A stretch of DNA of 34,845 nucleotides from IMG/VR virus record IMGVR_UViG_3300009181_000195, positions 1 through 34,845 of that record; one strand, given 5' to 3'. The DNA comes from a virus. The notes below the pieces were generated by a model. It made no database searches. It was not told the DNA's origin and was given only the letters and a program-made list of their open reading frames with translations. Made by a program: the position numbers and the translations under genes. This document shows positions 1 to 34,845 of the stretch, in pieces; the stretch's first letter is position 1; every line of letters starts with the position of its first letter.

Positions 1-116
1 AAAGGTCATAGTTGACATTTCGTCAGTTGTTTGTTTGCGCAGATTTAAAGAGCTCTAGCACATCTCTCTACGTGTGGTACTACCATTCTCATTGCAATCA
101 AGTCCATGGCATCCCC
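1..116 (-). ncRNA. ssrA: 5' half of a probable phage-encoded tmRNA (runs off the window)
   Basis: Read on the minus strand from 116 downward, the stretch opens with GGGGATG, the usual tmRNA acceptor-stem 5' strand. A D-arm-like GGACTTGATTG follows at 105-95, close to the tmRNA pattern GGnnUnGAnnG. An H-type pseudoknot like PK1 can be drawn: CACA at 76-73 pairs with TGTG at 62-59, and AGAGAG at 69-64 in the loop pairs with CTCTTT at 52-47. Eight bases later comes GCAAAC (38-33), the commonest start of a tmRNA tag frame. Read from that GCA the tag would be ANKQLTKCQL and a stop, which lacks the usual small hydrophobic end. Another frame, with GACGAA at 24-19, stays open to the window edge and would read DEMSTMTF and on. 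The 3' half (rest of the tag, later pseudoknots, T-arm, CCA end) is outside, so this is a strong resemblance and not proof. tmRNA rescues stalled ribosomes, and phage copies are known. Confidence 0.66.
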
Positions 117-124
117 ATATAATA

Positions 125-134
125 TGTAAATATA
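125..134 (-). promoter_or_regulatory. Promoter-like motif upstream of the tmRNA
   Basis: In the sense direction the sequence is TATATTTACA, one base off the TATATTTATA element found before many genes in this window. It ends 8 nt before the proposed 5' end of the tmRNA, the distance expected for a -10/-7 element. A TTTG lies about 20 nt further upstream, as in Bacteroidota -33 elements, but the region is AT-rich, so this could be chance. Confidence 0.45.
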
Positions 135-158
135 CGAATAATAATTTAGATTACCAAA

Positions 159-518
159 TTATTGTTTAGAAAATTGTAAAGTGTTTGGAAGATATGTATA
201 TAAATTACGCATAGTCAAACATCCTAATTTAATTGATTTTAAATTTGATTCCGAAATCTCATCATTAGTTCCATATATTCTCCACATTATAGTTACTGCT
301 ATATAAAATGGATTTTGTAAAAATGATGCATATTCATTTCTATCTATTTCAAAAATAGGTGCGCCATTATCATTTGATTTTTGTATAAAATATCTATCAA
401 TATATCCTTTTTTATAATCAATATCCTCTGGCATTGGTATAATTGTTTCAATTTTTTTATATTTAAACAAGTGTCCATTTTTAATTATACTATTATATCT
501 ATCTATTTTAATTGCCAT
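159..518 (-). CDS. Conserved-type hypothetical protein of the baseplate cluster, 119 aa
   Basis: This small soluble protein has no signal peptide, membrane segment or recognised catalytic motif. The middle (about residues 36-85) carries a tyrosine- and aromatic-rich pattern, with GYIDRYFIQK, then a FEID element and FYIAVTIMWRI. This pattern is familiar from small unnamed proteins next to baseplate genes in marine-type myophages, but I cannot give it a function. The ATG follows the hub stop codon by 13 nt, with no Shine-Dalgarno sequence, so it is probably the last protein gene of the tape-measure/baseplate operon. A minor baseplate or wedge component is the most economical guess. No terminator hairpin is visible between its stop and the tmRNA promoter region. 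Confidence 0.7.
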   Translation of the reverse strand: MAIKIDRYNSIIKNGHLFKYKKIETIIPMPEDIDYKKGYIDRYFIQKSNDNGAPIFEIDRNEYASFLQNPFYIAVTIMWRIYGTNDEISESNLKSIKLGCLTMRNLYTYLPNTLQFSKQ

Positions 519-531
519 ATTATAATATTAT

Positions 532-3327
532 TTAATATTTTTGATTTAAAGTAAATGTTTTTGGTTGAGATGGATTTACATATGGTATTTTCGTTGCATC
601 TTGTTGCGCCACAATACCAAAAGCTGGTGTGGTTGTTGCTACTCCATTTCCCAATTTATTTACAGATGTAGAACTACCATCAGATTTTAATGCTGATTGT
701 AATGCTCTAAATCCACCAGTTATTGTAGTTGTCCATACCATATTAGTTAAACTATGCTCTATTTGCTGAACTTGAAATATTCCATGGGATGCATATTTGC
801 TTGGAATTCCTCTTATATGAAATGTATCTCCAAATCGTATTCCACTTATTCCCAATGTTTTAAATGTATAATGTATTGGCAAAGGATGCGATAATCCACC
901 TTTGGAAACAAATACATCATTTTTTAATCTATCAAATAAAGATGTATCATCAAATGTGTAAATACGAAATCTTTCATCAAATGTTGTACTATCTATTAAA
1001 CCTGCCTCATCTGTCATAGCTGATGGTATTGTTACTAATTCAGGATTTGGTACTATTTCAATTTTTGATAAATTATTACTAATTGCAGTTTGTTTTGCAT
1101 CATTTTCATCTTTTGCTACTTGCCATTTTTCATCTCTAGCTTTATCCAGCTCATCTTCTAAAGCTCTTACTTCTTTTATTTTATCTTCTTGCTCTGTTGT
1201 TTTATCAGCCAATGCTTTACTAGGTACTGTTATTACATATTGACCTAATCCAGTTCCTACAATTTGTGTTGTTGTTTGGTCTGATAGAGCTTGTTTTTCA
1301 TTGTAAAGTTTATCTAATGCGGCATTACCCTCTGCTATTTTATCTTTAAGGTCTTCAATCTTTGCTTTTACTTTTTGCTCCGGTGTTGCTGGTATTTTTG
1401 CTAATTCTTCCATTTGTGCATTTGCTGCATCATCTTCCTTTTCCTTTTCTGTCTTTGCTGGTTTTGTTAAATCGCTTGGTTTTTTTGAAAATAAATCTTG
1501 CTTTGATTCAAAAAATCCATTTGGAGCAGTACTAATATGTGGCATACTTGGTTGAGTTGCTTTACCTAATCTTTGTGAAACTATTTGATTAGTCATTTCA
1601 GATGGTATTGATATTTCCAATGTTGATTCTAAAAAAGGTGAAAGAACTCCACTATGCCAAAATATTTGAGTTTTTTCTTTATTTGGATTATCACCTATCC
1701 AATTTTCATCAATTACACTTAATGCAATATCTCCTTTTTTTAATCCAAGATTTGCATCATCACTTTTTAGTTGATGCTCTACTATTTGAAAATGCCAAAA
1801 ATTATTTACTGCAGATGACATTTCATTTAATATATCTAAGAATACCTCTCTTACAGTTTTATTTGGTTGATTAATTTTTTCAACAAACATATTTAAATTA
1901 ACATAAAGATTTTTTAATCTTCCCCAATATTCTTTTTTCTCTGCAACCGTATCACCATCATTATTTGAACTATCTAATGGAACTTGCTCTACAAATCGTA
2001 CACCAGCTATTGATGCATCGATTGGATTTGCTGGTGTCTTTCCTACCATTAAAACCCCACCTGCTTCTTGTGTTATTTCATCGGTATTCCAAAAGTATTG
2101 TCTAAAATCAGGAATATCACCAGGAATAATTAATGCAGATGATTTTGTTGAAAACATAAAAGGAAATGCTCCTATTTTTGATTTTGAAATATCAATTTTT
2201 ACACTTACCGATTTATCACCAAAAAGATATGATGTTAATGCCCCATTTCTATTCAAAATTTCAACAGCCATATCCATCCTAATATATTTATGTGGTGACC
2301 ATAATTTTTCTTTTGGAATTTCAATTCCTTTAACATTTATTGTACTACCAGATCCCTTTTCTGAAAATAATGGTCTATCAAATGACCAAAATCCACCATT
2401 ACTATCAGTTACAATTGCATCTATTATTGCTTTATCTAAATTTATAAATTGTTCAACTACAGAAGATGGGTTATAATTTTGTACCTCTTGTATTTGTCTA
2501 TGAGATGGCAATGAATTAAACATATTTGCCCACCTTCTTTCCTTTACATCTGAATTAGCAGCTTCTAATTTTGATACCCCATATGGGTTTAATTTTTTAG
2601 AATTACCTACATTTTCTATTTTTCCATTTACTTTTTGAAGTTGTATATGAGTGTGAGATTGTAAATATGTTGGTAATCCGGGTGCTCCCCTTAAATTAAT
2701 TTTGACATTAAATTGTTCACCATCATTAGAAACACTACCACCAACTATAAATCCAAAAAACGTATCATAGTCACCACCAGATGCCATTCTTATTTCATGT
2801 AATTTTTCATAGTTAAGATTTCTTTCTGTAGTTTGTTTTAGTATTCCAGCAATTTTCCCACTCGTATCTATCATCTTCAATCCACCTTCGGGTGTATTCC
2901 ATCCCCACTCTACGCAAATTGTATATCCAGGTTCTAAAAAATATTTTTGAATTATTTCCATTTGAGTTAATGAAAAACATTTAATTTCTAAAGTTGCTTC
3001 TTTTGATATTTGGTCCTTTCCTTCTTTAACTTCAAATGATACAACTCCAGGAGATGGTCTTAATCCCCTATCAGTTCCACCACCTACCGGATTTCCATCC
3101 CAATCCGTTCCAATACTTCCAACAGAATTAGGACTACCATATATTGATGCACCTTCTCCTGCTGCTTTAAATAATGGATAATTATTATTGGATGAAATTA
3201 TTAATCCATTATTAGCTCCAGCAAATACTCTAAGCCAAACATTAAGATTTGTTGCTTTATGTGTATCTGTCCTACTTCTAAGATTTGCAGCTATTTTTGG
3301 TTCTATATTTGATAAGTGAGGCCACAT
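532..3327 (-). CDS. Baseplate hub protein (T4 gp27 / gpD-like), 931 aa, with coiled-coil insertion
   Basis: This is probably the central hub at the tail tip, where tube, spike and wedges meet. Residues about 90-145 carry the hub-type pattern of a beta strand with VSFEVKEG, then ATLEIKCFSLTQMEIIQKYF, and a PGYTICVEWGWN turn. The last 100 residues contain DTFHIRGIP, GIFQVQQIEHSL and WTTTITGGFRAL, which match the closing beta domain of gp27/gpD-type hubs. Between them lies a long charged stretch, about residues 625-685 and 705-755, rich in K/E/A/L and predicted to be coiled coil. T4 gp27 is only about 390 aa, so this protein is more than twice as long, and the helical insertion accounts for part of the excess. 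The ATG overlaps the previous stop by one base (TAATG), so the two genes are translationally coupled. The hub role is well supported by pattern and position; the role of the coiled coil is unknown. Confidence 0.8.
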   Translation of the reverse strand: MWPHLSNIEPKIAANLRSRTDTHKATNLNVWLRVFAGANNGLIISSNNNYPLFKAAGEGASIYGSPNSVGSIGTDWDGNPVGGGTDRGLRPSPGVVSFEVKEGKDQISKEATLEIKCFSLTQMEIIQKYFLEPGYTICVEWGWNTPEGGLKMIDTSGKIAGILKQTTERNLNYEKLHEIRMASGGDYDTFFGFIVGGSVSNDGEQFNVKINLRGAPGLPTYLQSHTHIQLQKVNGKIENVGNSKKLNPYGVSKLEAANSDVKERRWANMFNSLPSHRQIQEVQNYNPSSVVEQFINLDKAIIDAIVTDSNGGFWSFDRPLFSEKGSGSTINVKGIEIPKEKLWSPHKYIRMDMAVEILNRNGALTSYLFGDKSVSVKIDISKSKIGAFPFMFSTKSSALIIPGDIPDFRQYFWNTDEITQEAGGVLMVGKTPANPIDASIAGVRFVEQVPLDSSNNDGDTVAEKKEYWGRLKNLYVNLNMFVEKINQPNKTVREVFLDILNEMSSAVNNFWHFQIVEHQLKSDDANLGLKKGDIALSVIDENWIGDNPNKEKTQIFWHSGVLSPFLESTLEISIPSEMTNQIVSQRLGKATQPSMPHISTAPNGFFESKQDLFSKKPSDLTKPAKTEKEKEDDAANAQMEELAKIPATPEQKVKAKIEDLKDKIAEGNAALDKLYNEKQALSDQTTTQIVGTGLGQYVITVPSKALADKTTEQEDKIKEVRALEDELDKARDEKWQVAKDENDAKQTAISNNLSKIEIVPNPELVTIPSAMTDEAGLIDSTTFDERFRIYTFDDTSLFDRLKNDVFVSKGGLSHPLPIHYTFKTLGISGIRFGDTFHIRGIPSKYASHGIFQVQQIEHSLTNMVWTTTITGGFRALQSALKSDGSSTSVNKLGNGVATTTPAFGIVAQQDATKIPYVNPSQPKTFTLNQKY

Positions 3328-3617
3328 TAGTTAGTAAAGTTTCTTAATATTTGTAAGTAATTTTGAGGTACTCTTAATATAGTGCCTTCTGTAAATGCAA
3401 ATACCGCATTATGTATATTATTTGCCGATGCTATAATCCACCAAAGAGATGAATCATTATAAAATTGATGAGCCAATGTATCCAATCTATCACCTGTTTC
3501 AGTAGCTACATATATATCATCATCTCTTAATGGTATATTAGGATATATTACTGATTTATATACTTCCCTACCATCAATTGTTTTTTTAATTTGATTATTA
3601 TCGTATCTACTTATCAT
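3327..3617 (-). CDS. LysM-domain baseplate protein (T4 gp53 / tail protein X type), 96 aa
   Basis: Residues about 36-90 form one LysM-like unit: a threonine-glycine-aspartate opening (ATETGDRLDTLAHQFY), then the tryptophan pair of SLWWIIASANNI, then an ILRVPQ closing strand. In contractile tails, single-LysM proteins of this size (tail protein X, or the LysM part of T4 gp53) sit between hub and wedges and bind neighbouring baseplate proteins. They do not usually act on peptidoglycan. The gene lies 6 nt after the 686-aa gene and its stop overlaps the hub start codon, so it is expressed with both. The N-terminal 35 residues have no recognised domain. An unrelated peptidoglycan-binding role is possible but less likely in this context. 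Confidence 0.8.
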   Translation of the reverse strand: MISRYDNNQIKKTIDGREVYKSVIYPNIPLRDDDIYVATETGDRLDTLAHQFYNDSSLWWIIASANNIHNAVFAFTEGTILRVPQNYLQILRNFTN

Positions 3618-3623
3618 AATTTA

Positions 3624-5684
3624 TTAAAATTGATTTATTACTGCTGCGTTACCCAATGCATTATTAGTAATACCAGCTTCTGATTCCAATTCCTTTTGAG
3701 TAACTTGTTTAGTTTGTCCATACTCATCTTTTATAAAATACTGCTTTGTCCCAGTACCACCATTTAAATTTATTGGTTCTGGCGCCATTTTTGCTTGTAG
3801 TGATATTTTATCTGATAATTTCATATTTAATAACTTATCCGCCGATGCTTTACTTGCAGCTGCTATATTATTTGCATTCGCTATAACACCATTACCCATT
3901 GTTTTTAATTTTTTAGAACTAACCACAGTTACATCTTGTAGTGTATTTGGTGGTGGTGGTGTGGATACTGGTTCTCCTACAATAACTTTTCCTGCCGGAC
4001 TATTACTATATCCATAATGTGTTGTAGTTAATTCGTTTGTGCTTGATTTACTTTCAACAAATTTTAATGTGATACCAACATCAATAATAGTAGGTAATTT
4101 ATAATTTGCTGCCGTAGATTTTTTCTCAGCTACATTAACACCATTATCGCTTAATGCTACAAATGGTATTCCAGTTTCCCAAACATTATTATCATCTATT
4201 GTATAAATTAAAGAATCAATAAAACATTCTTTATGCTTAAACATATTACCTAAAGTAAATTTTAAAAATGGAGGAATTGTATAAACACCGCCACTACCAC
4301 CATATGTTGGATATACTAATGATGATAAAAAATTTAATCGTTTCCATGCAGCTATATGTTCTTCTACTGATAATGAATATACTTTAAAATTAAATTGTAC
4401 ACTTCTTTCAATTCCACTGTATGTATAAAAATTAAATGGATTTCCTATAAATTTTTGAGAATCCCAAGATGGTGAATATGTCTCAGTTAATCCAGTAATT
4501 GTTGCTCTAAATTGTACGGTTCTATCTTTTGCTATTGAATAAAATTTTAATGCAACAAAATCTAAATCATCATATGATTTAAAAGTTCCCTCATCAGTAC
4601 CAATTCCATCTTTATCAGGTTGGTATGTAATTAATGTATTTAATTTATCTATATTTTTACCATATGTTTGATGCCCATTATCAGTTTCGTTTGTTGGCAA
4701 TCCTAACTTTGCTTGTAATGAATATTGATTAAATCTTTTCTTTTGAACTTTTGTATATACACCATCTCCCTGTTTTTTTAATATATCTGTTTTTTCAGGA
4801 AATCTTCCATCATCTTGAATTACTGTCCATGAGGTTGATAAATCATTTCTATCATATATGTTATCATCTCTACGTTTTTTTGAATTAGAATACAAATTTT
4901 CTCTAGTACTAGAAGATTGCATTGGATTTGAAGCAAATAAGAAAAATTCATCTAACCGAATTTTATCTCCCCATCTAACCGAAGCATAAATACCATAACT
5001 ATTACCTTGATTTTTTGCTAAATTTATTTGTCCAGAATTACCACTACCTAATAGTAAATTTTTTAATGCTTTTTTACCTGCTTCTGCAGCTGCACCAGGT
5101 ATATTATCTCCTATTTGGCCAGTAGTACCATTTATATTTTGAGATATAAATTTACCTAATAGACTTCCAGCTGCATTTTTTTTAATTTTATCTAATACTA
5201 TCCTTGTTTTATACGAAGGAATAGATTTGTTATTAAATTCTGTTTTATTTAAATATATTTTAGTTGGTGTTATATTTTGCGGAACACCCAATACTGATTT
5301 TACTGAATTGATTGCTCCCCTAACTGAATTTACCAAACCGCCTAACAATCCACCATTACCAGCTGATACATTATTTGCACTTTTCATTTCCTCAACATCA
5401 TCACTTTGTTGTAATGTGAATCTTGCTATTTTAGTACCATATATAATTGGTGAAGATAATTTACTTATTATTCTCAATCCTGTTGTTTCTTCTTCTATTA
5501 AAGTTTCTTTACCAACAATTGATGCTTTTCTTCTAATTGCTGTTGCTGCTTTAAAAGGTAATCTCATTAAACCAGCTGCTGATGTTAATTCATTATCTTT
5601 ACTATTACGGACAGCATATTGTTGCTCAGCGGTAATACCACTGCTTAATTTTTTACTTCTAAATAATTCTTCTATCGTTGGCAT
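3624..5684 (-). CDS. Baseplate/tail protein, possible tail-tube initiator, 686 aa
   Basis: The position between tape measure and LysM/hub genes is where tail-tube initiator or cap proteins (T4 gp48 and gp54) are expected. The N-terminus opens with MPTIEELFRSKK and a conserved-looking TGLRIISKLSSPIIYG stretch. Residues about 370-510 look like a tube-type beta sandwich, with VQFRATITGLTETYSPSW, then GNPFNFYTYSGIERSVQFNF, a helix carrying WKRLNFLSSLVYPTY, and strands around FLKFTLGNMF. This order of strands, one helix and strands is typical of proteins that template tail-tube polymerisation. A linker of about 150 residues rich in G, N and S lies before that core, and the C-terminal 130 residues are low in recognisable structure. 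The assignment to gp48/gp54 is an inference from order and fold pattern, not from a clear sequence match. The gene starts 9 nt after the tape-measure stop. Confidence 0.6.
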   Translation of the reverse strand: MPTIEELFRSKKLSSGITAEQQYAVRNSKDNELTSAAGLMRLPFKAATAIRRKASIVGKETLIEEETTGLRIISKLSSPIIYGTKIARFTLQQSDDVEEMKSANNVSAGNGGLLGGLVNSVRGAINSVKSVLGVPQNITPTKIYLNKTEFNNKSIPSYKTRIVLDKIKKNAAGSLLGKFISQNINGTTGQIGDNIPGAAAEAGKKALKNLLLGSGNSGQINLAKNQGNSYGIYASVRWGDKIRLDEFFLFASNPMQSSSTRENLYSNSKKRRDDNIYDRNDLSTSWTVIQDDGRFPEKTDILKKQGDGVYTKVQKKRFNQYSLQAKLGLPTNETDNGHQTYGKNIDKLNTLITYQPDKDGIGTDEGTFKSYDDLDFVALKFYSIAKDRTVQFRATITGLTETYSPSWDSQKFIGNPFNFYTYSGIERSVQFNFKVYSLSVEEHIAAWKRLNFLSSLVYPTYGGSGGVYTIPPFLKFTLGNMFKHKECFIDSLIYTIDDNNVWETGIPFVALSDNGVNVAEKKSTAANYKLPTIIDVGITLKFVESKSSTNELTTTHYGYSNSPAGKVIVGEPVSTPPPPNTLQDVTVVSSKKLKTMGNGVIANANNIAAASKASADKLLNMKLSDKISLQAKMAPEPINLNGGTGTKQYFIKDEYGQTKQVTQKELESEAGITNNALGNAAVINQF

Positions 5685-5693
5685 CTTATATTA

Positions 5694-8084
5694 TTATGCT
5701 TGTCCTAATGCAAAGTTATTTCTAGTACCTTTACTTACATTACTTGCTATATTTGCTGTAACCTTTGAACCATCCATATATACATCATTTGATTTATTTG
5801 CCATATCTTTTCTCATTTGTTTCATCTCATCTACTAATATATTAATTGCATGTGATGTAGCTACTCCACCAAAAGGTGTTACAGCTCCCACTTTTCCCGC
5901 TTTAGATGCTTCATCCAATTTAGATGTTATGCCAGGTGCCATAGCAACATCATCGTTTTTAGTTCCTTTGTATATAGCACCTTCTGCGGTTGTTACAGTT
6001 GGACCTTCACCAGCAGGCATTTTTAAATCACCTACATGTTTTGCTTTTGTAGCCATACTCAGCATTCCAGCAACTATTGCACCAGCACCAATCAAACCTA
6101 ATCCAAATGGAATTTTTGATAATGATTCAAATATACCACCAATTGCACCAACCAACATAGTAGAAGCTGTCCCAGCTGCTTCAAGTGCAACTGTTCCAAA
6201 GTATAGAGCCAACGTACCCACTAATGGTAATAAGATATACATATTGTTAAGTATTTCACTAATAATAGATGCTAAAAATTTAACAGGTGCGAGTACTACT
6301 TCTAATATAGGCCCTAATGCTGTAAATATAGGTACTAATGCTCCACCTACTGTAGCAACTATACCTTTAAAACTATTTTCCATATCAGTCAATTGCCCCG
6401 TTATCTTTTGTCCTTGAATAAACTCATCAGTTTTTTGCTTAAGTTGTTCATCATTTAAATCTTTTACATCTAATCCAGCAGAAATAGCCGCTTCTGCATT
6501 TTTCTTATCTTCACCAGTTAAATGAGCAAGTTTTTCTTTCATTAATAATTGCTTATTAATATCTTCAATACTCATACCAGCTGCTTTTGCTAATGCTTTT
6601 TGTGCAAATATGTCTTGGTTTTTAAATCCAATTCCCTGATTTAATTGATTTAGGATTTCTTCTTGTGCTTCTACCGTCTTACCGGCATATGCTAAACCTC
6701 TAGCGGTAGATAAATTGAATTGTCCGCCAACAAATGTTGCTGCTACTAATTCATCTTCAATACCACTTTCAAAATTTAATAATTCCTCTGCTGTTTTTGC
6801 AACTTTAGTTAATGTTGTACCTAACTGATGCGCTTGTATTACTTGATTTTTAAGTGCAGTAACATCTCCTTTAAAAAATGTAGAGGTTGCTTCTGCATTA
6901 TCAGCAATATCTTCCAATACCTCTTTAGGAGATACTTTACCTTGCTGAGCCAATGATGCAATTTGTTGTTGTAAGTTTGCGGAGGTTTCACCACTAAGTC
7001 CAGCTACTTGCTCAAACACACCCTGTACTTTAGCTGCAGTTTCCGATGTTACCCCAGTTCTAGCTTGTATCCCACCCAATGCTGCGTATGTTGCAGTTGA
7101 AAAGTGAGTCATATCACCAAAAACGTTTGCTAAATCATTACTTACATCAAATATATGTTTTAATTCTACACCAGCTCCTCTATACGCAACTTCAATTTCG
7201 TGTGCTTGGTGTGCAAGATGCTCTGTTTGCTTAACAGTCATTCCGGAAGTCTTCCTATAATCTTCACTTGCCTTATCTAATTCCTTAAATGATTCAAGAC
7301 CAGCTAGTAAAGCCGCTCCTACTAATAAGATGGCCACTGCAGGACCATTCAACATTGCTTTTCCTAATTTTTTAGTAAAATCAATTGCACTTTTTAATGA
7401 TTCTGGTGCTTCATTATATAATTCGTTTTGTGCTTCTTTTAATTCGTTTAATCTTTCTTCTTTATGATATAATGATTCTTCTATATGAAGATTATCAAGT
7501 GCTGCTTTATATTGTTCTTCTGTATAAAGTAATCTATCTTCTTCTAATTCTTTTCTTTTTAATGCAAATTTATTTTGAAAAATGGCCTCTCCTTTAGCCT
7601 TCGCTGCTGCTTCCGCTTGTTCTTTAGTCGCATCTGATATTTCGGTTAATTTTGCTACTCTTTCAACAGACGCTTCCAATTCCTCTCCAGATAAATCTTT
7701 TTGTCTGAGTTGTTCTTTTATAATTTCAACATTAAGAGAAGAATATGCTCTAGCTCCGACAGATGTTCCTGTTAAATTATCTTTTACTTCTTTACTATAT
7801 CGTGCAAAACTTTTGGAAAAATTTAAAGTTTGTTTATCTAACTCAATTAATTTATTTTTTTCATTTTTTAAAAACCCAAGCGTACGTCTTTCATCCTTAA
7901 ACGCTTTTTTCTTAGATTCTATAATATTATCTATTTGTCTCTTTTCGTCTTTACTTGCTGTTTTTTTCTTTTGTTGCTCTGCAGCAATCTCAGCCTCCAA
8001 ATCTTTTATTATTTGTAATTGCCTAATAATTTCAGGAAAATTTTTATATTTTACTTCGTCAATTGTACCTTTAGATGATGCCAT
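5694..8084 (-). CDS. Tape measure protein, 796 aa
   Basis: This is the long helical protein that sets tail length and travels through the tube at DNA injection. The first 235 residues are charged and coiled-coil-like (many K, E, Q). A hydrophobic helix follows at about 245-263 (NGPAVAILLVGAALLAGL), then a second helical domain with many alanines. A large hydrophobic stretch at about 571-678 could make several membrane-crossing helices. Such membrane-active segments are usual in tape measures. The C-terminus is polar. At about 1.5 angstrom per helical residue the tail would be of the order of 120 nm (rough inference). The gene begins 22 nt after the 74-aa gene and is co-transcribed with it. 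The location directly downstream of the frameshift-type chaperone genes is the classic arrangement. The ATG at 8084 has no Shine-Dalgarno sequence. Confidence 0.85.
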   Translation of the reverse strand: MASSKGTIDEVKYKNFPEIIRQLQIIKDLEAEIAAEQQKKKTASKDEKRQIDNIIESKKKAFKDERRTLGFLKNEKNKLIELDKQTLNFSKSFARYSKEVKDNLTGTSVGARAYSSLNVEIIKEQLRQKDLSGEELEASVERVAKLTEISDATKEQAEAAAKAKGEAIFQNKFALKRKELEEDRLLYTEEQYKAALDNLHIEESLYHKEERLNELKEAQNELYNEAPESLKSAIDFTKKLGKAMLNGPAVAILLVGAALLAGLESFKELDKASEDYRKTSGMTVKQTEHLAHQAHEIEVAYRGAGVELKHIFDVSNDLANVFGDMTHFSTATYAALGGIQARTGVTSETAAKVQGVFEQVAGLSGETSANLQQQIASLAQQGKVSPKEVLEDIADNAEATSTFFKGDVTALKNQVIQAHQLGTTLTKVAKTAEELLNFESGIEDELVAATFVGGQFNLSTARGLAYAGKTVEAQEEILNQLNQGIGFKNQDIFAQKALAKAAGMSIEDINKQLLMKEKLAHLTGEDKKNAEAAISAGLDVKDLNDEQLKQKTDEFIQGQKITGQLTDMENSFKGIVATVGGALVPIFTALGPILEVVLAPVKFLASIISEILNNMYILLPLVGTLALYFGTVALEAAGTASTMLVGAIGGIFESLSKIPFGLGLIGAGAIVAGMLSMATKAKHVGDLKMPAGEGPTVTTAEGAIYKGTKNDDVAMAPGITSKLDEASKAGKVGAVTPFGGVATSHAINILVDEMKQMRKDMANKSNDVYMDGSKVTANIASNVSKGTRNNFALGQA

Positions 8085-8106
8085 TTTTTATAAATGTAAT
8101 TATATT

Positions 8107-8331
8107 TTAATAAAGACCATATTTTTTTAATATAGCTAATGTTGACGGTGCTAATGTTTTTTTCATTCTTTCTCCAGCTTTATCATTAATATCTCCAATA
8201 TCTTTATCTAGTTTTTTTAAAATTGGGTCATTATCTATAACTTTGCGTATTTCTGCTGGTGTTTGTTTTTTACCAAAAAAACTGAAAAATTCATTTAAAT
8301 TTTTTCTTGATATTTTATATTTCTTTGCCAT
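8107..8331 (-). CDS. Small basic helical protein ahead of the tape measure, 74 aa
   Basis: The protein is lysine-rich, probably all-helical, and without cysteine. Notable stretches are TPAEIRKVIDNDPILKKLDKDI in the middle and a closing AILKKYGLY. Small proteins of this kind are found near the tape-measure gene in marine myophages, but I know of no function. A structural filler or assembly factor is possible. It is the first gene after the terminator at 8375-8416, and a TATTTATA element stands 25 nt before its ATG, so it probably heads the operon that runs through tape measure, initiator, LysM protein and hub to 159. The leader AAACAAATACATAT is A-rich with no Shine-Dalgarno sequence. Confidence 0.75.
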   Translation of the reverse strand: MAKKYKISRKNLNEFFSFFGKKQTPAEIRKVIDNDPILKKLDKDIGDINDKAGERMKKTLAPSTLAILKKYGLY

Positions 8332-8356
8332 ATATGTATTTGTTTAAGTTATTATC

Positions 8357-8364
8357 TATAAATA
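8357..8364 (-). promoter_or_regulatory. Putative late promoter element (TATTTATA)
   Basis: The sense sequence is GATATTTATAG. It ends 25 nt before the start of the 74-aa gene and lies directly after the terminator of the preceding operon, where a new promoter is needed. It is one of a set of similar elements in this window. Confidence 0.5.
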
Positions 8365-8374
8365 TCTTATAAAC

Positions 8375-8416
8375 AAAAAAGTTAGGATTTAGGGGAAATT
8401 ACCTCTTAATCCTAAC
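8375..8416 (-). terminator. Rho-independent terminator overlapping the 3' end of the frameshift-partner gene
   Basis: On the plus strand 8381-8389 (GTTAGGATT) pairs with 8408-8416 (AATCCTAAC). The stem continues after a mismatch with 8391-8395 against 8402-8406, leaving a loop of six bases. In the transcribed direction the hairpin is followed by six U residues (8380-8375). The stop codon of the upstream gene (8401-8399) lies in the loop, so the hairpin forms from coding sequence. Confidence 0.85.
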
Positions 8417-8617
8417 TTTAGATGCTTTATTTGCTGTTTCTACTTGCTCATTCTCTTTTTTCTTAGCATCTACTAATTTATTGTAGTAGAAATTTCTAAG
8501 ATGGGTTGGCATTTTATACAAATCCATTACCGTAAACCCATTTCCATAATTCACCATCTCAAATATTTGAGTGTGAAGATTTAAACTATGATTTTTCGGA
8601 AGGCCAAAAAAACCCAA
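8399..8617 (-). CDS. Second frame of the gp26-type gene: probable tail assembly chaperone extension, 72 codons
   Basis: The reading frame is open from 8635 and overlaps the end of the 253-aa gene in the +1 frame. Its recognisable part, HTQIFEMVNYGNGF then MDLYKMPTHLRNFYYNKLVDAKKKENE, resembles the short proteins that follow gp26 in T4-type marine phages (often labelled gp51-like). The only start near the top is a TTG at 8617 with no usable ribosome-binding site. The first ATG (codon 21, 8557) falls inside the conserved part and would cut off HTQIFE. This makes independent initiation unlikely. Expression as a fusion of about 315 aa through a frameshift on the T run at 8606-8612 explains it better. 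Tail assembly chaperones made this way bind the tape measure before tube polymerisation. The function is inferred from arrangement and from the weak family resemblance. Confidence 0.7.
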   Translation of the reverse strand: MGFFGLPKNHSLNLHTQIFEMVNYGNGFTVMDLYKMPTHLRNFYYNKLVDAKKKENEQVETANKASKVRIKR

Positions 8618-9347
8618 CTCCCATCGTAATGGGAACTACCTCGGTTTCTCCATCTTCATGGATGTGGGTGAATACCATATCAACATCAGGTGATATGGAT
8701 TTTATGTAATTTCTTAAAGCCTTACTATCTTTTGCTAACATACCATTAACAAATTTAGATATTGCTGATATATCGTTATTACCATCTACACTTTTAATCA
8801 TGTGACGTAATCTAGTAGTAATTTCAAACGATGAATCTTTGTTTAATTTTTCCAAAGCATCTATATCTTTTTGAATTGCCAACTCATCACCATGTGTAAG
8901 TAATTTGAATGTTATTTTCTTACCATTTGAAGGTAATGTAAATTCAAATTCATTTTTGTTGTTAAAAATAGATGTATCTACTTCCTTTGTTTGTACTTTT
9001 GATAAGTCAACAACAGCATCAATTTGCTCACCTGTTTTTTGTGAGTAAAAACTAATTGGGTAATCTGCTCCGTATCCTAACAATCTAGTTGCAAGTACTA
9101 TAGCGTTTTTGTCACCAATTATAATATCATTTGGATTTACATTATCAACAATAATAGATTCAAATAGTTTATCTAATACTATTCCTTTTCTAATTAAATT
9201 TGTTGATGCAAGTATATCTTCCTCTTTTGCGGTCATATACTTTATAGTAATTTGTCCAGATGAAAGAGGACTCTCTTTTGGATAAATCTTTCCTCCTGAT
9301 GGTAAATCTAATACCTCCGTTGGAAAATCATATGTTTTTTCTGTCAT
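8586..9347 (-). CDS. Baseplate hub assembly protein, T4 gp26-like (T4_baseplate family), 253 aa
   Basis: The opening, with VLDLPSGGKIYPKESPLSSG followed by IKYMTAKEEDILAS, then IRKGIVLDKLFESII, is the signature of the T4 gp26 family (PF12322). The rest alternates beta strands (PISFYSQKTGEQIDAVVDL, FEFTLPSNGKKITFKLLTHG) with a helical part around residues 165-225. T4 gp26 is about 208 aa, so this copy is slightly longer. Family members take part in baseplate hub assembly, and the position before the tape measure suggests a tail-assembly-chaperone role. The last codons read GGG TTT TTT TGG, and the run of seven T there is the candidate slip site into the next frame. The gene has its own TATTTATA element 27 nt before the ATG, and the tail-tube terminator lies just upstream. 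Confidence 0.85.
   Translation of the reverse strand: MTEKTYDFPTEVLDLPSGGKIYPKESPLSSGQITIKYMTAKEEDILASTNLIRKGIVLDKLFESIIVDNVNPNDIIIGDKNAIVLATRLLGYGADYPISFYSQKTGEQIDAVVDLSKVQTKEVDTSIFNNKNEFEFTLPSNGKKITFKLLTHGDELAIQKDIDALEKLNKDSSFEITTRLRHMIKSVDGNNDISAISKFVNGMLAKDSKALRNYIKSISPDVDMVFTHIHEDGETEVVPITMGVGFFWPSEKS
8604..8617 (-). promoter_or_regulatory. Candidate programmed ribosomal frameshift site (T7 run)
   Basis: In the coding direction the sequence is GGGTTTTTTTGG, read GGG TTT TTT TGG in the gp26-type frame. A tRNA on the second TTT can re-pair perfectly after a +1 or a -2 slip. Both lead to GGC CTT CCG AAA, the frame of the 72-codon ORF. The overlap in which a slip must happen is only 8635-8589, and this is the one slippery run in it. 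A -1 slip would not enter the right frame. Confidence 0.55.
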
Positions 9348-9374
9348 AACTTTACTTTGTTTTAAGTTTGTATA

Positions 9375-9382
9375 TATAAATA
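9375..9382 (-). promoter_or_regulatory. Putative late promoter element (TATTTATA)
   Basis: The sense sequence TGTATTTATA ends 27 nt before the ATG of the gp26-type gene and about 28 nt after the terminator U-tract of the tube gene. Its placement between a terminator and a start codon supports a promoter role. Confidence 0.5.
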
Positions 9383-9409
9383 CATAGTTTTTAAAAAATT
9401 AGAAAGCAT

Positions 9410-9438
9410 AAAAAAGGGGATTCTTTTGAAATCCCCTT
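9410..9438 (-). terminator. Rho-independent terminator after the tail tube gene
   Basis: Plus-strand 9414-9422 (AAGGGGATT) is perfectly complementary to 9430-9438 (AATCCCCTT), with a seven-base loop. Read in the transcribed direction it is followed by UUUUUU (9415-9410). It sits 18 nt past the tube stop codon, and this perfect GC-containing stem is the strongest hairpin I see in the window. Confidence 0.9.
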
Positions 9439-9456
9439 ATTTTTGTTATTTTTAGA

Positions 9457-9945
9457 TTAGTATTCAAGAATAGCGTAATCGTAAGATAATGTTAATTCAA
9501 TTGTTGCAGGTTCGTTAGAATCAAATGATACATCACCAAAGTTTGCTTGCTGAATGAATGCACCTTTAATTTTCCACTGTTCAATTTTATCGCCAACTGG
9601 ACCTAACATATAGAAATCCAAATCTTTCTTATAAAAATCTGCGTATCCACGTCTACCAGTGATTGATTCATGTCCCAATCTAATCCACTCCATTACTGAT
9701 TGTGCAGCCGATGGTACAATTGGGTCATAAAGAGTAATTGTAATATCTTGCCACTCACCTTTACCTTGCAACTTTCTTTTAATGTTGATATGGTCTAAAG
9801 TGATTGTTTCAAATTGAATTGAAGGTCTTGCTGCTGCTTTAACCATATATCCAGGTACACCATCCCACTCTAAGATGTATCTGTTTTTCATTTTTGGTTC
9901 GAAGTTCGTATAGAACATCTTATCAAACTCTAATATTTCTGCCAT
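9457..9945 (-). CDS. Tail tube protein (T4 gp19-like), 162 aa
   Basis: This protein forms the inner tube through which DNA passes. Length matches T4 gp19 (163 aa). Recognisable features are the N-terminal helix-turn MFYTNFEPKMKNRYILEWDG, the strand pair around GYMVKAAARPSIQFETITLDH, the segment EWQDITITLYDP, a helix with SAAQSVMEWIRLG, and a closing beta sheet ending in ATIELTLSYDYAILEY. This follows the usual order of the tail-tube fold. It lies directly after the sheath gene, as in T4, and a strong terminator follows it, so a highly expressed tube transcript ends here. A near-match of the promoter element (GATATTTATT, 9968-9975) lies 22 nt upstream of the ATG, which would allow extra tube-only transcription. 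No Shine-Dalgarno sequence; leader AAAAAGAATAAA. Confidence 0.93.
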   Translation of the reverse strand: MAEILEFDKMFYTNFEPKMKNRYILEWDGVPGYMVKAAARPSIQFETITLDHINIKRKLQGKGEWQDITITLYDPIVPSAAQSVMEWIRLGHESITGRRGYADFYKKDLDFYMLGPVGDKIEQWKIKGAFIQQANFGDVSFDSNEPATIELTLSYDYAILEY

Positions 9946-9967
9946 TTTATTCTTTTTATTTTATATT

Positions 9968-9975
9968 AATAAATA
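9968..9975 (-). promoter_or_regulatory. Putative promoter element before the tube gene (TATTTATT)
   Basis: The sense sequence GGATATTTATTA ends 22 nt before the tube ATG. It differs from the recurrent element in one base but keeps the spacing. An internal promoter would give more tube than sheath message. Confidence 0.4.
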
Positions 9976-9996
9976 TCCACTTTTTGTTTTTCTATA

Positions 9997-12321
9997 TTAT
10001 GCTGAGAAACTTGCTCCAGTTGGTAAGATGTTGAAATCTATTACGATAAATTCCGCCGTCTTAGCCGGTTGTAAGAAAATTTGTCCTGCTAATATATTTC
10101 TATCAATTACATCAGGTGTGTTATTACTTTCATCCATTACAACTCTGAAAGCGTATAAACCTTGTCTTTGTTGAACTGCCTCTAAGTAAGGGTTCACAGT
10201 GTTTAAGAATCTATTACGAGTTGTAGATGTATTTTGTTCAAACACTAAATAACGAGATGTAGATGCTACAAACTTCTTAAGAACAATAAGTAATCTTCTA
10301 ACATTGATTCTATCTAAAGCTGATGCCTTATCTTGCAATGTTTTCTGTCCAAATGCTACAATACCTTGTCCAGGGAATGCTGCGATTGGGTTTACTTTGT
10401 TCTCATATAGAGTATCTCTTTCAGAATGTGTTAATCTATTTAAAACACTAACTGCTCCAGTGATACCACCTCTATTCAAACCAGCAGGTGCGAACCATTC
10501 TGCTGCTAATCTATCGTTAGCTGCGAAAACAGCGGGCATTAATACTGATGGTGGAACACTCATCAATTTGTTTGTGTTTGTATCTATTGTCTTAACCCAA
10601 GGATAGTAAGTTGCTACATAGTTAGAATCAACTGCGTTTGCTTGGTCAGTTGCTTCAGTTATCGTATCATCAAAATCATTGAAGTCAGCTATATAAAATG
10701 CATCTTGTCTACTTTCAACCATATCAATTGCTTTTGTTACAATTGCAGGGTGTAAACTTCTTACAATACCCGGTGTTACTACCATATTGATATCCCACTC
10801 ATCAGGGTTAGATACTGCGTTGATTGCTTTAGTATATGCTACTGAACCAGATGATGTTGAAGTTGCGCAATTAAATCCTTGCGTATTTGCATTACCCCAA
10901 TCAGTATCACCAGCTTTAGCTTTAGTTACAGTTGGATTCATACCATCAAAACCTTCTTGGAATGCTAATACAAATTGTCTTTTAACCATATCAGTTGATG
11001 CCGAACCGGTCATTACATATGATAATTGTGAATCAAATGCAAATGTTGTATTTGAACCCGTTTGAGCTCCAGTTGGTATTGCTTTTAGATATTGTTTGTT
11101 ATCCATACTAACACCAGTTGTTTCAAAATCAAATCCACTAAAATAAATTGGGGATGATGATGAGTTACCAGTAGAATTAGTTTGATATGTTACTGCAGGT
11201 ATTAAAAGTGATTCTGCATTATTCGTTGCTGTAATTGGATTTGTATATGCTCCATGTCCAAATGGTGCTGCTGATATTGGGAATGAACCTGCTGCTGATA
11301 CAACTACTCTTACATATTTTGATTTGTTTGAGTAATCACCATTTTCAGTTATTTTACCATCAGAATCAATTGTATTATATCTATCACCAATTCTTCTAGC
11401 TATATAGTTAGGAGATGCTGCATCTAAGTTTACATTATTAAATGTTTCTATTACACTCTTTCTCTTATCAGTATCACTATATGAACGAATTGTTACAGTA
11501 AAAGTTGAATAATCAGTTGCTCCATCTTCACCAGCTGCTTTTACATTAGAAATACCAACTTTGTATTTTGTGTTATAAACATCACCATGTCCTAAAGTTA
11601 CAAAATTAAATAAATCGTATCTTTCACCACTAATCAATTGAGATTTAACTATTGGTGTTTCTGCTGCAGTTGTATTATATGCAAAGTCCTGAGTTGGTAA
11701 TACCACTCTAGTTATTACAATATTATTCCCAGCAGAACCAGTATAGTATCCCGCCACACTTTCAAAGTATGAATATGCATATGCTGATTTAGCTCCAAAT
11801 GGAGATTCACCAAATACATCTGCTAAATCGTTTGTTGCTGATGGTAATATTGATGCCGATACATTTACCCCAGCAGTTAATGAGTTGATTACAAATGAAC
11901 CATCTGCATTAGAATCACTAACTACACTTGCTCCAGTAAAACCAACTTTTTCATCTCCTACTTTAGTTGAGTGTAATACACCAATTAATTTAGTACCTAC
12001 TGATTGAGTAGATGAACCAGAAGCAAATATTGCTAAAGGAGCTATTTGTTGGTAACCACCAACACCACCTACTCTTACCACAGTTACTTGACCTGCTTCT
12101 CTTAAATAGTTTTGTACTGCGTACTCACTATAATAAGTTCCATCAGGAGTACCAAAGGTATCTTCAAATTCTGATTGTGTTCTTATAATTGTTGGAATAA
12201 ATGCAGGTCCTTGCTTAAAAGGTCCTATAATTGCTGCTCCAATTTCTCCAATTCCTTGTGTTAAAAAGGATAAATCATTTTCTCTTGTGAAAACGCCGGG
12301 TGATACGATTCTTTCTGACAT
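9997..12321 (-). CDS. Contractile tail sheath protein (T4 gp18-like), 774 aa
   Basis: This protein forms the contractile sheath around the tube. The N-terminus SPGVFTRENDLSFLTQG, followed by IGAAIIGPFKQGPAF and FGTPDGTYYSEYAVQNYL, is the standard sheath opening with its strand-exchange arm. The C-terminal 200 residues hold the conserved core: GGITGAVSVLNRLTHSERDTL, NPIAAFPGQGIVAFGQKTL, INVRRLLIVLKKFV and a final IVIDFNILPTG strand. The middle (about residues 100-480) is a variable, surface-type beta region, which makes the protein longer than T4 gp18 (659 aa). The 5' gap of 139 bp carries a TATATTTATA element 58 nt before the ATG, the longest such spacing here. The leader AATAGAAGAAAC contains a weak purine stretch but no clear Shine-Dalgarno sequence. 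Tube follows 51 nt later. The identification is firm. Confidence 0.95.
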   Translation of the reverse strand: MSERIVSPGVFTRENDLSFLTQGIGEIGAAIIGPFKQGPAFIPTIIRTQSEFEDTFGTPDGTYYSEYAVQNYLREAGQVTVVRVGGVGGYQQIAPLAIFASGSSTQSVGTKLIGVLHSTKVGDEKVGFTGASVVSDSNADGSFVINSLTAGVNVSASILPSATNDLADVFGESPFGAKSAYAYSYFESVAGYYTGSAGNNIVITRVVLPTQDFAYNTTAAETPIVKSQLISGERYDLFNFVTLGHGDVYNTKYKVGISNVKAAGEDGATDYSTFTVTIRSYSDTDKRKSVIETFNNVNLDAASPNYIARRIGDRYNTIDSDGKITENGDYSNKSKYVRVVVSAAGSFPISAAPFGHGAYTNPITATNNAESLLIPAVTYQTNSTGNSSSSPIYFSGFDFETTGVSMDNKQYLKAIPTGAQTGSNTTFAFDSQLSYVMTGSASTDMVKRQFVLAFQEGFDGMNPTVTKAKAGDTDWGNANTQGFNCATSTSSGSVAYTKAINAVSNPDEWDINMVVTPGIVRSLHPAIVTKAIDMVESRQDAFYIADFNDFDDTITEATDQANAVDSNYVATYYPWVKTIDTNTNKLMSVPPSVLMPAVFAANDRLAAEWFAPAGLNRGGITGAVSVLNRLTHSERDTLYENKVNPIAAFPGQGIVAFGQKTLQDKASALDRINVRRLLIVLKKFVASTSRYLVFEQNTSTTRNRFLNTVNPYLEAVQQRQGLYAFRVVMDESNNTPDVIDRNILAGQIFLQPAKTAEFIVIDFNILPTGASFSA

Positions 12322-12379
12322 TTTGTTTCTTCTATTTGTGTTTTAATTGCGTATTAGTAATTACTTACATTAATACTCA

Positions 12380-12387
12380 TATAAATA
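12380..12387 (-). promoter_or_regulatory. Putative late promoter element before the sheath gene (TATTTATA)
   Basis: The sense sequence TTATATTTATATG lies in the 139-bp gap between the 134-aa gene and sheath, and ends 58 nt before the sheath ATG. A weak hairpin just upstream (ACATTT/AAATGT arms at 12431-12440 and 12394-12403) could end the previous transcript, but its loop is long. Confidence 0.45.
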
Positions 12388-12460
12388 TAAAGAAAATGTC
12401 CAAAACACAAATTTATTATTAAATCTGCACTTTGAACATTTATAATTTTGTTTTAGTTAA

Positions 12461-12865
12461 TTAATAACCCGGAACAGAACCAGACGTTGTTGGATATGAA
12501 GTACTTCCAGATGTTGGAGACCAAGGTAAATCCATAGTAGTCACTTCAATTCTAGCGTATTTCTTATGGTCTATTTCTTTTTGAATTTGTCCGTTTATAT
12601 GACCCATATAATTAGTTTCAGTAGAACCACTAACTACATTTTTAACCCATCCTAATACTAAATTTTCAGTAAGGTCTTGGTAATCAACAAACCCATCACC
12701 ATTAAGGTCTTGAGGTTTGAACGGTGTTGCACCATTAAAAACTCCGAAATTACCATCAGTATCAGTACCAGTTAATTTCCAATTAGTACCAACAACAATA
12801 TTTTCAAAATTTTCACTGTTTTGTTTTTTTAATCCTACTAATTCCCATTTATATGTTAATCCCAT
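12461..12865 (-). CDS. Small virion-associated protein with a dockerin-like calcium loop, 134 aa
   Basis: The framework TYKWELVGLKK, then WKLTGTDTDGNFG, NGATPF, and LVLGWVKNVV with HINGQIQKEIDHKK matches a family of short hypothetical proteins in T4-type cyanophages and other marine phages, whose function is unknown to me. Residues 53-64 read DLNGDGFVDYQD. This places D53, N55, D57, D61 and D64 at positions 1, 3, 5, 9 and 12, the ligand pattern of a dockerin/EF-hand calcium loop, and the homologues I recall do not have it. The C-terminus is a flexible proline/serine/threonine tail (SPTSGSTSYPTTSGSVPGY). The gene stands alone between two promoter-like elements, after the fibre operon and before sheath. 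A virion decoration or fibre-attachment role is a guess. Confidence 0.75.
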   Translation of the reverse strand: MGLTYKWELVGLKKQNSENFENIVVGTNWKLTGTDTDGNFGVFNGATPFKPQDLNGDGFVDYQDLTENLVLGWVKNVVSGSTETNYMGHINGQIQKEIDHKKYARIEVTTMDLPWSPTSGSTSYPTTSGSVPGY

Positions 12866-12885
12866 AATATTTGTTTTTTATATTG

Positions 12886-12893
12886 TATAAATA
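12886..12893 (-). promoter_or_regulatory. Putative late promoter element (TATTTATA)
   Basis: The sense sequence GATATATTTATAC ends 20 nt before the ATG of the 134-aa gene, in a 43-bp gap between it and the 143-aa gene. Confidence 0.5.
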
Positions 12894-12908
12894 TATCTAT
12901 TTTATTTT

Positions 12909-13340
12909 TTAAACTTCCAATGAACCACTATAATAATCAGTAGTTAATAAATGTCTATATGTTTGTGCCATATGGTCTAATTCAGATGGTACTTCCAAAA
13001 GAAATATACATCTATGGTCCATACCAGCAGTACCAATACTTGCTCCATATTTATTATCAGCTGGATTTTTTCCTATAAATCCAATTGGTTTTGAACCCAA
13101 TTCTCTAGAAGATTTATCTTTCCAAATAGTTACACCAATTTCAGCAGTATATCCAGATTTCCAATAAACTGCTGTTTCTGGGGAATTTGCTCCAAATGTA
13201 ATTCCATTAGGTCTTGTTGGGTCTGGAGGTGCGGGCGTATCCTGCATTCTTTTTTCTACCTTTATATCAGTAACAACGTGATATGCGTTTTCAATAACAA
13301 CACCAGTTCCTGGTATTTCGTAATCTTTTAAAAGTGCCAT
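12909..13340 (-). CDS. Unknown tail-fibre-associated protein, 143 aa
   Basis: I do not recognise this gene. It begins 3 nt after the stop of the 2651-aa fibre gene, so it is translated from the same message and probably acts with that fibre. The protein looks beta-rich, with an early IPGTGVVIENAYHVVTDIKVEKR and a later YTAEIGVTIWKD. A glycine- and asparagine-rich middle (FIGKNPADNKYGASIGTAGM) leads to a histidine-containing C-terminal stretch (MDHRCIFLLEVPSELDHMAQTY). There is one cysteine, no signal peptide and no membrane segment. A fibre chaperone, connector or capping protein is possible from location only. Confidence 0.7.
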   Translation of the reverse strand: MALLKDYEIPGTGVVIENAYHVVTDIKVEKRMQDTPAPPDPTRPNGITFGANSPETAVYWKSGYTAEIGVTIWKDKSSRELGSKPIGFIGKNPADNKYGASIGTAGMDHRCIFLLEVPSELDHMAQTYRHLLTTDYYSGSLEV

Positions 13341-13343
13341 AAT

Positions 13344-13694
13344 TTATTCTTTATTATTAAATATTAATTTATTTAAAATTTCTTTCAATTCTTTAATTTC
13401 TTCTGATTGCTTTTTTATTATTTCATTTTGTTCTTTAAATCCTTCAATAAATAATCCTGCAAAACTTCCGTAAGAAATACCAAATTCATCATTTACATCA
13501 TCATAGGTAACAACTTCTGGAAATATATCCACAGTTTCCTGAGCTATTAATCCTGTTTGTCTTTTTTCTGCCATTTCAGTTGTAATGTTTGCAGCTTCAT
13601 CCATTATTCTATTGTAATAAACACCTCTCAATTTAAGAATTTTTTCTAATGCAGATTCAATTGTTACAATATTAGTTTTCTTTCTAGCATCAGA
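13344..13694 (-). other. Peptidase_S74 intramolecular chaperone domain (residues 2536-2651)
   Basis: The segment carries SDARKK (Ser2536, Lys2541), a hydrophobic helix ILKLRGVYYN, then TGLIAQETVDIFPEVV and a coiled-coil tail EQNEIIKKQSEEIKELKEI. The first motif is the self-cleavage site of the family, and the tail probably trimerises. Cleavage itself is not shown by sequence. Confidence 0.85.
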
Positions 13695-16600
13695 ATAAGC
13701 TACTATATTACCTGTTGAATATATACCACCAGATACATACATACCATATGAAGGTGATGTTGAAGAAGTATTTACACCCGTACAGTTATATGGAAAATAG
13801 TGATAGAACATCCATCTACCAGATTGATAATAACAACCACCATTACCACCAGTATCAAACATACCGGTAACAGGAGTATTACCTACGTCTTGTAAAATAC
13901 CTGTGTATGAGTTTTTATATCCATCCATTCTCCAAGTTCCATATGTGGAGTTATTTGGATACCAATGTGCACTATTTGTGCCTGTGTAGAATCCAACATC
14001 TGCCACATACATCCACTTATACTTAAATGAATAATTTGATGAACCTGCTAATTGAATACACAAATCACTCATATCGTAATCGGAATAAACTCTTGTTCCT
14101 TCATAAGAACCAGCGTTTGCTCCTAATTTAATACCAGTATGATATGCAATTCTTAAATCCGGATACGGATAACTCCATCCACCACCTTCTTGGAATATAT
14201 TATATGCATTTGTACCTTGCCCAGAGTTACCACCCGTTCCAATAAAATCTATACGAGCTACTCTTACATAGTTGTTGAATTCACCACTACTCATTTGAGA
14301 ATATCCAGTTGGGTCAGTATAATATGCTGTATTATTACTATCGTAAAATATTGGTGCTCTTAATGAGTTACCTCCAGTTAAATAATCGTTAGCATAAACC
14401 GTACCACCAGTATACCACTCCATTACTCTCCAGTTAGAACCACTACTATTCATAGTGTTTAAGTAAAGATTTCCTGCTGTACTAAATCTGAAGTATGATG
14501 ACCCAAATGATGTGTTTGGTCTACTAAAGTAATAAGGTCCAGAACCATCATGGTATGTGTTATCCACATTAAATCCAAATCCTCCCCAATCCCAAGTGTT
14601 ACCAGGTTCAGAAACCCACATTTGCAATTGACATAATCCAGTACCAGCTCCGTTGTTTCCAGGTAATAATCTAAGTCTAGAAGTAGTATTACCATGAGCT
14701 CCACTCATTCTCAATCCACCATATATTTCGGTAAATCCGTTAGGGTCTATATAATATCCAGTATTATTGGTATCATAGAATATTGGTGCTCTAAAACTTT
14801 CTGTGTTTTCCGTATATCTTTCAATTACATGTCTAGTAAACCAAGAACCACCACCGCCAGGAGTTTCTCTTAAGTAAACAGTAGTACCTTGAGGTTTATA
14901 CCACTCACAAGAACCACTACCCCATTGATGAATACGGAACATAGCAGGTTCAGTAGAGAAGTTACCAGAAGTTGATACCTCTAACGAACGGAACGAACCA
15001 TGTGGTTTGCCCCATCCTTGTCCATAAGGGTCATGCGTCCACCAACCACTATTATCAGTATATATACCATTTGTATCACCACGTACTTTGTAACCTAAAA
15101 ATTCGTTAGTTCTACTACTACCATTAGGGTCTACAAAAAATCCAGTATTATTACTATCATAGAATATTGGTCCTCTAACAGAACCGGCCATTTCTAAATA
15201 GCTACTTTGTACAAAACCATTTTGCACATTACCGATACGGAATTCAATAAATGATTCAGCTCCTATACAAAAATATGGATTATTATAAACACCAGGTCTT
15301 CCCCATGCTGCCCCAACTCTTACATTAGAACTAACACCTTCAGCGTTTAAGACGTGAATACCAGAAGTATCTCCGGTAAAAGTTACACCAGCCCCATTCA
15401 AATTTAAATTAAATGTAGCGTTAGGGTCTAACCAATATGCGGTGTTATTTTGGTCGTAAAATATTGGTGCTCTTGAACTACCATTTGAATATGAGTTACC
15501 ACTTCTATCAACATAGAAGTCAGTAGTACCCCAAGAACCATTTCTATGTCCGTGGTCATGATTAATTCTGAAATATGATGAGTCTGCGTATCCATATCCA
15601 CAAGACCAAGTATTACTATCATATCCATTAGAGAATAAAATAGAAGGTCTATCAGTACCGCCATTTGCTTCAATACGGAATTCTCCAGTTATACCCCAAG
15701 AGTGGTTACCATAACTATTTGTTACCAACATAGTACTATTATTACCAGGTGCTGAACCTGTTTTTGTAATAGTTACAACTTGTCCATTTGATTGTCCGAA
15801 GTTACTGAATCCATCCGGATTTACATAATATGCAGTATTATTTCTATCATAGAAAATTGGTGCTCTAGCACTTGTATTAAATTCTACATATGAACCATCT
15901 TGATTTGGATAGTTTCTTTGTGACCAATCCCAGCTACTTCCATTAACAGCACCTCTACCACCATACAAATACCATGCCCCATCGGTAGCTATGTGTTGTA
16001 ACATATATCCTAAGTTACCATTAGTTGATGTTTGATATATAGAAGCGTAAGTACCAGTAATAACAAGTTGTGCATGAGATGAACCAAATGGATTACTACC
16101 CCAATTTCCATTAACATTAAGGTATTGTAAATTAGTACCATCAAGTCCATCAAAATAGTATCCAGTATTAGATATATCATAATATCTTGGTGCCAAAACA
16201 CCATAGTCTGCTCTTAGATAATTATCACTCTTACCAAATGAACCAATTTCAGTTCCTGTAAATGGTGAGTTATTAAAAAATCTAGTTCCACCATATTGAG
16301 ATGCTGCGCCAATATCAACACCAGTATGCCATGCTAATTGTAAGTGATTACCAGAATAATATCCATTGTTATAGTTTCTAACATGAATCATATAATATGG
16401 TTGCGAATCACTTCTCTGTCCCCAAGTAATACCACTATCTGTTGATGCTTGTGATGGGTCAGTTGTGGAATTTGAAAGATTTATATGTCTTGTCGTACCA
16501 CTACCACTACCTGTTCTAGCTATAAATGTACCACCACTATCATACCAATAATCTTGATAAACTGCTGGAGTTCGTAAACTTGATTTTACCCATACTATAC

Positions 16601-19600
16601 CATCATTTCTTACTTCAAATGCTGCTCCTCCAGTACCAACACCACTTATAGCAAATCCTTCAGTTGCTCCACCACCAGTCCAAATAATATTTTTTAATGC
16701 CGCTCCTAAATTTGTTGTACTTGTTGTTGTTCTAAATCTAGCTCCCCATACATCCGGTTCACTATTAACAGAAATCAATGCGTTATTGGGAATATTTAAA
16801 GTAGATGTTAATGTTAATATACTAAATCTAGAAGTACTTGCAGGGTCAGCTAAGTAAGTACCATCATTATTATCAATAAATTGAGTTGCGTAAATAGCTC
16901 CCAATACAGTTGTATTTGCAGCTAATGTGTTATCAATTTCTTCAATTTTAAATCCTGCTATTTCAGCCTGTCCACTATATCCACTATATAGATAATTGTG
17001 TAACCAACCTAATTGCATGAATTTTGCATATCCATACCAAGTATACCCAGCACCAGATCCAGCTGGTCCAATTGTCATTGTATATTCCGTCCAAGACGCA
17101 GGTGGAACGCCATTCCAATAATAAGGTTGTCCCCAGCCACCATTATCAGGCTGTCCGTAATTGTAAGTTGCTTGCGTAAATGAAAGATAACAATATGGAT
17201 TACCAGACGTTGCTCTAATCCAAGCTGAAACTTTGTAAGTTTTAGTTGGGTCAATTGCTACCCATCCAGATTGTCTATGTCCACTCCACGCACCACTACC
17301 AGCAAATGCAACATCACCAATAGGTGCATCACTTAATCCACTTCTATATGTTGTATCGGGCCAAATAAATCCACCATCTGCTCCACTCCAGTTTCTAGTA
17401 AAATATTTACCATCCGGAACAAACATACCAAATAAAGATGAACCATTATTAGTCCTAGTTGAAATATTACCTCCAGTTTTTACAACAGATAATATTGATG
17501 TACTATTAGGGTCTAAATAATATGAATTATCACTATAATCATAATATCTCTGTGCGTACATATAACGATATGCTGTCATATCACCATTTGCCATATCCAT
17601 TCTTAACATTACAGTATTCGTACCACCACCAACATTATTTTCAATACCAGATGTTTGTGCTCTAGTAAAATCAATTGCGTTTATTGGATTGTTATGCCAA
17701 ATACCCCAAGGTGTAGATTCTTCTTTATAAATCCAAGGAGAGGCCTCACCACCACTACCAGGATTTCTAGAACGAAGGAATACAGGATATGTAGTTGAGT
17801 TAGTTGGTGTCATTGTAATACCTTCTGCAGAAGCACCACCATTCATAATAATATTTGAACCATTATTAGCAATAGTAACACTACTAGCAAAATACCCAGC
17901 ACCACTTTCGTTTACTGAAAATAATTCGTTTGTTGATTTTACTGCGTTATTACCTACTATGAATTTTCTATCAGTTTCATTATTATTAGAATCAATGCTA
18001 ACAACAACATTCCCAGCACCAGCCATATATAATGGGTTACCAGATGCATTATTTTGTAAAAGAACTACATCATATGTGTTATCTCTATATAAACCTGCCC
18101 CAGTATCAGATAGATAAAGTGCACCCCCATTAGCTCCCGTATTTACATATATTGGGCCTGATGACCTAAATGAGTTATCTGTTTGGTTAAATTGCCATTG
18201 AGAACCTGCAGCTGTTGCCGTTCCCATATGAATACCAATTGTATCTAAATTACTATATGCACCTGCTGTACCTTGGAAATAACTTATACCATATGCATCA
18301 GCGTTACCAAATCTCCAAATTGGATTTCTGACATTACTAGCATATGTTGTACTATAAAATCCAGATGTACCAGCCGCATATACTCCAGTTGTTGATATTA
18401 TTTGATTAAACGTTACATTATCTGATGTTCTAACATTTTGATTCATTAAATAAACCTCAGTTGCTCCTATACCAGTATCTATTGTACCAGTTATTACGAT
18501 ATTACCACTACCACCAATATTACCAGCTACATAAGTATCTGCATCATGATACCATCTCAATCCACTCTCATTCCAATAAAATTGTCTTGTAGCTTGAGTT
18601 CCTCTTTTAACTTCTATGCCAGCATTTTCAGTTGGTGTAGTTGCTGCCGTTATATCTGCATTTAATGTGATGATATTATCACCTACATTTAAAGTTGTTG
18701 TATTAATATATGTTGTTGTACCACTTACAGTAAGGTCACCACTAATTGTAGCGTTACCGGTTACTGCCAATGTAGTACCATCAAAAGTTAAGTTTGCATT
18801 TACATTTGCATTTGGTGCTCCACTTGCTGCTAATGTAATTACACCATTTGTAGTTGTGCCTGTCAATGATAATAATCCAGAAGAACCTGATGTACCACGT
18901 GTACCTGATGTGCCACTTGTACCACTACTTCCTGATGTGCCAGAAGAACCTGCCGTTCCACCACTACCACTTGTGCCAGAAGTTCCTGATGAGCCGCTTG
19001 TACCAGAAGTTCCTGATGAGCCATGTGTACCTGATGTGCCACTTGTACCACTACTTCCTGATGTGCCAGAAGAACCTGCCGTTCCACCACTACCACTTGT
19101 GCCAGAAGTTCCTGATGAACCGCTTGTACCAGAAGTTCCTGATGAGCCACTTGCTCCAGAAGTTCCTGATGAGCCACTTGTGCCACCACTACCAGAAGTT
19201 CCCGATGTTCCACTACTACCGCTCGTGCCAGATGTGCCACCACTTCCACTCGTGCCACTACTTCCACTCGTACCACTACTTCCAGCTGAACCGCTTACTC
19301 CGGATGTACCACTACTACCGCTTACACCAGAAGTTCCTGATGAGCCACTAGTCCCAGAAGTTCCTGATGAGCCACTTGCTCCAGATGTTCCACTACTACC
19401 ACTTGCTCCAGAAGTTCCTGATGAGCCACTAGTCCCAGAAGTTCCTGATGAACCTTGTACTCCACTTATTCCAGAAGTTCCTGACGTACCGCTTGTGCCA
19501 GATGAGCCAGCAGAACCAGAAGTTCCTCTTAATCCCGCTATACTAATTGTCCAAGATGATGCAGTTGTTGTACCTAAATTATAATCAGCTGCTATGGCAA

Positions 19601-21299
19601 ATGATGTACCACCTGTGATAGTTACAGTTCCTTCAAAATAGTTTGAAACAGTATTTACAGCTCTTACTCTAACTCCAGTTATAAATGCACCTTGCTGATT
19701 TGTTGTTAATGTTATTGTTCCAGTTGATGCCGGTGTTGCTGATGTAGTTGATGTTACATTACCATATCCAGCTCCAGTACTTCCCGATGTGCCAGATGTA
19801 CCAGCCGAACCGGATGAACCTTGTACTCCACTTATTCCTGATGTACCAGACGTTCCCGATGAGCCACCACTACCACTTGTTCCCGATGAGCCACCACTAC
19901 CACTTGTTCCCGAGGTACCACTTCCTCCACCTGCTCCACTTATACCAGATGAACCACTACTTCCTGATGAACCACTACTTCCCGATGTACCTGCACTACC
20001 AGAAGTTCCTGATGTGCCACTTGTTCCCGATGTTCCATTTGTACCACCACCTCCAGTTATACCACCACTACCAGCACTACCGCTTGTTCCAGAAGTTCCC
20101 GATGAGCCACTTGTTCCTGAAATTCCTGATGAACCACCAGTACCACTTATACCAGATGTACCTGCTGATGCATTTGTGCCAGAAGTACCTGCTGACCCAG
20201 AAGTACCTGCTGACCCAGAAGTTCCCGATGTGCCACTACTACCGCTTGTGCCAGAAGTTCCAGCTGAGCCCGTTGTACCACCACTACCAGAAGTTCCTGC
20301 TGAACCCGTTGTGCCAGATGAACCTGTTGAACCGCTTGTGCCAGATGTTCCTGATGTGCCAGAACTTCCACTAGTCCCGCTACTTCCGCTTGTTCCACTA
20401 GTCCCGCTACTTCCAGATGTTCCAGCTGACCCAGTTGTACCCGATGAACCTGTTGAACCAGAAGTTCCCGATGTACCAGCACTGCCAGTAGAGCCGGATG
20501 TACCACTACTTCCAGAAGTTCCTGATGTGCCACTACTACCGCTTGTTCCAGAAGTTCCAGAAGTTCCCGATGTGCCGGCTGAACCAGTTGTTCCCGATGT
20601 GCCAGAAGTTCCTGATGTACCAGACGTTGCTGCTGCTGTTTTAAAACCAATTTTACCAGTTGTAGAATTATAAACTAATACATCATTTGATAAATCGGGT
20701 GATAAAGAACCTACTCCGAATGATAATGAACCAGTAATTCCTACACTACCAGTAAATTCTTGCTTATCATTTTGTGCATCACCAAACTTTGATGAACCAC
20801 TTGCGTATATTATAGATGATGAAATATATGTTGTAAATAATTCTAATGTATTTATTTTTCCAGCTACATTTATATCACCTTTAAAAATACCACTACCAGT
20901 TACAATAAGATAATCTCTTATAGTTACTGAATTATTTATTTCCAATCCCCTATTTGGAGAAATTATTGCTGTTGCTGAACCCGATTTTAATCTATCTAAA
21001 TCACCAATAGATGCTGCGTTTATATTAAATAATCCACTACCATCACCTTTAAATAAAGATGCTGATATTGATGATGAAATATTAGCCGAGCCACTAATTT
21101 GTGTATTTGCTTTTATTTGTAATGAAGAACCACTAGTTACTCCAATTATATTTGTTTGTACTGCAGATGAAGTAAAATTTCCTACAACACTTACAGATTC
21201 AGATGAGGCATTTAAAATAGAAGAACCACTTACAAAAAGTGATATACTATTTACACTAGTCTGATTTAAACCATTTGGATTATTACCGTTAAACGCCAT
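13344..21299 (-). CDS. Giant collagen-like tail fibre with C-terminal S74 auto-processing chaperone, 2651 aa
   Basis: Domains in order: an N-terminal beta region (1-222) with SGS-rich strands and the ISSSIIYASGSSKFGD motif, also found in the 3393-aa fibre; a collagen-like Gly-X-Y block (about 223-508); a small beta domain (508-590); a second Gly-X-Y block (590-806); a shaft starting LSLTGTTTNGVITL with LNVGDNIITLNADIT; about eight modules ending in FYD-x-NNT-x-YY-x-DP (1250-2320); and a Peptidase_S74 domain. Ser2536 and Lys2541 in YSDARKKTN are the expected catalytic pair, with GLIAQE further on. Endosialidase-type chaperones cut themselves just before this Ser, so about 116 residues would be released after trimer folding. 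The C-terminus is coiled coil. The protein is probably a trimeric receptor-binding fibre. The modules between FYD repeats look like carbohydrate-binding sandwiches, but this is inferred. The ATG has an A-rich leader and lies 16 nt after the 110-aa gene. Confidence 0.9.
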   Translation of the reverse strand: MAFNGNNPNGLNQTSVNSISLFVSGSSILNASSESVSVVGNFTSSAVQTNIIGVTSGSSLQIKANTQISGSANISSSISASLFKGDGSGLFNINAASIGDLDRLKSGSATAIISPNRGLEINNSVTIRDYLIVTGSGIFKGDINVAGKINTLELFTTYISSSIIYASGSSKFGDAQNDKQEFTGSVGITGSLSFGVGSLSPDLSNDVLVYNSTTGKIGFKTAAATSGTSGTSGTSGTTGSAGTSGTSGTSGTSGSSGTSGTSGSSGTSGSTGSAGTSGTSGSTGSSGTTGSAGTSGSSGTSGTSGSSGTSGSSGTSGTSGTSGSTGSSGTTGSAGTSGSGGTTGSAGTSGTSGSSGTSGTSGSAGTSGSAGTSGTNASAGTSGISGTGGSSGISGTSGSSGTSGTSGSAGSGGITGGGGTNGTSGTSGTSGTSGSAGTSGSSGSSGSSGSSGISGAGGGSGTSGTSGSGGSSGTSGSGGSSGTSGTSGISGVQGSSGSAGTSGTSGSTGAGYGNVTSTTSATPASTGTITLTTNQQGAFITGVRVRAVNTVSNYFEGTVTITGGTSFAIAADYNLGTTTASSWTISIAGLRGTSGSAGSSGTSGTSGTSGISGVQGSSGTSGTSGSSGTSGASGSSGTSGASGSSGTSGTSGSSGTSGVSGSSGTSGVSGSAGSSGTSGSSGTSGSGGTSGTSGSSGTSGTSGSGGTSGSSGTSGASGSSGTSGTSGSSGTSGTSGSGGTAGSSGTSGSSGTSGTSGTHGSSGTSGTSGSSGTSGTSGSGGTAGSSGTSGSSGTSGTSGTRGTSGSSGLLSLTGTTTNGVITLAASGAPNANVNANLTFDGTTLAVTGNATISGDLTVSGTTTYINTTTLNVGDNIITLNADITAATTPTENAGIEVKRGTQATRQFYWNESGLRWYHDADTYVAGNIGGSGNIVITGTIDTGIGATEVYLMNQNVRTSDNVTFNQIISTTGVYAAGTSGFYSTTYASNVRNPIWRFGNADAYGISYFQGTAGAYSNLDTIGIHMGTATAAGSQWQFNQTDNSFRSSGPIYVNTGANGGALYLSDTGAGLYRDNTYDVVLLQNNASGNPLYMAGAGNVVVSIDSNNNETDRKFIVGNNAVKSTNELFSVNESGAGYFASSVTIANNGSNIIMNGGASAEGITMTPTNSTTYPVFLRSRNPGSGGEASPWIYKEESTPWGIWHNNPINAIDFTRAQTSGIENNVGGGTNTVMLRMDMANGDMTAYRYMYAQRYYDYSDNSYYLDPNSTSILSVVKTGGNISTRTNNGSSLFGMFVPDGKYFTRNWSGADGGFIWPDTTYRSGLSDAPIGDVAFAGSGAWSGHRQSGWVAIDPTKTYKVSAWIRATSGNPYCYLSFTQATYNYGQPDNGGWGQPYYWNGVPPASWTEYTMTIGPAGSGAGYTWYGYAKFMQLGWLHNYLYSGYSGQAEIAGFKIEEIDNTLAANTTVLGAIYATQFIDNNDGTYLADPASTSRFSILTLTSTLNIPNNALISVNSEPDVWGARFRTTTSTTNLGAALKNIIWTGGGATEGFAISGVGTGGAAFEVRNDGIVWVKSSLRTPAVYQDYWYDSGGTFIARTGSGSGTTRHINLSNSTTDPSQASTDSGITWGQRSDSQPYYMIHVRNYNNGYYSGNHLQLAWHTGVDIGAASQYGGTRFFNNSPFTGTEIGSFGKSDNYLRADYGVLAPRYYDISNTGYYFDGLDGTNLQYLNVNGNWGSNPFGSSHAQLVITGTYASIYQTSTNGNLGYMLQHIATDGAWYLYGGRGAVNGSSWDWSQRNYPNQDGSYVEFNTSARAPIFYDRNNTAYYVNPDGFSNFGQSNGQVVTITKTGSAPGNNSTMLVTNSYGNHSWGITGEFRIEANGGTDRPSILFSNGYDSNTWSCGYGYADSSYFRINHDHGHRNGSWGTTDFYVDRSGNSYSNGSSRAPIFYDQNNTAYWLDPNATFNLNLNGAGVTFTGDTSGIHVLNAEGVSSNVRVGAAWGRPGVYNNPYFCIGAESFIEFRIGNVQNGFVQSSYLEMAGSVRGPIFYDSNNTGFFVDPNGSSRTNEFLGYKVRGDTNGIYTDNSGWWTHDPYGQGWGKPHGSFRSLEVSTSGNFSTEPAMFRIHQWGSGSCEWYKPQGTTVYLRETPGGGGSWFTRHVIERYTENTESFRAPIFYDTNNTGYYIDPNGFTEIYGGLRMSGAHGNTTSRLRLLPGNNGAGTGLCQLQMWVSEPGNTWDWGGFGFNVDNTYHDGSGPYYFSRPNTSFGSSYFRFSTAGNLYLNTMNSSGSNWRVMEWYTGGTVYANDYLTGGNSLRAPIFYDSNNTAYYTDPTGYSQMSSGEFNNYVRVARIDFIGTGGNSGQGTNAYNIFQEGGGWSYPYPDLRIAYHTGIKLGANAGSYEGTRVYSDYDMSDLCIQLAGSSNYSFKYKWMYVADVGFYTGTNSAHWYPNNSTYGTWRMDGYKNSYTGILQDVGNTPVTGMFDTGGNGGCYYQSGRWMFYHYFPYNCTGVNTSSTSPSYGMYVSGGIYSTGNIVAYSDARKKTNIVTIESALEKILKLRGVYYNRIMDEAANITTEMAEKRQTGLIAQETVDIFPEVVTYDDVNDEFGISYGSFAGLFIEGFKEQNEIIKKQSEEIKELKEILNKLIFNNKE
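14300..17560 (-). repeat. Array of FYD-NNT-YY-DP modules in the 2651-aa fibre
   Basis: Eight copies of a boundary motif occur at about residues 1250, 1476, 1705, 1815, 1945, 2045, 2175 and 2320. The clearest read APIFYDRNNTAYYVNPDG, APIFYDQNNTAYWLDPNA and APIFYDSNNTAYYTDPTG. Modules between them are 100-230 residues and differ in sequence, so the motif is a conserved joint between variable units. The first three copies are degenerate (YYDYSDNSYYLDP, FIDNNDGTYLADP, YYDISNTGYYFDG). Confidence 0.85.
18880..19530 (-). repeat. Collagen-like Gly-X-Y coding repeat, block 2 of the 2651-aa fibre
   Basis: This is about 215 residues of near-perfect Gly-Thr/Ser-Ser/Ala triplets (GTSGSSGTSG type). The DNA is a degenerate 9-base tandem repeat. 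The segment GTSGSSGTSGTSGSGGTAG occurs twice. The block has no proline. Confidence 0.9.
19775..20630 (-). repeat. Collagen-like Gly-X-Y coding repeat, block 1 of the 2651-aa fibre
   Basis: This is about 285 residues of Gly-X-Y with Thr, Ser and Ala in X and Y, plus interruptions such as GISGVQGSSG near its end. The GISGVQGSSG unit also opens the second block, so the two blocks look like duplicates separated by a beta domain of about 80 residues. Confidence 0.9.
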
Positions 21300-21315
21300 T
21301 TAATATATCTTTTTA

Positions 21316-21648
21316 TTATGTCAATTCTAATACCGAAACAATTACATCTGCCGAAGCTGCCAATGATGATGTAACTGATATAAAGTCTGTTGCTTCCAAT
21401 ACAACCTTTTGGTCTCCGCCTACCATAACATTTGAACTACCCTGTACAATCAAAGCATTTTTTACTAAAAATACACATTTATTTCCACCATTATCTCTAA
21501 GCATTACACTTACAGAAATATTTTGTGTTGCTGTATTTGCTACGTTTACACCAATTACTGTTGCTGCTGTTCCTGCTGGTGTTTCATAAACTTTAACACC
21601 AGATGTACCTATTGAACTTGTTATACTATTTTTAAATGTATTTGCCAT
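21316..21648 (-). CDS. Small beta-sandwich virion protein, 110 aa
   Basis: This protein has the short jelly-roll-like pattern VYETPAGTAATVIGVNVAN, then ISVSVMLRDNGGNKCVFLVKNALI, GSSNVMVGGDQKVVLEATDFISVTS, and a final strand DVIVSVLEL. Close relatives of this form accompany tail-fibre genes in marine phages, usually without a name. The same TP-G opening is present at the N-terminus of the 305-aa protein at the other end of the fibre region, so the two probably share a fold. The single cysteine is not part of a known site. It lies between the 92-aa gene (14 nt) and the giant 2651-aa fibre (16 nt), and is likely a fibre adaptor or decoration protein. Confidence 0.75.
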   Translation of the reverse strand: MANTFKNSITSSIGTSGVKVYETPAGTAATVIGVNVANTATQNISVSVMLRDNGGNKCVFLVKNALIVQGSSNVMVGGDQKVVLEATDFISVTSSLAASADVIVSVLELT

Positions 21649-21662
21649 TTTATTTTATTTTT

Positions 21663-21941
21663 TTATCCTAATGCTATCGCAAATGCTATTGCCGAATCTA
21701 ATACGTTTACACCGTCTACTAAATATCCACCTTGCGTTAAATATATAGAGCCTGTTATTATTTGAGAACCAGTAATAGATAATTTTTGATTTACATTCAA
21801 ATAATCAAATGCAGCTTGTGACACATCAATAGTACCCTTAAACGAACCAGTAAAGGACCCAGTAAATGAACCACTTAAATTTGCGTACGCATTTGAAGCT
21901 TGTGTAATTGAACCTGAAAATATTGGACTATGTATTACCAT
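21663..21941 (-). CDS. Short fibre-related protein, 92 aa
   Basis: Residues 1-60 repeat short beta strands of the SGS/TGS type (FSGSITQ, LSGSFTGSFTGSFKG, ITGSQIITGSIYL), the same building pattern as the N-terminal shafts of both giant fibres. The C-terminus, GVNVLDSAIAFAIALG, is hydrophobic and could pack into a trimer core. It is probably a small stand-alone fibre segment or connector. Alternatively it is a remnant of a longer fibre, but the ATG, the stop and the promoter element 26 nt upstream suggest a real gene heading the second fibre operon. Confidence 0.7.
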   Translation of the reverse strand: MVIHSPIFSGSITQASNAYANLSGSFTGSFTGSFKGTIDVSQAAFDYLNVNQKLSITGSQIITGSIYLTQGGYLVDGVNVLDSAIAFAIALG

Positions 21942-21967
21942 TTATATCTATATACTTTTGTTATAGG

Positions 21968-21975
21968 TATAAATA
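21968..21975 (-). promoter_or_regulatory. Putative late promoter element (TATTTATA)
   Basis: The sense sequence TTTATATTTATACC ends 26 nt before the ATG of the 92-aa gene, in the 49-bp gap after the 147-aa gene. Confidence 0.5.
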
Positions 21976-21990
21976 TAAACTATTTTCCTT

Positions 21991-22434
21991 TTAAGGTTTC
22001 ACAGGCCAAGTTATACTAAATGGATTAGTTTGAGATGTAATATCTCTTAAAGATTGCCTATATTGAGACCAAATTACTTTTGTTTCAGATGGAATATCTG
22101 CTAATTGTGTCCAATCGCATTCTGCCAATAATTCATTTCGTTGAATTCGTATTATTTCCCATTGATTTTCTACTCTATAAGAAATTTCATTTGCGGTAGC
22201 ATCGGTTTTTATCCAGCTTTTATAATAAACCCCATCAATTAAAGTAGGAGTTCCTTCCGTAATATTTTTTGTATGGTCAACCGGAATTGGAGTTGGTTGT
22301 ACTACATGCATATCCCATTCTATTAAAGATTCATCACTAATAATTTCAGGAAGGCTTACATTTGGAAATGCTAGTCTTAATTCATTAATAGTATATGGAT
22401 AATTAATTGTATTGTTTATAATTCTTAAGTACAT
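21991..22434 (-). CDS. Phage tail assembly chaperone-like protein of the fibre region, 147 aa
   Basis: The C-terminal half contains IRIQRNELLAECDWTQLADIP followed by WSQYRQSLRDI, the signature of the Phage_tail_APC group (PF16778) often found beside fibre genes. Members bear a helical R-N-x-L-L-x-x-C-D-W motif and end in a proline-flanked strand, here FSITWPVKP. The N-terminus (MYLRIINNTINYPYTINELR and DESLIEWDMHVVQPTPIP) is the usual beta part. Its role is probably to assist fibre or tail assembly rather than to be a major virion protein. It starts one base after the 300-aa gene stop and so is coupled to it. Family membership is likely; the exact function is not established. Confidence 0.8.
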   Translation of the reverse strand: MYLRIINNTINYPYTINELRLAFPNVSLPEIISDESLIEWDMHVVQPTPIPVDHTKNITEGTPTLIDGVYYKSWIKTDATANEISYRVENQWEIIRIQRNELLAECDWTQLADIPSETKVIWSQYRQSLRDITSQTNPFSITWPVKP

Positions 22435-22435
22435 A

Positions 22436-23338
22436 TTATTTAAAGTTTATAGGTATTGATGCATAATTTGTTAATCCAGTACAATTTGTAAATGCAGATG
22501 TTCCTGCTGGTGTAGGTATTCTATTCCACAATTCAGGAGCAGTTCCTGTTAAAGCATTTGTTGTAGAACTCATATTATATAAATTAGTAAAAGTTGTTAC
22601 TGCAGTATTATATGTAAATTGTAAAACATTAGTTATTGCTCTAGAATTTCTAAACGTTCCAGAAAAACTAGTCACATTTATATTTTGGTCAAATAATGTT
22701 AATGGTACTGTTGTTAATGCTTGGCATGCAAAGAAACAAGATGCAAATGAAGTTACTAAAGGAACATTATCAAATAATCCAGTTGGTATAGATGTTATTG
22801 TTGATATTGATGCAAATGTGCTATTAAATGTTGTTGCTTTTGGTGAATAATTAAATATATCCGAAGGTATTGATGTTATTCTAGTACCATTCATAAAATT
22901 AGAAAATGTAGCTACCTCATCTAAACCAGTATATCCACCTACTGCACTTAATGATGCACTTCCAGGTATTGCTGTTAAATTTATACAACCATAAAAATTT
23001 ACACTTCGTAATCCAACAGTTCCCCATTGTACTAATTCTGTTATAAGATTTCTAATTGCTGAATTATTATTTACTGCAAATCCTGGCATAAAACCACTTA
23101 TTGTCACAATATATGTACCCACACTAGCATAAGTATGAATTCTATTTACTGAATTAGATGCAGTTATTAAAGGTGATGAACTACTATCTCCCCAATTTAT
23201 ATATAAAGATGGCGTTAATCCACCATAATCTATTAAAGGACAAGTAAATACCGTGTTTACTGATGTTGTTGTTATTTTAAAAACAAATGGAAACGCTTGT
23301 GCTGAATCTGATGGTATTAATTTTCTTGCTATACTCAT
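22436..23338 (-). CDS. PKD-like plus BspA-type leucine-rich-repeat fibre protein, 300 aa
   Basis: Residues about 40-85 carry a PKD-type Ig domain: LYINWGDSSSSP, then HTYASVGTYIVTISG, with the WGD and HTY-GTY-VT hallmarks. From about 130 onward a DUF285/BspA-type repeat appears, with units built on SIPSDIFNYSP, SIPTGLFDNVP and VPLTLFDQNINVTSF, each about 24-30 residues and separated by phenylalanine-rich turns (TTFNSTF, TSFASCF, TSFSGTF). Proteins with this combination bind surfaces and are common in Bacteroidota and their phages. It is encoded between the giant fibre (12-nt gap) and the assembly-chaperone gene, so it is probably an accessory receptor-binding subunit. The cysteines in the SCFFAC segment may be structural. 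No signal peptide is seen, in keeping with incorporation in the virion. Confidence 0.82.
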   Translation of the reverse strand: MSIARKLIPSDSAQAFPFVFKITTTSVNTVFTCPLIDYGGLTPSLYINWGDSSSSPLITASNSVNRIHTYASVGTYIVTISGFMPGFAVNNNSAIRNLITELVQWGTVGLRSVNFYGCINLTAIPGSASLSAVGGYTGLDEVATFSNFMNGTRITSIPSDIFNYSPKATTFNSTFASISTITSIPTGLFDNVPLVTSFASCFFACQALTTVPLTLFDQNINVTSFSGTFRNSRAITNVLQFTYNTAVTTFTNLYNMSSTTNALTGTAPELWNRIPTPAGTSAFTNCTGLTNYASIPINFK

Positions 23339-23350
23339 AAATTTTAATTA

Positions 23351-26300
23351 TTAACTAAGATTTTTTCCAACTACAAATCCATAATATGTAGTTCCATTAT
23401 CAAATGTAAAGAATGTCAATACATCCGTACCAGATGATGTTAATATAGGTGCGATACCACCAGTCCATTTAACACTAACAGGCCACGTAATAGAATATGC
23501 TCCTGCGTTTACAGACACAAAAGTAAATCCGAATGCATTTGATGCTGGTGCGTTTACTAATGATATTGTTGCAGTACCATTAAATTGTCTTCTGAAATTA
23601 TTTGCCGTTGAAAGGTCTAATGTTACACTTCCACCAGTTCCCAAATTATTATAAGTTTCTCTAAATGTTGTAGATGAAATATTTCCTACTACAGATAAAG
23701 TTGTACCATCAAATATTAAATTACTTTCAACATTTGCACCCACCGGTGTTGCGTTATAAGTTATTATACCATTATCAGTTGTTCCAGTTAATCCAAATCC
23801 AGATGAGCCCGATGTACCAGAAGTTATTCCAGGCGCAGATGTACCAGAAGTTCCTGTGGCCCCAGACGTTCCTGATGTTCCAGAAGAAAAGCCCGGAGCG
23901 TTTGTACCACTTGTCCCATTTATACCGCTTGTGCCTGTTTGTCCAGAAGTTCCCGATGTGCCAGAAGAATATCCAGGTGCGTTTGTACCAGAAGTTCCAG
24001 CAGTGCCACTAACTCCAGAAGTACCAGAAGTTCCCGATGAAAAGCCCGGAGCGTTTGTACCAGAAGTTCCAGAAGTACCATCTACACCAGCATTACCAGT
24101 TGAACCATTTATTCCTGATGTACCACTACTTCCAAACATTGTTCCATTTAAACCAGAAGTTCCCGATGTGCCACTTGTACCAGAAGTTCCCGATGTGCCA
24201 CTTACTCCAGAAGTTCCTGATGTGCCAGAAGTTCCCGATGAACCAAACATTGTACCATTCAATCCAGAAGTTCCTGATGTGCCGCTTGTGCCAGAAGTTC
24301 CCGATGAACCACTTACTCCAGAAGTTCCCGATGTGCCAGATGTACCACTACTTCCAAATAGCGTACCATCTAATCCAGAAGTTCCTGATGTGCCAGAACT
24401 TCCTGATGTGCCAGCTGAGCCTGATGTGCCAGATGTTCCCGAAGTACCACTACTTCCAAATAACGTACCATCTAATCCCGATGTCCCAGAAGTTCCTGAT
24501 GAGCCACTCACTCCAGAAGTTCCTGATGTACCACTTTCTCCAGAAGTTCCCGATGAACCACTTTCTCCAGATGTACCACTACTACCAAAGAAAGTTCCAT
24601 CTAATCCACTAGTACCTGATGTACCATCCATACCAGAAGTTCCTGATGTACCAGCTCCAGAAGTTCCTGATGTGCCATCACTTCCAGAAGTTCCCGATGA
24701 ACCAAAGAAAGTTCCATCCAATCCAGATGTTCCCGATGTGCCGCTTGTTCCTGATGTTCCAGAAGTTCCAGCTCCACTAGTTCCAGAAGTACCATCACCA
24801 CCACTCGTACCACTACTTCCAAAGAAAGTTCCATTTAAGCCCGATGTTCCAGATGTGCCGCTTGTTCCTGATGTTCCAGAAGTTCCAGCTCCAGAAGTTC
24901 CTGATGAGCCACCACTTCCAGATGTTCCACTACTACCAAAGAAAGTTCCGTTTAATCCAGAAGTTCCAGAAGTACCCGATGTACCATTTTGTCCAGAAGT
25001 TCCTGAAGTTCCATCACTACCATTTATTCCACTTGTGCCAGAAGTTCCGCTTGTGCCGCTTGTACCACTACTACCAAAGAAAGTTCCGTTTAATCCAGAA
25101 GTTCCTGATGTACCACTTACTCCCGATGTACCACTACTTCCACTTGTGCCAGAAGTTCCACTACTTCCAAAATATGTTCCATCAAGTCCAGAAGTTCCCG
25201 ATGTACCATTACTACCATTTATTCCACTTGTGCCAGAAGTTCCTGATGTACCGCTTGTTCCCGATGTGCCATTACTTCCAGAAGTTCCCGATGAACCATT
25301 ACTTCCAGATGTGCCGCTTGTACCAGCACTACCATTAGTACCGCTCGTACCGCTTGTGCCGCTTGTACCAGAAGTTCCATTACTTCCCGATGTGCCACTT
25401 GTACCATTTGAACCGCTCGTGCCGCTTGTGCCATCACTACCACTTATTCCAGAAGTTCCCGATGTACCAGAAGTTCCATTAGAGCCGCTTGCTCCAGAAG
25501 TTCCATTAGAGCCGCTTGTGCCAGAAGTTCCATTAGAGCCGCTTGCTCCAGAAGTTCCTGCTGAACCATTTGTGCCAGAAGTTCCATTACTACCATTAGT
25601 TCCTGATGTGCCAGAAGTTCCATCACTACCACTCGTTCCTGATGTGCCGCTTGTTCCTGATGTTCCATTAGTACCAATACCACTCGTACCACTACTACCA
25701 CCACTACCATTTGTTCCAGAAGTTCCTGATGTGCCATCACTACCACTTGTACCGCTTGTGCCAGAAGTTCCCGCTGAGCCCGTTGTACCACCACTACCAG
25801 ACGTTCCCGATGTGCCAGAAGTTCCTGATGAGCCGGATGTACCAGACGAACCATCTGAACCCGATGTGCCAGAAGTTCCGGCGCTTCCAGTAGTCCCAGA
25901 AGTTCCTGATGTGCCACTACTACCGCTTGTTCCAGAAGTTCCGCTACTGCCAGATGTACCAGCTGAACCAGTTGTACCCGATGACCCCGTTGAACCAGAA
26001 GTTCCTGATGTACCCGCCGAACCAGTTGTGCCAGACGTCCCACTACTTCCACTTGTGCCACTACTTCCTGAAGTTCCTGAAGTTCCGCTTATACCATCAC
26101 TACCAGAAGTTCCTGATGTGCCAGAAGTTCCTGATGAGCCAGATGTGCCAGATGAACCTCCACTTCCAGACGTACCACCACTACCAGAAGTTCCCGATGA
26201 ACCTGCTGCTCCACTACTTCCGCTTGTGCCAGAAGTTCCTGATGAGCCACTACTTCCACCCGTACCCGTTGAGCCGGATGTTCCTGCGGTGCCGCTTGTA

Positions 26301-29300
26301 CCGGATGAACCACCTGTACCAGTTGACCCAGAAGTTCCCGATGTACCACTACTACCCGTTGACCCAGAAGTTCCTGATGTGCCACTACTACCACTTGTTC
26401 CCGATGAGCCGCTTGTTCCACTACTACCAGCAGTACCGCTACTACCAGTCGAACCACTTGTGCCGCTTGTACCAGATGACCCACTACTTCCGCTTGTTCC
26501 AGAAGTTCCTGATGTGCCAGATGTTGCTGATGTACCGCTTGTGCCAGAAGTTCCTGATGTGCCGCTTGTTCCACTACTGCCAGAAGTTCCCGATGTGCCG
26601 CTTGTGCCAGAAGTTCCCGATGTACCATCCGAACCAGTTGTTCCTGATGTGCCAGAAGTTCCCGATGTACCATCCGAACCAGTTGTTCCTGATGTGCCAG
26701 AAGTTCCCGATGTGCCGCTTGTGCCAGAAGTTCCCGATGTACCATCCGAACCAGTTGTTCCTGATGTGCCAGAAGTTCCCGATGAACCATTACTACCACT
26801 TGTGCCAGAAGTTCCCGATGTACCATCCGAACCGGTTGTGCCAGAAGTTCCCGATGAACCACTTTCTCCCGATGTGCCAGATGTGCCAGCTGAACCAGTC
26901 GAACCAGCTGAGCCAGCCGTACCAGCAGAACCTCCTGTACCAGAAGAACCTTGTACACCTGCTATATTTCTTTTTTCTAATCTTTTTGTTATACTATTCC
27001 AAACTACTACATCTTCGGATGAACCAGATATAAGTGCATTTATTGATAAGCTACCACTCACACCTAAACTACCACTAATTGTAAGTGATGCATTTATTGT
27101 TTGGTCTTTATTAATTTGTAAAAAAGATGCCGTATCAGTATTACCAGAAGATAATGCAAACATTGCGTAAGATGCTGTATATGCCAATGATGCAGTACCA
27201 ACAAACATTGAAGCCGTTTGTGTTTTTTGTATAAAGTTTGTTGTATCTAATGCGCCCCCACCACCTAATATAGTTACCAATACACCATTTGAACCAGATG
27301 ATGTCACATCAACACCAGAACCAGTAAAATGAATTTTTCCTACTTGTGCTTTTACTAATGAACTGGTTTGGTATATAAATAATTCAGTACCACCACCAGC
27401 TCCTGCGTTTAATGCATATGATGCGGTTAATGCGTAAGAAGAACTTACTGCACTAAACACCGCCATTGACGATGTTTGAGAATTTCTAACTAAATTTTGA
27501 ATATCACTCAATGCTGATAATGATGCTGAATCAAATCCGGTAACATTTTTTGCTGTTTCTGCAACGAGTGCGTATGATGCAGAAAGTACAGAACCAATAA
27601 CTCTATCACCCTGTATTGTACCACTAATTAAAGAACCACCACTACCAATTACAACATGCCCAGAAGTTAATCCAGAAAATTTAACTTGAATAGTATTTGC
27701 ATCTATCGATTTAATTGTACCAGCCATAATCTGGTCTTCCGAACCAGTTGCATATACCTGAACTATTGGATACAAAATATTTAAATTATGTATAACAGTC
27801 AAATCACTTACATTACTAAACCCTACAGTTTGAGTTAATGATGTTTCAGGTTGTGGAATATAATGTCCTCTAGTTGGGTCAAATCTTAAAATATTATAAT
27901 CAATACTTGCCGTAGGTCCATTTCCCTGATATGCGTATGTTCCTAATAAACCTCCACTTACTATTGGAGAATATATTGAGGTACTTCCAGTTATTTTATT
28001 AGCTCTTAGATTATTTCCAACATATACATCTCCCCAAATACTAGCTGATGCGTTTACTATAAATCCTTTATCAGGAGAAATTGATGCAGTAAATGAACCA
28101 CTTTTTAATATAAATGTTTCAAATGATATATTTGCTAAACTAATATTTGTTAAACCACTACCATCTCCAACATATGCAGAACCACTTTGGAGTACCATAT
28201 TCCCACCACTAACAAATACCGAACCACTTACAGTTAATGAACCAGAAAATATTCTAACAGATGTATTTACCTCAAATCCTTTATTTGGAGAAATTATACC
28301 CTGAGCTGAACCAGATTGAATTCTATCTAACTTAAGGTCTTGTAATGCGTTTGCAGGAATATTAAATAATCCACCACCATCACCAATATAAAGTGCGGCA
28401 GTTATAGCTGTATTTACATTTAATTGATTTGGACTTATTATAGCTTTACCAGAACCAGATTGAATTCTATCTAATTGAAGGTCTTGTAATGCTGATGCAG
28501 GTATATTGAACAATCCACCGCCATCACCTTCAAAACGAGATGCTGATATTGAACCACTAATATTAACCGAACCAGTAAATATAGAACCATAGTAAGAACC
28601 AGAATTAGAACCTACGCTAGAAAACGTACCTTTAGTTGTAACAACAAATTGTATTCCACTTTGTACGGATGCAGTTGCTGAACCACTTGCTATTAATGGT
28701 GCTGCTGATGCTTGTACGTTTGTTAATTGAGAACCATCTCCACTAAATGAAAATGCTTTAACACTACCACTTACATCAATAGAACCAGTAAATCTAGAAC
28801 CAATAGCTGAACCAGTTGCTCCAGTTGTTACTACAAAAGAATTTCCACTTTGAACCGATGCAGTTGCAGAACCACTACCAATGAAAGGTGCTGCAGCTGC
28901 TTGTACATTACTAATATATCTACCATCACCTAATATAAATTGAGCTTTTAAACTACCACTAACATCAACACTACCAGTTATAAGAGTACCAATTTGATAA
29001 TCTAAACCAGAACCTGTTGCTCCAGTTGTTATTATAAATGTATTTCCACTTTGTACGGATGCCGTTGCTGAACCACTTGCTATCAATGGTGCTGCGGTCG
29101 CTTGAACATTTGTTAATTGAGAACCATCTCCTATAAAATTAAATGCTCTTAATGAACCACTAACATCAACCGAACCAGTGAATTGAGAACCAAAATTAGA
29201 ACCACTAAAAATATTAGCTGCTATTACTCTAAATCCAAATACAGGAGATACGGATGCTGTTACAGAACCTGATTTAATTTCAGTACTAATAAGTGCATCT

Positions 29301-32300
29301 TCTGTTAATGCTGAACGAGGAATATTTCTTAAATAAGTACCAGTACCATATATGAATGAAGATGAACCAATATAAATTGCTCCACTAACATCATTTACAA
29401 ATAAACTACCACTAATATCAACTGAACCAGTAAATCTAGAACCAATTTGTGTAGTAAACGAACCAGATTCATCAATTGAAGATGTAAATGGAGTTGTTAC
29501 TCTAAATCCAAAATCCGGAGATACGGATGCGGTTACTGAACCTGATTTAATTTCTGATGATACTAATGCATCTTCTGTCAATGCTGCTCTAGGAATTTGT
29601 CTTAAATAAGTACCTACTGCATATAAGAATGAAGATGAATCTATTCTAATACTTCCACTAAAATCAGAACCACTTACAAATGATGCTACTCTAAATCCAA
29701 AATTAGGAGATACAGAAGCCGTTACACTACCACTAGCAATTCTAACAGTATCCCCAGATATTGCTGATTGAGGTATATCAAACAAACCTTTACCGCTACC
29801 ACTAAACATAGATGCGGTAACATTACCAATTACTTTTGTTTCTCCAATTAATTTTATTTCAGCAGGAACATATAATGCATCAACCACATTAATAGTACCA
29901 GCCATTGATGAGTGAAATTGACAATTATAATAAAGTGTATTAGGTGCACTACCAGAAACTAAAAAATTTATAGTTCCATTATCAGCTCCATTATTTGTTA
30001 CCCAAGTATCGTATGTATTACTAGGGCCAGTACTATTTACTGTTTTAATTAAGAATGGATGTCCTACTGCTTTTACATTAAATGTATAGTTTAGATTTCT
30101 AACTAAAGTTAAAGTTGGGTTTGAACCACTTACTAATGCATTACTTATATTATATAGACCACTACCATCATTTGTAACAATAAATACCTTATCTATTTCA
30201 TAATCAGGTATTGCTCTTGCTGATGATGATACAATAAAACTTCCACTAATTGTAGAAAATGTATTTACTCTAAGTCCATAATCAGGACTAATAGATGCAG
30301 TTGCCGAACCACTTGCAATTCTATTAATTTTAAATGATAGAGCAGATTCAGGAATATCAGATAATCCAGCACCGCTACCACTAAAAAACGAACCAGTTTC
30401 AACTCTAATATATCCACCACTTACAAATAAGCTTCCGCTAAATTGTGAACCACTATCTATTGATATTACTCTAAATCCAAAATTAGGTGATACAGAAGCA
30501 GTTACACTACCACTTTTAATTTCAGTAGATATTAATGCATCTAATGTTAATGCTGAACGAGGAATATCTTTTAAACCAGCACCACTGCCACTAAAAAATG
30601 AACCAGTCCCAACTCTTATATTTCCGTAATTTACAAATAAGCTTCCAGTAAATTGAGAGCCACTTTCTAATGATTCAACTTTAAATCCATCATTTGGAGA
30701 AACAGATGCGGTTACACTACCACTTACAATCCTAAATACTTCCGATGATAATGCAGAACGAGGAATATCAAATAATCCAGCACCACTACCACTAAATACA
30801 GATGCAGATATTGAACCAGAGAAATTTGATGTATTTGCAAAGACTTGAAATCCTTTATTTGGAGAAATCGATGCAGTAACACTACCACTAAATATTTTTG
30901 AAGTATCTAAATTAGAAAGTGCTGAAATCGGTATATCAAATAAATTTTTACCACTACCACTAAATGAACCCGAATTTAAAAATACACCAGCTCCACTTAT
31001 AAACAAGCTTCCACTAAATTGTGTACCCTTTTCAGTAGATTCTATTTTAAATCCATATAAAGGAGATACAGATGCAGTTACACTACCAGATGCTATAAAT
31101 GTTGATAATAGTGCATCCGGAGTTAATGCTGTTCTAGGAATATTAAATAATTTTTCACCACTACCACTAAAAAATGAACCAGACCCTAATGAAATATTTC
31201 CACTTACAAATAAGCTTCCAGTAATTCCCAATCCGCCAATAATAGTAGAACCAAAATCAGTAGAGGTAACTACAAATCCCAAATTAGGTGCTACAGATGC
31301 CGTTACTGAACCCGATATAATTTTTGTTGCTACTTGCGGTGGTACAATAATATTTGTTAATCTACTACCATCTCCTTGAAACGAACCACTAATATTAGAA
31401 CTACTGATTTCGTTGGAAATAATAATATTTGCTCTAAGGCTTCCACTTATATCAACAGATGATGTAAATTGAGAACCATATACAACAGACCCACTTATAT
31501 TAGTTTTATTAGTTTCAACTCTAAATCCATAATCAGGATCAACAGAAGCAGTTATACTACCACTAGCTATTCTAGTTGAATCTCCTGTAAATGCAGAACG
31601 AGGTATATCAAATAATCCCTTACCACTACCACTAAACATTGATGCAGTAACAGTTGATTTAAATACAACTTCTTTACCTACAATTAACGAACCTGTGATA
31701 TTTGTAGTTCCAATAATTTCAGTATCACTTATAATTTTAAATTCAGCCGGTCTTTGTATGATACTATCAACTATATTAATAGTGCCCGCCATTGCTAAAT
31801 GGAATTGGCAATTATAATAAAGTGTATTTGGTGCATCATATGGTACTACAAATGTTATTGTTCCATTATCAGTTCCATTATTTGTTACTCCAGTATTATA
31901 AAGATTTCCTGTGCCTGTTGAACTTATTGTTTTAATATAAAATGGATGACCTGATGCATTTATATTAAATGTATAGGATAACCCCCTTACTAAATTTAAT
32001 GTTGGATTATTTCCAAAAGCTGCATCAGCAAATGTATATGCAAGTGTACTAGCATTAGTTACATTAAAGTTAGTATTTAATGATTCTGTTGCGTAATATG
32101 TAGCAGATGATGATATTATCATACTTCCACTAAATGTAGAAAATGTATTTACTCTAAGTCCATAATCAGGACTAATGGATGCAGTTACACTTCCACTACC
32201 AATTTTTGAAAGGTCTAAATCTTTTAATGCTTTAATTGGTATATCAAATAATCTAGCACCACTACCTGAATAAGATGAGCCAGATGCTAATTCAATACCT

Positions 32301-33532
32301 CTAGCCCCACTAACAAATAATGAACCGGTAAATTGAGAACCACTATCTACAGAAACAACAATAAATCCAAAATTTGGAGATACAGATGCTGTTACAGAAC
32401 CGCTTGTAATTAAAGTACTTAATAAAGCATCGGGTGATAGTGCTGAACGAGGTATATCGGATAAACCCTTACCACTACCACTAAAGAATGAACCAGTTTC
32501 AACTCTAATATATCCACCACTTACAAATAAACTACCACTAAATTGTGAACCAATATTAATTGATTCTACTTTAAATCCAAAATTAGGTGATGTTGATGCA
32601 GTTACACTACCACTAGCTATTAATGTTGCTGTTAATGCATCAGGTGTTAATGCTGACCTAGGAATATCAAATAAACCTCTACCACTACCAGTAAACATTG
32701 ATGCGGATACTGAAAAATCAAATTGTGCAAATGTATTAACTTTAAATCCAGTATTTGGTGCAATAGATGCCGTTGTAGAACCACTAGCTATTAATGTTGC
32801 TGTTAATGCAGGTAAATTAAATAATCCACCACCATCTCCAGTAAATAAAGATGCTGATATACTACCAGTTATTCTAACACTACCAGTAAATTCAGAACCA
32901 CGTAATGCCGATTCAACTTTGAAACCATAATCCGGAGTTACCGATGCAGTTACACTACCACTAGCTATTCTAAATGCATCTCCACTAAATGCCGAACGAG
33001 GAATATTAAATAAACCACCACCATCTCCAGTAAATGAACCAGATATAGAAGCTGTTATTTGTTGTGCTTTAAGTGAACCAGTTATTATAACACTTCCACT
33101 AATATTTAGAGAACCAGTTATTTGCTGTACATCGGATATATCATCACCAAATTTATTTGAACCGGATGAATATATTACAGATGATGAAATATAGGATAAT
33201 ATTAATTGCTCCGCATATATAGAATCTCTTACATATAAATTTCCTTGAATTGATGTATTTGTATTTACTTGTAATCCTAAATTTGGGGAAATTGATGCAG
33301 TTGCCGAACCAGATGCTATTTGTTTAGCAGTTGGTGCAAATTGTATAAATCCTCTATTTCCTTCACTATCTGATACAAGAATAGCTGGATTATCATAAAG
33401 AGAGGCTGAAAATGATGGTACACCAAAATTCGGCTCCGCTTGAGATGGGTCAAGAAACTGATATCTGTCTGCGGTTACATTTTTTGGGGATACTACTCTT
33501 ACCCTTCCTGTTAATAAATTACTTATTGCCAT
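23351..33532 (-). CDS. Giant collagen-like tail fibre with two cupredoxin-like domains, 3393 aa
   Basis: This is the largest gene of the window (10.2 kb). Domains in order: a short N-terminal part (1-80) with VRVVSPKNVTADRYQFLDP; then 22 copies of a beta module keyed by SGSVTASVSP (80-1860), many followed by GSFFSGSGKGLFDIPRSAL; within this array two cupredoxin-like domains at about 485-590 and 1110-1215; a fibre region with conserved-looking strands (1860-2190), including YIPQPETSLTQTVGFSNVSD; a collagen-like Gly-X-Y block of about 1050 residues (2190-3245); and a C-terminal beta tip (3245-3393) with LTGTTDNGIITY and a domain ending TTYYGFVVGKNLS. No protease or lyase motif is seen. It is probably a trimeric long tail fibre. 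Unlike the 2651-aa fibre it lacks the S74 domain, so the C-terminal tip must fold in another way. Two TATTTATA elements precede the ATG. A GGGAAAG before the start is the closest thing to a ribosome-binding site in the window. Confidence 0.9.
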   Translation of the reverse strand: MAISNLLTGRVRVVSPKNVTADRYQFLDPSQAEPNFGVPSFSASLYDNPAILVSDSEGNRGFIQFAPTAKQIASGSATASISPNLGLQVNTNTSIQGNLYVRDSIYAEQLILSYISSSVIYSSGSNKFGDDISDVQQITGSLNISGSVIITGSLKAQQITASISGSFTGDGGGLFNIPRSAFSGDAFRIASGSVTASVTPDYGFKVESALRGSEFTGSVRITGSISASLFTGDGGGLFNLPALTATLIASGSTTASIAPNTGFKVNTFAQFDFSVSASMFTGSGRGLFDIPRSALTPDALTATLIASGSVTASTSPNFGFKVESINIGSQFSGSLFVSGGYIRVETGSFFSGSGKGLSDIPRSALSPDALLSTLITSGSVTASVSPNFGFIVVSVDSGSQFTGSLFVSGARGIELASGSSYSGSGARLFDIPIKALKDLDLSKIGSGSVTASISPDYGLRVNTFSTFSGSMIISSSATYYATESLNTNFNVTNASTLAYTFADAAFGNNPTLNLVRGLSYTFNINASGHPFYIKTISSTGTGNLYNTGVTNNGTDNGTITFVVPYDAPNTLYYNCQFHLAMAGTINIVDSIIQRPAEFKIISDTEIIGTTNITGSLIVGKEVVFKSTVTASMFSGSGKGLFDIPRSAFTGDSTRIASGSITASVDPDYGFRVETNKTNISGSVVYGSQFTSSVDISGSLRANIIISNEISSSNISGSFQGDGSRLTNIIVPPQVATKIISGSVTASVAPNLGFVVTSTDFGSTIIGGLGITGSLFVSGNISLGSGSFFSGSGEKLFNIPRTALTPDALLSTFIASGSVTASVSPLYGFKIESTEKGTQFSGSLFISGAGVFLNSGSFSGSGKNLFDIPISALSNLDTSKIFSGSVTASISPNKGFQVFANTSNFSGSISASVFSGSGAGLFDIPRSALSSEVFRIVSGSVTASVSPNDGFKVESLESGSQFTGSLFVNYGNIRVGTGSFFSGSGAGLKDIPRSALTLDALISTEIKSGSVTASVSPNFGFRVISIDSGSQFSGSLFVSGGYIRVETGSFFSGSGAGLSDIPESALSFKINRIASGSATASISPDYGLRVNTFSTISGSFIVSSSARAIPDYEIDKVFIVTNDGSGLYNISNALVSGSNPTLTLVRNLNYTFNVKAVGHPFLIKTVNSTGPSNTYDTWVTNNGADNGTINFLVSGSAPNTLYYNCQFHSSMAGTINVVDALYVPAEIKLIGETKVIGNVTASMFSGSGKGLFDIPQSAISGDTVRIASGSVTASVSPNFGFRVASFVSGSDFSGSIRIDSSSFLYAVGTYLRQIPRAALTEDALVSSEIKSGSVTASVSPDFGFRVTTPFTSSIDESGSFTTQIGSRFTGSVDISGSLFVNDVSGAIYIGSSSFIYGTGTYLRNIPRSALTEDALISTEIKSGSVTASVSPVFGFRVIAANIFSGSNFGSQFTGSVDVSGSLRAFNFIGDGSQLTNVQATAAPLIASGSATASVQSGNTFIITTGATGSGLDYQIGTLITGSVDVSGSLKAQFILGDGRYISNVQAAAAPFIGSGSATASVQSGNSFVVTTGATGSAIGSRFTGSIDVSGSVKAFSFSGDGSQLTNVQASAAPLIASGSATASVQSGIQFVVTTKGTFSSVGSNSGSYYGSIFTGSVNISGSISASRFEGDGGGLFNIPASALQDLQLDRIQSGSGKAIISPNQLNVNTAITAALYIGDGGGLFNIPANALQDLKLDRIQSGSAQGIISPNKGFEVNTSVRIFSGSLTVSGSVFVSGGNMVLQSGSAYVGDGSGLTNISLANISFETFILKSGSFTASISPDKGFIVNASASIWGDVYVGNNLRANKITGSTSIYSPIVSGGLLGTYAYQGNGPTASIDYNILRFDPTRGHYIPQPETSLTQTVGFSNVSDLTVIHNLNILYPIVQVYATGSEDQIMAGTIKSIDANTIQVKFSGLTSGHVVIGSGGSLISGTIQGDRVIGSVLSASYALVAETAKNVTGFDSASLSALSDIQNLVRNSQTSSMAVFSAVSSSYALTASYALNAGAGGGTELFIYQTSSLVKAQVGKIHFTGSGVDVTSSGSNGVLVTILGGGGALDTTNFIQKTQTASMFVGTASLAYTASYAMFALSSGNTDTASFLQINKDQTINASLTISGSLGVSGSLSINALISGSSEDVVVWNSITKRLEKRNIAGVQGSSGTGGSAGTAGSAGSTGSAGTSGTSGESGSSGTSGTTGSDGTSGTSGTSGSNGSSGTSGTSGTTGSDGTSGTSGTSGTSGTSGTSGTTGSDGTSGTSGTSGTTGSDGTSGTSGTSGTSGTSGSSGTSGTSGTSGTSGTSATSGTSGTSGTSGSSGSSGTSGTSGSTGSSGTAGSSGTSGSSGTSGSSGTSGTSGSTGSSGTSGTSGSTGTGGSSGTSGTAGTSGSTGTGGSSGSSGTSGTSGSSGAAGSSGTSGSGGTSGSGGSSGTSGSSGTSGTSGTSGSDGISGTSGTSGSSGTSGSSGTSGTTGSAGTSGTSGSTGSSGTTGSAGTSGSSGTSGTSGSSGTSGTSGTTGSAGTSGTSGSDGSSGTSGSSGTSGTSGTSGSGGTTGSAGTSGTSGTSGSDGTSGTSGTNGSGGSSGTSGIGTNGTSGTSGTSGTSGSDGTSGTSGTNGSNGTSGTNGSAGTSGASGSNGTSGTSGSNGTSGASGSNGTSGTSGTSGISGSDGTSGTSGSNGTSGTSGSNGTSGTSGTSGTSGTNGSAGTSGTSGSNGSSGTSGSNGTSGTSGTSGTSGTSGINGSNGTSGTSGLDGTYFGSSGTSGTSGSSGTSGVSGTSGTSGLNGTFFGSSGTSGTSGTSGTSGINGSDGTSGTSGQNGTSGTSGTSGLNGTFFGSSGTSGSGGSSGTSGAGTSGTSGTSGTSGTSGLNGTFFGSSGTSGGDGTSGTSGAGTSGTSGTSGTSGTSGLDGTFFGSSGTSGSDGTSGTSGAGTSGTSGMDGTSGTSGLDGTFFGSSGTSGESGSSGTSGESGTSGTSGVSGSSGTSGTSGLDGTLFGSSGTSGTSGTSGSAGTSGSSGTSGTSGLDGTLFGSSGTSGTSGTSGVSGSSGTSGTSGTSGTSGLNGTMFGSSGTSGTSGTSGVSGTSGTSGTSGTSGTSGLNGTMFGSSGTSGINGSTGNAGVDGTSGTSGTNAPGFSSGTSGTSGVSGTAGTSGTNAPGYSSGTSGTSGQTGTSGINGTSGTNAPGFSSGTSGTSGATGTSGTSAPGITSGTSGSSGFGLTGTTDNGIITYNATPVGANVESNLIFDGTTLSVVGNISSTTFRETYNNLGTGGSVTLDLSTANNFRRQFNGTATISLVNAPASNAFGFTFVSVNAGAYSITWPVSVKWTGGIAPILTSSGTDVLTFFTFDNGTTYYGFVVGKNLS
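23800..26960 (-). repeat. Long collagen-like Gly-X-Y coding repeat (about 350 triplets) in the 3393-aa fibre
   Basis: The block encodes GTSGTSGSSG-type triplets with Thr/Ser in X and Ser/Thr/Ala in Y and almost no proline. Regular interruptions occur in its second half: ten copies of GL[DN]GT[YFLM]FGSSG, then four copies of the G-T-[NS]-A-P-G type close to the tip. The DNA is a degenerate 9-base tandem repeat. On the opposite strand it leaves very long open frames made of proline-valine repeats, which are a by-product. Confidence 0.93.
29880..30190 (-). other. Second cupredoxin-like domain of the 3393-aa fibre (residues about 1110-1215)
   Basis: The motifs are GHPFLIKT with His1158 and LYYNCQFHSSMAGTINVVD with Cys1204, His1207 and Met1210. 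This is the His, Cys-x2-His-x2-Met ligand set of type 1 copper proteins such as amicyanin. A hydrophobic strand NPTLTLVRNLNYTFNV leads in. Confidence 0.75.
31770..32080 (-). other. First cupredoxin-like domain of the 3393-aa fibre (residues about 485-590)
   Basis: The motifs are GHPFYIKT with His529 and LYYNCQFHLAMAGTINIVD with Cys575, His578 and Met581. Ligand spacing is identical to that of the second copy (46 residues from the first His to Cys). All four expected copper ligands are kept. Confidence 0.75.
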
Positions 33533-33553
33533 GCGTTACTTTCCCAGCTTTGT

Positions 33554-33561
33554 TATAAATA
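33554..33561 (-). promoter_or_regulatory. Putative late promoter element, proximal copy (TATTTATA)
   Basis: The sense sequence CTATATTTATAAC ends 21 nt before the ATG of the 3393-aa fibre. Confidence 0.5.
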
Positions 33562-33573
33562 TAGAGAATCCCT

Positions 33574-33581
33574 TATAAATA
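33574..33581 (-). promoter_or_regulatory. Putative late promoter element, distal copy (TATTTATA)
   Basis: The sense sequence TTGATATTTATAAGG lies 20 bp upstream of the proximal copy, and is the only tandem pair in the window. Confidence 0.45.
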
Positions 33582-33600
33582 TCAATCAATGATATTATTG

Positions 33601-34518
33601 TTATTCATTCGCACTTTCTAACAAGGAAAGAACTACGGTCAAATCAGTTGAACCAGATACTATAAAACCATATGTTTCTTCTAATACTAATTTACCAGAA
33701 ACCACCGGTGAAAGTGAATCTGCTGGCGGTATTGTTACGTTTGTTACTAATCTTACAGCTTCTTGCTCTACCAATACAGGAGCTTCAATAGTTTTTTTAA
33801 TTATATCTACTAAAGAATTTACAACATATATAGATGCTGATATTCCCGATTGCGTTCCATTTGTAAATCCACTTAATACGGATTGTGTAACTCCACTTTG
33901 AAATAATAATGGTGAATCGGTAGAACCAGTTACAGATTGGTTTTTTATAATTTGATTTGATAATACTTTTAGGTAATCTAATGCAAATATAGATGCAGAA
34001 TATTCTGTTGTATCAATTGCAGATACACCATTTTTATCAAAATAAGCTTTTGCTGCTTTATTTGTTCTAATTGTTGTATTATTAGCTATGTCATATTTTA
34101 TTGCATCAACATCATCTAAAGTATTTTGTTCAAAATAGTCAGATATAAAAGTATATGGAGTTTCGGATAAATTATTTTGGTATGATGTGTATGCTGCTAT
34201 TTCTTTTCTCAAAAATTGTCTATTTGAATTAAGTAATATAGATGCACTAGCAAAACTTCCACTAAAATTTAATAATGATACAGAAGAACTTACAAATGAA
34301 CTACCGCTGTATATTGCCCCAAATTGAGGTACGGGTATTTCTTTATTAGATGTTACAAATATAGTAACAGGTTGAGTTATTAAACTATTATTTGTAATTT
34401 GACAAGATAATACAATCGATGATACGCCATCGGGTGTTGTATATATTTCATCAGGTTCTCCAGTCAATCCTGTTACTACTGACTGAAACCGATTTAAAGG
34501 TACGAATACTGTTGCCAT
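33601..34518 (-). CDS. Virion structural protein with split beta domain and helical insert, 305 aa
   Basis: The N-terminal 45 residues have the pattern EIYTTPDGVSSIVLSCQI followed by PVTIFVTSNKEIPVP, like the 110-aa protein, and the last 50 residues complete a beta sheet with SGKLVLEETYGFIVSGSTDL and VVLSLLESANE. Between them lies a largely helical region (about residues 98-205) with FLRKEIAAYTSYQNN, VDAIKYDI, KAAKAYFD and FALDYLKVLSNQIIKNQ. This resembles a domain found in structural proteins of T4-type cyanophages and pelagiphages, where an insert carrying a conserved D-AI-YDI element occurs. It probably belongs to the fibre-attachment or neck-type proteins; no precise role is known. The leader AAAAATAAAAAGAA is purine-rich without a proper Shine-Dalgarno sequence. 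The gene follows the partial gene by 26 nt. Confidence 0.72.
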   Translation of the reverse strand: MATVFVPLNRFQSVVTGLTGEPDEIYTTPDGVSSIVLSCQITNNSLITQPVTIFVTSNKEIPVPQFGAIYSGSSFVSSSVSLLNFSGSFASASILLNSNRQFLRKEIAAYTSYQNNLSETPYTFISDYFEQNTLDDVDAIKYDIANNTTIRTNKAAKAYFDKNGVSAIDTTEYSASIFALDYLKVLSNQIIKNQSVTGSTDSPLLFQSGVTQSVLSGFTNGTQSGISASIYVVNSLVDIIKKTIEAPVLVEQEAVRLVTNVTIPPADSLSPVVSGKLVLEETYGFIVSGSTDLTVVLSLLESANE

Positions 34519-34544
34519 TTCTTTTTATTTTTTTCTTTTCTTTT

Positions 34545-34845
34545 TTATATTTGTAGTGCTAATGAGAACGGAGTTACTAATGAGAATAGAGATTTACTAA
34601 ATGTTCTACCCACCAAAGTACCCGTTGCCTGATTAATACTCAATCCAGTACCAATTCTAAAGTCACCAGTTTCGTTACCAGATGTAAAGTAGATTCTACC
34701 TCCACCCAATTCCGTAATTTCATATAATGGGTTTGCAACACCACTACCACCCTGATTTGGAGGAAGTGCTTTGAATGTTACACCACTACCATTATAAGAA
34801 TAGTCAATACCAGTTGCCACAATCAATGAACCAAATGCTTCAACG
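34545..34845 (-). CDS. 3' end of a virion structural/fibre protein (truncated by the window edge)
   Basis: The frame stays open to base 34845, so the visible 99 codons are only the C-terminus. The first methionine-like codon (TTG at 34826) is internal and should not be used as the start. The text contains FKALPPNQGGSGV, then ITELGGGRIYFTSGNETGDFRIG, and INQATGTLVGRTFSKSLFSLV. This GRIY-TSGN-GDFRIG-INQATGT pattern marks the closing domain of large structural proteins in cyanophage-like myoviruses, often annotated as tail fibre or structural protein. The true length and N-terminus are unknown from this window. It ends 26 nt before the 305-aa gene. Confidence 0.75.
   Translation of the reverse strand, partial: VEAFGSLIVATGIDYSYNGSGVTFKALPPNQGGSGVANPLYEITELGGGRIYFTSGNETGDFRIGTGLSINQATGTLVGRTFSKSLFSLVTPFSLALQI

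What the first reader, a model, noticed from the sequence alone, without database searches (positions are those of the whole stretch)
1..134. A phage-encoded tmRNA gene appears to begin at 116 and run off the window
The minus strand shows a GGGGATG acceptor strand, a D-arm-like GGACTTGATTG, an H-type pseudoknot (76-73 with 62-59, and 69-64 with 52-47) and GCAAAC eight bases after it. The promoter-like motif at 125-134 is placed as for a start at 116. The tag is open to question: the frame from GCA would end in CQL and stop, without the usual LAA/ALA end, whereas the frame with GACGAA remains open. If the short tag is real it would not be a normal ClpXP degron, and a phage could use it to change how stalled products are treated. 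tmRNA is known in some phages but rare.
Basis: partly seen in the sequence, partly recalled or inferred. Interest (0 to 1): 0.82.

Follow-up and report, generated by a model that had tools for sequence, protein, structure and literature searches.

The report
Phage tmRNA with long conserved tag
The end of this virus fragment holds the first third of a real ribosome-rescue RNA (tmRNA) gene; its complete relatives in many freshwater phages all encode an unusually long, well-conserved 23-25 amino-acid tag that we could not find in bacterial genomes or in named phages.

Summary
In detail: window 116→1 (minus strand) is the 5' 116 nt of a genuine one-piece tmRNA that runs off the contig. A second contig, 100% identical to the window over 10.5 kb, continues 487 nt further and completes a 435-nt tmRNA (RF00023, 74.5 bits against a cut-off of 47). 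It has a 7-bp acceptor with the G3·U pair, a T-arm, pseudoknots and a tag frame ending in a stop. The GACGAA frame is right, and the tag is DEMSTMTFDSMMEFIGASEYAYAA, 24 aa with a degron-like end. One arm of the proposed pseudoknot is also mis-assigned.

Following the tag led to a family of at least 112 distinct full-length phage tmRNAs. Their backbones and acceptor stems differ widely, but the tag is under strong purifying selection (pN/pS 0.23 in frame, 1.5 and 1.9 out of frame). Two tag patterns found nothing in 84,980 bacterial and archaeal genomes, although that scan had no positive control. Near matches are also absent from 50,697 GenBank phage records.

Phage tmRNA as such is known. A long, conserved, apparently phage-restricted tag looks like a new variant. 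The host is probably a member of the Bacteroidota. No SmpB gene was found.

The parts
1..116 (-). 5' 116 nt of a one-piece tmRNA gene (acceptor 5' strand to tag codon 8); the gene runs off the contig and is completed on L029:603-169(-), 435 nt
   Evidence: RF00023 truncated hit at 116-1(-), E=0.0059; full gene on the 100%-identical contig L029, 74.5 bits
110..116 (-). acceptor stem 5' strand GGGGATG; pairs with CATCTCC on L029, including G3·U
   Evidence: 15 covarying acceptor types in 112 relatives
95..105 (-). D-loop region GGACTTGATTG, matching the tmRNA consensus
   Evidence: Rfam alignment
49..69 (-). pseudoknot 1, stem 1: 69-66 (AGAG) with 52-49 (CTCT)
   Evidence: compensatory changes AGAC/GTCT and GGAG/CTCC, 100% of cells paired
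36..62 (-). pseudoknot 1, stem 2: 62-58 (TGTGC) with 40-36 (GCGCA)
   Evidence: 86.7% of cells paired, one pair changed on both sides; rival arm 76-73/62-59 shows no compensatory change
1..24 (-). first 8 codons of the tag, GAC GAA ATG TCA ACT ATG ACC TTT = DEMSTMTF; full tag on L029 is DEMSTMTFDSMMEFIGASEYAYAA*
   Evidence: A at position -4 in 112/112
126..158 (-). Bacteroidota-type promoter-like sequence: TTTGG (158-154) and TATATTTAC (134-126)
   Evidence: seen in sequence; the motif recurs upstream of many relatives; no transcription data
159..518 (-). 119-aa phage protein upstream of the tmRNA, conserved neighbour in relatives
   Evidence: 30 related loci

Best explanation
A large myovirus that probably infects Bacteroidota carries a functional tmRNA gene between its baseplate genes and a DNA-polymerase-like gene. 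The RNA is charged with alanine by the host (G3·U acceptor) and binds host SmpB and EF-Tu. It enters ribosomes stalled on broken mRNAs and makes them resume at GAC, four bases after a conserved A. It then adds a 24-residue tag. The last residues (YAYAA, YAVAA or YALAA) act as a Clp-type degron. The roughly 15 residues before them, conserved as protein across the family, are an extra recognition or engagement segment that sets the fate or speed of degradation during infection. Shown here: gene, structure, frame, conservation of the tag peptide. Inferred: charging, SmpB use, proteolysis, host, role of the extra segment.
For: Complete gene on a contig identical to the window. 140 of 145 tag-bearing loci with full flanks have a 7-bp acceptor and a 5-bp T-arm, against 0 of 725 shuffles and 10 of 725 random positions. 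15 acceptor types and 21 T-arm types across 112 distinct genes, all with G3·U. Pseudoknot 1 covariation. Tag pN/pS 0.225 in frame against 1.51 and 1.89; 0.30 against about 1.0 and 1.8 over 8 middle codons not fixed by the search patterns. A at -4 in 112/112. Tag length 23-25 aa in 111 of 112. Sheath, tube and polymerase relatives point to Flavobacterium phage immuto and, for sheath and tube, Rhodothermus phage RM378. No Shine-Dalgarno sequences seen upstream of window genes.
Against: No expression or tagging data. The window holds only a third of the gene. The top named relative is annotated as a Microcystis phage, so the host is not certain. No SmpB was found in any contig searched, but all virus contigs may be fragments. 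The role of the extra tag segment has no direct evidence.
Confidence: 0.82

Rival explanations
1. A host tmRNA captured by the phage: the long tag is simply the normal tag of a bacterial lineage missing from the genome collections, and the phage adds nothing new.
For: The resume context AATAACT|G and the degron end resemble bacterial tmRNAs (own knowledge); phage tmRNAs elsewhere group with bacterial lineages (PMC9004378).
Against: Two tag patterns had no match in 84,980 bacterial and archaeal genomes, although a very similar pattern for the C-terminal end finds at least 120 stretches in viral contigs. The tag is shared by very different tmRNA backbones.
Confidence: 0.12
2. The tmRNA is an integration remnant (attachment site) rather than a working gene.
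For: tmRNA genes are common integration sites; many contigs, including the window, break inside or exactly at the end of the tmRNA.
Against: The gene is complete, the tag peptide and stems are under selection, and it lies between phage structural and polymerase genes. The breaks are explained by stretches of tmRNA shared among co-occurring strains, contigs ending about 120 nt into a shared block (inference).
Confidence: 0.04
3. Chance resemblance: no tmRNA at the window end.
For: The truncated hit alone is only 11.8 bits.
Against: Full-length homolog on a 100%-identical contig, 74.5 bits.
Confidence: 0.01

Closest known systems
Phage-encoded one-piece tmRNAs (Streptomyces, Mycobacterium, Stenotrophomonas and Caulobacter phages)
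   Same: tmRNA gene in a phage genome, with degron-like tag end where the tag is annotated
   Different: Annotated tags of Streptomyces phages are 11-13 aa, e.g. ANSNVASAYALAA; here 23-25 aa with a conserved [DAG]xE[LMK]S[TS]xT[FWY]... front segment. BLAST similarity is limited to a T-arm stretch of about 30-40 nt.
Melnitz and pelagimyophage tmRNA (PMC9004378)
   Same: Aquatic myophage carrying its own tmRNA
   Different: Those are permuted two-piece tmRNAs related to Alphaproteobacteria; this one is one-piece
Mycobacterium phage DS6A tag-less tmRNA (cited in PMC11915505)
   Same: Phage tmRNA
   Different: DS6A RNA has no tag frame and inhibits host tmRNA; here a tag frame is present and conserved
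Chryseobacterium phage MA9V-3 tmRNA (PMC13120357)
   Same: tmRNA in a phage of a Bacteroidota host
   Different: 359 nt; tag not compared here

Membership tests
tmRNA (Rfam RF00023, one-piece) | covariance score above gathering cut-off over the full model | tested here: met
   L029 74.5 bits and L003 95.2 bits against 47, model 1-374; the window alone is truncated, 11.8 bits
tmRNA (Rfam RF00023, one-piece) | alanine tRNA-like domain: 7-bp acceptor with G3·U, T-arm with TTCGA loop | tested here: met
   112 distinct genes, 15 acceptor and 21 T-arm types, every acceptor 3' strand ends UCC
tmRNA (Rfam RF00023, one-piece) | pseudoknot 1 upstream of the tag | tested here: met
   stem 1 with compensatory changes at two pairs
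tmRNA (Rfam RF00023, one-piece) | tag reading frame with stop, preceded by the conserved A (A86 equivalent) | tested here: met
   with PMC2481249 for the role of A86
tmRNA (Rfam RF00023, one-piece) | partner SmpB | tested here: inconclusive
   none in the virus contigs and phage records searched; host SmpB presumed
tmRNA (Rfam RF00023, one-piece) | tags proteins and rescues ribosomes | not testable with these tools
   needs experiment
canonical short ssrA tag (about 10 aa) | tag length near 10 aa | tested here: not met
   23-25 aa in 111 of 112 genes; modal length 10 aa in PMC11915505

The most novel reading that the evidence does not exclude
The conserved front segment of the tag is a phage-specific signal: the phage replaces the host's rescue tag by one that sends stalled proteins to a fate it chooses (a particular adaptor or protease, or faster engagement), independent of the host's own tag.
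Probability: 0.35. Interest if true: 0.75.

Novelty: new variant of a known kind. Interest (0 to 1): 0.55.

Why it matters
About 2% of phages carry a tmRNA (PMC9004378) and its role there is unsettled. A family in which the tag peptide is long, strongly conserved and apparently not found in bacteria gives a concrete handle: the tag itself appears to matter to the phage, beyond ribosome release. It also offers a new natural degron to test in Bacteroidota and a marker to trace these phages in metagenomes.

Tried and rejected
Whole-window ARAGORN and Rfam gathering scans and the own-record search miss the truncated gene. ARAGORN calls the tag DEMST... for several complete contigs but mis-calls others, such as VNKTELYLSAL for L015. 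A tRNA nested antisense in the enlarged third-pseudoknot region of L029 was considered from its GTTCGAAT-like hairpin; ARAGORN at default and Rfam on the sub-region gave nothing.

Full report
The window ends inside a tmRNA gene. On the minus strand, bases 116 to 1 match model positions 1-117 of Rfam RF00023 with the 3' end cut off (11.8 bits, E=0.0059). Whole-window scans do not see it because the gene is truncated. An exact search with the first 37 bases returned 37 viral contigs. One of them, L029/L039 (IMGVR_UViG_3300027754_000232), is 100% identical to the window from base 1 to at least 10,518 and continues 487 bases past base 1. It carries the whole gene, 435 nt, 74.5 bits against a gathering score of 47. 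Close relatives score 82.9-95.2 bits with genes of 385-386 nt.

The frame. GCA at 38-36 would give ANKQLTKCQL and a stop. ARAGORN and the full-length relatives instead read GAC GAA ATG TCA ACT ATG ACC TTT..., giving DEMSTMTFDSMMEFIGASEYAYAA*. In E. coli the base A86, four before the resume codon, is essential, while U85 tolerates C (PMC2481249). In the GAC frame, position -4 is A in 112 of 112 distinct relatives and -5 is T or C in 110. In the GCA frame position -4 is C. Substitutions in the tag among distinct sequences are mostly synonymous in this frame only: pN/pS 0.225, against 1.51 and 1.89 in the other frames. The result holds for eight middle codons that the search patterns fixed little or not at all: pN 0.175 and pS 0.581.

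The structure. Stem 1 of pseudoknot 1 is 69-66 with 52-49 and shows compensatory A-U to G-C and G-C to C-G changes. Stem 2 is 62-58 with 40-36. The whole structure pairs in 92.6% of cells with 8 double-sided changes; no shuffle of 500 reached either value.

The family. Among tag-bearing loci with full flanks, 140 of 145 have a perfect 7-bp acceptor and 5-bp T-arm, against 0 of 725 shuffled and 10 of 725 random positions. Acceptor stems occur in 15 paired types and T-arms in 21; every acceptor keeps the G3·U pair that alanyl-tRNA synthetase recognises (established knowledge). The tags number 57 distinct strings and are 23-25 aa long in 111 of 112 genes when started at D, A or G. The front segment is conserved even in hits found only through the tag's end. 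The backbones differ strongly, so the tag is conserved beyond the RNA around it.

Restriction to phages. Two tag patterns gave no match in 84,980 bacterial and archaeal genomes. That scan could not be given a positive control, so this is strong but not final. Two tag variants had no tblastn match in 50,697 GenBank phage records, where a 24-aa control query found its source at E=5e-9; one tag variant had none in plasmids. Of 18,146 phage genomes examined by others, 402 (given as 2.3%) carried a tmRNA (PMC9004378). The 2025 tmRNA database lists 79 distinct phage sequences and a modal tag length of 10 aa (PMC11915505).

Setting and host. The window is a tail and baseplate module. The tmRNA lies between the 119-aa protein gene and, in L042, a gene with a DNA-polymerase match. 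Named relatives of sheath, tube and polymerase are Microcystis phage Mel-JY01, huge phage LR756508 and Flavobacterium phage immuto; Rhodothermus phage RM378 appears for sheath and tube. No Shine-Dalgarno motif is evident before the window's genes, and a TTTGG...TATATTTR element precedes many of the tmRNAs. This resembles Bacteroidota promoters (own knowledge) and makes such a host likely but not proven. SmpB was not found in any contig or record searched, so host SmpB is presumed.

Mechanism. Most likely the RNA is charged and delivered by host factors, frees ribosomes stalled on cut mRNAs during infection, and adds a tag whose end (YAYAA, YAVAA, YALAA) is recognised by a Clp protease. The conserved front segment is unexplained by that role alone. 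It may bind an adaptor or improve engagement; this step is inference. Four of 22 large tag-bearing contigs also encode a ClpP-like protein.

Verdict. The finding is real and better than stated: not a short odd tag, but a long conserved one. Phage tmRNA is a known kind; the tag family makes it a new variant.

Noticed in passing
L157/L185 (IMGVR_UViG_3300008267_010201): A tmRNA of the family whose tag reads DEMSTMTFDDLMAFVGADYE and stops, lacking the AxAA degron end.
   Followed up: no
L169:1501-1612 (LR756508.1, 484-kb phage): A 112-nt tmRNA-like hit, 58.2 bits, far too short to hold a tag, in a phage that also has a full tmRNA (L167); may be comparable to the tag-less tmRNA of phage DS6A.
   Followed up: partly
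L167:1501-1947 (LR756508.1): Full-length tmRNA whose frame after ATAACT reads GVNNADYESAGFTAEDFAQMDGESLYHGSERKPAAV, about 36 aa, a different and even longer possible tag (read by eye).
   Followed up: no
L143/G042 151500-152000 and L147/G054 19430-19912: ClpP-like genes within a few kb of the tmRNA in these two phage contigs; 4 of 22 large contigs have one.
   Followed up: partly
immediately upstream of many relatives, e.g. L091, L105, L151: A conserved AGTTCTTTAA(CATAT) sequence directly before the tmRNA 5' end, similar to a boxA antitermination element.
   Followed up: no
L029:225-420: The region between tag and 3' domain is a different, larger module than in the nearest relatives (435 against 385-386 nt), suggesting that third-pseudoknot modules are swapped.
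   Followed up: partly
window base 1 and ends of L001, L004-L006, L008, L009, L012, L013, L016-L018, L025, L030, L031, L036, L037: Many independent contigs break 70-125 nt into the tmRNA or at its exact 3' end, probably because tmRNA stretches are shared among co-occurring strains.
   Followed up: partly
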